In this document: piece by piece, positions 1 through 64,000 of the stretch
How positions within the stretch are numbered: position 1 is the stretch's first letter
How the letters are laid out: every line of letters starts with the position of its first letter
Origin: Bifidobacterium breve
GTDB taxonomy: Bacteria; Actinomycetota; Actinomycetes; Nanopelagicales; Nanopelagicaceae
Direction of reading: 5' to 3'
Assembly (NCBI GenBank): GCA_945890205.1
Contig: CAMDCL010000002.1
Coordinates: forward strand, 1 to 64,000
Length of the DNA stretch: 64,000 nt
The notes under the pieces: generated by a model
Told to the model about the DNA's origin: nothing
What the model saw: the letters and a program-made list of their open reading frames with translations, nothing else
Databases searched by the model: none
Made by a program: the position numbers and the translations under genes

Positions 1-1
1 T

Positions 2-118
2 GAATCAATGGGAATCAAATCTGATGCACCACTATGTATGACATGTGGAGTAAAGATGCGTATGTCAGGTGCATGTTTCGTATGCGAAGGTTGCGGAAAC
101 ACATCTGGTTGCAGCTAA
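2..118 (+). CDS. nrdJ: Vitamin B12-dependent ribonucleotide reductase, C-terminal end (partial)
   Basis: Only the last 38 codons are present; the gene runs off the left edge and is absent from the ORF track. The visible tail has a CMTCG pair, then CFVCEGCG and ends in TSGCS. This is the cysteine-rich C-terminal tail of class II (adenosylcobalamin-dependent) ribonucleoside-diphosphate reductases, which is thought to re-reduce the active site. The enzyme makes deoxyribonucleotides and needs cobalamin, so the cell must make or import B12. An intrinsic terminator follows 33 nt after the stop codon. The call rests on the tail motif alone. Confidence 0.85.
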   Translation, partial: ESMGIKSDAPLCMTCGVKMRMSGACFVCEGCGNTSGCS

Positions 119-151
119 GAAATTACATGTCTTAACCAACCCCGTTAAAAG

Positions 152-183
152 CCCCGTCAATCACTGCGATTGGCGGGGTTTTT
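152..183 (+). terminator. Intrinsic terminator after nrdJ (copy 1 of a repeated terminator)
   Basis: An 11-bp stem (CCCCGTCAATC / GATTGGCGGGG, one G-T pair), a 5-nt ACTGC loop and five T residues. The 32-nt sequence is identical to the terminator at 863-894. Confidence 0.9.
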
Positions 184-256
184 ACTGCCAGAGTGCTGGC
201 ACACGCTCAGGAAATTTTGCCCATCAATATCACAGGTACTTCTCATTGAAGGCTCA

Positions 257-270
257 TACCCCCGGGGGTA
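257..270. promoter_or_regulatory. CsoR/RcnR-type operator candidate
   Basis: A perfect 14-nt palindrome, TACCCCCGGGGGTA. It resembles operators of the CsoR/RcnR/FrmR family, for example the TACCC...GGGGGTA core known for CsoR. It occupies the place of a -35 element, 17 nt ahead of a TATAAG hexamer (280-285), so bound repressor would block transcription of the DUF2202 gene. No CsoR gene is in the window. The rest of the 119-338 gap holds terminator copy 1 and a small hairpin (TGCCAG-agtg-CTGGCA, 186-201). Confidence 0.55.
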
Positions 271-338
271 CGGTGTCTTTATAAGGAAGAAGCAGTTAAA
301 TCAACTGATTCAACACCTTAAGAAATGCAGGTTAGATC

Positions 339-848
339 ATGAGAGCAAAGAAATTCACAGCAGCGGTTGTTCTTTCTGTAATCGCAGCGGTTGGCTTTGC
401 CCCATTGGCAAATGCGGCAGTGCGTCCGACTACAGCCCAAAAGCTTCAACTTCAATACCTTATTGAAGAGGAAAAATTGGCGCGCGATGTCTATCTCTAC
501 CTAGCAGAGAATGTGACTACTTTGAAGTTTGCGAACATTGCAAAATCTGAACAGACACATATGGATCAGATCGCAGTAATTTTGAAGACTTACAACTACT
601 TCAACCCAACAACCACTCGTGCGCCAGGAGTCTTCCGTGACAAGACATTACAAGCCTTGTACAACAAACTGATCGTCCAGGGTTCAACAGATGTAGCCGC
701 TGCGATGCAGGTTGGCCGGGATATTGAAAACTTAGATATCAAAGATCTTCAGGTGATGCTGAAGTCAACAATGCCAGCAGATATGAAGTTAGCCCTGAAC
801 AATCTATTGAAGGGCTCCACCAACCACTTGGCAGCTTTTAGCCGCTAA
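339..848 (+). CDS. Secreted DUF2202 ferritin-like protein
   Basis: A 169-residue protein with a signal peptide (KK near the start, a hydrophobic core, cleavage expected near ANAA, residues 24-27). The mature part matches DUF2202: an EEEKLARDVYLYL helix, a SEQTHMDQI helix and a VGRDIENLDIKDL segment, typical of a four-helix ferritin-like fold with carboxylate and histidine metal ligands. The biochemical role of the family is not settled; metal binding or oxidation outside the membrane is the natural guess. The gene has its own promoter region with a CsoR-like palindrome and lies between two identical terminators, so it is a free-standing unit between nrdJ and the rib operon. The overlapping 98-aa ORF at 170-466 is a shadow. 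Confidence 0.8.
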   Translation: MRAKKFTAAVVLSVIAAVGFAPLANAAVRPTTAQKLQLQYLIEEEKLARDVYLYLAENVTTLKFANIAKSEQTHMDQIAVILKTYNYFNPTTTRAPGVFRDKTLQALYNKLIVQGSTDVAAAMQVGRDIENLDIKDLQVMLKSTMPADMKLALNNLLKGSTNHLAAFSR

Positions 849-862
849 GGATGTGATCAAAA

Positions 863-894
863 CCCCGTCAATCACTGCGATTGGCGGGGTTTTT
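863..894 (+). terminator. Intrinsic terminator after the DUF2202 gene (copy 2)
   Basis: The same 32 nt as 152-183 (11-bp stem, ACTGC loop, T5), starting 14 nt after the stop codon. It isolates the DUF2202 gene from the riboflavin operon. Confidence 0.9.
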
Positions 895-922
895 CATGTA
901 TCCAGCATGGCAAGTGGCAGGT

Positions 923-928
923 TAGAAT
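923..928 (+). promoter_or_regulatory. -10 element (TAGAAT) of the riboflavin operon
   Basis: TAGAAT lies 10 nt before the start of the FMN aptamer, so transcription would begin close to the 5' end of the riboswitch. The same hexamer precedes the SAM-IV riboswitch, and TAGAGT precedes the TPP riboswitch. No clear -35 is seen. Confidence 0.5.
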
Positions 929-938
929 GAGTACGTTG

Positions 939-1056
939 TTTTCGGGGTCGATGTAATTTCGAACCGGCGGTTAAAGTCCGCGACCCGATACCTGCCAGGT
1001 ATCGGTTGACTCAGTGAAACTCTGAGACCGACGGTTAAAGTCCGGATGAGAGAAAA
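939..1056 (+). promoter_or_regulatory. FMN riboswitch (RFN element)
   Basis: Conserved aptamer blocks are present in order: TTCGGGGTCGATGTAATT, ACCGGCGGTTAAAGTCCGCGAC, the GATACCTGCCAGGTATC hairpin, GTGAAACTCTGAGACCGACGG and GTCCGGATGAGAGAA. It binds FMN and represses the ribD-ribE-ribBA-ribH operon. Together with the two flanking elements it explains the 302-nt gap before ribD. Confidence 0.95.
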
Positions 1057-1105
1057 CCAACAAAGGGTCGGCGCATGCCTACCCTCTTTGTGCATTTCTC
1101 TGCCA

Positions 1106-1141
1106 CCCCGGAAGCCTCTTTGAAACTCAAAAAGAGCGGGG
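1106..1141 (+). promoter_or_regulatory. Probable Shine-Dalgarno-sequestering hairpin of the FMN riboswitch
   Basis: CCCCG (1106-1110) can pair with CGGGG (1137-1141), and the inner CTCTTT (1116-1121) with AAAGAG (1131-1136). The 3' arm contains the GAGCGGGGG that would be the ribosome binding site for the GTG at 1151. There is no T-run, so control is more likely translational than by termination. Confidence 0.5.
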
Positions 1142-1150
1142 GCAAAGCCA

Positions 1151-2170
1151 GTGAAAATGGATTACACAGTTGCGATGCAACGTGCCATCGCCCTGTCGGA
1201 AAAAGGTTTAGGAAAGACAGCGCCCAACCCAATTGTTGGTGCAGTGATTATTGATGCAACGGGCAAGATTGTGGCCGAAGGTTTTCATGATCGAATGAAG
1301 TCGCCGGATCACGCAGAAGTTGTTGCCATTAAAGCAGCAGGGGATAAAGCAAAGGGTTCAACAATTGTTGTGACCCTCGAACCATGTAATCACACAGGCA
1401 GCACCGCTCCATGTGTTCAAGCAATCATCGATGCAGGTATTACAACCGTTGTCTTTGCGGTCAGTGATCCCAATAAAAAGGCGGCAGGGGGAGCGGCGGC
1501 TCTTCGCGCAGCAGGAATCACCGTTGTTGAAGGTGTATTAAAGGATGAGGCCGCCTTTTCAAACCGTGCGTGGCTGATGAAGATTGGTAAGAACAGACCA
1601 TTTTTTACCTGGAAGGTTGCAGCAACCCTTGATGGCAAGGTCGCAGCAGCTGATGGAACATCACAGTGGATCACCAACGAGGCATCACGTGCCGATGTGC
1701 AGATGCTGCGCCGTCAGGCAGATGCGATTTTGGTTGGTACCAATACCGTCATTACAGATGATCCCCATTTAATACCGCGTGGAGATTTCGCTGGCTACAC
1801 CCACAACCCAATCCGCGTTGTGTGCGGCGAACAAGAGTTACCCAAGGATGCACAAGTTTTTGATGATGCGGCCCTTACCGTTGTTGTTAAATCCAAGGAT
1901 CTAGATGTTCTGGTTGAAAAGCTAAATGAACTAGGCATTAATCACGTATTTGTCGAAGCTGGGCCAACACTTGGAAGTGCGATGTTAGATGGCTGCCTGC
2001 TAGATGAGTTAATCATCTACCAAGCACCAGCGCTTCTGGGTACGGGCAAGCACTTCTTTGCCTTTGATTACCCCACCACGATTACCGACCAGATGCGCAT
2101 GGATCATCTGGGCACTCAGGTTTTTGAGGGCGATGTTAAATCGGTCTATCGCATAAGGAATGGTGAGTGA
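1151..2170 (+). CDS. ribD: Bifunctional diaminohydroxyphosphoribosylaminopyrimidine deaminase / reductase
   Basis: 339 residues, full length for RibD. The N-terminal deaminase domain has the zinc and catalytic motif HAE (54-56) and PCNHTGSTAPC (about 79-89). The C-terminal reductase domain begins near FFTWKVAATLDGKVA (about 154), with VFVEAGPTLGSAML near 271. It carries out the second and third steps from the GTP-derived pyrimidine towards riboflavin. The GTG start is preferred because a purine-rich GAGCGGGGG lies at good distance; the ATG two codons later is possible. First gene of an FMN-riboswitch operon, overlapping ribE by 1 nt. Confidence 0.95.
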   Translation: MKMDYTVAMQRAIALSEKGLGKTAPNPIVGAVIIDATGKIVAEGFHDRMKSPDHAEVVAIKAAGDKAKGSTIVVTLEPCNHTGSTAPCVQAIIDAGITTVVFAVSDPNKKAAGGAAALRAAGITVVEGVLKDEAAFSNRAWLMKIGKNRPFFTWKVAATLDGKVAAADGTSQWITNEASRADVQMLRRQADAILVGTNTVITDDPHLIPRGDFAGYTHNPIRVVCGEQELPKDAQVFDDAALTVVVKSKDLDVLVEKLNELGINHVFVEAGPTLGSAMLDGCLLDELIIYQAPALLGTGKHFFAFDYPTTITDQMRMDHLGTQVFEGDVKSVYRIRNGE

Positions 2171-2775
2171 TGTTTACAGGATTAATTGCCGAGCTAGGTC
2201 ATATCACCGCCATTGAAAAGGGGGAAAGCTCTGCCGTATTTACAATCGCAGCCCCTGCGCTGATTTCACAGATCGCACTGGGAGATTCAGTTGCTATCAA
2301 TGGGGTCTGCTTAACCGCAACATCAATAAGTGGCGATACCTTTACCGCAGATGTGATGGTTCAAACCTTGGCGGTTACATCACTGTCACAACTAACGGTG
2401 GGCGGTGCGGTCAACCTTGAATTAGCAGCGCTGCTCAATACCCGTATGGGTGGACATATGGTGCAGGGCCATGTCGATGGCGTTGCAACAGTTGTTGCAA
2501 TAACCCCCGGAGAAAAGTGGGCACAGTTAGATATCACCGTGCCTGACAAGCTTGCTAAGTATATTGTCAACCAAGGTTCAATCTGTCTCGATGGTGTCTC
2601 ATTGACTGTCGGAGAAATTAATGACTCCAACAATAACGTCACAGTGTGGTTGATTCCAGAAACTTTGGAACGCACCAATTTGTCTACTAAAAAGTCGGGC
2701 GATTTAATCAACATCGAGGTTGATGTGCTGGCTAAGTATGTAGAGCGACTATTAGCCAAGGGTGAGAAAAAATGA
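2170..2775 (+). CDS. ribE: Riboflavin synthase, alpha subunit
   Basis: 201 residues from the ATG at 2170; the ORF track starts one codon too early (GTG at 2167), while the family begins with MFTGLI as seen here. Two homologous lumazine-binding halves are visible: VAINGVCLTAT in the first and GSICLDGVSLTVG in the second, plus MGGHMVQGHVDG between them. It dismutates two 6,7-dimethyl-8-ribityllumazine molecules into riboflavin, the final step of the pathway. It overlaps ribD upstream (stop/start TGATG) and ribBA downstream by 4 nt (ATGA), so the genes are translationally coupled. Confidence 0.95.
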   Translation: MFTGLIAELGHITAIEKGESSAVFTIAAPALISQIALGDSVAINGVCLTATSISGDTFTADVMVQTLAVTSLSQLTVGGAVNLELAALLNTRMGGHMVQGHVDGVATVVAITPGEKWAQLDITVPDKLAKYIVNQGSICLDGVSLTVGEINDSNNNVTVWLIPETLERTNLSTKKSGDLINIEVDVLAKYVERLLAKGEKK

Positions 2776-3965
2776 GTAACCTGCAAAAGGTGCTAGATGC
2801 CTACAAAAATGGGGATCTGATCATTGTTACCGATGATGCCAACCGGGAGGATGAAGGTGATCTGATGGTGCTGGCGGAAAAGGCCACACCTGAAAAGGTT
2901 GCATTTATGGTGCGCCATACAACTGGAATCTTGTGTGTTGCAATGACTGCAGAGCGGGCTCGCACCTTGCGCCTGCCACTGATGGTTGAAGAGAACCAGG
3001 ATTCAAAAAAGACCGCCTTTACAGTCAGCGTTGATTACAGGGTTGGAATCACAACAGGTGTTAGCGCAACAGAGCGTTCAAATACTGTTCGGGCGCTAGC
3101 TGATACAGCGGTAACCCACGCAGATTTCATCCGTCCTGGCCACATATTTCCGCTGATTGCAGATGCCGGTGGGTTGGATGCTCGCGGTGGACACACTGAA
3201 GCAGGTGTTGCACTGTCCTACTTAGTGGGCGCACAGCCTGTGTGTTTATTATCTGAGATCGTCAATGATGATGGATCCATGGCACGCGGTGCATCACTTA
3301 CCGCCTTTGCCCAGCAACACTCAATCCCGATGATCTCTGTTGAAGAGCTCAAGGCCATCGCTGCGCTACCACCAACTACTCAATCCTCATTTGAGTTTGC
3401 ATGGGCACAGCTCCCGTTGCGCACCGGTTTATGGTCGATTGCAACATATCCAGGGCTTCGCCAACGTGAACACGCTGTCATTGCATTTGGTGATGCTGGC
3501 AAGGCTCCGATGATTCGAATTCATAGCGAGTGCTTTACCGGCGATGTTGTTCATTCACAACGCTGTGACTGCGGTGAGCAGTTAGAAAAATCTATCTCAC
3601 TTATTCAAAGCCATGGCCATGGATACATCATCTATCTGCGCGATCATGAAGGTCGCGGAATCGGGTTGACTGAAAAGATTAAGGCGTATCAATTACAAGA
3701 TGCGGGCATGGACACTATCGATGCCAATCTGCATTTGGGACATGAGATCGATGCGCGTGATTGGTCTGATGCAGTTGCAATTGTTAAGGCGCTAGGGGTT
3801 AAAGAGGTAACGCTTTTGACCAACAACCCCAACAAGGTTCAAGCCTTACGCACAGCAGGGGTTGAGGTAACTCAGGCCAATCTAACCGTTGCACCAAATA
3901 CTTTTAATGAAAAGTATCTAGCTACCAAGGAAGAAAAACTTGGTCACTTACGAGGAGGCAAGTAA
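2772..3965 (+). CDS. ribBA: 3,4-dihydroxy-2-butanone-4-phosphate synthase / GTP cyclohydrolase II
   Basis: 397-residue fusion. The N-terminal RibB domain has DDANREDEGDL (about 21-31) and, further on, RPGHIFPL and RGGHTEAGV. The C-terminal RibA domain has the zinc-binding cysteines in SECFTGDVVHSQRCDCG and the RDHEGRGIGL motif. RibB makes the four-carbon precursor from ribulose 5-phosphate; RibA opens GTP. Having both domains in one chain supplies the two entry substrates of riboflavin synthesis in equal amounts. Overlaps ribE by 4 nt and abuts ribH. Confidence 0.96.
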   Translation: MSNLQKVLDAYKNGDLIIVTDDANREDEGDLMVLAEKATPEKVAFMVRHTTGILCVAMTAERARTLRLPLMVEENQDSKKTAFTVSVDYRVGITTGVSATERSNTVRALADTAVTHADFIRPGHIFPLIADAGGLDARGGHTEAGVALSYLVGAQPVCLLSEIVNDDGSMARGASLTAFAQQHSIPMISVEELKAIAALPPTTQSSFEFAWAQLPLRTGLWSIATYPGLRQREHAVIAFGDAGKAPMIRIHSECFTGDVVHSQRCDCGEQLEKSISLIQSHGHGYIIYLRDHEGRGIGLTEKIKAYQLQDAGMDTIDANLHLGHEIDARDWSDAVAIVKALGVKEVTLLTNNPNKVQALRTAGVEVTQANLTVAPNTFNEKYLATKEEKLGHLRGGK

Positions 3966-4430
3966 ATGGCAGGACATGCACCGATCATCGAGATCAAGAA
4001 ATTTCCAAAAGCAAAGGTAATGATCATCTCCGCCGCCTGGCATCTAGATATTTGCAATGATCTCATCGCTGGCGCGCAGCGAGCGTTAGAGCAAGCAGAG
4101 GTAGGTACGGTTCGCGTGCAGTATGTTCCGGGCTCCTTTGAAATTCCACTAGCTGCTCAATATGCATTTGAGGCAGGCTTTGATGCCGTTGTTGCGGTCG
4201 GCTTGGTGCTCAAAGGTGAGACACCTCACTTTGAGTATGTCTGCCAAGGTGTAACTCAAGGTGTCATTGATGTGTCACTCAAGTACGGAAAGCCAATTGG
4301 CTATGGCGTTTTGATGTGTAACGATCTAGATCAAGCGCTTGCACGTTGTGGCCGCCCAGATAGCACAGAAGATAAGGGTTACGACAGCGCAGTCGCCGCC
4401 CTAGAACTTTTGCGTTTAAAGACCCCCTAG
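3966..4430 (+). CDS. ribH: 6,7-dimethyl-8-ribityllumazine synthase
   Basis: 154 residues, normal length. Visible family features are the [18 protein letters not shown]-terminal strand-helix, [12 protein letters not shown], the [16 protein letters not shown] segment with the catalytic histidine region, and [11 protein letters not shown]. It condenses the RibD product with the RibB product to give the substrate of RibE, and usually forms large icosahedral or pentameric assemblies. The ATG directly follows the ribBA stop codon, with GAGGAGG as ribosome binding site inside the end of ribBA. Last gene of the rib operon. Confidence 0.96.
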
Positions 4431-4431
4431 A

Positions 4432-4437
4432 TAGACT
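4432..4437 (+). promoter_or_regulatory. -10 element (TAGACT) for a leaderless prpB transcript
   Basis: TAGACT sits 7 nt before the GTG start of prpB and 1 nt after the ribH stop codon. There is no Shine-Dalgarno sequence in between. A TTTGCG at 4409-4414 is at -35 distance. The prp genes probably have their own promoter here and are not part of the FMN-controlled unit. Confidence 0.5.
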
Positions 4438-4444
4438 CGGCTTC

Positions 4445-5332
4445 GTGAGCGTAACCAGCGCAGGTGCGGCCTTCAAAAAGGCCTTAGCTGAAGAATCCCC
4501 ACTTCAGATTATTGGAACCATTAACGCTAACCATGCTCTTTTAGCCAAGCGCGCAGGATTTCGTGCGATCTATCTCTCTGGTGGTGGGGTTGCGGCAGGA
4601 TCCTTGGGTATTCCAGATTTAGGAATCACAACCCTTGAGGATGTCTTAATTGATGTTCGCCGAATCACCAATATCTGCGATACACCTTTGTTGGTAGATG
4701 CCGACACTGGTTTTGGGCCATCGGCTTTTAACATCGGCCGCACAGTAAAGGAGCTGATCAAAGCTGGAGCGGCCGCAATGCATATCGAAGATCAGGTTGG
4801 TGCAAAACGTTGCGGACATCGCCCCAATAAAGAGATTGTCTCTAAGGGCGAAATGGTTGATCGCATTAAAGCAGCTGTTGATGCACGTACCGATGAGAAG
4901 TTTCAGATCATGGCCCGCACCGATGCGATCGCTAATGAGGGTATTGATTCGGCGCTAGATCGTATCCACGCATATATTGAAGCTGGCGCAGATTTGATCT
5001 TCCCTGAAGCGGTAGAAAGCCTTCAGGATTTCGCCATAATTTCATCGGCTGTTTCCGTTCCGATACTGGCAAATATCACCGAGTTTGGAAAGACTCCACT
5101 GTTTACTCGCCAGGAGCTAGCGGCCAATGGGGTCAGAATGATCCTGAACCCGCTCTCAGCCTTCCGAGCGATGAACAAGGCGGCTGAAAATGTCTACACT
5201 GCGATTCGTCGTGAGGGCACACAGGCTGGTGTGATCGACACGATGCAGACACGTGAAGAGTTATATGAAGCTATTAATTACTATCAATATGAAAAAGCAC
5301 TTGACCAAACACTAGGTAAAGACAACGGGTAG
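4445..5332 (+). CDS. prpB: Methylisocitrate lyase
   Basis: 295 residues, full length, GTG start. It belongs to the isocitrate lyase/PEP mutase superfamily: DADTGFG metal-binding segment (about 86), [21 protein letters not shown] with the active-site KRCGH, and MARTDA (about 156). It cleaves 2-methylisocitrate into pyruvate and succinate, the last step of the methylcitrate cycle for propionyl-CoA. KRCGH and the adjacent prpC and prpD favour PrpB over isocitrate lyase. The start lies 7 nt after a TAGACT hexamer, suggesting leaderless translation. Confidence 0.93.
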
Positions 5333-5337
5333 GGACC

Positions 5338-6468
5338 ATGACAGAAATCAAAGTAAAAAAGTCAGTTGCACTCTCTGGAGTTCCAGCGGGAAGTACAGCG
5401 CTGAGCGCAGTTGGTGGAGCAGATCTTCACTACCGTGGATACTCAATCAAGGATTTAGCCGATAACTGCGAGTTTGAAGAGGTTGCATACCTTTTGGTCC
5501 ATGGTGCACTTCCTACTCAGGCTCAGTTAGATGGTTACAAGGCAAAGCTCAAAGGCCTACGCGGGCTTACACCTCAGGTGAAGACAGTCCTGGAACAACT
5601 TCCAGCATCTGCCCATGCGATGGATGTATTGCGTACAGGATTTTCAGCCTTGGGTGCGATTACTCCGGAGTCAACACAACACACAGAGGCAGAGGCGCGG
5701 GATATCGCAGACTCAATGCTGGCAAAGACCGGTTCACTTCTTGGTTACTGGCACCACTTTGCAAACAACGGAAAGCGCATTGAAGTTGAAACAGATGATG
5801 ATTCAATCGGTGCGCACTTTTTACACCTGCTGCATGGGCAAAAGCCAAGTGCGTTGTGGGAAAAGGCGATGCATGCCTCCCTTGTTTTGTATGCAGAGCA
5901 CGAGTTCAACGCTTCAACATTTACCGGTCGCGTAATTGCAGGCACCGGTGCTGATATTTACTCATGTGTTACAGGCTCTATCGGAGCGCTCAGCGGTCCC
6001 AAGCATGGTGGAGCAAATGAGGTTGCACTTGAGATTCAACTTCGTTACTCAACGCCAGATCAAGCAGAGGCTGATATTCGAAAGCGTGTCGATGCAAAGG
6101 AAGTTGTGATTGGCTTTGGACACCCTGTCTACACAGTTTCAGATCCTCGTAATGAGATCGTCAAGGTTATTACAAAGGAGCTGGCAGAAGAAGCTGGCAA
6201 GGAAAATCTCTACAACATTGCAGAACGTATTGAATCGGTGATGTGGGAGGTCAAGAAGATGTTCCCTAACGTCGACTGGTTCTCAGCTGTTGCATATGAT
6301 GCGATGAAGATTCCAGTTAATTACTTCACTCCGCTCTTTGTGATGGCACGTATTTCAGGTTGGACAGCTCACGTGATTGAGCAGCGCAACGATGGCAAGA
6401 TTATTCGCCCAACAGCTACCTATGTTGGTCCGGAAGATCTTGCCTTTGTACCTATCGATAAGCGTTAA
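5338..6468 (+). CDS. prpC: 2-methylcitrate synthase
   Basis: 376 residues, the normal length for the short citrate synthase type. Catalytic segments of the family are visible: [13 protein letters not shown] (first active-site His), [16 protein letters not shown] and [13 protein letters not shown] (second His). It joins propionyl-CoA and oxaloacetate. Citrate synthase and methylcitrate synthase cannot be separated by motif alone; the prpB and prpD neighbours decide it. It starts 5 nt after prpB with an upstream GGTAGGGACC ribosome binding site. Confidence 0.92.
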
Positions 6469-6471
6469 TTA

Positions 6472-7911
6472 ATGTCGGCCCATCTTTCTCAAGGGAACCA
6501 GCCATACGATCAAGCGATTATCGATATCGTCGATTACGTCTTGCTGTACGAGATTAAATCTCCGGTTGCTTACGAGACTGCATGGAACTGCTTTCTGGAC
6601 ACACTTGGTTGTGGCCTTGAAGCCCTTGAATATGAAGCCTGCACCAAGTTGTTGGGCCCTGTTGTTCCAGGATTAACCGTGGCTAACGGTGTAAAGGTTC
6701 CAGGAACTAAACATGTTGTAGATCCAGTGCAAGGTGCCTTCAACATCGGCGCGATGATCCGCTGGTTAGATTTCAATGACACCTGGTTAGCCGCTGAATG
6801 GGGACATCCTTCAGATAACTTGGGAGCGATCCTTGCAACAGCAGATTGGCTCAGCCGCACAACAGATAAGAAGTTCACAGTCAAAGATGTTTTAACTGCG
6901 ATGATCAAGGCGCATGAGATTCAGGGATGTATTGCGCTAGAGAACTCATTTAACAAGGTAGGTCTCGACCATGTCATTCTGGTCAAGGTCGCATCAACCG
7001 CTGTAGTTGCGCAAATGATGGGTTTAACACGAGATCAAGCCTTGGCAGCGGTTTCACTAGCGTGGATCGATGGACAATCACTTCGTACCTATCGACACTT
7101 TCCCAATGCAGGATCACGTAAATCTTGGGCGGCAGGGGATGCGACAGCTCGCGCAGTGCGTCTGGCATTAATCGCAAAGACTGGCGAGATGGGTTACCCA
7201 TCAGCGCTGACTGCAAAAACTTGGGGCTTCTACGATGTCTCATTTAAGGGCAAAGAGTTCACCTTCCAACGCACCTACGGCACATATGTAATGGAAAACA
7301 TTTTGTTTAAGATCTCATTTCCAGCTGAGTTTCATTCGCAAACAGGTGTTGAAGCTGCGATGACGATCTATCACCAGATGCAGGCTGCGGGTAAGAGTTC
7401 AGATGAGATCGCAAAGGTCACGATTCGTACCCACGAAGCGTGTATCCGAATCATCGATAAGAAGGGTCCACTCAATAACCCTGCAGATCGCGATCACTGT
7501 ATTCAGTACATGGTTGCGGTTCCATTTATCTTTGGTCGATTAACCGCTCGTGATTATGAAGAGGATATTGCGGCAGATCCACGTATCGATGCGCTACGTG
7601 AAAAGATTGTTTGCGTCGAAGATCCGGCATACACAGCTGATTATCACAACCCTGAAAAGCGATCGATCGCTAACGCAATTACCGTGGAATTTACAGATGG
7701 CACCGTATTTGAAGAGGTCGCTGTCCAGTACCCAATCGGCCATGCACGACGCCGGACCGAAGGTATTCCGCTGTTGATTGAAAAGTACAAGACCAACCTG
7801 GCCCGAATTTATGATGCTGATAAGCAGAAGCAGATCATTGATCTGTGCCTTGATTACGACAAGCTTTCAACTACTGCAGTAGATGAGTTTATGGATTTGC
7901 TGGCTCTTTAA
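6472..7911 (+). CDS. prpD: 2-methylcitrate dehydratase
   Basis: 479 residues, typical of the MmgE/PrpD family. Recognisable parts are MIRWLDFNDTWLAAEWGHPSDNLGAILA (about 96-123), the SLAWIDGQSLRTYRHFPNAGSRKSWAAGDATARAV segment and HSQTGVEAA. It dehydrates 2-methylcitrate to 2-methylaconitate. It begins 3 nt after prpC. The three adjacent genes give condensation, dehydration and cleavage; the rehydration step would need an aconitase encoded elsewhere. The stop codon overlaps the dinG start (TAATG). Confidence 0.93.
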   Translation: MSAHLSQGNQPYDQAIIDIVDYVLLYEIKSPVAYETAWNCFLDTLGCGLEALEYEACTKLLGPVVPGLTVANGVKVPGTKHVVDPVQGAFNIGAMIRWLDFNDTWLAAEWGHPSDNLGAILATADWLSRTTDKKFTVKDVLTAMIKAHEIQGCIALENSFNKVGLDHVILVKVASTAVVAQMMGLTRDQALAAVSLAWIDGQSLRTYRHFPNAGSRKSWAAGDATARAVRLALIAKTGEMGYPSALTAKTWGFYDVSFKGKEFTFQRTYGTYVMENILFKISFPAEFHSQTGVEAAMTIYHQMQAAGKSSDEIAKVTIRTHEACIRIIDKKGPLNNPADRDHCIQYMVAVPFIFGRLTARDYEEDIAADPRIDALREKIVCVEDPAYTADYHNPEKRSIANAITVEFTDGTVFEEVAVQYPIGHARRRTEGIPLLIEKYKTNLARIYDADKQKQIIDLCLDYDKLSTTAVDEFMDLLAL

Positions 7912-9902
7912 TGAGCGACATGTCAGCACAGGTGCGGCGCGCACTAGATGTTGCGGTTGAGGCAATTGGTGGTTCTGCTCGTGATGGCCAGATTGAAATG
8001 GCTGAAGCGGTTGCAAATGCGCTAACAAATCGACATCACCTAATGGTTCAAGCTGGAACCGGTACCGGTAAATCACTTGCTTATTTGATCCCCGGAATCG
8101 TTCACGGGCGCAAGGTATTGGTTGCAACAGCCACCCTTGCACTACAAAGACAGCTGGTAGATCGCGATCTTCCCGCAGTTGTTCCGGCACTTGAAAAAGA
8201 GTTAGGTCGAGAGATCTCCTACGCCATTTATAAGGGTGTTGGAAATTATGTGTGCCTACAAAAGATGAATAGCGAGGATGTTGACCCAGATACCGAGTTA
8301 GTGATGGAGGTTTCATCACTAGAAAAGGATGCCAAGCGTCTGATCGCTTGGGCCAAGACCCCAGGTGTTAGCGGAGATCGTGATGATGCACCTGAAGTTG
8401 ATCGACGAGTATGGGCGGCTAATAGCACATCAGGTCGTGAATGTGTGGGCGCTGATGTGTGTGCATTTGGATCGCAATGCTTTGCAGCCAATGCAAAGGC
8501 AAAGGCGCAAACGGCAGATATTGTCATTACAAATCACACCCTGCTTGCGATCGAGATTGTGGACTCGCATCCAATTTTGCCTGAACGAGATTGTGTCATT
8601 TTGGATGAGGCGCATGAGTTTATGGATCGAGCAACTCAAGCTGTCACCGATGAGTTAACCTCTAATCGAGTTTTACGGGCAGCGGCGATGGCCCGAAAGT
8701 TCATGCCGGGCAAGCTTGCAGATGCATTCCATAAAGCTGCAAATGATTTTCATGAATCTATGGTTGATTACGGCGAAGATATTAAGGGTGATCTATCGGC
8801 GCAGGGTCGCCTTGAGCAGATCCCACAATCCCTAGAGTTTTCAATTCGCAAGGTTATGGAGAGCTCAAAGGCGATCATGCAGTTCTTAGCTGCAGATGAT
8901 GAGATCATCGACACTGATGAGTTAGCAGAGCGTGCTCGAGTGAAAGGTGCGGTCAATGAGATTGCAACGACTGCAACAACAATTTTGAAGCTAGGCGATG
9001 GCCTAGTGCTGTGGTATGAACCAACATTTTCTACCTTGTACTTAGCGCCCTTGTCGGTATCTGATGTGTTACGCGAAAATCTTTTGACCCAGACCCCGGT
9101 CATTGCAACATCTGCAACATTGACCGTTGGTAAGGGCTTTGATTCGATGGCCAAGAGCATCGGCTTTTTAGTCAATGAAGAGCTCAACGCTGAAGTTAAA
9201 GATGGTGAAGTTGATCCGGCCAATGTTCAAATGCTCGATGTCGGCTCTCCCTTTGATTTTGCTAATCAAGGTGTGCTGTACATGCCTAAGCATCTGCCAG
9301 AGCCAGGTCGTGATGGTCCTAGCCAAGAGGTTTTGACTGAACTAGGTGAGCTCATTGACGCAGCGGGTGGACGCACACTGGCGCTCTTTTCATCATGGCG
9401 TGGGGTAGAGGCGGCTGATCTGCATCTGCGCAAGGTATTGGCGGAATTGCCCATCAAGATCATTACACAAAAACGTGGAGATGCTGTTGGTCCTTTGGTG
9501 TCACGGTTTGAAAAGGATGAGACCTCGATTTTGATCGGCACAATGTCGCTGTGGCAAGGTGTTGATGTTCCTGGAAATAGCTGCATTTTGGTTGCGATTG
9601 ATCGCATTCCATTTCCACGCCCCGATGAACCTGTTATGAGCGCCCGTGCATCACAGGCAGATGCGGCAGGTGGGAGCGGTTTTATGCAGGTTTCACTGCC
9701 TCGTGCTGCGCTCCTGTTGGCACAAGGCACCGGGCGTTTGATTCGCTCAGTTGATGATCGTGGTGTTGTTGCAATTTTGGATTCGCGAATTGTAACTAAG
9801 CGGTATGGAAATGTCCTGCTTAACTCCATGCCACCACTGTGGCGAACCTCAGATCCTGCAGTAGTGCGAGACTCTCTTAAGCGACTTTCTCAGAGTCTCT
9901 AG
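7911..9902 (+). CDS. dinG: DinG/XPD-type ATP-dependent DNA helicase
   Basis: 663 residues. Walker A is QAGTGTGKSLAYL (about 47-59) and the DEAH box is ILDEAHEF. Between them lie four cysteines suited to a 4Fe-4S cluster (YVC, then ECVGADVCAFGSQC), the hallmark of XPD/DinG helicases. The C-terminal RecA-like domain carries GTMSLWQGVDVPG and QGTGRLIRS. It unwinds DNA 5' to 3', probably in repair. It starts within the prpD stop codon, so it is co-transcribed with prpBCD without an obvious metabolic link. Its last 26 nt overlap the convergent dedA gene. Confidence 0.9.
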   Translation: MSDMSAQVRRALDVAVEAIGGSARDGQIEMAEAVANALTNRHHLMVQAGTGTGKSLAYLIPGIVHGRKVLVATATLALQRQLVDRDLPAVVPALEKELGREISYAIYKGVGNYVCLQKMNSEDVDPDTELVMEVSSLEKDAKRLIAWAKTPGVSGDRDDAPEVDRRVWAANSTSGRECVGADVCAFGSQCFAANAKAKAQTADIVITNHTLLAIEIVDSHPILPERDCVILDEAHEFMDRATQAVTDELTSNRVLRAAAMARKFMPGKLADAFHKAANDFHESMVDYGEDIKGDLSAQGRLEQIPQSLEFSIRKVMESSKAIMQFLAADDEIIDTDELAERARVKGAVNEIATTATTILKLGDGLVLWYEPTFSTLYLAPLSVSDVLRENLLTQTPVIATSATLTVGKGFDSMAKSIGFLVNEELNAEVKDGEVDPANVQMLDVGSPFDFANQGVLYMPKHLPEPGRDGPSQEVLTELGELIDAAGGRTLALFSSWRGVEAADLHLRKVLAELPIKIITQKRGDAVGPLVSRFEKDETSILIGTMSLWQGVDVPGNSCILVAIDRIPFPRPDEPVMSARASQADAAGGSGFMQVSLPRAALLLAQGTGRLIRSVDDRGVVAILDSRIVTKRYGNVLLNSMPPLWRTSDPAVVRDSLKRLSQSL

Positions 9903-10485
9903 ATAGGTAGTTCTTAATCGCCAAGGCGATGCTTAAAACAATAAAGAAGGCTGCGATGTAGCGCGAAGCATCTTTCAACTGCGGATTAGAGTTAGCAAAG
10001 TAGCCAAGACATGTGATGCCAAAGCCCCACGTAATTGCACTTAAAAGATTGACCACGGCAAATTTAGCTGCATTCATCTTGGCGACCCCTGCCAAAAATG
10101 GAATCAAGGTGCGAAACCAGGGATAAAAGCGGGCCAAAAACATAGATGAGATGCCATGTTTTTCATAGAAGGACTCAGCCTTAGTCAGTAAGTGATTCAG
10201 GCTACTTTTATTTTTGCTGGTTATATAGCCATAACCAAAACGTCTACCCAATCGATATGCGGTTTGATCACCCAGAAAGGCTCCTAAAGTTACAACCACT
10301 GCCGTTGTAAGAATATTTAAATCATCACTCGTTGCCACAATCAATCCTGCTGTAAATAGCAGGGTGTCACCAGGTATAAAGAAGGCCAGAATGACAGCTG
10401 TTTCTAGATAGATGATCACAAAGAGAGTCAGGTAAAAGAGCGCCGGTCCAAGTCCGCCGATCTGACTCTCAATAAAAGTTGTCAT
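9877..10485 (-). CDS. DedA family membrane protein
   Basis: 202 residues with several hydrophobic segments and the SNARE-associated/VTT core: ETAVILAFFIPGDTLLFTAG near the N terminus, GDQTAYRLGRRFG in the middle and RFYPWFRTLIPFLAGVAKM. DedA proteins are implicated in phospholipid flipping or proton-dependent membrane homeostasis; the substrate is not shown by sequence. A TACTTT hexamer lies exactly 6 nt before the ATG without a Shine-Dalgarno sequence, suggesting a leaderless transcript. The 3' end overlaps dinG by 26 nt. Confidence 0.88.
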   Translation of the reverse strand: MTTFIESQIGGLGPALFYLTLFVIIYLETAVILAFFIPGDTLLFTAGLIVATSDDLNILTTAVVVTLGAFLGDQTAYRLGRRFGYGYITSKNKSSLNHLLTKAESFYEKHGISSMFLARFYPWFRTLIPFLAGVAKMNAAKFAVVNLLSAITWGFGITCLGYFANSNPQLKDASRYIAAFFIVLSIALAIKNYLSRDSEKVA

Positions 10486-10561
10486 TATTGAAAAGTACTG
10501 TAAGGTTTTGATTCAAGCAACAAATGCTGTATTTCCTGTGATTGTTCAGAGAGGTGGCGAA

Positions 10562-11140
10562 ATGCCAAGGATTCAAACCCCTGATTTAGCCTCTCATCGT
10601 GATTGGCGAAGAAATCAACTCATTGAAGCGGCGGCAAGTATCGCCCTTGAATCTGGTGGTGCAGCAATATCTGTTGCTGCAGTTGCACAGCGTGCCGGCC
10701 TGTCGCGTACATCTGTCTACGAGTACTTCGGCAGCGGCTCTGAATTAGTTGCTGATTTAGTAATTGATGAACTCAATAGCTTTGCTACAACTTTAAACAC
10801 CGCAGTTTCTGGGTGTGCTGATGCTCAATGCATAGTCTCCTGCTGGATACGAGGAGCGTTGACCTACATCGCAGATGGCCGACACTTATTAGCTAAAGCG
10901 CTTAACTCAGCTGCTAAGCCTCAATCTCGCTCACATCAGATCGGTATGGCACACCGAGCGTTGATGTCACCTTTGATCAAGGCTGTAGAAGAGCTGGGAG
11001 TAAAGGATTCGCAGCGCGCACTCATCTTTATTCAAGCAATTACAGATGCATCGACAAAGAGAATTGAATCAGGCCACGATGCTGAAAGTGAGATCGCTTA
11101 TGCGACCGCCTTCTGCATCAATGGCCTGATTTCAGGTTAA
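10562..11140 (+). CDS. TetR family transcriptional regulator
   Basis: 192 residues. I use the ATG at 10562, not the TTG at 10508 of the track, because AGAGGTGG lies just upstream and the first 18 codons look unlike the family. The N-terminal helix-turn-helix is clear: RRNQLIEAAASIALESGG, then ISVAAVAQRAGLSRTSVYEYFGS (about 36-58). The C-terminal ligand-binding part is not diagnostic. It is divergent from dedA with 76 nt between, so it may regulate dedA or itself; no convincing operator palindrome was found. It ends 1 nt from the convergent secreted-protein gene. Confidence 0.85.
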   Translation: MPRIQTPDLASHRDWRRNQLIEAAASIALESGGAAISVAAVAQRAGLSRTSVYEYFGSGSELVADLVIDELNSFATTLNTAVSGCADAQCIVSCWIRGALTYIADGRHLLAKALNSAAKPQSRSHQIGMAHRALMSPLIKAVEELGVKDSQRALIFIQAITDASTKRIESGHDAESEIAYATAFCINGLISG

Positions 11141-11141
11141 A

Positions 11142-12098
11142 TTAACGACCAGTTACAAATAGTTTTGTCTTTAAACCTTCATATAGAGTTTTTCTGCTAG
11201 GTGCCGTTACATCAATCTCACACTTTCCGCGACGAACAGTAAGAACTGAGCGAACAACAGAACAAGCCCCCACAGCCTTGTACTTAACCCGCTCACCAAA
11301 GTTACTAGTCAAGGGCAAGTTGCTCTTACTGAAAGCTTTAAGTGATTCAGGCAATGTAAAGGTATCTATTGTTTGAACTCCAAGAGTAAGGCGAATCGGC
11401 AGGATCACCGTAACTGGAGCAGAGTTTGCATTGCCCGCACTTGTTACAGAGATCGCACACTCACCCGTTCCGGCAAGGGGCAAAATTTGCAGTCCATTGA
11501 GAGAACAGGATGGAGCTAGTGAGCGGTAGCTCAAAGGTGCGCCGTTTTTCGAGGTCGCAGCAACGGTGGATAGTTGTCGATAGCTCAGGGTAGCTGGTGT
11601 TCTTGTAGTGACGGCAACACCATTGATCGTCGCAGTGACCTCATCTGCTGGCAGGGTTGTTGTTCCTGCAACAGCTGCCTTGAAGCTCAGAGGAATAAAC
11701 TGATCCTCCGAAAAGTCAGATGCAACGGTGTGATCAAAGCGCATAAAGATGCCGCACTTTGAAACTGTGCAATCGACGGTTGTGCTACCTACAACAAATG
11801 ATCCAGTGGGCTTAAAGGTAATTGCAGCAGTCGGCAAAAATGATGCACCACGTTGTGTGGAGATCCATAGCTCTACCGCCTTGTTACACAAGGCAGAACG
11901 AGTACCAGCTGGAGCTTCTACACATTGTTGAATGTATAAGCCACCCTTAGATGGAACATTTGTGAGCGAAAGATTGATTGTTGCATTTTGAAAATCAAGG
12001 TTGGTTAGAGGGCCGCCAACAAACTTGGTTTCTGCTGCCTGTGCTGAAACCGGAGTCATTAACGCTGCGATCAATGCAACAAGAACTAGCTTCTTCAT
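11142..12098 (-). CDS. Secreted neocarzinostatin-like protein, large paralog
   Basis: 318 residues from the ATG at 12098, chosen because it forms an ATGA overlap with the upstream gene; the track starts 4 codons earlier. A signal peptide (KKLVLVALIAALMTPVSAQAAE) is clear. The first half shares a domain with the neighbouring 161-aa protein: YIQQC...C, WIS, then DCTVSKCGIFMRFDHT and SEDQFIPLSF. The paired cysteines, including C-x4-C, resemble the two disulfides of the neocarzinostatin beta-sandwich fold. The second half is a separate beta-rich region with three further cysteines (SCSLNG, GECAI, ACSVV, KCEID). Function unknown; the divergent importer suggests ligand capture at the cell surface. 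Confidence 0.6.
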   Translation of the reverse strand: MKKLVLVALIAALMTPVSAQAAETKFVGGPLTNLDFQNATINLSLTNVPSKGGLYIQQCVEAPAGTRSALCNKAVELWISTQRGASFLPTAAITFKPTGSFVVGSTTVDCTVSKCGIFMRFDHTVASDFSEDQFIPLSFKAAVAGTTTLPADEVTATINGVAVTTRTPATLSYRQLSTVAATSKNGAPLSYRSLAPSCSLNGLQILPLAGTGECAISVTSAGNANSAPVTVILPIRLTLGVQTIDTFTLPESLKAFSKSNLPLTSNFGERVKYKAVGACSVVRSVLTVRRGKCEIDVTAPSRKTLYEGLKTKLFVTGR

Positions 12099-12580
12099 TT
12101 TTCTCCCCATTTGACGATTATTGGAATAAATAGATCTGAACTTCGATCATTACTGCGTAGATGATCTGCTCGTACGGTGATTGCGCACTTCACCTTGGTG
12201 CAATCAAACTTTCCGATCTTCTTTGAGATCTTTACCTTTTGAGTAAAGCGTCCACCGGGTAAAAACTCTTCAGTTAAACCGATTGCATAAGGTGGGGGAT
12301 TGGAGGAAATCCAAAATGATGATTCACCTAATCCAGCTTTATTGACTCCGCCACCACATGGGGTCGGAGCCTTGCCCTTTGGAGGTATTACGCAAAAGGC
12401 TAGATAAATACCGACCGTCTCATCAAAGTATCGGCCTTTTACAGTTACAGATGAGCCGCTCTTTACTGTGGTTTTTGAAACGGAAAGGATTTGATCTTGT
12501 GAACCCTTCACCGATGTTGCATAGGAGGAAGGCATGGAGGAGATAGCTAACGCCACCAGCAGCATCAATATCTTCCTCAT
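12095..12580 (-). CDS. Secreted neocarzinostatin-like protein, small paralog
   Basis: 161 residues from the ATG at 12580 (the track begins at a TTG two codons earlier). Signal peptide KILMLLVALAISSMPSSYATS. The mature protein is one domain: a LSVSKTTVKSGSSVTVKG strand pair, GIYLAFC...PC, SFWISSN, then FDCTKVKCAITVRADHL and DLFIPIIVKW. Spacing and cysteines match the large paralog next door and resemble neocarzinostatin-type proteins. It is first of the two-gene unit; TAGAGT lies 6 nt before the ATG. It is divergent from a heme/cobalamin-type ABC importer, so a hemophore-like role is a reasonable but unproven idea. Confidence 0.6.
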   Translation of the reverse strand: MRKILMLLVALAISSMPSSYATSVKGSQDQILSVSKTTVKSGSSVTVKGRYFDETVGIYLAFCVIPPKGKAPTPCGGGVNKAGLGESSFWISSNPPPYAIGLTEEFLPGGRFTQKVKISKKIGKFDCTKVKCAITVRADHLRSNDRSSDLFIPIIVKWGEK

Positions 12581-12586
12581 GGCCAA

Positions 12587-12592
12587 ACTCTA
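12587..12592 (-). promoter_or_regulatory. -10 element (TAGAGT) of the secreted-protein pair
   Basis: TAGAGTTTGGCCATG places the hexamer 6 nt before the start codon. Nearly the same 15 nt (TAGAGTTTGGCTATG) precedes psuG. No Shine-Dalgarno sequence, so the transcript is probably leaderless. Confidence 0.5.
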
Positions 12593-12664
12593 ATTTGAAG
12601 CCTTTGAAGCCTTATCCGACAGGACACAAAGAACTGTCGTGAAAAGTTTTGGCACACTAGCCTC

Positions 12665-13567
12665 GTGAGAAAATTGTTAATAATCGCGCTTGCGATTGCA
12701 CTTTCTGGGTGTTCGCAAAGCCCAGATGCAAGATCTATAACAATTTCTCAGGATCAAGTGAGATCGATTTCACTTTCAACCTCGGGATCTTTTACCGCAT
12801 CCCGCGTGGTTGTTTTGGCTAACGGTGTTGCCGAGATCATGCAATCTCTCAATGCGCAATCCATCATCGTCGGTCGAGATATCTCAAGTAGCGAGGATTC
12901 GCTATCACAGATCCCAATCGTTACCTCTGGCCATCAAGTTCTTGCAGAAAAGGTAATCGCACTTAAGCCCGATCTTGTAATTATTGATGCATCGACCGGC
13001 CCACAATCTGCAATTGATCTGATCCGTTCGAGTGGAGTTACAGTTGTGAAAACTCCAGAAAGCTGGAGGCTCGGTGATATTTCGGTAAAGGTGCGGGCTG
13101 TGGCAGCTGCGATAGGTGCCCAGTCACAGGCGGAGCAGTTGGTGCAACAGATTGACCAATCCTTAGTGACATCACAACTTTCATGGTCTCCACATGTTGC
13201 CTTTTTATATCTACGTGGAACATCATCTGTGTATCTCATTGGTGGTTCTGGTTCAGGTGCTGACTCATTGTTAGCGGCGTTAGGTGCGATTGATGTTGGA
13301 GCCAAAGAATTAGATCGTCCCTTTAATGCATTAACCGCTGAATCTCTTGCACAGCTCAACCCTGATGTCATTATGGTGATGAGCAAGGGTCTTGAATCTG
13401 TAGGAGGGGTAAAGGGTTTACTCAAACTTCCGGGTGTTGCTCAAACCAAGGCTGGAAAAAATTCTGCGATTATCGATGTAGATGACTCGTTACTGCTCTC
13501 CTTTGGCACCAGAACCCCATCATTACTACAAGTACTAGCAAAGGCGCTTGAGCAGGTGAGAGGATGA
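12665..13567 (+). CDS. ABC importer substrate-binding lipoprotein (heme or cobalamin type)
   Basis: 300 residues, GTG start. The N terminus is a lipoprotein signal (LLIIALAIALSGC, lipobox LSGC, Cys about 16), so it is membrane-anchored. The rest is a BtuF/HmuT-like class III binding protein: VVLANGVAEIMQSL, VGRDISSSEDSLSQIP, LKPDLVIID and a C-terminal LNPDVIMVMSKG lobe. The STGPQSAIDL stretch is closer to HmuT-like heme binders than to siderophore binders. B12 is a serious alternative, because the cell uses a B12-dependent NrdJ. First of a three-gene importer unit with ATGA overlaps. Confidence 0.75.
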   Translation: MRKLLIIALAIALSGCSQSPDARSITISQDQVRSISLSTSGSFTASRVVVLANGVAEIMQSLNAQSIIVGRDISSSEDSLSQIPIVTSGHQVLAEKVIALKPDLVIIDASTGPQSAIDLIRSSGVTVVKTPESWRLGDISVKVRAVAAAIGAQSQAEQLVQQIDQSLVTSQLSWSPHVAFLYLRGTSSVYLIGGSGSGADSLLAALGAIDVGAKELDRPFNALTAESLAQLNPDVIMVMSKGLESVGGVKGLLKLPGVAQTKAGKNSAIIDVDDSLLLSFGTRTPSLLQVLAKALEQVRG

Positions 13568-14535
13568 AAAAGTCCCTCCCATTCATATTTCTGAGCTGTG
13601 CATTTTTCATCTCACTATCTATTGGTGCAACCCAGATCGCTGATTTTTGGACCGCCTTAATAAACCCCGGAAGCAATGAAATCCTGTGGCAGATAAGGGT
13701 TCCACGTGTCACCGCCGCTGTGATCGTGGGCGCTGCCTTAGGTGTTGCAGGTTTGTTAGCTCAAGGCGCGTGCAACAACGCGGTTGCAGAGCCGGCCATT
13801 CTTGGAACATCGGCGGGCGCAGCATTTGGCGCGGTTCTTGCCATTAGCGTGGGTTTGGTTGAGGTGGGAACAGTTGGTGCGATTTTCTGTGGAACCTTAG
13901 GCGCCTTACTTGCAACCTCGCTGACATTTAAGTTAGCAGCTTTGAGAGGAGCTTTGTCCTCCTTTACTTTAATCATTGTCGGAATCGCAGTCTCTGCAAT
14001 CTTTACCTCATTTGTCGGAATTGCATCTGCAATGGCCTCAAGGGCCGAAGCTCGATCAATATCATTTTGGAGCTTTGGTTCGTTGGCGTTGATTACCTCT
14101 GAAAATCTCATCGGAGTAAGTATCACAACCACTATTGGTGTTGCTATCGCATGGAGGATCGCACCATTCTTGGATCGATTATCGCTAGGGGATGCAACAG
14201 CCTTTCACCTAGGTACTGATGTTTCCAGGATTCGATTATTGGCATTAATTGGCCTATCTATCGCTGCAGGTGGTGCGGTTAGTACAGTCGGATCAATCGC
14301 CTTTATTGGATTGGCAGCACCGCATATTGCACGTTTTATTTATGGGCCATCACATCGACAATTAGTTGTCCATAGCGCTGTGATCGGTGCTTTGATTGTT
14401 GTTGTGGCAGACACTGTGTCTCGAACAATTGCACAACCCAATGAGCTTCCTATTGGCCTAGCAACGGCTTTATTGGGTGCTCCAGTTTTGATCGCACTTG
14501 TTGCTGTAAAGAACAATGTCTGGAGAACGCAATGA
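13564..14535 (+). CDS. FecCD-type ABC importer permease
   Basis: 323 residues with about nine or ten hydrophobic helices, the usual size for the FecCD/BtuC/HmuU family. Family signatures are LWQIRVPRVTAAVIVGAALGVAGLLAQ (about 37-63), LGTSAGAAFGAVLAI, and near the end STVGSIAFIGLAAPHIARFIYGPSHR, the cytoplasmic loop that couples to the ATPase. It forms the membrane channel for heme, cobalamin or a siderophore. It overlaps both neighbours by 4 nt, so subunits are likely made in step. Confidence 0.85.
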   Translation: MKKSLPFIFLSCAFFISLSIGATQIADFWTALINPGSNEILWQIRVPRVTAAVIVGAALGVAGLLAQGACNNAVAEPAILGTSAGAAFGAVLAISVGLVEVGTVGAIFCGTLGALLATSLTFKLAALRGALSSFTLIIVGIAVSAIFTSFVGIASAMASRAEARSISFWSFGSLALITSENLIGVSITTTIGVAIAWRIAPFLDRLSLGDATAFHLGTDVSRIRLLALIGLSIAAGGAVSTVGSIAFIGLAAPHIARFIYGPSHRQLVVHSAVIGALIVVVADTVSRTIAQPNELPIGLATALLGAPVLIALVAVKNNVWRTQ

Positions 14536-15122
14536 TCACTATTGATGAAATCACCATCATCCGCGACGGTCGCGAGATAATTTATGATTACTCTGAACAA
14601 ATTCCTGCCGGATCAATCACAGTTATTGTTGGGCCCAATGGCAGCGGAAAATCCACCTTATTAGCCGCTATTGCAGGAGATATCGCACCTGACAAGGGAA
14701 CAATTACGATTGATGATCATCATCCGATATTGACTTCGGCTAGTACCTTGGCTGGTATTCGTGCCATGGCGGTTCAAAATCAAAGCTTTGTCCTGGGTTT
14801 TACCGTCCGCGAGGTAGTTGAAATGGGCGGTAACTCAGCTGAAGTGTTAGAGGCGTTAGAGCTCAGTGAACTAGCTGATCGCTTAGTGACGACTTTGTCT
14901 GGGGGAGAAGCCCAACGGGTTGCGATTGCTCAAGCCATTGCCCAAGGTACTCCGGTCTTGCTATTAGATGAACCTCTTGCATCGCAGGATATTTATTCTC
15001 GTCGAAAGATCATCGAGTTATTACAGCAGCGTGCAGAAAGTGGAACTACCGTTGTGGTCGTGGCTCATAGTTCAGAAACAGAGTTAACGTGGGCCGATAA
15101 GGTTGTTAACCAGTTCCACTAA
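14532..15122 (+). CDS. ABC importer ATPase, unusually short
   Basis: 196 residues, against about 250 for BtuD/HmuV-type ATPases. Every catalytic motif is present: Walker A GPNGSGKST (about 34-42), Q-loop AVQNQ, signature LSGGEAQRVAIAQA, Walker B VLLLDEPLASQD and switch histidine VVAHSSE. What is missing is part of the helical subdomain between Q-loop and signature and the C-terminal tail after the H-loop. It looks like trimming without loss of function. It follows the permease with an ATGA overlap, and its last 39 nt overlap the convergent NUDIX gene. Confidence 0.82.
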   Translation: MITIDEITIIRDGREIIYDYSEQIPAGSITVIVGPNGSGKSTLLAAIAGDIAPDKGTITIDDHHPILTSASTLAGIRAMAVQNQSFVLGFTVREVVEMGGNSAEVLEALELSELADRLVTTLSGGEAQRVAIAQAIAQGTPVLLLDEPLASQDIYSRRKIIELLQQRAESGTTVVVVAHSSETELTWADKVVNQFH

Positions 15123-15551
15123 TTGCGGCCAGGAGTTTCTAAAGCTGGGATGCAAAGGCAGTTGCTCAACCTTTTCAATATCCACCCAACGAACCTCGTG
15201 GGATTCATCATTGACCTCGTGGGCAATTAATCCATCTGCTGCACGTGCAATAACTGTTTCATACCGCCAATCACCATGGTCATCGATAAAGGTGTACAGC
15301 GGTGTTAGTAAATCTGTATCGATCCCAGTCTCCTCAACCGCTTCGCGGAAGGCACCTTCAATAGTTGATTCATGGGAATCCCGCGCACCGCCTGGGATGC
15401 CCCAGGTATCTCCGTTATGAACCCAGGGCGCACGATGTTGTAACAAAATTTGGTTGCCACGGATAATCAATACCCCGGCGGCACCGTTAAGACCCCAATG
15501 CTTATTACCGCAGGCGCATGTGACCCAACCATCACCATCGCGCACCGCCAT
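15084..15551 (-). CDS. NUDIX hydrolase
   Basis: 155 residues. The NUDIX box GARDSHESTIEGAFREAVEETGI fits G-x5-E-x7-REUxEExGU exactly. An N-terminal VTCACGNKHWGLNGAAG segment with two cysteines precedes it, as in actinobacterial NUDIX proteins that keep a half zinc ribbon. It hydrolyses a nucleoside diphosphate linked to another moiety; the substrate cannot be told from sequence. It overlaps the ABC ATPase gene by 39 nt at its 3' end and is divergent from the PKD gene. A CAGGCT hexamer 6 nt before the ATG may be its promoter. Confidence 0.88.
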   Translation of the reverse strand: MAVRDGDGWVTCACGNKHWGLNGAAGVLIIRGNQILLQHRAPWVHNGDTWGIPGGARDSHESTIEGAFREAVEETGIDTDLLTPLYTFIDDHGDWRYETVIARAADGLIAHEVNDESHEVRWVDIEKVEQLPLHPSFRNSWPQLVELVNNLIGPR

Positions 15552-15618
15552 GTTCGTAGCCTGTCACAACTATCCACAGTTTGCCCTGCGATCGCCCTGG
15601 CGGTCTGCGGGGCAACTT

Positions 15619-16362
15619 ATGGTGCCGCACATGGTCGCCATCATTGTGATATTTGCACTTATTTTTTCTACAACTACACCAGCCTCTGCCGATGAGTGTG
15701 CAGAAAAGGCGTGTATCAATGTCTACACCGATAACAATCAAATCATTATCGAAGCTCGCAAAGGCAGCAGCAGTGTTAAGAAAACCATCACTCAGGCCCC
15801 CAAGAAACCCGCTGTAAAGCCCACACCAAAGCCCACTGTTAAGCCCTTATTTTTTCCACCAACAACTTCTAAACCGGTTGTAAAGAGACCAACTGTAAAA
15901 CGCACCTATAAACCACGGGTCAAAAAGGCCACAACCAAGGTCAATCTCAGTGATCGTTTAACCAAGCTAGTTCCTACCGCAGGTGTTGCTTATCAACCCG
16001 AGTTCGAGCCATTAATAAATGTGCCGGTGTATTTCTGGTGCGACCTTCCATCCATATTTCACAGCCGGGTAGACATTATTGGCGAGGTCGTTGATGTGAC
16101 CTTGCGCCCCTCATTTACATGGAGCTTTGGCGATGGCTCTTTTTATTCGACAACTGAAAATGGGGCTCCATATCCCAATGGATCGATTCGTCACACCTAT
16201 TCACGATCAGGCACCTATGTCATCACCTTGCTTACAACCTGGAATGGCAGTTACACCCATAACGCCCAAGTAAGAGCGGTTAGCGGAACGGTAAAGAAGC
16301 TCTCTTTTTCACAAGTAACAGTTGTTCAGGCACCCACCCACTTCATCACACCCAAAGGATAA
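15619..16362 (+). CDS. Secreted PKD-domain protein
   Basis: 247 residues from the ATG at 15619. The track start (15454) would run through the NUDIX gene, whereas the ATG at 15619 (or 15631) gives a good signal peptide (VAIIVIFALIFSTTTPASADE) and has GCGGGGC upstream. The mature protein has a charged, proline- and lysine-rich linker (repeats like KPTPKPTVKP and KRPTVKRTYKPRVKK, about 50-110), then a PKD-like beta-sandwich with FTWSFGDGS and HTYSRSGTYVITL. PKD domains mediate surface or protein contacts. It is followed 5 nt later by the DUF4192 gene. Specific role unknown. Confidence 0.65.
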   Translation: MVPHMVAIIVIFALIFSTTTPASADECAEKACINVYTDNNQIIIEARKGSSSVKKTITQAPKKPAVKPTPKPTVKPLFFPPTTSKPVVKRPTVKRTYKPRVKKATTKVNLSDRLTKLVPTAGVAYQPEFEPLINVPVYFWCDLPSIFHSRVDIIGEVVDVTLRPSFTWSFGDGSFYSTTENGAPYPNGSIRHTYSRSGTYVITLLTTWNGSYTHNAQVRAVSGTVKKLSFSQVTVVQAPTHFITPKG

Positions 16363-16367
16363 AACTC

Positions 16368-16916
16368 ATGACCACTGAAAATATGTATGTCAGCATTACA
16401 TCTCTGCCACTTTCAACAGATCCTGAGTTTATTGAGAGTGTGAACACCTTTGCCTTGCGTCCTGATATGGCTGATTTGACACTGTTACAACGTGATGGTG
16501 CGACCGCTGTCATTGATTTATCGATGCAGTTTGCCGACCGTGGATACCAATGCGATATTGAACTGTTGTCACAGGTGCTTGGTCGACTGAGCGATATTCA
16601 AGTACGAGATTTCGCATTAGGAACTCACAATGAAAAAACCTTTGATGTCTATTGGAATATGTGGCTCTATCTCCTGCGGGTTGCACCCGTTGGATTTGTC
16701 GCACCAGTTGCCTGTCTCTTTGCGACATTGGCGTATGAGCGGGGGGATAGCGAACTTGCTTATCGAGCGTTGGATCGAGCAGCTGAGGATGATCCAAAGT
16801 ACTCATTGACCATCTTGTTGCGCAGAGTCTTTGGTTCAGGCTGGCCCGCCGCCGCTTTTGCTGCGATGCGGGTTGAGCTTCACCCTAAGGTAACGGCTGG
16901 GATTTTTGACTCCTAG
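16368..16916 (+). CDS. DUF4192 family protein
   Basis: 182 residues, soluble, no signal peptide. The C-terminal half (APVGFVAPVACLFATLAYERGDSELAYRALDRAAEDDPKYSLTILLRRV) matches the actinobacterial DUF4192 pattern of a helical segment followed by GD.ELA..ALDRA...DP.YSL. Usual family members are longer, so the N-terminal part is reduced. No catalytic motif is known. It lies downstream of the PKD gene and just ahead of the SAM-IV riboswitch, whose -10 element begins 5 nt after its last base. Confidence 0.6.
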   Translation: MTTENMYVSITSLPLSTDPEFIESVNTFALRPDMADLTLLQRDGATAVIDLSMQFADRGYQCDIELLSQVLGRLSDIQVRDFALGTHNEKTFDVYWNMWLYLLRVAPVGFVAPVACLFATLAYERGDSELAYRALDRAAEDDPKYSLTILLRRVFGSGWPAAAFAAMRVELHPKVTAGIFDS

Positions 16917-16920
16917 TGGC

Positions 16921-16926
16921 TAGAAT
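16921..16926 (+). promoter_or_regulatory. -10 element (TAGAAT) for the metX transcript
   Basis: TAGAAT 7-12 nt ahead of the SAM-IV aptamer. The identical hexamer lies at the same kind of position before the FMN riboswitch. Confidence 0.45.
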
Positions 16927-16932
16927 TACACC

Positions 16933-17030
16933 GTTCACGAGTCCTATGTATTAGCCCCGGCTTAGTAGGCGGCAACCCTCCACCGCGGCGGGGTGCTCCG
17001 GGTGACGAACAGGTCGCTACGGCGACAAGC
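16933..17030 (+). promoter_or_regulatory. SAM-IV riboswitch
   Basis: The conserved core AGCCCCGGCTTAGTAGGCGGCAACCCTCC, ACCGCGGCGGGGTGCTCCGGGTGA and a following GACGAACAGGTC match the actinobacterial SAM-IV aptamer. The GCAACCCTCC and GGGTGCTCCGGGTGA segments form the SAM-binding core and pseudoknot. It lies directly before metX and should turn methionine synthesis down when S-adenosylmethionine is plentiful. Confidence 0.88.
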
Positions 17031-17048
17031 GCAGGTGAAGGATTTCAA

Positions 17049-18122
17049 TTGACCGCAACAGGTGCATGGCTGGAGAACCAAGATCCCGGTGAACGAAGGT
17101 TCATCTCCATCGGTTTTCTCCTTCTTGAAAATGGACAGACCCTTCCCGATGTCACCATCGCCTATCAAACCTGGGGTGAGTTAAACAGCTCAAAAGATAA
17201 TGCGATTTTAGTCAACCACGCCTTAACCGGTTGGTCAGATGTTCCAGGTTGGTGGCCTTTAATGGTTGGCCCCGGATTGCCCTTTGATACTGATAAGTAC
17301 TTTGTTGTCTGTCCCAATGTGATTGGTGGTTGTCAGGGATCAACTGGACCATCATCAATCGCACCAGATGGAAAAAGATGGGGCTCACGTTTTCCGGCGA
17401 TAACAATTCGGGATATGGTCAACGCCGAGATTGCATTTACAGATGCGATCGGAATTGAAAGGTACAAACTTGCGGTCGGTCCCTCTTTAGGTGGAATGCG
17501 TGCTTTGGAGTGGGCGGTGCAGTTACCTGATCGTGTTGGTGCGATCTGCACAATCGGTTCATCAGCTGTTGCAACGGGTGATCAAATTGGAACCGCATCT
17601 ATTCAAATTCGCGCCATTAAATCCGACCCGCACTTTAACAATGGGGATTACTACGATCAGGAGTTCGGCCCAGATGAGGGGATGGGAATTGCTCGACGGA
17701 TCGCTCATCTGACATATCGAACCGAAGCTGAGATGGATATTCGCTTTGGCCGCCAACTGCAGGGAGATGAGACTGGGCGATATGCCGTCGAGTCATACCT
17801 GGATCATCAAGCTGACAAGTTAGCTAAAAGATTTGATGCCAATACCTACATCGCCCTGACCGAGGCGATGAATAGCCACGATATTGGCCGAGATCGAGGC
17901 GGTGTCGCCGCAGCTCTGGCCACTATCAAGGTTCCAGTGGTCGCGGTCTCCATCGATACCGATCGCCTCTTTCCGGTGCGATTACAGGCCGAGATCGCGG
18001 AGTTAGCCCCAGCGGCGGCCCCTTTAGTGACCATTTCAAGCCCATTTGGCCATGATGGCTTTCTAGTTGAGGTTGAGAGTGTAGGAGATGTGATCAGAGA
18101 GGCCTTAAATCTGGCCAAATAG
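17049..18122 (+). CDS. metX: Homoserine O-acetyltransferase
   Basis: 357 residues, alpha/beta-hydrolase fold. The nucleophile elbow is GPSLGGMRALEW (serine about 143), the oxyanion region is HALTGWSD and the terminal catalytic histidine is in GHDGFLVE. It activates homoserine for direct sulfhydrylation in methionine synthesis. The start is a TTG with AAGGA upstream; no in-frame ATG or GTG fits. It is controlled by the SAM-IV riboswitch. Unlike many actinobacteria there is no metY (sulfhydrylase) next to it. Confidence 0.9.
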   Translation: MTATGAWLENQDPGERRFISIGFLLLENGQTLPDVTIAYQTWGELNSSKDNAILVNHALTGWSDVPGWWPLMVGPGLPFDTDKYFVVCPNVIGGCQGSTGPSSIAPDGKRWGSRFPAITIRDMVNAEIAFTDAIGIERYKLAVGPSLGGMRALEWAVQLPDRVGAICTIGSSAVATGDQIGTASIQIRAIKSDPHFNNGDYYDQEFGPDEGMGIARRIAHLTYRTEAEMDIRFGRQLQGDETGRYAVESYLDHQADKLAKRFDANTYIALTEAMNSHDIGRDRGGVAAALATIKVPVVAVSIDTDRLFPVRLQAEIAELAPAAAPLVTISSPFGHDGFLVEVESVGDVIREALNLAK

Positions 18123-18157
18123 GCCTTTTGGATGTGCATTTACCCCTGTGGACAAAT

Positions 18158-18163
18158 TATAAT
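18158..18163 (+). promoter_or_regulatory. -10 element (TATAAT) of the sigA promoter
   Basis: A perfect TATAAT, 47 nt before the GTG of sigA. The leader contains a small hairpin (CAGCG-gctt-CGCTG) and AAAGGA as ribosome binding site. No strong -35 is seen. Confidence 0.6.
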
Positions 18164-18210
18164 ATACCCATCGCTTCAGCGGCTTCGCTGAGATCAATCA
18201 AAGGATACTT

Positions 18211-19899
18211 GTGGCTGTATTTAGTGCGCTCAAAAACAAGATGAAGGCAAAAAATTCATCCAAGAAGGTTGCACCTGTAAAGAAAGCTGCACCTGCAAAG
18301 AAGGCGGCGCCAGTTAAAAATAAGGCCGTTGCGAAAAAGAGCGTTGCAAAGAAAGCTGCACCTGTTAAAAAAGCTGCGGTGAAGAAGGCGGCCCCTGTTA
18401 AAAAGGCTGCTCCTGCAAAAAAGATTGAACTTAAAAAGGATTTAACAGCAAAAGATGTTCAGCAGATTGTTGATGCAAAAAATGCTGTGCTTCGCCAAAA
18501 TGAGGTTCTTGCAGAGCTTGATTCCCGCGGTGTTACCTCCATCAACCGAATTCCAAAAAAGGCTGATAAGGATTTAGTTGATGAGGCCCGTGCGCTCGCA
18601 GCTGAGGTTCCGGTTTTAATTGAGAAGTTACGTAAGAGTGGACTTGGATCACCTTCACGTATTCTAAAAAAGGCCGAGTACCAACTCATCGCTCCAAAGC
18701 CAGAACCGGTAAAGGCTGCTCCAAAGATCGATGCTAAGACTGGCAAGGCGATCATTACAAAGATTGATGGCGAAGAGGTTGAACTTGAAGAGGTTGAATT
18801 AGAAGATGTTGAAACCCTTATTAAGGAAGTTGTCGAAATCATCGACAGCGAGGAAGAGGATAAGGGCAATCAGCCACGTGTTGTAGATCTTGCATCTGAT
18901 GATGCAAATCAAGGAAATGAAGAGAACGCCTTTACATTAAAGGCATCTGAAGAAGATGATGCACCGGCACAGACGGTTATGACTGCGGGAGCAACCGCTG
19001 ACCCTGTGAAGGATTATCTGAAGCAGATCGGCCGCGTAGCGCTGCTTAATGCAGAGCTTGAAGTAGAGCTTGCTACACGTGTAGAAGTAGGACTTTTCGC
19101 CGAAGAAAAATTGAAGCACGAAAAGAAGCTTGAGAAGAAGTACAAGCGCGAACTTGAATGGCTTGTTGAAGATGGCAAGCGCGCAAAGAATCACCTGCTT
19201 GAGGCAAACCTTCGTTTGGTTGTATCTCTTGCAAAGCGTTACACCGGTCGTGGAATGTTGTTCCTGGATTTGATCCAGGAAGGTAACTTGGGTCTAATCC
19301 GTGCCGTTGAGAAGTTTGACTACACAAAGGGTTACAAGTTCTCGACATATGCAACCTGGTGGATCCGCCAGGCGATTACCCGTGCGATGGCTGACCAGGC
19401 TCGTACCATCCGTATTCCAGTTCACATGGTTGAGGTTATTAATAAGTTGGCACGTGTACAGCGCCAGATGCTTCAAGATCTTGGTCGCGAACCAACCCCT
19501 GAAGAGCTAGCTAAAGAGCTAGATATGACACCTGAAAAGGTGGTCGAAGTTCAAAAGTATGGTCGCGAACCAATCTCACTTCATACGCCTCTGGGTGAAG
19601 AAGGAGACTCTGAATTCGGTGATTTGATTGAAGACTCTGAAGCGGTTGTTCCAGCTGATGCGGTTTCCTTCACATTGCTACAGGAGCAGTTGCATTCGGT
19701 TCTAGACACCTTGTCAGAGCGTGAAGCGGGCGTAGTTGCAATGCGATTTGGTCTAACTGATGGACAGCCAAAGACACTTGATGAGATCGGAAAGGTTTAC
19801 GGAGTTACTCGTGAACGTATTCGTCAGATCGAATCAAAGACAATGTCAAAGCTTCGTCACCCATCACGTAGCCAGGTTCTGCGCGATTATCTAGATTAA
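18211..19899 (+). CDS. sigA: RNA polymerase principal sigma factor (sigma-70)
   Basis: 562 residues, GTG start. Residues about 10-75 are a lysine/alanine/proline repeat ([14 protein letters not shown]), then an acidic region ([14 protein letters not shown], about 190). The sigma core follows: region 1.2 [11 protein letters not shown], region 2 [56 protein letters not shown], region 3, and region 4.2 [20 protein letters not shown]. It directs RNA polymerase to housekeeping promoters. The N-terminal A/K/P tract is common in actinobacterial sigma and DNA-binding proteins but unusual in extent. A CDGSH gene follows 9 nt later. Confidence 0.96.
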
Positions 19900-19908
19900 G
19901 AGTTAGTT

Positions 19909-20100
19909 GTGAGCAACCCAAAGGTATTCATTAATCCAAAGAGCGGATCTATTCGCTTGACTGGAACGGTGGACATTGTCGATTCTGAGGGCAAGCTCAT
20001 TGAAACAATTGAAAACCCAAAGTTTTGTGGCTGTGGCCACTCACAAGAAAAGCCCTTCTGCGATGGTTCGCATAAGGGCTTTCTCGATAAAAAAGATTAG
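19909..20100 (+). CDS. CDGSH iron-sulfur domain protein
   Basis: 63 residues, GTG start. The C-terminal motif CGCGHSQEKPFCDGSHKGF is the full CDGSH signature, whose three cysteines and one histidine hold a 2Fe-2S cluster. The N-terminal half is a short beta segment (SIRLTGTVDIVDSEG). Such small proteins are thought to carry electrons or clusters; the partner is not evident. It follows sigA by 9 nt and probably shares its transcript. Its stop codon overlaps the end of the convergent DUF7455 gene by 4 nt. Confidence 0.85.
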   Translation: MSNPKVFINPKSGSIRLTGTVDIVDSEGKLIETIENPKFCGCGHSQEKPFCDGSHKGFLDKKD

Positions 20101-20318
20101 CTTTTAGATTCAATCAGCTTTTCTGATTCATCTTGAATCTTTGCAGCAATAGGCTTGAGCTTTTCAGCGTACTCTTTGCCGTGGTGAGCACAGAACATCA
20201 ATTCTCCGCCATTAAGAAGCACTGCACGGACATAAGCTTGCGCGCCGCATCGATCGCATCGATCTAGGGCGTTAAGAGGTACCGATTCAAGCAACAACTG
20301 ATCTGTCATTTCTCGCAT
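20097..20318 (-). CDS. DUF7455 zinc-finger protein
   Basis: 73 residues from the ATG at 20318, chosen because GGAG lies 6 nt upstream; the track start at 20369 has no ribosome binding site. The motif DRCDRCGAQAYVR...GGELMFCAHHGKEY has two CxxC/CxxH-type metal pairs and matches the actinobacterial DUF7455 family often encoded near sigA. Function unknown; probably a small zinc-binding protein. The intergenic region on its 5' side (20319-20515) carries the promoters of this gene and parE, and I see nothing else in it. Confidence 0.75.
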   Translation of the reverse strand: MREMTDQLLLESVPLNALDRCDRCGAQAYVRAVLLNGGELMFCAHHGKEYAEKLKPIAAKIQDESEKLIESKS

Positions 20319-20515
20319 TTCTCTCTCCGTTTCCATGTACTGCTTCACTCCTATGGAACAGGAAACCACATTTATTTATTCCCCGCTCGTTATATTTCAA
20401 TTAATTTCACTAATTAACGCTGAATTAACACTGAGAGTCGACAAATTCCATTATCTGAGACCCTTTCGGCGCGCTTACGCTGAAAAATAGGGTGAGACGG
20501 ATAATCTTTCGCCCC

Positions 20516-22597
20516 ATGGCCGAGAAAGATGGAGTTGCGACCCCCACGCAAGATAGCTATACCGCAAAGGATTTAGCGGTTCTCGAAGGCCTAGATGCGG
20601 TTCGCAAACGTCCAGGTATGTATATCGGTTCCACCGATTCACGTGGCCTTATGCACTGCTTGTGGGAGATCATCGATAACTCAGTAGATGAATCACTGGC
20701 CGGTCACTGCAAGAAGATTGAAATTAACCTTGAATCAGATGGATCTGTTGAGGTCCATGATGATGGTCGCGGTATTCCAGTTGATAAGGAGACCAAGACC
20801 GGCTTAACCGGTGTCGAAGTTGTTCTTACCAAGCTACATGCAGGAGGAAAGTTTGGCGGAGGATCATATGCAGCCTCTGGTGGCCTTCATGGTGTTGGTG
20901 CATCTGTTGTAAACGCTCTTGCATCTCGATTAGATGTTGAGGTTGATCGCGATGGAAAGATTTATTGGATGTCATTCCAGCGCGGAACGGCAGGTATCTT
21001 TGATGGCGATGGTCCAAAGGCTCCCTTTGAGCCAAAATCAGGTTTGCGTGTAATTGGAAAGATTTCATCAAAGATTACCGGAACACGAATTAAGTGGTGG
21101 AGTGATCGCCAAATCTTCCTTAAGGAAGCCGAGCTAGATCTTGAAGATATTTACGCACGTGCTCGTCAGACCTCATATCTAGTTCCGGGATTAACACTGA
21201 TTGTTAATGACAATCGCACCAAGACCAAAACCTCTGAAACCTTCTTTCACAAGAGTGGAATCACCGAATACTGTAATTTTCTACAGCCTGATGAGCCTGT
21301 TGGCGATGTCATCCGCATCTACGGCACCGGCCACTACCAAGAGACGGTTCCTGTTCTAGATGACAAGGGCCATATGGTTTCTACTGAGGTAGAGCGCGAT
21401 ATGGAGGTTGATATCGCGATGAAGTGGGGCAATGGTTTTGAGACTACCCAGCGCTCATTTGTTAACATCATTGCAACTCCAAAGGGTGGAACTCACATCG
21501 TTGGCTTTGAAAAAGCTCTGGTCAAGGTTGTCAATGAAGCGCTTCGCTCTACAAAGACCTTGGCTAATAAAGAGATCGATGTCATCAAAGATGATGTTCT
21601 CGAAGGATTGACCGCGGTAGTAACTGTTCGTATGTCTGAGCCACAGTTTGAAGGCCAGACAAAGGAGGTTCTCGGAACAGCGGCAGCTACTCGAATCGTC
21701 TCAGCGGTAGTTGCTGAAAGGATGAAGGAGTACTTCAATACTTCTAAGCGGATCGATAAGGCAAATGGTCGCCTTGTTTTAGAAAAGATCGCGGCGGCAT
21801 CACGTACACGAATTAGCGCACGTGCCCACAAGGATCTTCAGCGCCGCAAGAACGCACTTGAGTCATCATCACTGCCTACCAAGCTGTCAGATTGCCGTTC
21901 AGAGGATGTCACACGTACTGAACTGTTTATCGTAGAAGGTGACTCAGCGCTGGGCACAACCAAGGCTGCGCGTAACAGCGAGTTCCAAGCCATTTTGCCG
22001 ATTCGCGGAAAGATTTTGAATGTACAAAAGGCTTCACTGTCCCAGATGCTTGAAGATAAAGAGTGTGGATCGATTATTCAGGTAATCGGCGCAGGCTCTG
22101 GAAAATCCTTTGAGTTAGATGAGGCTCGTTACGGTCGCATTATCTTGATGTCAGATGCTGATGTTGATGGCGCGCACATTCGTTGTCTGCTCTTAACCCT
22201 GATGTATCGCTACATGCGCCCACTGATTGATTCAGGCCGTGTATTTGCAGCGATTCCACCTCTACACCGCATCGAAGTTATGGGTGGGGGAGGCAAGAAG
22301 GGCGAGTACATCTACACCTACAGTGATGATGAGATGAAGAAGCTCACTGCAGATTTAAAGAAGAGTGGAAAGCGCTGGAAGGAGCCTATTCAGCGGTACA
22401 AAGGCCTTGGCGAAATGGATGCCGATCAGCTCCGTGAAACCACGATGGATCCAGATGCTCGTACCTTGCGTCGTATTACCGTTTCAGATGCAGCCGCCTC
22501 AGAGGCGATGTTTGAGCTGTTGATGGGTAGCGATGTTGCACCACGTAAAGAGTTCATTGCTAACGCGGAAATCGACCGCGATCACATCGACGCTTAA
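20516..22597 (+). CDS. parE: DNA topoisomerase IV subunit B
   Basis: 693 residues from the ATG at 20516; the track GTG at 20492 precedes a likely GATAAT -10 (20500-20505), so the transcript would be nearly leaderless. GHKL ATPase motifs are EIIDNSVDESLAG, DDGRGIPV and GGLHGVGASVVNALA; the TOPRIM domain has VEGDSALGTTKAARNSEFQAILPIRGKILN and LMSDADVDGAHIR. GTTKAARNSEFQA is the ParE-like variant of the gyrase PLCKGK-type region. With ParC it decatenates chromosomes using ATP. The location next to sigA agrees with actinobacterial parE, while gyrB sits at the origin. Confidence 0.85.
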   Translation: MAEKDGVATPTQDSYTAKDLAVLEGLDAVRKRPGMYIGSTDSRGLMHCLWEIIDNSVDESLAGHCKKIEINLESDGSVEVHDDGRGIPVDKETKTGLTGVEVVLTKLHAGGKFGGGSYAASGGLHGVGASVVNALASRLDVEVDRDGKIYWMSFQRGTAGIFDGDGPKAPFEPKSGLRVIGKISSKITGTRIKWWSDRQIFLKEAELDLEDIYARARQTSYLVPGLTLIVNDNRTKTKTSETFFHKSGITEYCNFLQPDEPVGDVIRIYGTGHYQETVPVLDDKGHMVSTEVERDMEVDIAMKWGNGFETTQRSFVNIIATPKGGTHIVGFEKALVKVVNEALRSTKTLANKEIDVIKDDVLEGLTAVVTVRMSEPQFEGQTKEVLGTAAATRIVSAVVAERMKEYFNTSKRIDKANGRLVLEKIAAASRTRISARAHKDLQRRKNALESSSLPTKLSDCRSEDVTRTELFIVEGDSALGTTKAARNSEFQAILPIRGKILNVQKASLSQMLEDKECGSIIQVIGAGSGKSFELDEARYGRIILMSDADVDGAHIRCLLLTLMYRYMRPLIDSGRVFAAIPPLHRIEVMGGGGKKGEYIYTYSDDEMKKLTADLKKSGKRWKEPIQRYKGLGEMDADQLRETTMDPDARTLRRITVSDAAASEAMFELLMGSDVAPRKEFIANAEIDRDHIDA

Positions 22598-22606
22598 TTC
22601 AACCCT

Positions 22607-24205
22607 TTAGTCGATAGCAACTAGGTCGAAGTACTCCTCTTTCCACAAATCCTCATCGCCATCTGGCAATAAGATCACACGCTCTGGCTTTAGCGCTTGC
22701 ACCGCACCCTCATCGTGAGAAACCATAATGACCGATCCTTGGTACTCAGCAAGTGCGCCAAGAATTTCGGCACGAGATGCTGGATCTAAGTTGTTAGTTG
22801 GCTCATCCAGTAGCAAAACATTTGCAGCAGATACAACTAGAACCGCTAAAGCCAAACGAGTTCTTTCACCACCAGACAAAACTTTAACTGGTTTATGAAC
22901 ATCATCACCAACAAATAGAAATGAACCCAAGGTATTGCGAGCTTCAGGTTCGCGAATGTCTGGGGTTGCAGACATCATGTTCTCTAAAATGGTACGTTCG
23001 AAATCAAGTGATTCATGCTCCTGAGCGTAATAACCGATCTTTAAACCATGACCATGTTCTACCTTGCCGGTATCTGATTCAATCTCTCCTGCAAGAATAC
23101 GAAGCAGGGTTGTTTTTCCGGCACCGTTGAGACCAAGGATCACAACACGTGAACCCTTGTCGATTACACATGAAACATCGGTAAAGATTTCCAATGATCC
23201 ATAATTCTTGGAAAGCTCTTCACCAGATAGTGGAGTCTTGCCACATGGGGCAGGGGTAGGAAAGCGCAGCTTTGCAACCTTGTCAGCGACTCGAACATCA
23301 TCCAAACCGCTACGAAGCTTTTCAGCGCGGCGCAACATTCCTTGAGCCGCGGTTGCCTTCGATGCCTTTGCACGCATCTTTTCACCCTGCTTTTGCAGAA
23401 TCTCTGCACGCTTTTCTGCGTTGGCGCGCTCCTTCTTACGGCGGTGCTCATCCTGCTCACGTTGTAACAGGTAAGCCCTCCAGCCAAGGTTGTATACATC
23501 GATGCAGTTACGGTTGGCATCTAGGTAGAACACCTTATTAACAACGGTTTCGATCAAGTTCACATCGTGAGAGATGATGACCAGACCACCTGAGTACTTC
23601 GATAAAAACTCACGCAGCCAGACAATCGAGTCAGCATCTAAGTGGTTAGTCGGCTCATCCAGTAGCAAAGTTTCCGCACCGCTAAAGAGAATTCGAGCTA
23701 ACTCGATACGACGACGTTGACCACCTGAAAGTGTTGAAAGCTCATTTGCAAAGACCGCTTCAGAGACACCAAGAGATGTTGCAATGGCCTCCGCCTCTGC
23801 TGTTGCGGCATATCCACCCGCTGCAGAAAATTCAGCCTCAACGCGTGTGTAGCGATCCATCGCCTTTTCTAGAGCTTCACCTTGGGCGGTGGCCATCTCC
23901 TCTTCAACTGAACGCATACGTGATGCGATCTGATCTAAATCACGGGCAGATAAAATTCGATCAATTACCGTGCCTGGTTCATCGCCGGTGCGTGGATCCT
24001 GCGGAAGGTAACCAATCTTTCCGGTGCGATTTACCGCACCACCTGCCGGCATAGTTTCACCAGCCAGAACCTTTGCAAGGGTTGATTTACCAGCACCATT
24101 TCGACCAACAAAACCGATGCGGTCACCGCTGTTAATACGAACAGTCACGCCCTTAACAAGCAGGCGAGCACCTGCACGAAGTTCGAGCGCTTGGGTTGAA
24201 ATCAC
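22607..24205 (-). CDS. ABC-F family ATPase
   Basis: 532 residues, GTG start, no membrane segments. Two ABC domains in tandem: Walker A GRNGAGKST and GLNGAGKTT; signatures LSGGQRRRIELA and LSGGERTRLALA; Walker B LLLDEPTNHLD and LLLDEPTNNLD. The linker between them is the charged coiled coil (EQDEHRRKKERANAEKRAEI) that reaches the ribosomal P-site in ABC-F factors. The C terminus DGDEDLWKEEYFDLVAID resembles the actinobacterial housekeeping subgroup. A translation factor rather than a transporter; a resistance role is less likely. It lies between parE and parC, 21 nt after parC. Confidence 0.88.
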   Translation of the reverse strand: MISTQALELRAGARLLVKGVTVRINSGDRIGFVGRNGAGKSTLAKVLAGETMPAGGAVNRTGKIGYLPQDPRTGDEPGTVIDRILSARDLDQIASRMRSVEEEMATAQGEALEKAMDRYTRVEAEFSAAGGYAATAEAEAIATSLGVSEAVFANELSTLSGGQRRRIELARILFSGAETLLLDEPTNHLDADSIVWLREFLSKYSGGLVIISHDVNLIETVVNKVFYLDANRNCIDVYNLGWRAYLLQREQDEHRRKKERANAEKRAEILQKQGEKMRAKASKATAAQGMLRRAEKLRSGLDDVRVADKVAKLRFPTPAPCGKTPLSGEELSKNYGSLEIFTDVSCVIDKGSRVVILGLNGAGKTTLLRILAGEIESDTGKVEHGHGLKIGYYAQEHESLDFERTILENMMSATPDIREPEARNTLGSFLFVGDDVHKPVKVLSGGERTRLALAVLVVSAANVLLLDEPTNNLDPASRAEILGALAEYQGSVIMVSHDEGAVQALKPERVILLPDGDEDLWKEEYFDLVAID

Positions 24206-24226
24206 ACCGAACTCTATCGGTACAGG

Positions 24227-25759
24227 TTAAGCAGCACCAATTCGCGTACGACGAGGTGTTGCATAGGACTTGCCGACAGCGGTTAACTCTTCAGCGACTT
24301 GAGCCTTGATCGCATCCTCACTCTTGAGCAACTTAGTCAACTCTGCAATTGCGCTCTTGAGTTCCTTTTGCTCAGTCTCAAGTTCAATCTTGCTCATCTT
24401 GGTCAATCGACGGAGAGGCATATCTAAGATGTAGGTTGCTTGTTCATCATTGAGTTTGAAGTCTTTGATCAACTTTTCTTTAGCAGCAGCTGCATCATCA
24501 CTGCCACGGATAATTTTAATGACCTTATCAATATCAATAATGGCTTTGAGTAAACCATCAACAAGACCTAGTCGGCCTTCCGCCTTTGCCTTGCGGAACT
24601 CTGAACGACGGCGAACAACTTCGATACGGTGATCGATGAATACTCGTAGAAGCTCCTTCAAACCAAGGGTTTGTGGGCGACCCTTCACCAATGCAACTGC
24701 GTTAATTGCAAATGCATCCTCCATTGGAGTTAATGCATATAACTTCTCTAAAACCTCTTCTGGCTCGAAGCCATTTTTGATTTCAATAACAACATTTGTA
24801 CCGGTCTGACCATCAGATAGATCAATGATGTCGCTGATTCCTTGAATCTTCTTAGCTTTAACTAGCGCTGCAATACGTTCAACAACCTTTTCAGGTCCGA
24901 TTGTGTATGGAAGCTCCTTGATGACGATGCCCATCTTGCGAGAGGTCACCTTTTCAATCTCAACGGTTGCGCGGACTTTGAAAGATCCCTTGCCCGTCGC
25001 GTAGGCCTCGCGAACACCATCTAATCCGACGATCTCGCCACCTGTCGGGAAATCTGGTCCCGGTACAAACTTCATCAACTGCTTAACAGTTGCAGCTGGG
25101 TTTTCGATAAGAAACTTTGTTGCAGCGATGACTTCGCTCAAGTTATGAGGTGCCATATTTGTCGCCATACCCACTGCGATTCCAGAGCCACCATTTACTA
25201 GCAGGTTGGGATATGCAGCGGGTAAAACAGTTGGCTCTGATAGCTGACCATCGTAGTTAGGACCAAAATCAACTGTGTCCTCATCGGCCTCGGCAACCAT
25301 CGACATTGCAGCTGGTGCTAAACGTGCCTCGGTGTAACGCATCGCTGCAGGACCAGCATCCAAAGATCCAAAGTTTCCGTGACCATCAATTAATGGCAGA
25401 CCCATGGAAAAACTCTGCGCCATACGAACTAATGCATCGTAAATTGCACCATCACCATGTGGGTGCAACTTACCCATAACTTCACCAACAACACGTGCAC
25501 TCTTTACATGTCCGCGCTCTGGGCGAAGACCCATATCCGCCATCTGATGAAGGATGCGACGATGAACAGGCTTTAAGCCATCACGTGCATCAGGAAGAGC
25601 GCGTGAGTAAATAACTGAGTATGCATACTCTAGAAAAGATTCTGAAACCTCTTTGGAAACATCGATATCAACGATCTTTCCTGGGTACTCGCCGGGCTTT
25701 GGTCCAGCTGGTTTCTTACCCTTTGCCGCAGATTTCGCGGGAGTCTTCGCAGTTGCCAT
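24227..25759 (-). CDS. parC: DNA topoisomerase IV subunit A lacking the C-terminal domain
   Basis: 510 residues, whereas ParC and GyrA are usually 750-850. Present are the A/K-rich start, DARDGLKPVHRRIL, the helix SARVVGEVMGKLHPHGDGAIYDALVRMAQ and the catalytic tyrosine in AAMRYTEARLA (Tyr142), the tower and the coiled coil, ending at TPRRTRIGAA. The C-terminal beta-pinwheel that wraps DNA is absent and the next gene begins 22 nt later, so it is a clean loss and not a frameshift in this sequence. HPHGDG has glycine (104) where gyrase usually has serine, in line with ParC. It would still cut and pass DNA with ParE. Confidence 0.85.
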   Translation of the reverse strand: MATAKTPAKSAAKGKKPAGPKPGEYPGKIVDIDVSKEVSESFLEYAYSVIYSRALPDARDGLKPVHRRILHQMADMGLRPERGHVKSARVVGEVMGKLHPHGDGAIYDALVRMAQSFSMGLPLIDGHGNFGSLDAGPAAMRYTEARLAPAAMSMVAEADEDTVDFGPNYDGQLSEPTVLPAAYPNLLVNGGSGIAVGMATNMAPHNLSEVIAATKFLIENPAATVKQLMKFVPGPDFPTGGEIVGLDGVREAYATGKGSFKVRATVEIEKVTSRKMGIVIKELPYTIGPEKVVERIAALVKAKKIQGISDIIDLSDGQTGTNVVIEIKNGFEPEEVLEKLYALTPMEDAFAINAVALVKGRPQTLGLKELLRVFIDHRIEVVRRRSEFRKAKAEGRLGLVDGLLKAIIDIDKVIKIIRGSDDAAAAKEKLIKDFKLNDEQATYILDMPLRRLTKMSKIELETEQKELKSAIAELTKLLKSEDAIKAQVAEELTAVGKSYATPRRTRIGAA

Positions 25760-25784
25760 TGGGGCATTCTGCCAAGGGTCAGCC

Positions 25785-26666
25785 TTAATTTAGGGGAGGG
25801 CGCGCCCCAACTGATGAAACACACTTTGCTGCCAGTGCAGCTCCTGCAGAAAGTGCTTGTGTGAGATCACTTGTCTCCAGCCACTTCGGAATAAATCCAG
25901 CAGCAAAGGAGTCACCAGCACCAGTTGTATCTACAACATTGGTAGTAACCGCGGAAACCTTGGCGGTTTCAGAACCATGAATCGCCATTGCACCCTTTGA
26001 GCCCAATTTAATTACCACTAAAGGAGTTAACTTCGAGAGATTTTCTTCAGCGGTTACAACATCAGTTGCAGCTCCTAGGTACAAGGCTTCTTCACTGTTT
26101 AAGAGGATTCCATCCATCAATGAAACCCAGGACAAGACTTCTTCACGGCTAACAATCTTCATCGCACCCGTTGTTGTTGGATCAAAATATATTGGCTTTC
26201 CAGCTGCCTTGATCTTTTTAATCATCGCAAGGACTGCTTCTCGGCTACGGAAATCAAGAAGTGCATACCCAGATAGATACACACCATCGATGTCATCTAG
26301 CGGTGGCAGGTCAGATGCCTCAAGGTCGGCGTTTGCACCATTGTCAGGAAACATGGTGCGCTCACCATTGGCATCTACCAGAATTACAACAACACCTGTT
26401 GGCCGTCCACTGTGCATCAAATTGAGGTGTTCTACACCATACTTATCTAGATCTGAAATAAGGGCAAAGCCAACGGGATCATTACCGGTACGCGCGACTA
26501 AATGAGCCCTTGAATTGGTGCGGGTAATCCAGGTTGCAACATTTGCTGCTTGCCCACCGGGGTGGCTTGAAATTCTGCTGGCGGTGTCATTTCCATAGTT
26601 AATTGGCTCTTTAAGCTGCGAGATTACATCGAGGGCTAAATCACCAATGCAGAGAATCTTTTTCAT
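25785..26666 (-). CDS. psuK: PfkB family kinase, probable pseudouridine kinase
   Basis: 293 residues. Ribokinase-fold motifs are visible: HPGGQAANVATWITR (about 34-48, PfkB signature 1) and VDTTGAGDSFAAGFI (signature 2, with the catalytic Asp). The gene overlaps psuG by 4 nt (ATGA), so it most likely phosphorylates pseudouridine to pseudouridine 5'-phosphate, the substrate of PsuG. The family alone would also allow a sugar or nucleoside substrate; the neighbour decides. Confidence 0.8.
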   Translation of the reverse strand: MKKILCIGDLALDVISQLKEPINYGNDTASRISSHPGGQAANVATWITRTNSRAHLVARTGNDPVGFALISDLDKYGVEHLNLMHSGRPTGVVVILVDANGERTMFPDNGANADLEASDLPPLDDIDGVYLSGYALLDFRSREAVLAMIKKIKAAGKPIYFDPTTTGAMKIVSREEVLSWVSLMDGILLNSEEALYLGAATDVVTAEENLSKLTPLVVIKLGSKGAMAIHGSETAKVSAVTTNVVDTTGAGDSFAAGFIPKWLETSDLTQALSAGAALAAKCVSSVGARPPLN

Positions 26667-27565
26667 TGAAGCGCCACCGCAATCTGTGCGCCCAATAGAC
26701 AGTTAGCTTTAATGATTTCTGAATTGATTGCCAGAGATTCACCCTTTGATGTGGTGTGAAAGTGTTCCAACAGGAATGGAGTAACAGCTTTACCAACAAC
26801 ACCTTGCTTATCGGCCTTTTCTAATCCAGATTTCAAAATCTCATCATGCAGAGCCTTATTCATCTCTTTGACCACTGGATTTGCGACCACAAGGGCTTTG
26901 CTCAAAGTTCCAACCTCTGCACGTGCCTTGATGATGGCGGCGATCTCTTCAGGAGAATCGACTCGGTGCTCTATGGTGTAACCAGAATCTGTTAGGTAGA
27001 AACCTGGAAATGCGGTTGTCTTATAACCAACAAGGCTGATCGCTAAGGTTTCAAGTCTTTCTAAAGTCGCTGGCACATCTAAGATTGATTTCACACCAGC
27101 GCAGATCATGGTCATATCAACATTGGCTAGTGCGGTTAGATCTGCAGACTCATCAAATGATTCATTTGCTCCTCTATGAACTCCACCAAGACCACCAGTT
27201 GCAAAGATATGGATGCCAGCAAGTGCTGCAATGTGCGCAGTTGCAGCAACTGTAGTCGCCGCACTCTTTCCTTGAGCAACAATTATTGGAAGATCACGGA
27301 TAGATGCCTTTGAAATATCATCACGATTTGCGATCGCTTCCAGCTCAGATCGCTCTAACCCAACCAAAATCTTTCCATCAAGCAGTGCGATAGTCGCAGG
27401 AACAGCACCGGCATCACGAATGATTCGTTCGCACTCGCGTGCGACCTCAAGATTTGAGGGACGTGGCAAGCCATGACTGATAATGGTTGATTCCAGAGCA
27501 ACTACAGGCTTTCTGGCCTTGAGCGCGTTGGCAACCTCAGCCGATAGCTTGATCGCTTTTTCCAT
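26663..27565 (-). CDS. psuG: Pseudouridine-5'-phosphate glycosidase
   Basis: 300 residues from the ATG at 27565; the TTG of the track lies between the promoter and the ATG. Family motifs are PVVALESTIISHGLPRPSN near the N terminus, VPATIALLDGKILVGL, KASIRDLPIIVAQGKSAATTVAATA, and GIHIFATGGLGGVHRG. It splits the C-glycosidic bond of pseudouridine 5'-phosphate to uracil and ribose 5-phosphate, so RNA-derived pseudouridine can be reused. TAGAGT 6 nt before the ATG indicates a leaderless transcript covering psuG-psuK. Confidence 0.92.
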   Translation of the reverse strand: MEKAIKLSAEVANALKARKPVVALESTIISHGLPRPSNLEVARECERIIRDAGAVPATIALLDGKILVGLERSELEAIANRDDISKASIRDLPIIVAQGKSAATTVAATAHIAALAGIHIFATGGLGGVHRGANESFDESADLTALANVDMTMICAGVKSILDVPATLERLETLAISLVGYKTTAFPGFYLTDSGYTIEHRVDSPEEIAAIIKARAEVGTLSKALVVANPVVKEMNKALHDEILKSGLEKADKQGVVGKAVTPFLLEHFHTTSKGESLAINSEIIKANCLLGAQIAVALQ

Positions 27566-27571
27566 AGCCAA

Positions 27572-27577
27572 ACTCTA
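27572..27577 (-). promoter_or_regulatory. -10 element (TAGAGT) of psuG
   Basis: TAGAGTTTGGCTATG: hexamer, 6-nt spacer, start codon. Almost identical to the promoter and start at 12578-12592. Confidence 0.5.
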
Positions 27578-27603
27578 GTGCACACTCGTGGGAAGATAAG
27601 CAC

Positions 27604-28704
27604 GTGCATTTGTCCCAGGTAACTCCATCAATCTTTTCATCCCTTGGGCTGGACAGTGCTGTTGATCACTTAGCGCTTGGCCAGTCACCGATGGGGCGAG
27701 AACTTTTATTTTTAATCGATGGCTTTGGCTTTGATACTTTGTCGCAGTACGCCGATGTAATGCCAACGATGAGCCGGATGTTTAATCAAGGATTGGTACA
27801 GACATCATTTCCTTCTACGACTGCCACATCACTTGCAACATTAACTACGGGCGAACTTCCGGGTGTGCATGGAATGTTGGGATATACCGTCCAAGTTCCA
27901 CGCAGTGGTGGACGTTTACTTAACGCTTTGAAATGGGATGAGCGAGTAGATCCTGAAAATTGGCAGCCGGTCGAAACTCTTTTCCAACGTGCCTCTAAAG
28001 TTGGTATTTCTGTCACACATGTTGCAGCAAAGCGTTATGAAAACTCTGGTTTCACCCGCGCTGTATTTCGTGGAGCTGAGTACAAAGGCGCCAATGTCAC
28101 CGCTGATCTGATAAATGAGACAAAGCTTGCCCTTCAAAAGACTCCCTCCTTTGTGTATCTGTATGTAAATGACTTAGATACCGCAGGTCATGCAGATGGA
28201 GTCGGAAGTGACAAATGGATTGCAGCGCTTTCTGCAACTGATCAATTGGTCTCTCAGCTTATGAGAGAGGTACCTAAAGGAACACGCATCTGGGTTACTT
28301 CAGATCACGGAATGATTAATGTGCAAGAAAAGATCATCATCGGCAAGGACAATCCATTGTTAACCGGCATCAGTGTGATTGCAGGAGAACCGCGTGCTCG
28401 TCATTTGTACTTAGAAAGTGATTCGGTGCATGCTCGTGAAGATGTTGCATCACTATGGCAGCAATATTTGCAGGAAAAGGCTTTGGTATTAACCCGCGAA
28501 CAAGCTATATCTAGCGATCTATTTGGTGCGCAATTGAGCGCTGATTCCATTGATCGAATGGGTGAGGTAATTGCAATTGCTCGCGGGGGATTAGTTTTAC
28601 TAGATCCAGAACGTGCAGATAAAGAAGGTGCAATGGTCGGACATCATGGTGGAGATAGTGAGATTGAATCTCAGGTCGGATTACTGACAACCACGCTGAG
28701 TTAG
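27604..28704 (+). CDS. Alkaline-phosphatase-superfamily nucleotide pyrophosphatase / phosphodiesterase
   Basis: 366 residues, GTG start. The metal-site pattern of type I phosphodiesterases can be followed: LLFLIDGFGFD (Asp), the nucleophile threonine in FPSTTATSLATLTTG, LNDLDTAGHADG (Asp and His), VTSDHGM, and GAMVGHHGGDS with the last His. It probably cleaves a phosphodiester or pyrophosphate of a nucleotide; the substrate is not clear. No signal peptide. Its stop codon directly touches the end of the convergent sepH gene. Confidence 0.85.
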   Translation: MHLSQVTPSIFSSLGLDSAVDHLALGQSPMGRELLFLIDGFGFDTLSQYADVMPTMSRMFNQGLVQTSFPSTTATSLATLTTGELPGVHGMLGYTVQVPRSGGRLLNALKWDERVDPENWQPVETLFQRASKVGISVTHVAAKRYENSGFTRAVFRGAEYKGANVTADLINETKLALQKTPSFVYLYVNDLDTAGHADGVGSDKWIAALSATDQLVSQLMREVPKGTRIWVTSDHGMINVQEKIIIGKDNPLLTGISVIAGEPRARHLYLESDSVHAREDVASLWQQYLQEKALVLTREQAISSDLFGAQLSADSIDRMGEVIAIARGGLVLLDPERADKEGAMVGHHGGDSEIESQVGLLTTTLS

Positions 28705-29538
28705 TTACTTGTCCTCAGGCTTGATGCCAAACATGATTTCATCCCAGCTGGGAACCTTTGCACGTGCAGTGATTCCATCACGAGAGGCCTCATCATCTGG
28801 CTCTTCACGGATTACAGCTAAGCGTGGAACCTCACGGATCGGTTCAATCTCTTCCTCAATCTCATCCTGAAGATCCTCTTTGCGGAACTGGCTGTACACA
28901 TCGATGATGCGACGCTCCGAGGGGTGAGATGTCTCGGTGGGGACAAGGGCTGCGGTTGGAAGTTGGCGTGGTGCGGGCTCATCACCCATCATCCAGCGCG
29001 CATTCTCATCCATAGATGTAACGGTGCGAAGGGTTGCATCAAAGCTCCACTGTGCAATTCCAATACCTGAACTATTTGGATAGTGAAGTTCGATAGTCCA
29101 AGTTCCATCTTCTAGCCGCCATGTATCCCATGACAATTCAGATGAATCAATATTACGTGGTGCTAAACGTGAGATAACGGTTCCAAGCAGAGTAACTGGA
29201 TCACGTCCACCTTCTTTACGAATAGCAATTTGCTGTGCTTGATCAATAATGTAAATACGTTCCGAAAGAATTGGTCCGGCAAAACGTTCTATCTTTTCAA
29301 TGGTGGTTTGATTTTCGCGAGCAATTTGCTCTGCGGTTTGTCCTGCACGCAGCAATCGCTGGATCTCTTTGATTGAAATTGTTGGCTCATCATTGGATGG
29401 AACCGCCATCAATCGTTGCTGATTGACAGTTGCACGTAATGTGTCAGAGACTCGAACAGTAAATTCCTGTCCATCATTGTCATGCAATGAAAGGTAGAGA
29501 CCATCTTCGGTCTTTCCATTAAGTCGTAGTTCAGTCAC
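28705..29538 (-). CDS. sepH: Septation protein SepH (DUF3071)
   Basis: 277 residues. The N-terminal DUF3071 domain is clear: ELRLNGKTEDGLYLSLHDNDGQEFTVRV, then the helix-turn-helix-like SIKEIQRLLRAGQTAEQIARENQTTIEKIERFAGPILSERIYI (about 50-95). The C-terminal half is charged and low in complexity (EDLQDEIEEEIEPIREV). SepH is an actinobacterial cell-division factor that stimulates FtsZ assembly. Its first 8 nt overlap the end of the MFS gene, so the two are co-transcribed. Confidence 0.9.
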   Translation of the reverse strand: MTELRLNGKTEDGLYLSLHDNDGQEFTVRVSDTLRATVNQQRLMAVPSNDEPTISIKEIQRLLRAGQTAEQIARENQTTIEKIERFAGPILSERIYIIDQAQQIAIRKEGGRDPVTLLGTVISRLAPRNIDSSELSWDTWRLEDGTWTIELHYPNSSGIGIAQWSFDATLRTVTSMDENARWMMGDEPAPRQLPTAALVPTETSHPSERRIIDVYSQFRKEDLQDEIEEEIEPIREVPRLAVIREEPDDEASRDGITARAKVPSWDEIMFGIKPEDK

Positions 29539-30778
29539 GAGGCTGAGAGTAGCCGATGAGGCCCTTATAAGTCTGGAAATACGGAAGCGTGGCTACACAT
29601 GCCGCGATCATAAATCCCAGGGGAACCCAATATGCGATGTCTGCACCAAATCTGTCGATGATTTGGCCAGATAAAGCGCTAGCTAGCGCGCCGCCCATCG
29701 GCATTCCTGCAACCACCCATGTCAGCGTTTCAGTAATTTGATCTGGAGGCACCGCACCTTCTGCAACCCCATAGGCGTTAATAACTAGGGGAGCGATCGC
29801 AAAACCATTAAAGAACAATGCAACAGCTAGCCAGGTGATTGACTGCACAAAGAGCATCGGAATCGAAAGAATTGTCAGTGCAAATAAAAAGATCAAGAAT
29901 CGTGTAGCACTTGTTAATCTCCACTTAATCACACCATTCATAATTGCGGCAACGGCGCTACCCGCCGCCCATATGGCAAGCAGGACTCCAGAAAGGCCGG
30001 CTTGACCTCGAGCTTCAGCAAAGGCGACGGTCACAATTGCGATCGAGCCAAAGAATCCACCGAGCAATGTTGTTGGAAGTACCACCGCTTGTACCCGCTT
30101 GTTTCTGATGACAGCTGGATGCGGATCAACTTCTCGCTTCGGATTTGCCGGAGGCTCGGTATCTTTCTGCATCACAAAGAGCGGAACACCTACGGCAAGA
30201 AAGATAATTCCAGAGATAATTCCTGCAGCTGGTGCAATTGTTGTTGCGCAGGCGGTCACAATGATCGGTCCAAGAATAAAGACCACCTCATCCATCAACG
30301 CTTCAAAAGAGTATGCGGTATTTACAATATGTCGATCCTGTTCATCCTCAGCGGTAGTTGTCTTATCGGGACTCAAAACATGCAACCACCGTCTACGCAC
30401 CAAGCCACCTGTGTTCACTGAGAAAGCTTCAGTAATGATGATCGCTACAAACCATGTCCACACCGGGGTTTCATTGAGAACTAAAACTGTAAATACACAA
30501 AAGGCAAATACCTTGATGGGTATGACTCTGACCAACATCGCGCTTTGCCCGATGCGATCTGCAACACGTGACCAATGCGGTGTAGCCAAAGCTATGACGA
30601 CAGATGCGGTAGCGCTCAAAGCACCAGCAATCGCATATGAGTCACTGACTGCAACAACGATAAAAATAAGTGCAAGTGAATCCATTGAAATAGGCATGCG
30701 CGCAATGAGGCCAGGAATAGAAAATTTGAGGGCACCAGGTAAGCGAAACAAGGTCATGTAGTCAGTGAACACGCGCAA
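29531..30778 (-). CDS. MFS transporter
   Basis: 415 residues with about twelve hydrophobic helices. The cytoplasmic loop HWSRVADRIGQSAML (about 70) is the MFS motif A variant between helices 2 and 3, and a long central loop with TEPPANPKREVDPHPA separates the halves. Actinobacteria often carry a similar MFS gene next to sepH. Substrate unknown. The GTG start is taken from the track; a later ATG (MTLFRLPG, 30757) is equally possible. Overlaps sepH by 8 nt. Confidence 0.8.
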   Translation of the reverse strand: MRVFTDYMTLFRLPGALKFSIPGLIARMPISMDSLALIFIVVAVSDSYAIAGALSATASVVIALATPHWSRVADRIGQSAMLVRVIPIKVFAFCVFTVLVLNETPVWTWFVAIIITEAFSVNTGGLVRRRWLHVLSPDKTTTAEDEQDRHIVNTAYSFEALMDEVVFILGPIIVTACATTIAPAAGIISGIIFLAVGVPLFVMQKDTEPPANPKREVDPHPAVIRNKRVQAVVLPTTLLGGFFGSIAIVTVAFAEARGQAGLSGVLLAIWAAGSAVAAIMNGVIKWRLTSATRFLIFLFALTILSIPMLFVQSITWLAVALFFNGFAIAPLVINAYGVAEGAVPPDQITETLTWVVAGMPMGGALASALSGQIIDRFGADIAYWVPLGFMIAACVATLPYFQTYKGLIGYSQPRD

Positions 30779-30806
30779 AGACTATCTTTGATTAACAGGA
30801 ATTATG

Positions 30807-30812
30807 TATAGT
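30807..30812 (+). promoter_or_regulatory. -10 element (TATAGT) of the dld-adc-SDR cluster
   Basis: TATAGTTTCGTCATG: hexamer 6 nt before the ATG at 30819, which is why I prefer that start to the ATG at 30804, which lies ahead of the hexamer. Confidence 0.5.
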
Positions 30813-30818
30813 TTCGTC

Positions 30819-32213
30819 ATGGCGACCAGGCAACGAGTAGAACTTAGCTCTGAGCAAATCGCGGCTTTTAAGTCGATTTTTCAAGATCGTTGTGTAACAA
30901 CCGAGTCGGTTTTAGATGAGCATGGTCGTGATGAGTCTGCATTTCCACCAGTTATGCCTTCGGCAGTAATTTATGCAAAGAGCACCGAAGAGGTCTCTCA
31001 GGTGATGAAAATGTGTTATGAGCAGAGTATTCCTGTCGTGCCATTTGGTGCTGGAACTTCACTGGAAGGACATGTTCTACCAATCTTTGGTGGGATTAGC
31101 TTGGATATCTCAATGATGAACAAAATCCTAGAGATAACCTCTGAAGACCTTTTAGTGCGAGTCCAGGGTGGCGTACACAGAGTTGCACTTAATGAAAAAT
31201 TAGCAAACTCTGGTTTGTTCTTTTCAGTTGATCCTGGAGCCGATGCAACACTAGGTGGTATGGCATCGACAGGTGCTTCGGGGACCACCACAGTTAAGTA
31301 CGGATCCATGCGTGAGAACGTCTTGGCGATGACAGTAGTTTTGTCAGATGGAACAGTAATTAACACAGGACGCCCAACCAGAAAGTTATCTGCCGGCTAT
31401 GACTTAACCCGATTAATAATTGGCTCTGAGGGAACTTTAGGGATCATTACCGAGTTGACCCTCCGAGTCTTTGGAATACCGGAGAAAATGTCAGCCGCTG
31501 TTGTGCGTTTTGAGAGTCTAGAGGATGGCGTTAAGGCTGCGGCCACAATTGTACAAATGGGAACAAATATTGCCCGCTGCGAATTCTTAGATATAGCCAG
31601 CGTTGAATCTGTCAATAAACACAGCAACCTCAATCTGTCACCCAAGCCGACATTATTTTTTGAATTCCATGGCAGCCAGGTGAGCGTTGAAAATGATGCT
31701 CAGATCGTAAAAGAGATAGTGAGCGAGTTTAATGGCTTTGAGTTTGAGTGGACCTCTGATGAAAGTTCTCGTAGAAGGCTTTGGCAAGCAAGACATGACT
31801 TGTATTGGTCAAATCTTCATAATAATCCTGGAAAAAGAGTCGTCAGCACAGATATGGCGGTCCCACTTTCTCGGTTAGCCGAGGCGGTTGATACCTGCGA
31901 GAAGATACTCTCTGAGAGTAGATTCAAATTTTGCATTTTTGGACATGTTGCTGATGGAAATTTTCACTGCACAATTATTACTGATCCGAAGTTCCCAGAG
32001 GAGCTACAAGAGATTAGGGTTCTAACTCACACAATGACTTCAGCGATTATCGCTATGAATGGAACATGTACTGGAGAACACGGGATTGGTTTAGGAAAGA
32101 TAGATGCTCTTGTGGAGGAAGCTGGGCAATCTAGTGTAGATACAATGATTAAAATAAAAAATGTTCTAGACCCGAAGAATATTCTTAACCCAGGCAAGGT
32201 TTTGAAGGTTTAG
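30819..32213 (+). CDS. FAD-linked D-lactate / D-2-hydroxyacid dehydrogenase
   Basis: 464 residues from the ATG at 30819. The FAD-binding type 4 domain has VVPFGAGTSLEGH, VDPGADATLGGMASTGASGTTTVKYGSMRENVL and GSEGTLGIITELTLRV; the C-terminal domain has FGHVADGNFH and NGTCTGEHGIGLGK. Similarity is closest to the LDHD type of D-lactate dehydrogenase; glycolate or another D-2-hydroxyacid cannot be excluded. It is first of three tightly spaced genes (2-nt gap to the next). AGA/AGG arginine codons are more frequent than in flanking genes, suggesting transfer. Confidence 0.85.
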   Translation: MATRQRVELSSEQIAAFKSIFQDRCVTTESVLDEHGRDESAFPPVMPSAVIYAKSTEEVSQVMKMCYEQSIPVVPFGAGTSLEGHVLPIFGGISLDISMMNKILEITSEDLLVRVQGGVHRVALNEKLANSGLFFSVDPGADATLGGMASTGASGTTTVKYGSMRENVLAMTVVLSDGTVINTGRPTRKLSAGYDLTRLIIGSEGTLGIITELTLRVFGIPEKMSAAVVRFESLEDGVKAAATIVQMGTNIARCEFLDIASVESVNKHSNLNLSPKPTLFFEFHGSQVSVENDAQIVKEIVSEFNGFEFEWTSDESSRRRLWQARHDLYWSNLHNNPGKRVVSTDMAVPLSRLAEAVDTCEKILSESRFKFCIFGHVADGNFHCTIITDPKFPEELQEIRVLTHTMTSAIIAMNGTCTGEHGIGLGKIDALVEEAGQSSVDTMIKIKNVLDPKNILNPGKVLKV

Positions 32214-32215
32214 TA

Positions 32216-32980
32216 ATGAGTCTCGGAAAATTAGATATTTGGTCAACACCCAAACTTGCTCCGCTGTATCCAAGATTTCCAATTCAATATCGCAACGTTC
32301 AGATTTTGACCTCAATCTACGAGACTTCACCCGAGGCTATTGCTGAACACATAGCTCCTCCTCTCACATCCCTTAACAATTATGTAATGATCCACAATTA
32401 CTTTATGCCTGATGTAGAAGGCATGGGGGTTGTTGAAGAGACTAATGTGATGGTTGGAGTCTCGGTCAAGAACCTCAAAGGTGATGAATTCATTGGGGGG
32501 TTCAGTACTAATCTTCTGATTAGCTCAGAGGTTGGATTAGCTCAAGGTCGTGAAGTTCATGGCCAACCGAAGAAATTAGGCAGCACCAAGCTCGAAATTA
32601 GCTCAGAGTCAATAGTAGGTAAGGTGTTTCGGGGCGAGAGTCTTGTGGCTCAGATTCACTCCTCATTCAAATCAGAGGAATCCTCAATTGAGCAACTCTC
32701 AAAGTATTTCCCATTTGCGCAGAATATCAATCACAAAGTAATTAGAAATATCGATGGTAGTCAAGGAATTAATCAGATTACTGCGCGAACATTGTCGGCT
32801 GTTCAGGTAAAAGGGATATGGAGCGGTAATTGCACAGTAGAGCTGTATCCAAATACGGAAGCGCCATTCCATCTCCTTCCTGTGGTCAGAAGTGTTCGAT
32901 CCTTTTATTGGGAGGCGGATTTTGCTTTGGTTCCGGGAGTAATTATTCGAGATTTCATAAAGGAGGAATCAAATGAGTGA
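32216..32980 (+). CDS. Acetoacetate decarboxylase family protein
   Basis: 254 residues. The family core is present: YETSPEAIAEHIAPPL, VGVSVKNLKGDEFIGGFSTNLLISSEVGLAQGREVHGQPKKLG. The PKK pair (Lys119/Lys120) matches the Schiff-base lysine pair of acetoacetate decarboxylase, and an upstream glutamate sits in the GREVHGQPKK run. True activity is uncertain, because the superfamily also holds enzymes acting on other beta- or alpha-keto acids. It lies 2 nt after the D-lactate-type dehydrogenase and overlaps the SDR gene by 8 nt, so it probably acts on a product of one of them. Confidence 0.8.
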   Translation: MSLGKLDIWSTPKLAPLYPRFPIQYRNVQILTSIYETSPEAIAEHIAPPLTSLNNYVMIHNYFMPDVEGMGVVEETNVMVGVSVKNLKGDEFIGGFSTNLLISSEVGLAQGREVHGQPKKLGSTKLEISSESIVGKVFRGESLVAQIHSSFKSEESSIEQLSKYFPFAQNINHKVIRNIDGSQGINQITARTLSAVQVKGIWSGNCTVELYPNTEAPFHLLPVVRSVRSFYWEADFALVPGVIIRDFIKEESNE

Positions 32981-33719
32981 AAATACTTCATTGAAAAATC
33001 AGATCATTCTTGTTACCGGTGCTGCAAGCGGGATTGGAAGACAGATAGCGATTGATCTTTCTTCTCGAGGTGCTCAAGTTGCGGCTTGTGATAAGAATCT
33101 AGATGCACTTCACGAACTAGCCAATCAGCACGCAATGAGTGTCTACGAAGTTGACTTCTTGGATGAAAAATCGATCATGGATCTAGTTGTAAAGGTGGAG
33201 AGCAAACAAGGTCCACTTTCGGCTGCGATTAATTGTGTAGGAATATTGGGCAAAAACGGAGACAAGATTGAATTTTTAGACATTCAGGATTTTGATAATG
33301 TGTGTGCGATTAACTTGCGAGGGGCAGTGATTTTAACTAAGGCGGTTATTGCGGGAATGGCAGAGCGTGGATACGGTCGCATCCTGCATATCGCAAGCAT
33401 TTCAGGCAAGGAGGGTAACCCATATTTAGTTGCATACTCTGCAACAAAGGCGGGATTAATTGGAATGGTCAAGAGCGTGGGAAAAGAGTACGCAACAAGC
33501 GGAGTAACTATCAATGCAATGGCACCTGCTCTTATAGAATCTCCAATGAGTGAGAGCTTTTCAGAGCAGCAGATGACCGCTCTGAAGGCCAAGATTCCGA
33601 TGGATCGACTTGGTAAAAGCCAGGAAGTTGCAGATATGGCTGCATGGATTATTTCGCCAGCTTGTAGTTTTACTACCGGGTTTACATTTGATTTATCTGG
33701 CGGAAGAGCTACATATTAA
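32973..33719 (+). CDS. Short-chain dehydrogenase/reductase
   Basis: 248 residues, classical SDR. The cofactor motif is TGAASGIG (about 15-22) and AACDKN after the second strand has an acidic residue, favouring NAD(H). NCVGILG stands in the NNAG position; catalytic residues are the serine in HIASIS and YSATK. It oxidises an alcohol or reduces a ketone of unknown identity. Its ribosome binding site (AAGGAGG) lies inside the 3' end of the decarboxylase-like gene. Third gene of the apparently acquired cluster; ends abutting the inositol monophosphatase. Confidence 0.88.
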   Translation: MSENTSLKNQIILVTGAASGIGRQIAIDLSSRGAQVAACDKNLDALHELANQHAMSVYEVDFLDEKSIMDLVVKVESKQGPLSAAINCVGILGKNGDKIEFLDIQDFDNVCAINLRGAVILTKAVIAGMAERGYGRILHIASISGKEGNPYLVAYSATKAGLIGMVKSVGKEYATSGVTINAMAPALIESPMSESFSEQQMTALKAKIPMDRLGKSQEVADMAAWIISPACSFTTGFTFDLSGGRATY

Positions 33720-34493
33720 ATGACGACACAGATCGATCAAGTTGAACTTCTTGATCTTGCCTTGAGTATTGCTAAAAGAGCTGGCGATCTGTTGGTGGAT
33801 CGTCCTGCATCATGGGATCTCACAGTAAAAACAACTGCGATTGATATCGCAACTCAGATGGATCTTGCAAGTGAAAAGTTGATTGTCGAAAGTATTTTGG
33901 CGGCACGTCCAGATGACGGGGTTATTGGAGAAGAAGGAACTGCGCGCCCAAGTAAGAGCGGGGTGACATGGGTCATCGATCCTGTCGATGGAACCGTTAA
34001 TTACTTTTATGGATTGCCAGGTTGGTCAATCAGCATCGCTGCTAAAGATGAAAGCGGAACTTTGGTTGGGGTAGTCCATAGCCCAACTGTTAATTCGACC
34101 TGGCATGCAAGTAAAGGTGCTGGTGCTTTTCTTAATGATGTAAAGATTGGGTGCAACGATCCAATTGAACTCAATCGCGCCTTGCTATCAACCGGCTTTG
34201 CATACGATGTTCGAGATCGAATTGAACAGTTAAAGATTGTGAATGTCTTGTTGCCTCAGATTCGGGATCTTCGTCGAATCGGTTCTGCCGCCGCCGATAT
34301 CTGTCATGTAGCCACAGGTTTGGTTGACGGGTACTTTGAAACAGGATTGCATGAGTGGGATTTAGCCGCAGCTGAGCTGATCGCCCGTGAAGCGGGAGCG
34401 GTTGTGAGCACCCGTCCATGGCATGGCCTCAATCTGACGGTGGCCGCTGGCCCCCACCTATTTACCGCCCTCAACGCTCACATTCCTGAGTAA
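33720..34493 (+). CDS. Inositol monophosphatase family protein
   Basis: 257 residues. Metal-binding motifs of the family are all visible: GEEGTA (first Glu), WVIDPVDGTVNYFYGLPGWSISIA and, near the C terminus, LHEWDLAAAELIAREAGAVV. It probably dephosphorylates inositol 1-phosphate or a related sugar phosphate. The ATG follows the SDR stop codon directly. Codon use is closer to the flanking core genes than that of the three genes upstream, so it may mark the edge of the inserted block. Followed by the rplS promoter region. Confidence 0.9.
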   Translation: MTTQIDQVELLDLALSIAKRAGDLLVDRPASWDLTVKTTAIDIATQMDLASEKLIVESILAARPDDGVIGEEGTARPSKSGVTWVIDPVDGTVNYFYGLPGWSISIAAKDESGTLVGVVHSPTVNSTWHASKGAGAFLNDVKIGCNDPIELNRALLSTGFAYDVRDRIEQLKIVNVLLPQIRDLRRIGSAAADICHVATGLVDGYFETGLHEWDLAAAELIAREAGAVVSTRPWHGLNLTVAAGPHLFTALNAHIPE

Positions 34494-34515
34494 GCCCTAC
34501 TCGTTGGAGGCCGAT

Positions 34516-34545
34516 TTACGGTTCTGAGCGTGGCTATGGCACAAT
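34516..34545 (+). promoter_or_regulatory. rplS promoter
   Basis: TTACGG (34516-34521), an 18-nt spacer and CACAAT (34540-34545). The leader then has AAAAGGA before the ATG of rplS. This is one of few places in the window with both promoter halves and a Shine-Dalgarno sequence. Confidence 0.45.
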
Positions 34546-34601
34546 ACGCAGTCTGCACCGCCAAAGCGTGTGCTTTATCGAAATGACAAAAGGATCTGAT
34601 T

Positions 34602-35132
34602 ATGAACACTCTTGACGCGATCGATGCAGCCTCGCTGCGCAAAGACATCCCACAGTTCCGTGCTGGTGATGAGCTCAAGATCCATGTTCGTGTTATCGAA
34701 GGTAACAAGAGCCGTCTTCAGGTTTTCCAAGGAATCGTAATCCGTCGCCAAGGTGATGGGGTTCGCGAGACCTTCACAATCCGTAAGGTTTCATACGGCG
34801 TTGGCGTTGAGCGTACCTTCCCAGTTCACACACCAGTTATTGAAAAGATTGAGTTGGTAAAGAAGGGCGAGGTACGCCGCGCCAAGCTGTACTACCTACG
34901 TGATCTTCGCGGTAAGGCTGCAAAGATTCGCGAAAAGCGTGATGGGGTTGAAGGTTACGGCGATGGAATTCTTTCAACTCCTGCAGCTGTAGTAGTGGCA
35001 GCGCCGGTTGTTGAAGCGGTTGTCGAGGCCCCAGCGGTTGAAGAAGTTGCTGTGTCCGAGGTTGCAGCTGTAGAAGCGACAACAGATGTTGTAGTTGAAG
35101 CTGAAGCAACTGAAGCTCCAAAAGCTGAATAA
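34602..35132 (+). CDS. rplS: Ribosomal protein L19 with acidic C-terminal tail
   Basis: 176 residues. The first 120 are a standard L19: [69 protein letters not shown] and [17 protein letters not shown]. The last 55 or so are an added low-complexity tail of Ala, Val and Glu ([18 protein letters not shown]). L19 sits at the interface of the two ribosomal subunits, so the tail would reach the surface. It heads the rplS-lepB-rnhB-yraN-comM-dprA block. Confidence 0.96.
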
Positions 35133-35140
35133 TCTCTTCA

Positions 35141-35797
35141 ATGCGCCATAAGGGATCGCTCCTTAAGGAGCTCCCAATCCTTGTTGTTGTTGCTCTCATT
35201 GTCTCCCTTTTTATTAAGACATTTTTAGTGCAGTTTTTCTATATTCCATCTGGATCCATGGAAAATACTTTGCAAATTAAGGATCGCGTTGCGGTCAATA
35301 AGGTCCCATTTATCTCCGACACGATTAAGCGCGGAGATGTCGTTGTATTTCGAGATCCAAATAATTGGCTTCCAGAGCCATATGACAACTCAACAAACCG
35401 CTTGATTTCAATGGCAAAGAGCGCACTTGTGACTGTTGGTGTTCTGCCAAACCCTACAAAGCAGTACCTGGTAAAGCGGGTTGTTGGCGTAGGTGGTGAT
35501 CGCGTTGTGTGTTGCACAAAGGATGACACTCTCACCATCAATGGCGTTGAAGTAATCGAGCCCTATATCTTTGCTGGCAACAAGCCATCTGAGATTAACT
35601 TTGATGTAACGGTGCCCAAGGGCAAGTTATGGGTAATGGGAGATCATCGCGGAGCTAGTGCCGACTCTCGCTATCACCAAGATGATATAAATAAGGGCTT
35701 TGTTCCTGAGTCCAAGGTAACTGGACGTGTTGTTGGTGTGATTTGGCCCTTTAAGAACATTACATATATTCCAAGAGTTGATGTATTAAACAAGTAA
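35141..35797 (+). CDS. lepB: Signal peptidase I
   Basis: 218 residues. One N-terminal membrane helix (ELPILVVVALIVSLFIKTFLVQFFYIPSGSMENTL) leads into the catalytic serine in PSGSMENTL; the catalytic lysine lies in YLVKRVVGVGGDRV, and GDHRGASADSRY is box E. It cleaves signal peptides of exported proteins on the outer face of the membrane, including the secreted proteins in this window. A TAATCT hexamer just before the ATG may give an extra promoter besides read-through from rplS. Confidence 0.94.
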   Translation: MRHKGSLLKELPILVVVALIVSLFIKTFLVQFFYIPSGSMENTLQIKDRVAVNKVPFISDTIKRGDVVVFRDPNNWLPEPYDNSTNRLISMAKSALVTVGVLPNPTKQYLVKRVVGVGGDRVVCCTKDDTLTINGVEVIEPYIFAGNKPSEINFDVTVPKGKLWVMGDHRGASADSRYHQDDINKGFVPESKVTGRVVGVIWPFKNITYIPRVDVLNK

Positions 35798-35801
35798 CCG
35801 C

Positions 35802-36410
35802 ATGAAGGTTATCGAACAGCTTTTATCCAATGCTGGAATCTCACCGATTGCAGGTGTTGATGAGGCAGGTCGTGGTGCATGTGCAGGTCCGCTAGTAATC
35901 GCTTCAGTTGTTCTTAATGATCCATTCGCAGCAGAGCTAGCGGTTGTGCGGGATTCAAAGGAGATCGCTGAAAATAAGCGGGATGCTGTCTTTGATCTGA
36001 TTCATCAGATTGCTGCATCGATCAGTGTAATTACTGTTCCTGCACGCGATGTTGATTCACGTGGTGTGCATGCTGCAAATTTAGATGGAATGCGCCGTGC
36101 TGTTCAGGGATTAACAGTAGAACCGGCCTATGTATTAACTGATGGATATGCAATTGAGGGCTTAGGGGTTCCTAACCTTGCGGTCTGGAAAGGTGATCAA
36201 GTCGTTGTCTCCATTAGCGCTGCATCGGTAGTTGCCAAGGTGGTCCGTGACCGCATCATGCGTGAGATGGATCTGGAGTTTCCGCAGTATGGCTTTGCTG
36301 GCCATAAGGGATATATCACCGCCGCACATACACAAGCCCTAAATGAGCATGGTCCATGTGCACAACACCGTAGATCCTTTGCCAATATCGCTGCCTTAAT
36401 CCACAAGTAA
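35802..36410 (+). CDS. rnhB: Ribonuclease HII
   Basis: 202 residues. Active-site carboxylates are in AGVDEAGRGACAGPLV (DEAGRG motif, about 19-24), DSKEI and VLTDGYAI; the C-terminal YPLWPAK-like HKGYITAAHTQALNEHGPCAQHRRSF segment is also typical. It removes ribonucleotides from RNA:DNA hybrids in replication and repair. Follows lepB by 4 nt. In many actinobacteria a DUF2469 gene sits next to rnhB here; it is missing in this window. Confidence 0.94.
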   Translation: MKVIEQLLSNAGISPIAGVDEAGRGACAGPLVIASVVLNDPFAAELAVVRDSKEIAENKRDAVFDLIHQIAASISVITVPARDVDSRGVHAANLDGMRRAVQGLTVEPAYVLTDGYAIEGLGVPNLAVWKGDQVVVSISAASVVAKVVRDRIMREMDLEFPQYGFAGHKGYITAAHTQALNEHGPCAQHRRSFANIAALIHK

Positions 36411-36458
36411 GTTCAGTAATTCAGTTACACATGATCGAGGTACTTATCCTCCCTGATC

Positions 36459-36824
36459 ATGAAGACCAAGAATAATAAAAGTACCGGAGCGCTAGGCGAA
36501 GAAGCGGTCGCTCAATTTCTCATCACAAGACGGTGCGAGATCATTGAACGCAACTGGCGAATACGTGAAGGCGAGATCGACATCATCGCGCTTAACCCAA
36601 CAGGGATATTTTCATTTGTGGAGGTTAAGACTCGAAGTTCAGTTGCCTTTGGCCATCCCTTTGAAGCGATCAATAGAGATAAGGCCCACCGAATGCAGCG
36701 GCTGGCACTTGCCTGGCTTGCAACACATGGATGTCTTGGATGTGATTACCAGATAGATGTAGCAGCGGTACTTGTCCAAGCCAATGGAAAACACACAATT
36801 GAGTATCGCGAGAAGTTGCTATGA
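36459..36824 (+). CDS. UPF0102 (YraN) nuclease-fold protein
   Basis: 121 residues. The PD-(D/E)XK-like core is evident: GALGEEAVAQFLITRRCEIIERNWRIREGEIDIIALNPTGIFSFVEVKTRSS, with the IDII aspartate and the EVK of the active site. The family lies in DNA recombination neighbourhoods (comM, dprA) but its activity is not established. The 48-nt gap before it holds a hairpin (CATGATC / GATCATG) and no clear terminator. Overlaps comM by 4 nt. Confidence 0.85.
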   Translation: MKTKNNKSTGALGEEAVAQFLITRRCEIIERNWRIREGEIDIIALNPTGIFSFVEVKTRSSVAFGHPFEAINRDKAHRMQRLALAWLATHGCLGCDYQIDVAAVLVQANGKHTIEYREKLL

Positions 36825-38341
36825 CACTAGCTCTGACCCGCTCGGTAGCGCTCTTAGGTTTAGAGGGACACCTTGTAAGTATTGAGGTTGATATTGCAGA
36901 TGGTTTACCAGGGTATGCATTGTTGGGATTACCTGATGCAGCCCTTTCTGAATCCCGTGATCGAGTACGAAGCGCCATCGTTAACTGTGGAGAAATCTGG
37001 CCTAACCGCAAGGTAACGGTCTCATTGTCACCTGCTTGGTTACCAAAGAGTGGTTCTAGTTTTGATTTAGCAATTTGCATAGCGCTGCTATCTGCACATG
37101 AAACGATTGCACGGGAAAGGGTGGAGGATCTACTTTTTCTTGGCGAGCTATCACTCGATGGCAAAATCCGTTCGGTGCGTGGAGTTCTTCCTGCGCTGAT
37201 GGCTGCATATAAGGCCGGAGTTCGTACCGCCGTTGTTCCAACAGCAAACTTTGAAGAAGCGCAGTTAATGCAATCTATGACAATTGTTCCGATGGAGCAT
37301 CTGAAACAAGTGTTGCGTTGGCTTCGCACAGGCGAACGAGAAGTTGTTCAAGAGATAGATCTGCAATGGGAGCAAACCGATATTCGATTAGATTTTGCAG
37401 ATGTTGCAGGCCAATCCGCTGCGCGACAAGCTGCAGAGATTGCAGCGATCGGCGGACATCACATCTTGTTGATAGGTCCACCTGGTGCGGGTAAAACGAT
37501 GATCGCTGAAAGAATTCCAACGATTATGCCTGCTTTATCTATCGATCAAGCGCTAGAGGTAACCGCTGTCCATTCAATTGCAGGAACCTTGACCCAACGT
37601 TCGCCCCTGTCATTGCTTGCTCCAATAGTTTCGCCACATCACACAACAACACGGATCGCTATGGTCGGTGGTGGCTCACATGCAATCAAGCCAGGTGCCT
37701 GCTCCCTTGCCCATTACGGAGTTTTATTTGTAGATGAGGCTCCAGAGTGCGGTCCGGGTGTATTGGATTCGCTGCGCCAACCTCTGGAATCTGGAACGGT
37801 CACTATTGCTCGCAGCATCGGCAATCTAACCTTCCCTGCACAGTTTCTCTTGGTGCTAGCTGCTAATCCATGTCCATGTGGCAAGTTCACAGGTCGAGGT
37901 CGCAACTGCACCTGTACCTCACAACAGGTGCGTCGATACTTAGGAAAGCTATCGGGTCCGCTCATGGATCGTATTGATCTGCGGGTGCAGGTCGAACCAG
38001 TGGGTCGGGTTGATATGGCGCGTAACGAGCTAGGTGAAAGCAGCCAGGTGATTCGAGAACGGGTAATCGCTGCACGCAAGGTAGCTGAAAAACGTTTTGC
38101 TGGAATGGGATGGAGTTTGAACTCTCAGATTCCAGCACGGGCCTTACGTTCAACATTTCAACCCGAACGTGGTGCGATGAACTTTTTGCATGATGAACTA
38201 GATCGTGAGCACATTACGGCACGAGGCCTTCATAAGATCATTAGAACTTCGTGGAGTTTTGCAGATTTACATGGGCACCCAGTACCAACGATGCAGGATG
38301 TACAGGATGCCCATGCCATGAGAGGCAAGGTTGAAGCGTGA
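36821..38341 (+). CDS. comM: ComM/YifB family AAA+ ATPase
   Basis: 506 residues, full length. The N-terminal Lon-like ChlI domain is VEVDIADGLPGYALLGLPDAALSESRDRVRSAI; then Walker A LLIGPPGAGKTMIA (about 216-229), FVDEAPE (Walker B) and a cysteine cluster AANPCPCGKFTGRGRNCTCT, and the C-terminal Mg-chelatase-like domain. ComM is a helicase promoting branch migration during transformation. Together with dprA it indicates that DNA uptake and recombination functions are kept in this small genome. Overlaps yraN and dprA by 4 nt each. Confidence 0.93.
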   Translation: MTLALTRSVALLGLEGHLVSIEVDIADGLPGYALLGLPDAALSESRDRVRSAIVNCGEIWPNRKVTVSLSPAWLPKSGSSFDLAICIALLSAHETIARERVEDLLFLGELSLDGKIRSVRGVLPALMAAYKAGVRTAVVPTANFEEAQLMQSMTIVPMEHLKQVLRWLRTGEREVVQEIDLQWEQTDIRLDFADVAGQSAARQAAEIAAIGGHHILLIGPPGAGKTMIAERIPTIMPALSIDQALEVTAVHSIAGTLTQRSPLSLLAPIVSPHHTTTRIAMVGGGSHAIKPGACSLAHYGVLFVDEAPECGPGVLDSLRQPLESGTVTIARSIGNLTFPAQFLLVLAANPCPCGKFTGRGRNCTCTSQQVRRYLGKLSGPLMDRIDLRVQVEPVGRVDMARNELGESSQVIRERVIAARKVAEKRFAGMGWSLNSQIPARALRSTFQPERGAMNFLHDELDREHITARGLHKIIRTSWSFADLHGHPVPTMQDVQDAHAMRGKVEA

Positions 38342-39198
38342 ATGAACATTTAGCTCGCGTAGCTTTGCTCAGCAATATTGAGGGTGGACACACATTCTGG
38401 AGCGCTGAGATCTCGACCCACAGCGCACTTACTGTTTACAACAAATTACTTAATGGGGGATATGACCCAATTAAGTATGAAAAGTTGATCAGCAACTTAC
38501 GGCTGACCAATGCAGATAAGTTGTTAAGTGAGATTGATAAACATTATGCACGTTTGGTTACCCCAGCAGATGAAGATTGGCCTGAACAGCTCAATGATCT
38601 TGCAGCGCCGCCTATCGGCTTGATTGTGAAGGGAAATATCAGCGCCCTGCATCAGCCCTCTTTAGCGATTGTTGGAACGAGAAACCCAACCTCATACGGT
38701 GCACGGATTGCTGGAGATTTTGCAGCAGGGTTTGTAGATCGGGAATGGGCGATCATCAGTGGCGGTGCATACGGAATAGATTCATATGCACATAAGGGTG
38801 CACTGATTGCAGAGGGGGTAACTGTTGCAGTAGTTGCCTCCGGGATCGATATTAACTATCCAGCCGGTAACGCTCGATTGTTTGCTGAAATCTGCGAAGC
38901 AGGTGCGATGGTTACCGAATTTATGCCTGGACATAAAGCCTTGCCCAACCGTTTCTTAACACGCAATCGCATCATCGCCGCACTGTCAAAGGCCACCCTT
39001 GTTGTCGAAGCCGCCTTTCGAAGCGGATCTTTGCGAACGGCGCGCGATGCAGCCGAGATATTTCGACCAGTAATGGCGATTCCGGGACCAATTAACTCAC
39101 CGACCAGCGAAGGATGTCACCGACTAATTGGTGAGAGAGCTGCAGAGATCGTGACATCTGTGGCAGATGCGGTGGAGTTTGTTGGCGTTAATCAATGA
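38338..39198 (+). CDS. dprA: DNA processing protein DprA
   Basis: 286 residues, GTG start inside the end of comM. The Rossmann-like core is clear: LAIVGTRNPTSYGARIAGDFA, WAIISGGAYGIDSYAHKGAL, VVASGIDINYPAGNARLFAEI and FLTRNRIIAALSKATLVVEA. It protects incoming single-stranded DNA and loads RecA. The C-terminal winged-helix domain found in many DprA proteins appears to be absent; the protein ends shortly after the Rossmann fold. Confidence 0.93.
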   Translation: MNEHLARVALLSNIEGGHTFWSAEISTHSALTVYNKLLNGGYDPIKYEKLISNLRLTNADKLLSEIDKHYARLVTPADEDWPEQLNDLAAPPIGLIVKGNISALHQPSLAIVGTRNPTSYGARIAGDFAAGFVDREWAIISGGAYGIDSYAHKGALIAEGVTVAVVASGIDINYPAGNARLFAEICEAGAMVTEFMPGHKALPNRFLTRNRIIAALSKATLVVEAAFRSGSLRTARDAAEIFRPVMAIPGPINSPTSEGCHRLIGERAAEIVTSVADAVEFVGVNQ

Positions 39199-39210
39199 GA
39201 GAATAAGGCC

Positions 39211-40131
39211 ATGAGTGATTTCCGTTCGGGCTTTGTCGCCATTGTTGGCCGACCAAACGTTGGAAAATCAACTTTGATTAACGCTCTCGTTGGAAGCAAG
39301 ATCGCAATTACCTCACACCATCCCAACACAACACGTACAGCGATTCGTGGCATTGTTCACCGCCCCGAGTTTCAGGCGGTCCTTGTAGATACACCAGGTG
39401 TACACAAGCCAAAGACATTGTTGGGTCATCGTTTAAATCAAGTTGTTGATCAAAGTATGGACTCAGTCGATATTGTGATTATGTGTATTCCTGCCGATGA
39501 AACATCTGGCGCTGGGGATACCTTTATCGCTGCAGAAATTGCAAAGCACCCAAGAGCTAAAAAGTTTGCGGTCATTACCAAGACAGATTTAATCTCAAAG
39601 GAAAAATTAGCAGCGCGCTTACTAGGCATCATGAAGATCGCCGAAGGCTTTGTCTGGGATGAGATCATTCCAGTATCTGCAGCCATCCATGATCAGGTGG
39701 ATTTACTCAATGAATTAATTGGAAAAAACCTTCCGGCAGGACCTCAGTACTACCCAGAAGGAACAACCAGTGATCAAGCGATCGAGCAGTTAATCTGCGA
39801 ATTTATCCGTGAAGCTGCTCTGCAAGATGTGCGCGAAGAGCTGCCGCACTCAATCGTTGTGACTATCGATGAGTTTGGTGAGCGAGAAGAAAAAGGTTCA
39901 CGCCCATTTTTTGATGTCCATGCAACTATTCACGTGGAACGCGATACCCAGCGGGCAATCCTGTTGGGCCACCAAGGCGCTCGTTTAAAGGAGATCGGTA
40001 TTCGCGCACGTGCAGATATTGAACGCGCACTTGTTGCAAAGATCTTTTTGGGGCTTCACATCAAGGTTTCAAAGGAGTGGCAAAAGGATCCAAAGTTGCT
40101 GGCAAAGCTTGGATTTGGTGACAGGACGTAA
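39211..40131 (+). CDS. era: GTPase Era
   Basis: 306 residues. GTPase motifs: G1 GRPNVGKST (about 13-21), G3 DTPG, G4 TKTD; the Era-specific C-terminal KH domain has HVERDTQRAILLGHQGARLKEIGIRARADIE and KVSKEWQKDP. It helps assemble the 30S subunit by binding the 3' end of 16S rRNA. It lies 12 nt after dprA, with AATAAGG upstream. It ends 9 nt from the convergent DMT gene with no visible terminator. Confidence 0.95.
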   Translation: MSDFRSGFVAIVGRPNVGKSTLINALVGSKIAITSHHPNTTRTAIRGIVHRPEFQAVLVDTPGVHKPKTLLGHRLNQVVDQSMDSVDIVIMCIPADETSGAGDTFIAAEIAKHPRAKKFAVITKTDLISKEKLAARLLGIMKIAEGFVWDEIIPVSAAIHDQVDLLNELIGKNLPAGPQYYPEGTTSDQAIEQLICEFIREAALQDVREELPHSIVVTIDEFGEREEKGSRPFFDVHATIHVERDTQRAILLGHQGARLKEIGIRARADIERALVAKIFLGLHIKVSKEWQKDPKLLAKLGFGDRT

Positions 40132-40140
40132 AAGTAAGGT

Positions 40141-41004
40141 CTAAGCCGCTAGGCTCTTTCTGCTTGCAAGGTATGAACCAATCAACACCAAGGGCAATCC
40201 AACAATAATTCCTGCCGTTAGCGGCTCTCTCAAGATGATGACACCCAGAACAACTGCTACTGCAGTATTTACGTAAGTAACTAGTGAACCGCGGGCAGGA
40301 CCAATCTCATCCATTAATTTGAAGAATAATATGAATGCGATTGCTGTACTGAATACTCCAAGAGCAATAAGGGATACGGCAGAGTTGAGAGAAACGCTAG
40401 AAGGCCACTGCGCTATGGCAACAGGTGCCCAGAAAACAGTTGTCAAAGCCATTGCTAATCCGTTGATTGCAATGCCATCGACCAAAGGTAAGTTTGAGGT
40501 AACCATAATTACTGCGTAGGCATAACCCATAGAGGCCAGGATCACCATTGCGATAGAGAGTGGATCGCTGCTTCCAGTGAAACTTTCAATACCGACCACC
40601 AGAATCAACCCGAGGAAACCAACAACAATTCCCACGATTCGTTTGAACTGCCAGACTGAATGATCACCGCGTAGAGAGGTGATTATCGTTGCAAAGATTG
40701 GAACAGTAGAAACCAGTAATCCAGCTAGACCAGAGTTGATCTTCTGTTGAGCGGTCGTAATAAGGATCCAGGGGCCAATCATCTCTAACAATGCATAAAA
40801 GGCAACAAACTTAAAGCCCAGGACCGCCCCTTTAAACTTTTTGCGGTAAATCGCAATCGGAATCAAAATAGATGCCCCGATTAATGTACGTCCGGCTACG
40901 ACGGCAGCGGGTGGGAAATCTTCAACGGCAACCTTCATAAGAAGATAAGGAATGCCCCACAAAATTCCAACCAAAACAAAGTGGAACAGGGATTTACGAC
41001 TCAT
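40141..41004 (-). CDS. EamA/DMT family transporter (first copy)
   Basis: 287 residues with ten hydrophobic segments in two EamA repeats. The first has VGILWGIPYLLMKVAVEDFPPAAVVAGRTLIG and the second ends in ARGSLVTYVNTAVAVVLGVIILREPLTAG. Drug/metabolite exporters of this kind often move amino acids or their derivatives; the substrate cannot be read from sequence. It starts where glgA ends, so it is likely co-transcribed. A second, quite different EamA gene lies at 48861-49724. Confidence 0.85.
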   Translation of the reverse strand: MSRKSLFHFVLVGILWGIPYLLMKVAVEDFPPAAVVAGRTLIGASILIPIAIYRKKFKGAVLGFKFVAFYALLEMIGPWILITTAQQKINSGLAGLLVSTVPIFATIITSLRGDHSVWQFKRIVGIVVGFLGLILVVGIESFTGSSDPLSIAMVILASMGYAYAVIMVTSNLPLVDGIAINGLAMALTTVFWAPVAIAQWPSSVSLNSAVSLIALGVFSTAIAFILFFKLMDEIGPARGSLVTYVNTAVAVVLGVIILREPLTAGIIVGLPLVLIGSYLASRKSLAA

Positions 41005-42165
41005 TTATCCAATCACCTTGCGGTAGAGATCCACAGTCAACGCTGCAACGGCATCCCATCCAAATAGTTTTTGAGCTCGAACACGTCCTGCTACTCCATA
41101 CTTTTTTAGAAGTTCTGGTTGAGACATCAAGCCAGTTATGGATTCGGTCAATGCTTTCTCAAAAGGTGCGGCCTCGCCGTAGTAATCAACTAGTTCGCCG
41201 GTCTCTTTATCTGCAACAACCTCTGGGATTCCACCTACACGTGAGCCCAGAACCGCGGTTTCACAGCCCATTGCTTCAAGGTTCACAATTCCGAGCGGTT
41301 CATAAATTGATGGGCAGATAAATAAATCGGCGGCGGTAAGCATCGCCGTTAATTGATCATGTGGGAGCATCTCTTTAATCCACCACACATTGCTGCGGGT
41401 AGATTGAAGTTCGGCAATTAATGCTGCAACCTCGTTGCCAATACCTTCTTCATCAGGAGTTCCAGCGGCCAAGACCAAGCCAAACTCTGCAGGAACATCC
41501 TTCCAAGCACGCAGTAAATGCGCCAAACCCTTTTGACGGGTAATTCTTCCCACAAATAGTGCGTACGGTCCCTTAACTCCAAAGCTCTCAGGTACAGATG
41601 CATCATGGTTAGGTGCAAATTTATTGGTGTCAACACCATTTCGGATTGTAACTACCTTAGATGGATCAACGGCAGGGTAGGCCTTTAATACATCTGCACG
41701 CATTCCATCACTAACTGCGATGATTGCACTTGCTGCTTCATATGCGGTTTTCTCCGCCCATGATGAGATGCGGTAACCGCCACCCAACTGTTCAGATTTC
41801 CAGGGACGCAAGGGTTCAAGAGAGTGAGCGCTAACAATGTGGGGGATCCCGTGTTGAAGCGCAGCAACATGGCCAGCCATATTTGCATACCAGGTGTGTG
41901 AGTGAACAACATCTACATGTCCAAGATGAGTTGCCATCTCTAAGTCAATTGCTAAGGCTTGAACCGCAGGATTTGCATCTGCAAAACCAACAGGTAATGA
42001 GTAACCAAAAGCATCATCTCTCTTACCACCAAAGCAGTGAACATCGACATCAACATCCTTGATGGTGCGAAGGGCTTGCGTTAACTGGAGGACATGGACC
42101 CCAGCGCCACCATAGATGGCCGGTGGCCACTCCTTGGTAACGATTCCAACCTTTAACGCGGCCAT
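41005..42165 (-). CDS. glgM: Glycogen synthase / alpha-maltose-1-phosphate synthase (GlgA/GlgM type)
   Basis: 386 residues, a GT4 glycosyltransferase. Visible are KEWPPAIYGGAGVHVLQLTQAL near the N terminus, HSHTWYANMAGH, NGVDTNKFAPN, VGRITRQKGLAHLLRA and the nucleotide-sugar site PSIYEPLGIVNLEAMGCETAVL. The divergent pairing with glgC and the short GT4 type agree with the actinobacterial GlgM, which makes maltose 1-phosphate for the GlgE route; classical GlgA (GT5) is about 480 residues. GlgE is not in the window, so glycogen synthase remains possible. Confidence 0.8.
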   Translation of the reverse strand: MAALKVGIVTKEWPPAIYGGAGVHVLQLTQALRTIKDVDVDVHCFGGKRDDAFGYSLPVGFADANPAVQALAIDLEMATHLGHVDVVHSHTWYANMAGHVAALQHGIPHIVSAHSLEPLRPWKSEQLGGGYRISSWAEKTAYEAASAIIAVSDGMRADVLKAYPAVDPSKVVTIRNGVDTNKFAPNHDASVPESFGVKGPYALFVGRITRQKGLAHLLRAWKDVPAEFGLVLAAGTPDEEGIGNEVAALIAELQSTRSNVWWIKEMLPHDQLTAMLTAADLFICPSIYEPLGIVNLEAMGCETAVLGSRVGGIPEVVADKETGELVDYYGEAAPFEKALTESITGLMSQPELLKKYGVAGRVRAQKLFGWDAVAALTVDLYRKVIG

Positions 42166-42203
42166 CTCTTTGTAAACCTCTTCCTAGTACAAGGGTGAAA
42201 GGC

Positions 42204-42209
42204 TATCGT
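42204..42209 (+). promoter_or_regulatory. -10 element (TATCGT) of glgC
   Basis: TATCGT ends 6 nt before the ATG of glgC, with no Shine-Dalgarno sequence. It lies in the 50-nt divergent region shared with glgM. Confidence 0.45.
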
Positions 42210-42215
42210 TAAGAC

Positions 42216-43439
42216 ATGGCCAAACTGCAACTTCCGCTCAGCATCGTTCTTGCTGGTGGCGAAGGAAAGCGATTAATGCCCCTTACTGCAGATCGTGCCA
42301 AGCCCGCTGTTCCATTTGGTGGCTCATATCGATTGATAGATTTTGTTTTATCCAACCTTGCCAATGCAAATATGCTCAAGATTGCGGTTTTGACCCAGTA
42401 CAAATCTCACTCATTGGACCGTCACATCACAACAACCTGGCGAATGTCCTCCTTGCTTGGAAATTACATCACCCCAGTTCCTGCACAACAGCGTTTAGGA
42501 CCACGTTGGTATACAGGAAGTGCAGATGCGATCCTGCAGAACTTCAATTTAATTCAGGATGAAGATCCAAAGCATGTTTTAGTTTTTGGTGCAGACCACG
42601 TGTATCGCATGGATCCTATGCAGATGTTCCAGCAGCATGTTGAATCTGGAGCTGGTGTAACAGTTGCAGCGATTCGCATGCCCCGCTCTGAGGCGCATGA
42701 TTTTGGGGTAATCGAATTAGCTGATGATGGAATCACCATTAAGGCATTCCATGAAAAGCCTGCTAACCCACCTGCGATGCCAGGTCACCCTGATCTCTCA
42801 TTAGTTTCAATGGGTAACTACATCTTTAAGCGCGATGTTATGGAAGAAGCGCTAATCCTAGATTCTGAAGATATTGAATCTCGCCATGATCTTGGTGGAA
42901 ACATCATTCCTTTCCTAACATCACAAGGTCAGGCCAAGGTGTACGACTTTGCCAACAATGTTGTACCTGGCGAAACTGAACGCGATAAGGGTTACTGGCG
43001 AGATGTAGGTTCAATTGATGCGTACTACGACGCGCATATGGATCTAGTTTCAGTTCATCCAATCTTTAATCTTTACAACCGGCAATGGCCATTGCTGACA
43101 AACCCACCATCACTGCCCCCTGCCAAGTTCAGCGAAGGTGGATCGGCACATGATTCAATCGTTGGTGCAGGATCAATTATCTCTGGTGGAATACTGCATG
43201 GATCAGTTGTTTCCTACGATGTTTCAGTTGGAAAAGCTGCCATCGTTGAAGGAACGGTCATCATGCCAAATGTAAGAATTGGCGAGAAAGCCATTATCCG
43301 TAAGGCTATTTTGGATAAGAGCGTTGTTGTAGATCCAGGTGCGCAGATTGGTGTTGATCTAGAACGTGATCGTCAACGTTTCACAGTCAGCGATGGCGGA
43401 ATCGTTATTGTCGGTAAAGGCGTGCGCGTTACCGTTTAA
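42216..43439 (+). CDS. glgC: Glucose-1-phosphate adenylyltransferase
   Basis: 407 residues, full length. The N-terminal nucleotidyltransferase site is [49 protein letters not shown] and [11 protein letters not shown] follow; the C-terminal beta-helix starts near [13 protein letters not shown]. It makes ADP-glucose, the donor used by the divergent GlgM/GlgA. Carbon storage is thus likely in this organism. Confidence 0.95.
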
Positions 43440-43445
43440 GGCGCT

Positions 43446-44849
43446 TCACCAGCTCTCAGTATTGCTCTTTAACTCTTTATATCGCTGCATAACATCAGGA
43501 GTTGCAACGCTTTTGTGATGAGTAACTTCTCCCAAATCCCATGTTGGCATTTCACCCAGTAAGGCCCATGCAGCCTGTTTAGCCGCACCATCTGCAACGT
43601 ATTCACCTGCTGGTGGAACCAGTACCTCGCGGCCAAATAGCGCACTTGCAATAACTGGCACCGCTGGATTCTTAGCCGCTCCGCCAATGAGCAAAATACG
43701 ATTGACTCCAACACCTAATGCAACGAGAGCATCAACAGCATCAGCTAAACCTGCAAGCATTCCCTCAACCATCGCACGAGCAATATCCTCTTGATTTGAG
43801 TTGTTCAGATTCATTCCAGAAAAGACACCTGTGGCCTTTGGGCGGTTAGGTGTTCTTTCGCCTTCAAAGTAAGGCAGAAGTGTTAAACCATTGGCACCAG
43901 GCTTTGCCGCAAGGGCAAGTTGTGCAACCTCATCATGTGTCTTTCCTAATATTTTGCATGCAGCATCCAAGATCCGTGCAGCGTTTAATGTACAGACCAA
44001 TGGCAGGTAACGTCCCGTTGCATCTGCAAAGCCTGCAACCGCACCACTTGGATCATGGGTTGCTGTATCAGAGACTGCAAAAGCGGTACCACTTGTTCCT
44101 AATGAAACAACAACATCCCCAGGCTGTGCTTGTAAACCTAAGGCAGCTCCAGCATTGTCTCCAGCACCTGCTGCTATCGGAATTCCAGAAAGAGTTGTTC
44201 CGCCAAAATGTGAAGGCGCGATAATCCTTGGAAGGGTCAACTCTTGGTCATGACGAAGTGCAAGGCGCACGATATCTTCGCGGTAATGAGATGTGCTGGG
44301 ATCGAAGTAACCAGTACCTGATGCATCGCTGCGATCGGTAAAAAGCTTGGATAAATCCCCGCCACCCTGAAGCTGCCATGACAACCAATCATGCGGCAGG
44401 GCGATAGATGCAACGCGGGCTGCGTTTTCAGGTTCATGATCTGCCATCCATCGAACCTTGGATGCTGTAAAGGATGCAACTAACTTAGAACCTACTTTTC
44501 GTGCAATCTCTTGATCACCACCAACTTCACCGTTGAGATCATCGGCTTCCTGTGAAGATCGTGTGTCATTCCATAACAGCGCTTTTCTAATGACTTGACC
44601 CTGTGCATCGATCGCGACCATTCCATGCTGCTGAGCTGCTATAGATATCGCTTCAACATCAGCTAATCCACCCGCATCGGCAAAGGCTGAATTCAATCCA
44701 TTCAGCCAATGTGATGGATCAACCTCTGTGCCATCGGGATGGGAGGCGCGTCCTTGGCGTACTAACGCACCTGTGTGAGCATCGCGAATAACAACCTTTA
44801 CGGATTGGGTTGAGGAGTCCACGCCGGCGATGAGTTGTTGATTAGCCAT
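43446..44849 (-). CDS. xylB: Xylulokinase
   Basis: 467 residues, FGGY family. AGVDSSTQSVKVVI is the N-terminal phosphate loop, AAQQHGMVAID and LLWNDTRSSQEA carry the substrate residues typical of xylulokinase, and VVSLGTSGTAFAVSD and RILLIGGAAKNPAVPVIASALFGREV belong to the C-terminal ATP site. It makes xylulose 5-phosphate from D-xylulose. No xylose isomerase is in the window. TAGCCT lies 6 nt before the ATG, suggesting a leaderless transcript. Ends 6 nt from convergent glgC. Confidence 0.88.
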   Translation of the reverse strand: MANQQLIAGVDSSTQSVKVVIRDAHTGALVRQGRASHPDGTEVDPSHWLNGLNSAFADAGGLADVEAISIAAQQHGMVAIDAQGQVIRKALLWNDTRSSQEADDLNGEVGGDQEIARKVGSKLVASFTASKVRWMADHEPENAARVASIALPHDWLSWQLQGGGDLSKLFTDRSDASGTGYFDPSTSHYREDIVRLALRHDQELTLPRIIAPSHFGGTTLSGIPIAAGAGDNAGAALGLQAQPGDVVVSLGTSGTAFAVSDTATHDPSGAVAGFADATGRYLPLVCTLNAARILDAACKILGKTHDEVAQLALAAKPGANGLTLLPYFEGERTPNRPKATGVFSGMNLNNSNQEDIARAMVEGMLAGLADAVDALVALGVGVNRILLIGGAAKNPAVPVIASALFGREVLVPPAGEYVADGAAKQAAWALLGEMPTWDLGEVTHHKSVATPDVMQRYKELKSNTESW

Positions 44850-44943
44850 GGGGCAAGGCTAGACTGTGCCAGTCAGCGTTGACCACAGGTGGCGGAAAGT
44901 ATTTGAGCCACTCAATCAAACAATAAAATTGTTGGAGTAAATC

Positions 44944-45969
44944 ATGCGTATTGGTGTCCTCACTGGCGGCGGAGATTGCCCTGGTCTTAATGCGGTTATC
45001 CGCGCGGTAGTTCGCAAAGGTGTAAAAGAGTACGGTCACGAGTTTGTTGGATTCCGTGATGGGTGGAAGGGACCACTAGAGGGTCTGACTATGCCTTTGA
45101 ATATTGAAGTAACCCGTGGAATCTTGCCTCGCGGTGGAACCATTCTTGGCTCATCACGCACAAACCCTTTCAAGATCGAGGGTGGCGTAGAAAAGATTAA
45201 AGAAAACCTCGAGAAGGCTGGCATCGATGCGTTAATCGCAATTGGTGGAGAAGACACTCTCGGTGTTGCTACCAAACTCGATGCACTTGGCGTCAAGGTT
45301 ATTGGTGTTCCAAAGACAATCGACAACGATCTTAATAACACCGATTACACATTTGGCTTTGATACATCTGTCAATATCGCGGTAGAGGCTATTGACCGTT
45401 TGCACACGACAGCCGAGTCTCACCACCGTGCATTGATCGTTGAAGTTATGGGCCGTCACGCAGGTTGGATCGCTCTTCACTCAGGTCTTGCAGGTGGGGC
45501 AACATGTATCTTGATTCCAGAGCAGAAGTTCTCTGTTGAGAAGGTATGTGAGTGGGTTGAATCCCGTTTCAAATCTCACTACGCACCGATCATCGTTATT
45601 GCAGAGGGTGCAATCCCTCAAGATGGAGATATGGTGACAAAGGATCAGACCCTCGATGCCTTTGGACATGTAAAGCTTTCAGGTATTGGTGACTGGCTAG
45701 CTGGCCAGATTGAAGAGCGGACAGGCAAGGAGGCTCGTACATCTGTACTGGGACATATCCAGCGCGGTGGAACTCCAACAGCCTTTGACCGTGTCTTGGC
45801 TACTCGCTTTGGTCTCCATGCGATCACAGCCGCTCATGAAGGTGACTGGGGCAAGATGGTTGCCCTACATGGCACAAACATTGCTCGAGTTCCACTTGCA
45901 ACCGCTACTGAAAAGCTAAAGACGGTGCCGCTAGAGCTATACAAGGAGTCAGAGATCTTCTTCGGTTAA
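44944..45969 (+). CDS. pfp: 6-phosphofructokinase, pyrophosphate-dependent type
   Basis: 341 residues. Family motifs: TGGGDCPGLNAVIRAVV, IAIGGEDTLGVATKL and GVPKTIDNDL, then DTSVNIAVEAIDRLHTTAESH and VEVMGRHAGWIAL. At E. coli PfkA positions 104 and 124 this protein has Asp and Lys (ED-T at 103-105; PKTIDND with Lys124). ATP enzymes have Gly at 104; Asp104 with Lys124 is the pattern of pyrophosphate-using enzymes, as in some other actinobacteria. It would phosphorylate fructose 6-phosphate with PPi, reversibly. It has a TTGGAG ribosome binding site. Confidence 0.85.
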   Translation: MRIGVLTGGGDCPGLNAVIRAVVRKGVKEYGHEFVGFRDGWKGPLEGLTMPLNIEVTRGILPRGGTILGSSRTNPFKIEGGVEKIKENLEKAGIDALIAIGGEDTLGVATKLDALGVKVIGVPKTIDNDLNNTDYTFGFDTSVNIAVEAIDRLHTTAESHHRALIVEVMGRHAGWIALHSGLAGGATCILIPEQKFSVEKVCEWVESRFKSHYAPIIVIAEGAIPQDGDMVTKDQTLDAFGHVKLSGIGDWLAGQIEERTGKEARTSVLGHIQRGGTPTAFDRVLATRFGLHAITAAHEGDWGKMVALHGTNIARVPLATATEKLKTVPLELYKESEIFFG

Positions 45970-45998
45970 TTGCGTCTCGCACCGACTCTTAGACACTC

Positions 45999-46004
45999 TA
46001 AACT
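45999..46004 (+). promoter_or_regulatory. -10 element (TAAACT) of aroG
   Basis: TAAACTTCTCCAATG: hexamer, 6-nt spacer, start codon, with no Shine-Dalgarno sequence. Confidence 0.45.
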
Positions 46005-46010
46005 TCTCCA

Positions 46011-47357
46011 ATGAGCACACACTTAGACTCTCTCTTTACTCCTGGCCTTGTTGCTGCTCAGCAACCAACCTGGCCAGGTGGAGTTGATGGTCCACAGGTA
46101 AAGGCGGCGGTAGCAGAGCTCAAAGCGCTGCCACCACTTGTCTTTGCTGGTGAGTGTGATGATTTGAAGGCGCGTATCGCGCTCGCGGCAGAGGGAAAAG
46201 CTTTTTGGTTACAAGGTGGAGATTGTGCTGAAACATTTGTAGCAGCCACCGCGGACTCAATTAGAAATCGAATAAAGACAATTCTTCAAATGGCTGCGGT
46301 GTTGCAGTACTACTCAAGTCTTCCAGTAATCAAAGTTGGCCGAATGGCGGGGCAGTTTGCCAAGCCACGCTCAAGTGATTTTGAAACCCGTGGAGATGTA
46401 ACACTTCCGGCTTACCGCGGAGATGCGGTTAACGATATTGAGTTTACTGAAAAGGCACGCACGCCAGATCCCATGCGCTTGGTTCGTGTCTACAACACAT
46501 CAGCTGCAACCCTCAACCTGGTTCGCGCATTTACACAAGGTGGTTTTGCAGATCTTCGCCAGGTTCATGAATGGAATAAGGGTTTCATCCGCGATTCAAA
46601 GGTGGGCGATCGGTACGAGAAGATGGCTAATGAGATTGGCCGCGCTCTTGCCTTTATGAAATCAGCAGGGGTAGATCCTGAGAGCTTTAAATCAGTTGAT
46701 TTCTTTGCAAGCCATGAAGCGCTCATCATGGAGTATGAAAAGGCCTTGACCCGTATCGATTCACGAACCGGAGATGCCTATGATGTTTCAGGCCACTTCA
46801 TCTGGATTGGTGAGCGCACACGACAGCTCGATGGCGCACATGTTGATTTCGCATCAAAGGTCCGCAATCCAATTGGTATCAAACTTGGGCCAAAATCCAC
46901 GGTAGCAGATGCACTTGCCTTGATCGACAAGTTAGATCCAAACCGCGAGCCAGGTCGCATTACCTTTATTACACGTATGGGTGCAAAGAATATTCGACAG
47001 CTTCTACCTGCACTTGTCGATGGTGTAACAAAATCTGGTGCAAAGGTGCTGTGGGTCTGCGATCCCATGCATGGCAATACATATGAGGCACCATCGGGGT
47101 ACAAGACCCGTAGCTTTGATGATGTTATGGATGAGGTAAAGGGGTTCTTCGAGGTACATAAGGCGCTGGGAACACATCCTGGTGGAGTCCATATCGAACT
47201 TACCGGTGATGATGTCACCGAGTGTGTCGGTGGAGGCGAAGAGATTTCGCATGAGGATCTAGCCTCGCGATATGAAACAGCGTGCGATCCACGACTTAAC
47301 CACGCTCAATCCTTGGAGCTTGCATTTTTAGTTGCTGAAATGTTGCGCGATCGCTAA
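46011..47357 (+). CDS. aroG: 3-deoxy-7-phosphoheptulonate synthase, class II
   Basis: 448 residues, the plant/mycobacterial class II type. Visible are WLQGGDCAETF (metal cysteine), KVGRMAGQFAKPRSS, FFASHEALIMEYE, HFIWIGERTRQLDGAHVDF, KLGPKS, FITRMGA and WVCDPMHGNTYEA. It condenses erythrose 4-phosphate and PEP, the first step to aromatic amino acids. Likely leaderless; the following ogt gene begins 9 nt after it. Confidence 0.95.
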   Translation: MSTHLDSLFTPGLVAAQQPTWPGGVDGPQVKAAVAELKALPPLVFAGECDDLKARIALAAEGKAFWLQGGDCAETFVAATADSIRNRIKTILQMAAVLQYYSSLPVIKVGRMAGQFAKPRSSDFETRGDVTLPAYRGDAVNDIEFTEKARTPDPMRLVRVYNTSAATLNLVRAFTQGGFADLRQVHEWNKGFIRDSKVGDRYEKMANEIGRALAFMKSAGVDPESFKSVDFFASHEALIMEYEKALTRIDSRTGDAYDVSGHFIWIGERTRQLDGAHVDFASKVRNPIGIKLGPKSTVADALALIDKLDPNREPGRITFITRMGAKNIRQLLPALVDGVTKSGAKVLWVCDPMHGNTYEAPSGYKTRSFDDVMDEVKGFFEVHKALGTHPGGVHIELTGDDVTECVGGGEEISHEDLASRYETACDPRLNHAQSLELAFLVAEMLRDR

Positions 47358-47360
47358 TTT
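47355..47360 (+). promoter_or_regulatory. -10 element (TAATTT) of ogt
   Basis: TAATTT begins with the TAA stop codon of aroG and ends 6 nt before the GTG of ogt. Confidence 0.4.
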
Positions 47361-47366
47361 TGGTCA

Positions 47367-47840
47367 GTGCCACTCTTCTTAACATCTCACAAGACCCCTG
47401 TAGGCACACTCAACTTACTGGCCGATGATCAAATCCTTATTGGTGCAAATCTTTCTACTCCATCCGCCTTCAACGCTGGAAAAGATGTAAAGATCGTTAA
47501 ATCAATTCCAGTTATCTCTGATCTCATCGATGATTACTTTGATGGGGATCTCACCGCCCTCAATGGAATCAAGGTTCGCCAACCAGGGGCTGCCTTTTCG
47601 CAAGCGGCCTGGAAAGCGATGCGCAAGATCACTCCAGGCAAAACCTGGTCATACTCAGATTTAGCGGATAAAGCTGGCAGCGCAGCTGCTGTGCGTGCGG
47701 CCGGAAGTGCATGTGCTAACAATGCGATCATGCTGGTTGTTCCCTGCCACCGAGTTGTAAAAACAGGGGGAGCGTTAGGAAATTACGCCTACGGTGTTGA
47801 TAAGAAGCGGTGGCTCTTAAGCCACGAGGGCTTTCTTTAA
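47367..47840 (+). CDS. ogt: Methylated-DNA--protein-cysteine methyltransferase
   Basis: 157 residues, GTG start. The active site is VPCHRVVKTGGALGNYAYG, with the methyl-accepting cysteine in PCHRV; the DNA-binding helix is AAAVRAAGSACANNAIM, carrying the arginine finger. It removes methyl groups from O6-methylguanine in a suicide reaction. The 3' end overlaps the convergent threonine aldolase gene by 24 nt. Confidence 0.93.
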   Translation: MPLFLTSHKTPVGTLNLLADDQILIGANLSTPSAFNAGKDVKIVKSIPVISDLIDDYFDGDLTALNGIKVRQPGAAFSQAAWKAMRKITPGKTWSYSDLADKAGSAAAVRAAGSACANNAIMLVVPCHRVVKTGGALGNYAYGVDKKRWLLSHEGFL

Positions 47841-48851
47841 AATTTCAATCGCCTCGGCACACTGTGCATCATCAAAATCAAGATGGGTAACAAGGCGCAC
47901 ATACTGTGGACCAAGTGCGCTAATCCATAAACCTGCATCCTTGCAACGTGCTGCAAGTTCAGCTGCGGTAATTGGAAGTGCTGTCAGATCTAGGCCAACG
48001 ATATTTGTATGAACAGTTGTTGGATCGATTAATGAAGAATCAATTGCCGCGATCGCCACAGCTAACTCTTGGGCACGTCGGTGATCCTCAGATAACCGCG
48101 CAATATTGTTATCAAGTGCGTAGTGAGCACCAGCTGCTAGCAAACCAACCTGACGCATTCCTGCGCCATAACGTTTGCGCCACACACGTGCTTTTCCTAC
48201 ACGCTCCTTAGTAGAAAGCATTACCGAGCCAATTGGCGCACCTAAACCCTTTGATAAACACACAGAGATTGTGTCGAAGTACCTTCCATATTCAGTGAAG
48301 GAGACACCAGATGCAACATGTGCGTTCCAGATGCGGGCACCATCTAAGTGCAGAGCAAGACCTAACTCAGCTGCACCTTTGCGAAGAGCGGCGATTTCAG
48401 TAATTGGCTGAACCGTTCCGCCACCAAAGTTGTGGGTATTTTCAACAGCGATCGCGGTCGTTGATACTAGGTACGGTCCGCTGTTAGGGCGTGCTATTTC
48501 AAGAGCATCTGAAGCCTTGAGCAGGCCGTTTTTGGCTGGAAAGGTGCGTGTAGTAATTCCACTAAAAACCGCTGCCGCGCCAAGCTCTGCTCGAACTATG
48601 TGGCTATTTGTTTCAGCGATTAACTCTTCACCAGGAGCGACCAACATACGAATAGCTAACTGATTTGCTAATGAACCAGTTGGTGTGAAAACCCCGGCCT
48701 CTTTTCCAAAGAGTGCTGCAACTCGTTCTTCAAGTGAGTTAACCGTTGGGTCATCGCTGTAGACATCATCACCAACAGGTGCTTGTGCAATCGCCTCGCG
48801 CATCGCCGCCGATGGACGGGTCACTGTGTCGCTACGAAGGTCAATTGCCAT
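47817..48851 (-). CDS. ltaE: Low-specificity L-threonine aldolase
   Basis: 344 residues, PLP-dependent fold type I. RSDTVTRPSAAMREAIAQAPVGDDVYSDDPTVNSLEE is the family N terminus; FGGGTVQPI and LHLDGARIWNAHVA contact PLP, and the Schiff-base lysine is in SVCLSKGLGAPIGSVM. It splits threonine or allo-threonine to glycine and acetaldehyde. Follows the EamA gene by 9 nt on the minus strand, and its own 3' end overlaps ogt. Confidence 0.92.
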   Translation of the reverse strand: MAIDLRSDTVTRPSAAMREAIAQAPVGDDVYSDDPTVNSLEERVAALFGKEAGVFTPTGSLANQLAIRMLVAPGEELIAETNSHIVRAELGAAAVFSGITTRTFPAKNGLLKASDALEIARPNSGPYLVSTTAIAVENTHNFGGGTVQPITEIAALRKGAAELGLALHLDGARIWNAHVASGVSFTEYGRYFDTISVCLSKGLGAPIGSVMLSTKERVGKARVWRKRYGAGMRQVGLLAAGAHYALDNNIARLSEDHRRAQELAVAIAAIDSSLIDPTTVHTNIVGLDLTALPITAAELAARCKDAGLWISALGPQYVRLVTHLDFDDAQCAEAIEILKKALVA

Positions 48852-48860
48852 TAGACCAGC

Positions 48861-49724
48861 CTACTTCTGTTCCTTCAGTACGATCAAATACATTGCGATA
48901 ACAACTAAAACTCCACCTATCGCGCTTTGAAGCGTAAGTATTTCGCCTCCGAAAAGGATCGCAAAGAGCGCGGCAAAGACAACCTCCATGGTCAAAATGA
49001 CTGCAACCTTTGTGGCGCTCATATGTGCCTGTGACCATGTTTGAACAATAAAGGCGATAGCGGTTGCAAAGACCGCAGTAAAGACAACGACCGCCCACAC
49101 ACCCGAATCAGGTGGCGCGGAGTATCCCCCCGGAATCGAGGCAACTCCCGACAAGATTGCACACATCGTTAGCTGAATAACTGTCATCGCGTAAACATCA
49201 CGTCCTGATGACCACTTACTTAAAGCGATAATGTGAGCTGCAAATAAAAAGGCGCTTGCTAAGACAAACATTTCGCCAATACCAACTGAGAATCCACGGA
49301 TTGATAGCAAACCCAAGCCCACCGTTGCAAGCATGATGCAGAGCCAAACAAAGCGAGTGATCTTCTCCTTCAATACCAGCCAGGCTAAAACTGGTGTGAG
49401 AACTACATACAAACCTGTGATGAATCCAGTTATTGCCGCACCTGTTCGTTCTAGACCAAGGGTCTGAGCGATGTACCCCAGTCCTAAGAAAACGCCAGCC
49501 AATGATCCGCGTTGCAATAGATCCTTATTGAAATGCTTCACCGTTTGGGGGCGAATCAATAACATAACAAGGACAGCCAGAGAGAATCGAGTAAAGAGGA
49601 AGTTGTTGACACTCTGGCGCTCAATCGCATCCTTCATGACTACGAAGGCAAAGCCCCAGGCTGCAGCGACCGAGAGCAAGGCCCATGGTGCTAATTTGAG
49701 TTGAAGTTGATGACGGGCAGACAT
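48861..49724 (-). CDS. EamA/DMT family transporter (second copy)
   Basis: 287 residues, ten hydrophobic helices in two EamA repeats: LLSVAAAWGFAFVVMKDAIERQSVNNFLFTRF, and GAAITGFITGLYVVLTPVLAWLVLKEKIT closing the first repeat; VILTMEVVFAALFAILFGGEILT closes the second. Substrate unknown. It begins in the stop codon of nfo (TGATG) and precedes ltaE, so a metabolite linked to threonine or glycine is possible but not shown. Confidence 0.87.
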   Translation of the reverse strand: MSARHQLQLKLAPWALLSVAAAWGFAFVVMKDAIERQSVNNFLFTRFSLAVLVMLLIRPQTVKHFNKDLLQRGSLAGVFLGLGYIAQTLGLERTGAAITGFITGLYVVLTPVLAWLVLKEKITRFVWLCIMLATVGLGLLSIRGFSVGIGEMFVLASAFLFAAHIIALSKWSSGRDVYAMTVIQLTMCAILSGVASIPGGYSAPPDSGVWAVVVFTAVFATAIAFIVQTWSQAHMSATKVAVILTMEVVFAALFAILFGGEILTLQSAIGGVLVVIAMYLIVLKEQK

Positions 49725-50587
49725 CAGCCGCGCAACTTCTTCAGCAAGGCAACTTCCTTGCCATGTTCTACTTCCTGTCCAGGTGTTTCAAGAATTAACG
49801 GTGCGTTTGCAACAGCTGGGTGAGACAGTAGCTCCTTAAATGGGTCAACACCGATGTGGCCATCTCCAATATTTTGATGGCGATCCTTGAGCGCCCCACA
49901 CACATCCATCGAATCATTTGCATGCACTAATTGAAAGCGTTCGATTCCTGCAACCTCAACCAATAGATCAATGGTTGCGCTCATGCCGCCCTTAACCGAG
50001 ATGTCATGTCCTGCCGCAAATACATGGCAGGTATCTAGACAGATACCGACCTTTGGATGGTATTCCAGCGCCTTTAAATACATCTCTAAATCATCTAACT
50101 TTTTAACCAGGCTTTGACCTTGACCTGCGGTTGGCTCTAGCAAAAGGTACGGCGCATCATCACCCAACGCATTAAGGATCGGCATCATGCCTTCATGAAT
50201 CTGCTTCCACGCCTTTTCAACATGGTTAACATCCACAGCAGAGCCTGTATGAATAACAACTCCCAGTGCGCCGATCTCCGCCCCCCGCTTTAAAGAATAC
50301 TGAGTTGATGCGAGAGAGTTCAGATATGTGGCCTCTGTTGGAGATCCCAAGTTAATTAAGAATGGAGCGTGAACATAAGTTTCGATATCAAGCTCTGCAG
50401 CTTTGATTTTAAAGGCATTATCTAGTTCAGGTTTTGACTCTGGCATCGCCCATGTCCGAGGACTTGAAGCAAAAACCTGAATCGCTTCAGCGCCGATCTC
50501 TTGAGCATAAGCAATTGATCTCTTGGCCATTCCACCAGTAGTCGGGGTATGGGCACCGATACGGGGCTTTTTAACTGGTGTCGGCAT
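49724..50587 (-). CDS. nfo: Endonuclease IV
   Basis: 287 residues, AP endonuclease family 2 TIM barrel. Zinc ligands lie in VVIHTGSAVD, LLLEPTAGQG, GICLDTCHVFAAGHD, LVHANDSMD and HIGVDPF, and near the C terminus in LILETPG. It cuts DNA at abasic sites in base-excision repair. TAGGGT lies 6 nt before the ATG within the last codons of pknB, so nfo likely has its own leaderless transcript besides any read-through. Confidence 0.94.
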   Translation of the reverse strand: MPTPVKKPRIGAHTPTTGGMAKRSIAYAQEIGAEAIQVFASSPRTWAMPESKPELDNAFKIKAAELDIETYVHAPFLINLGSPTEATYLNSLASTQYSLKRGAEIGALGVVIHTGSAVDVNHVEKAWKQIHEGMMPILNALGDDAPYLLLEPTAGQGQSLVKKLDDLEMYLKALEYHPKVGICLDTCHVFAAGHDISVKGGMSATIDLLVEVAGIERFQLVHANDSMDVCGALKDRHQNIGDGHIGVDPFKELLSHPAVANAPLILETPGQEVEHGKEVALLKKLRG

Positions 50588-50591
50588 TGCC

Positions 50592-52487
50592 TTACCCTAC
50601 GGTAATCGTCACCGTGCTGCCACGTTTAACCTTTGTGTTGACCACTGGTGAAACTCTCTTCACAGTTTTTTTCTTATTATTTCCGATTACAACAACCTTG
50701 ACCTTCAATCCTAGGGATTCAAGCATCGCCTTTGCAGCGTTTGCCTCCATAGTAACTACCGTCTTTGGTATAAATGTATATCGAGGACCCTTTGAAATCT
50801 GTATGACGACCCGAGCGCCTTTGTTCATGCTTACTCCACCAGCAGGAGTTTGTGAGATAACAGCCAGCTCTGGCACATTGTCATTAAAGGCGTATCCGAC
50901 TTCAACGGAAAATCCAGTTTCAGTCAGTTCATTTAATGCTTGCTCGCCACTCTTTCCAAGGTATGAAACAAGAGCAATCTGCTCAACCCCCTTAGAGACC
51001 ACCAAGTTAATTGTGGTGTCACGTTTAACAGATGTGCCTGAAACTGGGGATGAAGAGATTACAAACCCTTTTGGTATTTCTGTGCTGAAAACCTCTCGAA
51101 TCTGACCTACCAAAAGTGGTGACTTCTTTAATACCGTTTGAGCTGCTTCAGGGGTCAAACCTGTAGTCATAGGAACTGAATAACGTTCTGGTCCCTTAGA
51201 AATAATTAACTTTACCGATCCGGCCGCATCAACCTTGTCGCCACCTGCAGGAATACTTTCGATGATCCTGCCCTTAGCAATCTCTTCATCAAATCGATTC
51301 TCAACAACCGTAGTCAACCCTAGGGGCGCGATGATGTTCACCGCCTCCTCATAACTTCCACCAATAGTGGATGGAACAACTACTCGAGATCCAGGCCCAA
51401 CTAAGCTCCACCAGCCACCCACACCAAGTGCTACCGCCAGAACCAATGCAACCTTGCGATTGCGTCGAACACGTTTACTTGCACGCTTCTTCTTCTCCTC
51501 TTTGCGGCGAATCTCCTTCGTTGTCTCTACAACGACAGGAGTTTGCTCAACAGGTACAACCTCTTTAACCTTTTTGCGAGGCTTTTCCCTAATTGGTTCG
51601 ACGGGAAGATCTAGCCCCAAATCCATTTGATTCTTCCGCGGATCCAAATCGATCTGAATCTGCTGCAACCTTGCCAGAAAATCTCCAGCGGTACGAGGGC
51701 GCTCATCTGGATTTTTTGCGGTAGCAGATGCGATCAGATCATCAAGGGCTTGTGGAATATCTCGACGCTTGCTGCGCAACCGTGGGATCTCCTCATTGAC
51801 ATGCATATATGCAATTTGAATTGGAGTCTCGGCCGAGAATGGTTTATCGCCAATAAGCATTTCGTAAGCGACGATGCCGGTTGCATAAACATCGCTTCGA
51901 GAATCAGCAACCCCACGCTGAACTTGCTCAGGGGAGAGATATGAAACGCTTCCAAGGATGACACTTGATTCAGCGGTCATGGTTGAACCAATAATCTCGC
52001 CACGAGCAAGACCAAAATCTGCGATCTTGATGCGGCCATCCTTTGAAATCAAGATATTTTCCGGCTTAATGTCACGATGCACGATTCCCAAAAGGTGAGC
52101 GGCAGCTAATGCGCTCAGGATGGGTGTCAGATAGTTAATTGCATCCATAATCTCAAAGCGGCCACGTTCATTGAGATACTCACGAAGAGTGTGGCCTTCA
52201 ATAAGCTCCATCACTAAAAAGATTGCGGGAACTCCACTTTGATTCCAGCCTTGATCCTGCACCGCAACAATATTGGGGTGGGATAGTGCGGCAGCAGCCT
52301 TAGCCTCCTTTATAAAGCGAGAGACAAAGGCCTCATCTTGAGCAAGATGCGGGTGCATGATTTTGACCGCAACTTTTCTATCAAGTCGTGTATCAATCGC
52401 TTCATAGATAGAAGCCATTCCACCGTTAGCGACCTGACGCAGTAATTGGTAACGCCCATCAATGAGCTCTCCGGTCAGATCAGACAT
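50592..52487 (-). CDS. pknB: PASTA-domain serine/threonine protein kinase
   Basis: 631 residues from the ATG at 52487 (the track begins at an earlier TTG). Kinase domain 1-270: VANGGMASIYEA glycine loop, VAVKIMHPH lysine, VHRDIKPEN catalytic loop, ADFGLARG and SYLSPEQVQRG. A basic stretch (KKKRASKRVRRNRK) leads to one membrane helix (VALVLAVALGVGGWWSLV), then four PASTA repeats, each starting near VPSTIGGSYEEAVN or similar. PASTA repeats sense peptidoglycan, so it probably controls growth and cell wall synthesis. TAAAAT 6 nt before the ATG suggests a leaderless transcript. Confidence 0.95.
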   Translation of the reverse strand: MSDLTGELIDGRYQLLRQVANGGMASIYEAIDTRLDRKVAVKIMHPHLAQDEAFVSRFIKEAKAAAALSHPNIVAVQDQGWNQSGVPAIFLVMELIEGHTLREYLNERGRFEIMDAINYLTPILSALAAAHLLGIVHRDIKPENILISKDGRIKIADFGLARGEIIGSTMTAESSVILGSVSYLSPEQVQRGVADSRSDVYATGIVAYEMLIGDKPFSAETPIQIAYMHVNEEIPRLRSKRRDIPQALDDLIASATAKNPDERPRTAGDFLARLQQIQIDLDPRKNQMDLGLDLPVEPIREKPRKKVKEVVPVEQTPVVVETTKEIRRKEEKKKRASKRVRRNRKVALVLAVALGVGGWWSLVGPGSRVVVPSTIGGSYEEAVNIIAPLGLTTVVENRFDEEIAKGRIIESIPAGGDKVDAAGSVKLIISKGPERYSVPMTTGLTPEAAQTVLKKSPLLVGQIREVFSTEIPKGFVISSSPVSGTSVKRDTTINLVVSKGVEQIALVSYLGKSGEQALNELTETGFSVEVGYAFNDNVPELAVISQTPAGGVSMNKGARVVIQISKGPRYTFIPKTVVTMEANAAKAMLESLGLKVKVVVIGNNKKKTVKRVSPVVNTKVKRGSTVTITVG

Positions 52488-52542
52488 GAGCAAATTTTAT
52501 GGAGCCCGCCAAGTAGTGGGCATAAGGGCGCGCCCAAAAACC

Positions 52543-53034
52543 TTATGAAGTGAGTTTAAACTCGCAGTTTTCACGGGTTTGATCGGTATCAAAGTGAATT
52601 GATTGTTGGATCTGCCATTGGCGCATTTCTTTTTCAAGATGGGCCCCATCGCGAGCCAAGACTCTTTGCAAGCCAGTTTCAGAATCAATATCTAACCAAT
52701 AGGTTATTGCTCCAGCCTCTCGTACAATTGCTTGAGCAGCTCCAACCCCTTCGATAATCAAGTAATCGGTTGGGGTAATGATCTCTTCACGATCAAACTT
52801 CATTAAATGCCAGTTAAAGATCTTGATGGTGCACGCTCTACCTGCAAGATGGGCCGAGGTAATGCGATCCAAAATCTCCATCAAGGCGTTACTGAGTGCG
52901 TTTTCCCAACCGTTGTACAAATCATCCATATGAACTGTTCGGACAGTTGAGTGGGTTGAGTATTCCGCCTCTAACTTGGCTGCAAGAGTAGTTTTACCTG
53001 CCCCTGCTGGACCATCAATAGCTAAGAGAACCAC
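52543..53034 (-). CDS. Small P-loop kinase in a TPP-riboswitch operon
   Basis: 163 residues, GTG start, overlapping the PnuC-type gene by 20 nt. Walker A is IDGPAGAGKTTLAAKLEAEY (residues 6-25); HMDDLYNGWE is the acidic substrate loop as in uridine kinase-like enzymes, and DYLIIEGVGA the Walker B-like strand. The lid region is VLARDGAHLEKEMRQWQ. It is shorter than uridine kinase (about 200). Under thiamine control with a transporter, a role in phosphorylating an imported thiamine compound is attractive but unproven; a generic nucleoside kinase is the alternative. Confidence 0.7.
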   Translation of the reverse strand: MVLLAIDGPAGAGKTTLAAKLEAEYSTHSTVRTVHMDDLYNGWENALSNALMEILDRITSAHLAGRACTIKIFNWHLMKFDREEIITPTDYLIIEGVGAAQAIVREAGAITYWLDIDSETGLQRVLARDGAHLEKEMRQWQIQQSIHFDTDQTRENCEFKLTS

Positions 53035-53590
53035 GCCAGCGCTTCCATCCCAAAATGGCGACTATCGCAAAGACTCCGTACAGAAGCGCGGTAAACCAAT
53101 ACCCAAGTGAAAGGTATTGAATCGTTGCAACCACATTGACGATGAGCCAAAGTACCCAAGTCTCATACTTCTCATAAACCATTAGCAATTGCGCAACAAT
53201 TGAGCCGATAAGAATGAAGGCATCGGTCCAGGTTGCCGCTGCACCAATATCTGATAAGACTGGAGACAAAATGGCAACGCTAACTATTGTTCCAATCGCG
53301 ATTCCTACTCTGCTTCTAGTGGAAATAGTTCCAGGCACGGCACCAGTTGGGGCCCAACCAAACCATCCATAAATCGCTGCACCGATAAATACAATTTGCA
53401 GCATCGCACTTGCGAAAAGGTCTACCTGGTAGAAAAAAACACCGTACAAACTGCTACTCAATACCCACCAAGGCCACGTGATTCTTTTTCCTGTTGTACC
53501 GAGATATACCCCAATAAATGAGGCCACCGCTGCTATAAATTCGAGAATAGATACTTCATAGCCCCATGCTGTAAATAAAGTGGTTGACAT
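53015..53590 (-). CDS. pnuT: PnuC family vitamin transporter, probably thiamine (PnuT)
   Basis: 191 residues, about seven hydrophobic helices, the PnuC size. Family features include EFIAAVASFIGVYLGTTGKRITWPWWVLSSSLYGVFFYQVDLFASAMLQ and IYGWFGW; the C-terminal half has YEKYETWVLWLIVNVVATIQYL. PnuC proteins move nicotinamide riboside, riboflavin (RibM) or thiamine (PnuT) by facilitated diffusion coupled to phosphorylation inside. The TPP riboswitch directly upstream points to thiamine. A small kinase gene follows with a 20-nt overlap, as expected for metabolic trapping. Confidence 0.85.
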   Translation of the reverse strand: MSTTLFTAWGYEVSILEFIAAVASFIGVYLGTTGKRITWPWWVLSSSLYGVFFYQVDLFASAMLQIVFIGAAIYGWFGWAPTGAVPGTISTRSRVGIAIGTIVSVAILSPVLSDIGAAATWTDAFILIGSIVAQLLMVYEKYETWVLWLIVNVVATIQYLSLGYWFTALLYGVFAIVAILGWKRWRGSLSY

Positions 53591-53596
53591 AGTTCA

Positions 53597-53677
53597 TTCC
53601 TTCCACATCCGCATTACCGGATCGGTCAATCGGTCGGTCTGAATCTCAGACCCTCTCAGCCTTGTGGGCTCCCGTAG
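53597..53677 (-). promoter_or_regulatory. TPP riboswitch (THI element), slightly divergent
   Basis: On the minus strand the order is CGGGAGCCCACAAGG, CTGAGAGGG, a GGTCTGAGATTCAGACC hairpin, then GACCGATCCGGTAATGCGGAT and GGAAGGAA. CTGAGA and GATCCGGTAATGC are the pyrimidine- and pyrophosphate-side cores of the TPP aptamer. The usual CTGATC reads CCGATC and the 3' end is GTGGAAGGA rather than GCGTAGGGA. The GGAAGGA is also the ribosome binding site of pnuT, so control is probably translational. Confidence 0.78.
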
Positions 53678-53682
53678 TTGTT

Positions 53683-53688
53683 ACTCTA
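53683..53688 (-). promoter_or_regulatory. -10 element (TAGAGT) of the TPP-riboswitch transcript
   Basis: TAGAGT begins with the TAG stop codon of crtB and ends 5 nt before the riboswitch, so transcription should start at the aptamer. Confidence 0.5.
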
Positions 53689-54588
53689 GCGTGAAATCAG
53701 CTGGCGCTTAACAAATGCAGCCCCTGCAACACGGATTCTTCTGCCCGTTGATGTCTTTGCACGGTGATTAAAGATGTCATATCCAATTCTTTCGACCTCA
53801 TCGACGATGCCACAGTACAAAGTGCTGGCCGCTTCAATGCATGGACGACTCGATGCCTCCAACATTGCGATCCCAGGAGCGGCCTCTGCTTGTAATTGAC
53901 GCACACGCGCAATTTGGAACTTTAAAGCCTCAATAATTTCAGGGGTTAAGACCCGTTCTTCAAGCATTTCACGTGTAACACCAAACTGACCCAGCTCCTT
54001 AAGCGGTAGGTAAACACGACCACGATCTAGATCCTCATCTACATCGCGAATAAAGTTAGCCAACTGAAAAGCAATTCCAAGTTTCTTCGCTGCTTCAAAA
54101 GCATCCTCGTGCAGAGGGCCCAGAATTGGAACCATTTCGAGCCCAATTACAGCGGCAGACCCATAGACATACTCAAGTAAATCCTCATAACTTTCATACT
54201 CTTGTACAGTCAAGTCCATCGTCATCGAATGTAGAAATGCTTCAAAGTGTTGGTGGGGAATATCAAAGCGATTGACGGTATCAATCAATGCACGACCCAC
54301 ATGATCTTGGCTTGTGCCTTTTTTTAGATCTGCAAGAACTCCGTTACCCCACTTGCTGAGAACTTCAGCTTTTTCCTCAACACTAAGCTCTGAGGCTAAA
54401 TCATCAACAATTTCATCTGCATAGCGCGCAAAACCATACAGCGCATGAACAAAGGGACGTTTTGCTTTTGGCAGTAACAAGGTTGCCAGGTAGTACGTCT
54501 TTCCATGCAATGCGTTGAGCCGCTTGCACTCTTCGTAGGATGCACGAAGATCGGGATCTGTAATCCCTGCAGCGGTTAACTCATCCAT
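53686..54588 (-). CDS. crtB: Phytoene synthase
   Basis: 300 residues, squalene/phytoene synthase family. The two aspartate-rich motifs that bind the diphosphates through magnesium are FARYADEIVDD (about 51-61) and NFIRDVDEDLDRGRVYLP (about 180). It joins two geranylgeranyl diphosphates head to head into phytoene. The ATG follows the crtI stop codon directly (TAAATG). Third gene of crtE-crtI-crtB; its stop codon is part of the next unit's promoter. Confidence 0.93.
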   Translation of the reverse strand: MDELTAAGITDPDLRASYEECKRLNALHGKTYYLATLLLPKAKRPFVHALYGFARYADEIVDDLASELSVEEKAEVLSKWGNGVLADLKKGTSQDHVGRALIDTVNRFDIPHQHFEAFLHSMTMDLTVQEYESYEDLLEYVYGSAAVIGLEMVPILGPLHEDAFEAAKKLGIAFQLANFIRDVDEDLDRGRVYLPLKELGQFGVTREMLEERVLTPEIIEALKFQIARVRQLQAEAAPGIAMLEASSRPCIEAASTLYCGIVDEVERIGYDIFNHRAKTSTGRRIRVAGAAFVKRQLISR

Positions 54589-56073
54589 TTACTTAACCGG
54601 ACCCACAATACGTTCGGCGGCAAGACGACCTGAGATCAAAACCATTGGGACACCAACACCTGGTTGAGTTCCAGATCCGGCAAAGACAACATTTTCTATG
54701 CCCGCTGCCATATTGCGCGGCCTAAAAGGTCCTGTTTGAAAGAAGGTATGCGCGCTAGCAAATGGTGCACCTTGCTCCATACCCTGATTTTTCCAATCCA
54801 GAGGAGTTGTTACAACCTCAGTTTCAATCGCATCTCCAAAACCTGTGTATCCGCGTTGTTCAAGGATTTCAACCATGTGATCTCGGTATGGCTTAGTTTG
54901 CTTGGTCCAATCAATATCAGCCGTCAGGTTTGGGGTAGGGAAGAGAACATAGTAAGAGGTTTTCCCTGCTGGAGCTAAAGCTGGATCATCGAGTGAAGGA
55001 ATTGTTACCAAAACACTCGGATCACTCATCAACTTCTTTTGCTTGATTAACTCATCAAAGACGCCATCCCACGATTGACCAAAGTGGATATTGTGGTGAG
55101 CTGCGAAATCGTACTTCTTTGAAGAACCCACCAACATAGTTACACAGGAAGGGGAGTAGTTAAGGCGCTTAACATTCAAAGGTGTCTTACCCAATAGATC
55201 CCGCCATGCAACGGGTAGATCTGGATTCAGAATAATTGCATCGCATTCGATGCGTTGACCATCTTCTGTGATAACCGCCTTTGCGCGACCATTTTGCACA
55301 TCTACCTTTGACACTGTTGTGCTGTATTTAAACTCAACACCATGCTTTTGAGCAGCAGCTGCCATTGCGCGAGGAACAGCATGCATTCCACCCTTAGGGA
55401 AGAAAACACCATTGACGGAATCCATATAAGCAATAACCGCATAAATGGCTAGCGCTTGCTGTGGGCTAACACCGGCATACATAGCCTGGAATGAGTACAC
55501 CTTCTGCAGACGCGGATCCTTCATAAATTGATTGACCTTGGGCGATAAGCGACGGAAGCCACCTAAAGCGATAAGACGGGCAAGGTTGGGCGTTAAAAGA
55601 TTGAATGGAGAATCAATATTGCGATCAATAAAATCATTCATCTCATACTTGTATAACTTGGTCACAAAATCTACATATCGTGCATAACCAGCGGCTTCTT
55701 CGGGGCTGATCTTGTCTGCAATCTCAGCTTCCATCTGTGCAGTGTTTGCATGAACATCTAATTGGGATCCATCTGCGTAAAAGGCACGATACAAAGGAGA
55801 AACAGGCATTAATTCAACCCAATCCTTCATATCTTCTCCGACGCAGCTAAAGGCATCTTGAATTAATGAGGGCATTGTTAAAACAGAAGGTCCTGTATCA
55901 AATGAGTATCCATCCTTTTGCAGCAATCCACTTCGGCCACCAGGAACAGCTTCACGTTCAATGACAGTTACCTTGCGACCTGCACCTGCAAGACGTAGCG
56001 CAGCGCTTAAGCCGGCATAACCTGCTCCAACGATGACAACGTGATCTGTAGGACCTTTGACGCGAGCAGGCAT
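54589..56073 (-). CDS. crtI: Phytoene desaturase
   Basis: 494 residues. The N-terminal FAD-binding motif is VIVGAGYAGLSAALRLAGAGRKVTVIEREAVPGGRSG; SFDTGPSVLTMPSL follows, and the C-terminal carotenoid desaturase signature is PFRPRNMAAGIENVVFAGSGTQPGVGVPMVLISGRLAAERI. It converts phytoene to lycopene or a less desaturated product. Its place between crtE and crtB makes phytoene the natural substrate, leaving the second CrtI-like protein (58600-60096) for a later step. Abuts crtE and crtB. Confidence 0.93.
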   Translation of the reverse strand: MPARVKGPTDHVVIVGAGYAGLSAALRLAGAGRKVTVIEREAVPGGRSGLLQKDGYSFDTGPSVLTMPSLIQDAFSCVGEDMKDWVELMPVSPLYRAFYADGSQLDVHANTAQMEAEIADKISPEEAAGYARYVDFVTKLYKYEMNDFIDRNIDSPFNLLTPNLARLIALGGFRRLSPKVNQFMKDPRLQKVYSFQAMYAGVSPQQALAIYAVIAYMDSVNGVFFPKGGMHAVPRAMAAAAQKHGVEFKYSTTVSKVDVQNGRAKAVITEDGQRIECDAIILNPDLPVAWRDLLGKTPLNVKRLNYSPSCVTMLVGSSKKYDFAAHHNIHFGQSWDGVFDELIKQKKLMSDPSVLVTIPSLDDPALAPAGKTSYYVLFPTPNLTADIDWTKQTKPYRDHMVEILEQRGYTGFGDAIETEVVTTPLDWKNQGMEQGAPFASAHTFFQTGPFRPRNMAAGIENVVFAGSGTQPGVGVPMVLISGRLAAERIVGPVK

Positions 56074-57150
56074 TTAAGCACTCCTTTTAGTTGCGATGTT
56101 AGCTAGCTCGACGAGCAAAGCCTTTCCATCGTTGGTGAATAGTGGTGATTGAGCCGCCGAAAGGGCGGCAGCTGTGAGTCTTTCAATTGTTGATTCAAGC
56201 TCGGCACGTGCACCTGTTGCTTCAATGATTTCCTGCAGTGCTGCAACTCCCTGCCCATCAAGATCTGGGCGACCAAAGTACTTCTTACAGGTTTGCGCCT
56301 GCGCAGGGGATTGACGTTCATGTGTCATTGCAATCAAAACAGTGCGCTTGCCTTCGCGAAGATCATCACCTGCAGGCTTACCAGTAATAGATGGATCTCC
56401 AAAGACACCTAAGAGATCATCCCGAAGCTGGAAGGCTTCACCAAGTGGCAAACCATATGCCGATAGGGCAGCAAAAATCTCATTACTTGGGTGCGCACTT
56501 ATTGCTGCGCCAAGATGTAGTGGACGTTCAATTGTGTACTTTCCTGATTTGTATCGTGCAATCTTCATCGATCGTTCGGTGCAGGTGTCCTTCTGTGTCT
56601 GCTCATGAATATCCAGAAACTGTCCAGCCATTAACTCAACCCGCATCTCGTTGTACAAAGGGATCATACGAGCGTACTGCTCTGTAGATATTCCAGCGCT
56701 GTTGAGCATTTGATCAGACCAAACAAGGGCTAGATCACCTAACAAAACCGCAGCCGATAAACCATATTGCGGAGCGAAGCCATCAAGTTCATCCTGCACA
56801 TGCATTGTTTCAAAGTGTCGATGGATAGATGGCTTACCTCTGCGAGTATCGGATCCATCCATCAAATCATCATGAATGAGAGCACATGCTTGCAATAACT
56901 CCAGAGCTGCCATTGCTCGTATAGTTGACTTTTCTATTGATCCACCAGCAGCGGTAAAGCCTGCATAGGCAAACAATGGGCGAAGACGCTTTCCACTATC
57001 TAATAAGAAGGAGCTAAGGGCATCTGATACGGGTGAGAGATCTGATGAGATCGAATTCAGATATGCGCTCTCACGATTGAGGAAGATGCTTAGCTCTTCC
57101 TCAACGGCGCTACGCACGCTCTTTAATGTTGCCTTCGGCTCTGAACTCAC
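56074..57150 (-). CDS. crtE: Polyprenyl (geranylgeranyl) diphosphate synthase
   Basis: 358 residues, GTG start. First aspartate-rich motif ALIHDDLMDGSDTRRGKPSIH, second FQLRDDLLGVFGDPSITGKPAGDDLREGKRT; LRPLFAYAGFTAAGG is the N-terminal family segment. It lengthens isoprenoid chains, here most likely to C20 for the adjacent crtI-crtB. TACCGT 6 nt before the GTG suggests a leaderless transcript whose -10 overlaps that of the divergent metF. Confidence 0.92.
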   Translation of the reverse strand: MSSEPKATLKSVRSAVEEELSIFLNRESAYLNSISSDLSPVSDALSSFLLDSGKRLRPLFAYAGFTAAGGSIEKSTIRAMAALELLQACALIHDDLMDGSDTRRGKPSIHRHFETMHVQDELDGFAPQYGLSAAVLLGDLALVWSDQMLNSAGISTEQYARMIPLYNEMRVELMAGQFLDIHEQTQKDTCTERSMKIARYKSGKYTIERPLHLGAAISAHPSNEIFAALSAYGLPLGEAFQLRDDLLGVFGDPSITGKPAGDDLREGKRTVLIAMTHERQSPAQAQTCKKYFGRPDLDGQGVAALQEIIEATGARAELESTIERLTAAALSAAQSPLFTNDGKALLVELANIATKRSA

Positions 57151-57156
57151 GCGGTA

Positions 57157-57166
57157 ACGGTACCCT
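57157..57166. promoter_or_regulatory. Overlapping divergent -10 elements of crtE and metF
   Basis: On the minus strand TACCGT (57157-57162) is 6 nt from the crtE GTG; on the plus strand TACCCT (57161-57166) is 6 nt from the metF GTG. The two share 2 bp within a 22-nt intergenic space, so only one polymerase could bind at a time. Confidence 0.5.
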
Positions 57167-57172
57167 CACTCC

Positions 57173-58027
57173 GTGGTATCGCGCACTTCGTACTCATTCG
57201 AGTTCTTCCCTCCTAAGGATGTAGAGGGTGAAGATCGGCTGTGGGCTGCCATCGAAGGGCTTAAATCAATCGCCCCAGACTTTGTCTCAGTTACTTATGG
57301 TGCAGGTGGCTCAACCCGAGATCGATCGATTCGAATCGCTCGAGAGATCACACAACGCACCGGAATCTCAACTGTTGCACATTTAACCTGTGTTGGATCA
57401 ACTCGCCAAGAGTTATTGACCATTTTGCAAAGCTATAGAGATGCAGGAATCACAAGCATCTTGGCTTTGCGGGGAGATCCAACTGGTGGCCCCAGTGCGC
57501 CGTGGACCGCAACAGAAAATGGTTTGAATCACGCCGATGAATTAGTACAAATGGCGGCAGAGTTTGGTGGCTTCACCATCGGCGTTGCAGCATTTCCAGA
57601 TGGACATCCTGCATCTAACGGAGATTTTGATAAAGATGTAAATGTACTGATTCGTAAAGAACAACTGGGCGCAACCTTTGCGACAACACAATTTTTCTTT
57701 GAAGCAGATCGCTATATCCAATTAGTTAATAAGCTAAGGGCGCGAGGATCAAAGCTCACAATCATTCCCGGGATCCTGCCAGTTACTAATGTGAAGTTAC
57801 TGCACCGCATGGCCGAACTTGGCGGCACCCCGATCCCACGCAACATCGCAGATGCCTTTGCACAGGTTGAAAATGATCCGCAAGCTGTGCGTGCCCTTGG
57901 AGTAGAGATAGCAACATCACTCTGCAAAGAGTTGCTAGCCGCTGGAGCTTTAGGCTTACACTTTTATACAATGAATAGCTCAACAGCTACCCAAGAGATC
58001 TACAGAAAGTTAAATGATGCTCAATAA
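57173..58027 (+). CDS. metF: Methylenetetrahydrofolate reductase
   Basis: 284 residues, GTG start. TIM-barrel FAD enzyme with the family start SYSFEFFPPKDVEGEDRLW (catalytic Glu in EFFPPK), SVTYGAGGSTRDRS, HLTCVGSTR, ILALRGDPTGG and GVAAFPDGHP, and FATTQFFFEADRY. It makes 5-methyltetrahydrofolate for methionine synthesis. Unlike metX it has no SAM riboswitch; the leader is absent. It overlaps the phosphatidyltransferase gene by 14 nt. Confidence 0.94.
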   Translation: MVSRTSYSFEFFPPKDVEGEDRLWAAIEGLKSIAPDFVSVTYGAGGSTRDRSIRIAREITQRTGISTVAHLTCVGSTRQELLTILQSYRDAGITSILALRGDPTGGPSAPWTATENGLNHADELVQMAAEFGGFTIGVAAFPDGHPASNGDFDKDVNVLIRKEQLGATFATTQFFFEADRYIQLVNKLRARGSKLTIIPGILPVTNVKLLHRMAELGGTPIPRNIADAFAQVENDPQAVRALGVEIATSLCKELLAAGALGLHFYTMNSSTATQEIYRKLNDAQ

Positions 58028-58640
58028 ACAAGAGTTCAAAGCAAAATGGAGTTCTTTGCATAACAACGCTGAAACAAAGGGCATCGTTGGCGCATGGCTC
58101 AATATCTCGTACCGCTTTGGCTTGATCTGCACCTTGCTTCGTATTTCTCCTAACGCCCTTACCTATTTAGGTTTACTGGGTGCGGTCGGAACAGCCTTAA
58201 CAGCCCAAACCTGGTGGTCAATTGCCTTCTTAGTTTTCTCGCTATTTTGCGATGGAATCGATGGAAGTGTTGCAATATTCCAACAGCGTGACAGTAAATG
58301 GGGCGCGACCCTTGATTCAGCTGTAGATCGAATCAGTGAAGCGTTGTGGTTCTACACCCTGTATGTAATCGGTGTTCCAGCATGGATCCCAATCGCTCTT
58401 TGGTGTGTAGCCGCCTTTCAAGAGTACGCACGTACCAAGTTAGTTTCACTAGGCGTCAGTGACTTAGGTGTCGTAACACCTGCTGAGCGTCCAATGCGTG
58501 CAAGTTATATCTTTATTATTTTGGTGCTGGATTTGGTGGGGCTTCCAGGAGCGACCGCTTTGTCAATCGCCTTCTTTGTGATTCAGTGCTACAGCTTTGT
58601 TAGTGTCGTGCGTTTTTCTCGTAGCCAATTGCTTCAGTAA
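58014..58640 (+). CDS. CDP-alcohol phosphatidyltransferase family protein
   Basis: 208 residues (207 if the second ATG, 58017, is used). Membrane helices surround the active-site signature DGIDGSVAIFQQRDSKWGATLDSAVDR (about 75-101). All four aspartates of the DxxDG...GxxxDxxxD motif are present, but the arginine usually found in DGxxAR is isoleucine. It would transfer a phosphoalcohol to or from a CDP-linked lipid; whether it makes a phosphatidyl lipid or another CDP-alcohol product is open. It starts within metF, and its last 41 nt overlap the convergent second crtI-like gene. Confidence 0.8.
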   Translation: MMLNKQEFKAKWSSLHNNAETKGIVGAWLNISYRFGLICTLLRISPNALTYLGLLGAVGTALTAQTWWSIAFLVFSLFCDGIDGSVAIFQQRDSKWGATLDSAVDRISEALWFYTLYVIGVPAWIPIALWCVAAFQEYARTKLVSLGVSDLGVVTPAERPMRASYIFIILVLDLVGLPGATALSIAFFVIQCYSFVSVVRFSRSQLLQ

Positions 58641-60096
58641 CTAAATCTCCACTTATTCCGACAAGCGGTAATCCACCACCGGGATGAGCAGAGCCTCCGA
58701 CCAAGTACAAACCCTTTATAGGTGAGCGGTTCTTGGCGCGCATAAAGGCGGCGCGAGCTCCGTTGCTAGATGTTCCGTAAATCGCACCACCTGGAGCATG
58801 AACTGAAGCTTCAAGATCTGCTGGTGTTCTAATAGTTAAAGACTCCAAGCGATCTCGCACCGAGATGCCGCGGGCTTCAATTTGATCAATGATGGTGTTG
58901 GCGTAATTACGAGCAAACTCTTTATCATTCCAATCAAACTGTCCATGTGTTGGAGCGTTCACCAAAACAAACCAGCCTTCAAGGGTTTCATCTCTGCTCA
59001 TCTCGGGATCTTGCGGAGCGCAAATATAGATTGTTGGATTTTCAACGGGTTTGCCATGGATAAAGATTGCATCAAATTCAGCATCGTAATTTTCTGGAAA
59101 CAAAATAGTGTGATGGTTCAGAGTTTGATCTGGATCCTTACGCATTCCTAGTAACAAACAGAAGCCAGCAACTGAAACATCTGCATTGTCGATGTTTTTG
59201 CGGGCCTTTCTCAAGGTGCGCTCATGTCCCTTAATTAACTTGTTATAGACCAATGAAGCATCAGCATTAGCAACAACGGCATCTGCTTCAACAACTGCTC
59301 CATTAGCCAGGATTACTCCGGTGGCTCTCTTACCTTCAGTAGTGATAGCTGAAACAGGGGAGTTCAAGTGGAAGGTAACGCCGACATCTAAGGCACGCTG
59401 ATGGACAGTTGCAGCCAGTTGGCCTAATCCGCCCTTTACATGCCAAGCCCCAAAGCTCTCCTCAACAAAGGCAATTGTTGATAAAACCGCAGGGGCTTTG
59501 CGCGGATCAGATCCACTGTAGGTAGCGTAGCGATCCATGATGTAACGCAGGCGTTGATCCTTAACTATCTCATCTGCATGAGCTCGTAAGGTCTTCCATG
59601 GTGCAATTATCTTCATATCGCGCAGGAAGGTAATCCGTTTCAACAGCGAGATAGGCGATTTCAACTCTGATTCAATAAATGGTCCACGACTTACATCCCA
59701 CATGCGCTCTGCGCGCTTCATAATGCGATCCCATTGCTGGGCACTTTCTGCACCAAAGGATTTAGAAATTGACTCCAAAGTTTTGTTTCTCGATAAGTTA
59801 GAAAACTTTACGCTACCGCCATCAGCAAATCGATAATCAAAGGAGGGATCGACAGACTCAATCGGACAGACAAAGCCCATTGGCTTTCCGGTGCGCTGAA
59901 AGAAATCCTTATAGACAGCTGGCAAGGTCAACAAGGATGGTCCGGTATCAAATGCAACTTTGCCGATCCATTCGGTTCGGCATTTTCCACCTACTTGATC
60001 AGATGCTTCGTATAGAACAACCTCATGACCTCCACGTGATAAACGTGCAGCAGCGGTCATTCCGCCCATACCTGCACCAATTACCACGATCTTCAT
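58600..60096 (-). CDS. CrtI/CrtD-family carotenoid desaturase, second copy
   Basis: 498 residues from the ATG at 60096, which overlaps the stop of the glycosyltransferase gene (ATGA); the track starts 6 codons earlier. FAD motif VVIGAGMGGMTAAARLSRGGHEVVLYEASDQVGGKCR, AFDTGPSLLTLPAVYKDFF, and C-terminal RSPIKGLYLVGGSAHPGGGLPLVGISGDLVTEAI. It differs strongly from CrtI at 54589-56073. Being coupled to cruF and a glycosyltransferase suggests a late desaturation such as C-3',4' (CrtD-like); another oxidation is possible. Confidence 0.82.
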   Translation of the reverse strand: MKIVVIGAGMGGMTAAARLSRGGHEVVLYEASDQVGGKCRTEWIGKVAFDTGPSLLTLPAVYKDFFQRTGKPMGFVCPIESVDPSFDYRFADGGSVKFSNLSRNKTLESISKSFGAESAQQWDRIMKRAERMWDVSRGPFIESELKSPISLLKRITFLRDMKIIAPWKTLRAHADEIVKDQRLRYIMDRYATYSGSDPRKAPAVLSTIAFVEESFGAWHVKGGLGQLAATVHQRALDVGVTFHLNSPVSAITTEGKRATGVILANGAVVEADAVVANADASLVYNKLIKGHERTLRKARKNIDNADVSVAGFCLLLGMRKDPDQTLNHHTILFPENYDAEFDAIFIHGKPVENPTIYICAPQDPEMSRDETLEGWFVLVNAPTHGQFDWNDKEFARNYANTIIDQIEARGISVRDRLESLTIRTPADLEASVHAPGGAIYGTSSNGARAAFMRAKNRSPIKGLYLVGGSAHPGGGLPLVGISGDLVTEAIGYEKNARH

Positions 60097-61157
60097 ACTG
60101 TGCGACCTTTCCACATCACCGTTGTACGCACTAAGTATGAGTAAACAATCAGGTAAATCAGTGCAAGGATTGATATTGGATGCAACACACTATCTAGAAC
60201 TCTTCCACCGCTCTTAATTGCGCTGAGTACTCGAGTTCCGACCATGGCTGCAAAGCCAAGCCATCCGTATGGATTACCCAATAGACCCACAATCAAGGGG
60301 GCGATACTTGTAGCAATAAGAAATGCGATGACAAAGAACGTGCCAAATAGAGATCCAAAGGCTTTGTTGAGAGATTTGCCATACCCAGCTTTTATCTCAC
60401 TCCATGATGCATACATGCGGGTCTCTGCTATATCTGAACCGTTGATCACCGTTCCAGCTGATCCACTAGTGATTAAATGACGCGCCAGGAAGACATCATC
60501 GATCACTGCATCTTTGACGGATTGATAACCATCTATTGAAATTAACGCAGAACGTCGTACAACAAAGAACTGTCCATTAGCAACCGCCATAGATTTTTGC
60601 TGTGCTCGTTCAGCAAATCTCAGTGGCACTGTTGTAAGCCAGGACCATTGCAGCAATGGTTGGATCAATCTCTCGGCAAAGTTTTCTGCAATCTGACGTG
60701 GATAAGGCGAGACAAAGTCCAATCGAGCACCATGCATCAGCGTTACCGCCTTATTAATCGCATCATTTGTTAAACGCACATCTGCATCAATAGAAACCAA
60801 CACCTCTTTATTACTTGCCTCATAAAGTTGCTGCAGCGCCCAGGTTTTGCCGATCCAGCCTTCTGCAAGAGGCGCACCTTTAATGATTGTAAAACGTGGG
60901 TCACCAGCTGTAAATCGCTGCAGAAGTTCGTAGGTGGAATCCTCTGAGTTGTCATCTAATAGGTAAAAGTGAAAAGGACCATCTTGAGCTGACAGTGATG
61001 CAACCAACCCCTCAACATTTTCAGCCTCATTGCGCATCGGAACAACCACATCTACAGAGTTCTGCAGATCAGAGTTTGCTTTAGGTGTGCGGATTTGAAG
61101 GAAGTTCAGGGCAGCGATCGTTAGCAATATAAGGGGAAGTAAAGCGAATACGATCAT
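60093..61157 (-). CDS. Family 2 glycosyltransferase, probable carotenoid glycosyltransferase (CruG-like)
   Basis: 354 residues. An N-terminal membrane anchor (MIVFALLPLILLTIAALNFL), then a GT-A domain with VDVVVPMRNEAENVEGLVASL, FYLLDDNSEDSTYELL, SIDADVRLTND (the DxD-like metal site) and VIDDVFLARHLI; three or four C-terminal helices follow. The architecture and the CruF/desaturase neighbours fit CruG-type enzymes that attach a sugar to a hydroxylated carotenoid. The acceptor is inferred from context only. Starts 7 nt after cruF. Confidence 0.75.
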   Translation of the reverse strand: MIVFALLPLILLTIAALNFLQIRTPKANSDLQNSVDVVVPMRNEAENVEGLVASLSAQDGPFHFYLLDDNSEDSTYELLQRFTAGDPRFTIIKGAPLAEGWIGKTWALQQLYEASNKEVLVSIDADVRLTNDAINKAVTLMHGARLDFVSPYPRQIAENFAERLIQPLLQWSWLTTVPLRFAERAQQKSMAVANGQFFVVRRSALISIDGYQSVKDAVIDDVFLARHLITSGSAGTVINGSDIAETRMYASWSEIKAGYGKSLNKAFGSLFGTFFVIAFLIATSIAPLIVGLLGNPYGWLGFAAMVGTRVLSAIKSGGRVLDSVLHPISILALIYLIVYSYLVRTTVMWKGRTV

Positions 61158-61164
61158 CGAAGAG

Positions 61165-61968
61165 TTATGGTCTTCCGACCCATCGGTTAAAAAAGTACGG
61201 TACTAACAGCACACCAAGGATCGCACCTGAAAAGAGTGCGATACCGGGACGACCAAAGAAAAATAGATTTCCAACGACTCCAGAAAACCAGGTCCAAAAA
61301 AGTAGAACATCTGCAGCAATTAATGATCCGCCGACCTTGCGTCGATCCCGTGGGGTCGCAAAGTGCAGGATCGTCATCAACGCCATGGTAGATAGCAACC
61401 AACCAAAGGTATTAGACAATGGGATTTCTGGTTGGAATGGAACATGAGCTCCAGTAACTACCCATGTCCATCGACCATCGCTAACCATAAGTGGATCCAA
61501 GAAGAGATCCCACGCTGTCATTAATAATGCGCCATATAAAAACACCCAAGATTTACCGATGCGACGTGCAGCGACTAAACATGGATGAGCGATCATTACC
61601 CAGGCAAATGGAACAACCAAGGGAACACTTAATAACTTAGCTCCCAATGTTGAAGAGTATGTGTACTCACCAAAAGGCCAGCTAGTTGTTACACCAATTT
61701 GCTCAATCAAAAACCCAAATGCCAGAGTAATTCCCAGCAAGCTCCAACCGTATCGAGCACCATATGAAGCCACACCATGAAGAAACATGGCAAGTGCAGC
61801 TAGATACACAGATGCAACTGTGATGACCTGCAACGCTGTGCCCTCTACCAATGGATAAGCGATCTGCATCAATATTGCTAAGCCAAGTGCAACACCCATG
61901 ACTTTGATCAGCAGGGGAGATGCGCCACCTCTGGCCCTACGACGGGGCGTGTAATGGCGAATGGACAT
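61165..61968 (-). CDS. cruF: CruF-type carotenoid 1',2'-hydratase
   Basis: 267 residues, seven or eight membrane helices. The family core is GEYTYSSTLGAKLLSVPLVVPFAWVMIAHPCLVAARRIGKSWVFLYGALLMTAWDLFLDPLMVSDGRWTW, with the polar residues AWDLFLDP that mark the CruF/bacterioruberin-hydratase family. It adds water to the psi end of a carotene, giving the tertiary hydroxyl usually glycosylated afterwards. It sits between the CrtA-like and glycosyltransferase genes on the minus strand. Confidence 0.85.
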   Translation of the reverse strand: MSIRHYTPRRRARGGASPLLIKVMGVALGLAILMQIAYPLVEGTALQVITVASVYLAALAMFLHGVASYGARYGWSLLGITLAFGFLIEQIGVTTSWPFGEYTYSSTLGAKLLSVPLVVPFAWVMIAHPCLVAARRIGKSWVFLYGALLMTAWDLFLDPLMVSDGRWTWVVTGAHVPFQPEIPLSNTFGWLLSTMALMTILHFATPRDRRKVGGSLIAADVLLFWTWFSGVVGNLFFFGRPGIALFSGAILGVLLVPYFFNRWVGRP

Positions 61969-62008
61969 AGGTGTAAGTCTGCCTTATTCCATTTATTTAA
62001 TACAGTTA

Positions 62009-62659
62009 CTACAAAGATCCCCGTACTTCACGCACAGCAAATCGAGCAAAAAGCTCCTCTGAATACCAGTTAAAGGCCGATGTATCTGCAATCGCCTTTT
62101 GATGCGCCGCACCCTTGTATGCAAACTCTCGAATCGCAGCCGCTGACTCCCACAGTGAAAAAGTGCCCTGAAGTCCAATAGGGGCTTCACCAATTCCAAT
62201 CGCTGCAACCAAGCCAGGTGCAGATTTCAATGAAATCGTTACAGGCGGCACCGATCGCCAAAATCTAAAGTTCTGACTCCACTTAATGCGCGCACGAGTA
62301 ATTGCCGCAACCTGTCCATCCCAATCTTTGGCGGTTGCAACAAAGGGTTCCTTGCCCGCCCACTTGCCATGAGATGAAATCGGTTCCAGCACTGCACGAA
62401 ACTCAGATACTGAACCCTTGCGCCAACGGTTAATAACAGTTGATGTATCAAAGTTTTCAAGATCTTTAACAACGGCTACTAAACCCCACTGCAGCGCATT
62501 GGCATCACTGGGCGTAAAGGTTTCACCCTTGCCCGTGCCTAATGATTTGTGAAATGAAACATTCTTATCTGCCATTAAGAAGAAACGATCAAAGCCCATT
62601 GCAAAGATCGCATTCACCACACGTGATGGCTTAATTGTCCAGAAGTAAGCAACAATCAT
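62009..62659 (-). CDS. CrtA-like spheroidene monooxygenase family protein
   Basis: 216 residues from the ATG at 62659, which overlaps the ybaK stop (TAATG); the track adds 12 unlikely codons. Characteristic segments are GFDRFFLMADKNVSFHKSLGTGKGETF, WGLVAVVKDLENFD, ALTRA-like AAITRARIKWSQNFRFWRSVPPVT, GLVAAIGIGEAPIGLQGTFSLWES and FNWYSEELFARFAV. CrtA oxygenates C-2 of acyclic carotenoids. With CruF and a glycosyltransferase it suggests a ketolated glycosyl carotenoid. Confidence 0.78.
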   Translation of the reverse strand: MIVAYFWTIKPSRVVNAIFAMGFDRFFLMADKNVSFHKSLGTGKGETFTPSDANALQWGLVAVVKDLENFDTSTVINRWRKGSVSEFRAVLEPISSHGKWAGKEPFVATAKDWDGQVAAITRARIKWSQNFRFWRSVPPVTISLKSAPGLVAAIGIGEAPIGLQGTFSLWESAAAIREFAYKGAAHQKAIADTSAFNWYSEELFARFAVREVRGSL

Positions 62660-63144
62660 TAATCGCCAACAACCATAGGTTCTGCACCAGTACATTCAAG
62701 TAACTCTGCAAATGTTGTTGGATACACCGCATGAGGGTGGCCCGCAGCAGCCCACACAACTTCATACTCATTTAATGCCTGATCAATAAGAATCGTTGCG
62801 GGGCAGGTCCAGCCGATTGGAGCAACGCCCCCGATGGAAAACCCTGATTTTTCCTTTACATAATCAGCATCCACTCGTCCAAGTTTTTCAATACCTAATT
62901 TCTTGGCGACCAAATCAGTGTCGACACGATGGCGTCCACTTGTAATAATTAAAAGCGGCGATTCATCTGGAAGTTTGAAGATAAGCGATGATGCGATCTG
63001 CCCAACTTCAATTCCTAAAGCCGATGCCGCCTCTTGAGCGGTACGTGCGCTATCGGAGAGAACATGGACCTCACCTGTTAATCCGTGATCAGCAAGGGCT
63101 GCAATTACACGCTTGACCGCTGCCTTTTCCTTGACGCCATCCAT
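62659..63144 (-). CDS. YbaK/EbsC family aminoacyl-tRNA deacylase
   Basis: 161 residues. Family features are ARTAQEAASALGIEVGQIASSLIFK, LLIITSGRHRVDTDLVAKKLG and GFSIGGVAPIGW (GxxPG-like loop), and WAAAGHPHAVYPTTFAELLECT. These proteins hydrolyse mischarged tRNA such as Cys- or Ala-tRNAPro. TAACCT 6 nt before the ATG suggests a leaderless transcript. It heads the minus-strand unit leading into crtA-like, cruF and the rest; the link to carotenoids is positional only. Confidence 0.9.
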   Translation of the reverse strand: MDGVKEKAAVKRVIAALADHGLTGEVHVLSDSARTAQEAASALGIEVGQIASSLIFKLPDESPLLIITSGRHRVDTDLVAKKLGIEKLGRVDADYVKEKSGFSIGGVAPIGWTCPATILIDQALNEYEVVWAAAGHPHAVYPTTFAELLECTGAEPMVVGD

Positions 63145-63186
63145 GAACCAAGGTTATCCAATTAATTCAAGTAGGCTCAGGACCAT

Positions 63187-64000
63187 ATGACTACTGATTT
63201 ATATGCCCTCGGGATGCGAGCACGTAATGCAATTTACGCCTCCTTCTTTCTGTTGGGCTTTCTAGGTCTTGCATGGATCCCACGCATTCCAGAGATCAAG
63301 GACTCATTAAGTCTTAGTGATGGCCAATTTGGCTTAGTTTTATTGGCGAGCACAGTTGGCTCTATTCCTGGAGCACAGATTGCAGGAAGAGCGGTTCACT
63401 CCTTTTCATCCAAGCTTGTAGTGCGCATCGCTGGAGCGTTGCTTCCAGTAGGTGTCTTTGTCATTGGCATAGCCGATACTGTGCAGCTTTTATTGTTAGG
63501 GCTTTTCATTACCGGTTTTAACGTTGCATTTATGGATATTGCGATTAATGGCCAAGCTGTTGAGATTGAGAAACACACTAAAGGCCGATGGATGTCTAGC
63601 TTTCATGGTTTCTGGAGCATTGGTGCCTTTGCTGCAACCTTAATTGGCGGATTAATCGCAAACTTTGTTTCCCCCAGAGACAACTTAATTGCAATCGCTG
63701 CAATTGGTTTGTTTGCATTTCAGTTTATTGCACATTATATGTTGCCTGCAGAACATGATGGTCACCTAGGCGAGCCAGGGAAAGATGATGCCGGCAAGGT
63801 TTCACTGTTTGGTAAAGAATCTTTAATTTTGTGGGCACTAGGAATCGGGTTGATGTGTTCTTTAATCCCCGAAGGCGGTGCCTACGAGTGGAGCGGAATT
63901 CTCTTGCAGGATCACATGGGTATCGGCAAAGGCTTAAACGCTGCAGCTGCGACAACCTTTTCGCTAGCAATGATCGCAAGCCGTTTGCTGGGGGATCGTG
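63187..64000 (+). CDS. MFS transporter, YbjJ-like (partial)
   Basis: The gene begins at ATG 63187 and is open to the right edge, so it is missing from the ORF track. Visible translation includes RNAIYASFFLLGFLGLAWIPRIPEIKDSLSLSDGQFGLVLLASTVGSIPGA, MDIAINGQAVEIEKHTKGRWMSSFHGFWSIGAFAA and EGGAYEWSGILLQDHMG. These match the YbjJ-like MFS subgroup, where the signature GxxMD.A.N.Q.V.IE and EG...DW.. recur. Substrate unknown. Confidence 0.85.
   Translation, partial: MTTDLYALGMRARNAIYASFFLLGFLGLAWIPRIPEIKDSLSLSDGQFGLVLLASTVGSIPGAQIAGRAVHSFSSKLVVRIAGALLPVGVFVIGIADTVQLLLLGLFITGFNVAFMDIAINGQAVEIEKHTKGRWMSSFHGFWSIGAFAATLIGGLIANFVSPRDNLIAIAAIGLFAFQFIAHYMLPAEHDGHLGEPGKDDAGKVSLFGKESLILWALGIGLMCSLIPEGGAYEWSGILLQDHMGIGKGLNAAAATTFSLAMIASRLLGDR

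Follow-up and report, generated by a model that had tools for sequence, protein, structure and literature searches.

Two kinds of described system stand closest to the locus reported here. The first is the neocarzinostatin family (PF00960), comprising the apoproteins of macromomycin, neocarzinostatin, C-1027 and kedarcidin, which are small secreted beta-sandwich proteins with a ligand cleft; to our knowledge this fold is known solely as an antibiotic carrier. The second is the HtaA/HtaB-HmuTUV system of Corynebacterium, in which secreted or surface beta-sandwich proteins, HtaA with its CR domains (PF04213) among them, are encoded beside a heme importer. Extracellular capture of heme and its hand-over to an importer, the role we propose below, is also that of NEAT-domain (Isd) proteins and of the HasA/HmuY hemophores, which differ in fold from the proteins considered here and belong to systems known from other phyla (PMC12494546).

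The question of heme capture is a live one for freshwater actinobacteria. The acI bacteria require heme (PMC11139205), and Nanopelagicales have no known pathway for making heme (PMC7527133). In 60% of bacteria naturally auxotrophic for heme, no known heme receptor was detected, so that unknown heme receptors are possible (PMC11139205), and for the freshwater actinobacteria evidence is still sought of secreted hemophores or of binding to heme receptors (PMC7527133).

We analysed a 64,000-nucleotide stretch of DNA (hereafter the window; G000:C2) from a streamlined freshwater actinobacterium of the Ca. Planktophila group, whose closest named relatives are Ca. Planktophila and other Nanopelagicales. 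It encodes two adjacent proteins, here called NcsA and NcsB, divergent from an importer of the HmuTUV type. We consider it probable that NcsA and NcsB are a secreted heme-capture pair (hemophore or heme receptor) built on a neocarzinostatin beta-sandwich and serving HmuTUV in a heme auxotroph, counting against this reading that the 1.27-Mb assembly containing the window is only 83% complete.

The Ncs pair and its predicted fold

NcsA (12095..12580, minus strand) is a secreted single-domain protein of 161 residues when read from the ATG at 12580. Its listed open reading frame opens at a TTG at 12586 and ends at 12095, but the ATG is the likelier start because M3 is nearly invariant among homologues. 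NcsB (11142..12098, minus strand) has an N-terminal neocarzinostatin-like domain followed by two C-terminal Ig-like domains; it more likely starts from the ATG at 12098, where start codon and NcsA stop overlap as ATGA, with GGGGAG shortly upstream. The reading frames are real, Sec signal peptides are predicted by eye in both products, and the two are paralogues (33% identity over 103 aa, E=6e-11), in agreement with the original prediction of two adjacent exported proteins with a common domain.

The sequence features on which that prediction drew are also present. Both proteins have the two cysteine pairs, one of them a C-x4-C (DCTKVKC in one paralogue, DCTVSKC in the other), and C65, C77, C129 and C134 are invariant in an alignment of 60 NcsA homologues from public genomes (alignment A2; NcsB was aligned separately, as A3). 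These cysteines would form two disulfides, the second as C-x4-C. The R-x-DH...FIP ending holds up as well: D141, H142, D151 and P155 are invariant among the same 60 homologues and R139 is conserved in at least 90%. Over a wider set of 192 Nanopelagicales and 77 distant Ncs domains, the conserved positions are Y61, W92, C129, C134, D141, H142 and D151. A Tyr also occupies the Y61 position in enediyne apoproteins, so the role of Y61 may be structural, which we offer as a lead only. H142 is an attractive candidate ligand; we know of no enediyne apoprotein with the D-H pair. This pair has been lost in the NcsB homologues of another family (f34), which makes NcsA the likelier heme carrier and NcsB its partner.

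Sequence evidence for the fold is weak when taken alone. Against PF00960, with a gathering cut-off of 25 bits, NcsB scored 10.3 bits (E=0.73) and NcsA gave no match; against the enediyne chromoprotein model NF040680, with an equivalog cut-off of 86 bits, the two proteins scored 21.7 and 16.2 bits (E=1.4e-4 for NcsB and 0.007 for NcsA). Neither matched the HtaA domain (PF04213). Predicted structures were more informative. An AlphaFold2 model of NcsA (alignment A2 as input; pLDDT 84, pTM 0.78) was compared by Foldseek with 350,542 PDB chains, and the best-ranked matches were macromomycin, neocarzinostatin, C-1027 and kedarcidin: macromomycin (2mcm) came first (E=1e-4, probability 1.00, TM to target 0.71), and neocarzinostatin (1nco), C-1027 (1j48) and apokedarcidin also matched with probability 1.00. 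In the model of NcsB (alignment A3 as input; pLDDT 90.5, pTM 0.58) the N-terminal domain aligns with neocarzinostatin (2cbq, TM to target 0.74) and the remainder with generic Ig-domain chains. The predicted structures of NcsA and of the NcsB N-domain are thus Ig-like beta-sandwiches of the chromoprotein type, and the original assignment of a neocarzinostatin layout is borne out at this level.

With the PF00960 apoproteins, then, the pair shares the predicted fold, two disulfide positions and the character of small, exported beta-sandwich proteins that have a cleft for a ligand. Unlike them, NcsA and NcsB are linked to heme uptake, score below the curated cut-off of the family, have an invariant D-H motif after the second cysteine pair and have no enediyne gene nearby; the adjoining genes encode the importer, a TetR regulator, DinG, DedA, Nudix and PKD proteins. 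A function as enediyne apoproteins can be ruled out, given an equivalog score so far under the cut-off and the lack of adjacent enediyne genes.

One sequence relative has been solved as a structure, ThiX of C. glutamicum (7qhm chain M; profile E=2.5e-7 for NcsA and 1e-7 for NcsB). Like NcsA and NcsB it is secreted and retains the motif, as DCTTQAC...DH; unlike them it is a lipoprotein attached to the respiratory supercomplex, in whose structure the soluble domain of ThiX is not resolved, and no activity of ThiX is known (PMC8795186). A heme-related role is conceivable for this otherwise unexplained supercomplex lipoprotein.

Conservation of the gene block and its putative operator

The importer genes run divergently from the Ncs pair and encode an HmuT-type heme-binding lipoprotein (SBP; 12665..13567, plus strand; PF01497, E=6.8e-28), an HmuU-type FecCD permease (13564..14535, plus strand; PF01032, E=7.7e-77), the only FecCD permease found in the assembly, and an HmuV-type ATPase (14532..15122, plus strand; PF00005, E=6.5e-31). 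Pfam thereby substantiates all three components of the lipoprotein, permease and ATPase set that had been predicted. On the far side of NcsB, and converging on it, lies the gene for a TetR-family protein (10508..11140, plus strand; PF00440, E=1.1e-7), which travels with the unit and is its probable regulator.

NcsA is present in 23 of 61 genomes of the genus and the SBP in the same 23, with none having only one of the two. In a genome scan the SBP was divergently adjacent in 77 of 80 NcsA loci, the other three ending at a contig or locus edge. The block TetR-NcsB-NcsA<>SBP-FecCD-ABC is kept where its DinG, MetX and RpoD flanks are gone (loci L115 and L122-L134) and also in family f34, the TetR gene included, and so behaves as a single unit; the same recurrence, in these loci and in other families, rules out that gene order has simply been retained because rearrangement is slow. 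Beside the cluster, a secreted PKD-domain protein (15454-16362, plus strand) is likewise kept in the genus. Elsewhere in the window an Rfam scan placed two riboswitches, on the sites 934-1061 (+) and 16933-17037 (+), one an FMN and one a SAM-IV riboswitch; the latter lies immediately 5' of a MetX-like (homoserine acetyltransferase) gene.

Across the class, Ncs-like genes were detected in 73 of 395 genomes and 26 of 123 genera. We examined 43 further neighbourhoods, 42 of them outside the family of the window, and found an HmuT-type gene within 5 kb in 36, a heme oxygenase in 17 and HtaA in 18, the last two labels being confirmed by Pfam in the examples checked. Of the seven loci without a nearby HmuT, L053 and L173 are truncated where their contig stops; the others, all three loci of family f19 together with L166 and L185, are true exceptions with Ncs-like genes and no importer nearby. 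Those of f19 (L054, L151, L152) encode paired Ncs-like proteins with no heme genes nearby; at L185:9037-9501 and L166:6730-8410 the neighbour is a TetR gene. The pairing of Ncs genes with the importer is not due to chance: it is kept in dozens of genomes and in several contexts. The predicted co-occurrence of gene pair and importer accordingly holds in every genus member with either, and in many other families.

We infer from this linkage, strongly, that the Ncs proteins and the importer have a common role, and less strongly that the Ncs proteins bind heme directly. They might instead belong to a heme-uptake system as Ig-like adaptors, contacting hemoproteins, the cell wall or HtaA/HmuT and bringing heme sources to HmuT. 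Ig-like beta-sandwiches often serve protein contacts, NcsB has two extra domains of this kind, and the HtaA proteins of three loci (L052, L053, L180) carry a Neocarzinostat domain placed between two heme-binding HtaA repeats, that of L180 scoring 26.1 bits, above the Pfam cut-off of 25. Such fusions also count in favour of the heme-capture reading preferred here. In loci L135 (8509-9450) and L144 (8448-9395) the place of NcsB is taken by another Ig-like domain, which resembles those inside HtaA proteins; in L135 it is fused to an OmpA-type domain expected to bind the cell wall, a further point in favour of adaptors. (HtaA itself, considered as the replacement in these two loci, proved to be the wrong identification.) However, in the Nanopelagicales, f28, f32 and f34 loci no HtaA was seen nearby, and so nothing else there looks able to take extracellular heme; moreover, the aromatic and charged positions that surround the Cys-x4-Cys loop do not vary, which is more suggestive of a site for a ligand than of a contact face free to change. 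On balance we regard a purely adaptor function as unlikely, if the most serious competitor to heme capture. In families f17 and f20, which also have HtaA, the Ncs protein might merely assist.

The divergent promoter region of the window contains a candidate operator dyad, CCGACA-N13-TGTCGT (12616..12640, no strand assigned), which is one mismatch from CCGACA-N13-TGTCGG and includes a perfect core, CGACAG-N11-CTGTCG (12617-12639), that occurs exactly once in the assembly. With up to two mismatches allowed, 59 of 78 loci contain the dyad, where shuffled sequences would be expected to give 0.7, and no other spacing exceeded 11; the motif was both found and counted on overlapping sequences, and related loci are not independent, with at least two duplicates in the set (L143/L164 and L144/L167). 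Its half-sites are conserved and its spacer is variable, as for a dimeric binding site. When 109 loci are divided by the presence of TetR, the motif occurs in 69 of 73 with the regulator (57 with N13 spacing, 12 with N3) versus 7 of 36 with none detected, a group in which some TetR genes may lie past the contig end. The N3 and N13 spacings differ by approximately one helical turn. N3 half-sites occur in the NcsA-SBP intergenic regions of L051, L135, L142-L144 and L160-L172, outside the main Planktophila group, and an N14 spacing in several Planktophila loci lacking TetR. The conserved dyad and the co-travelling TetR gene suggest joint control of both divergent operons.

Ligand of the importer and heme auxotrophy

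The original prediction left the importer as a heme/B12 type, of which the heme part stands and the B12 part does not. The three genes form a PF01497, PF01032 and PF00005 operon whose SBP is nearest to heme-binding HmuT: its best PDB match is HmuT of C. glutamicum (5az3, E=2.6e-42), and the next-ranked hits are mutants of HmuT and further proteins that bind heme. Among NCBIfam models HmuV scores best with PRK13548, a heme ABC transporter ATPase, reaching 157 bits of the 261 required. In C. glutamicum HmuT heme is held by the axial ligand Tyr240 with Arg242 hydrogen-bonding, and by His141 as second axial ligand (PMC4926363). The first two correspond to FLYLRGT in the window, where Y182 and R184 are invariant among 29 SBP homologues; the second axial His is missing, DASTGP standing for DHSIGP with Ala at this position. 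The H141A mutant of the C. glutamicum protein is still expressed chiefly as the holo form (PMC4926363).

HemE is missing in 60 of 61 genomes of the genus, with control genomes behaving as expected, and heme oxygenase in all 61. The likeness to HmuT, the invariant Tyr and Arg, the heme oxygenase and HtaA in the clusters of relatives and the heme auxotrophy of the genus together point to heme, not cobalamin, as the ligand. A role of the importer and the Ncs proteins in uptake of cobalamin or some other corrinoid is very improbable: BtuCDF and HmuTUV do constitute one transporter family, and auxotrophy for cobalamin is widespread in these waters (PMC12381374), but the BtuF model gives the SBP 30 bits against a cut-off of 234 and the Rfam scan found no cobalamin riboswitch in the window. 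Uptake of a siderophore or other iron chelate, with siderocalin-like, siderophore-binding Ncs proteins, is just as improbable, for while the FecCD family transports siderophores too and small aromatic molecules bind the neocarzinostatin cleft, the evidence against cobalamin applies here also, no siderophore genes adjoin the cluster and the organism, HemE being missing, needs heme itself.

The cluster is not the sole heme route in the genus. It is missing as a whole from 38 of the 61 genomes, and all but one of these are also heme auxotrophs by the absence of HemE, and so must use another route. They include G014, G015 and about 35 others; the genome of G015 is complete and has no FecCD permease at all. 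The sole genus member with HemE, G037, is without the cluster.

A proposed heme-capture role for the neocarzinostatin fold

Taking heme capture as the preferred reading, which supports the original suggestion of ligand-capturing proteins similar in role to hemophores, we hypothesize that the TetR regulator acts on the single operator dyad and so would control both operons, and that NcsA and NcsB, given their signal peptides, would be exported by Sec. The Ncs domain may hold heme in the cleft that enediyne apoproteins use for their chromophore, with H142, W92 and Y100 as candidate contacts; NcsA is the likelier carrier, and NcsB, with its two extra Ig-like domains, is probably a wall- or surface-associated partner. 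Heme would then be handed to the lipoprotein HmuT with its conserved Tyr/Arg ligand pair and imported by HmuUV. Unlike in Corynebacterium, heme is probably used intact, as a cofactor, because no heme oxygenase was found.

The importer is thus of the same type as in the HtaA/HtaB-HmuTUV system, with candidate capture proteins encoded beside it, and relatives even have both types of protein in one cluster; however, here the candidate capture proteins have the predicted neocarzinostatin fold rather than CR domains, and HtaA is missing from all 38 genus genomes searched for it. We found no report of heme binding by an Ncs domain, and no paper joining neocarzinostatin with HtaA or heme uptake, in the openly accessible literature. 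That a known importer is here served by a heme-capture component of a new type is a credible interpretation, and the component is more widely distributed than could be seen when the locus was first read. More tentatively, with the case for and against nearly in balance, the neocarzinostatin fold may join NEAT and HtaA/CR as a further heme-capture fold, so far overlooked, among Gram-positive bacteria; it would then serve in many families of actinobacteria, and the enediyne apoproteins would be a specialised branch of a family whose shared function is to carry heme or other hydrophobic ligands.

Ca. Planktophila and its relatives are among the most abundant bacteria of lakes and need external heme. 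The cluster is a candidate answer to the published question of how these auxotrophs capture it, and offers concrete candidate genes that are also present in a cultivated strain, IMCC25003 (L105). If heme capture is indeed their function, the neocarzinostatin fold would have a nutritional role.
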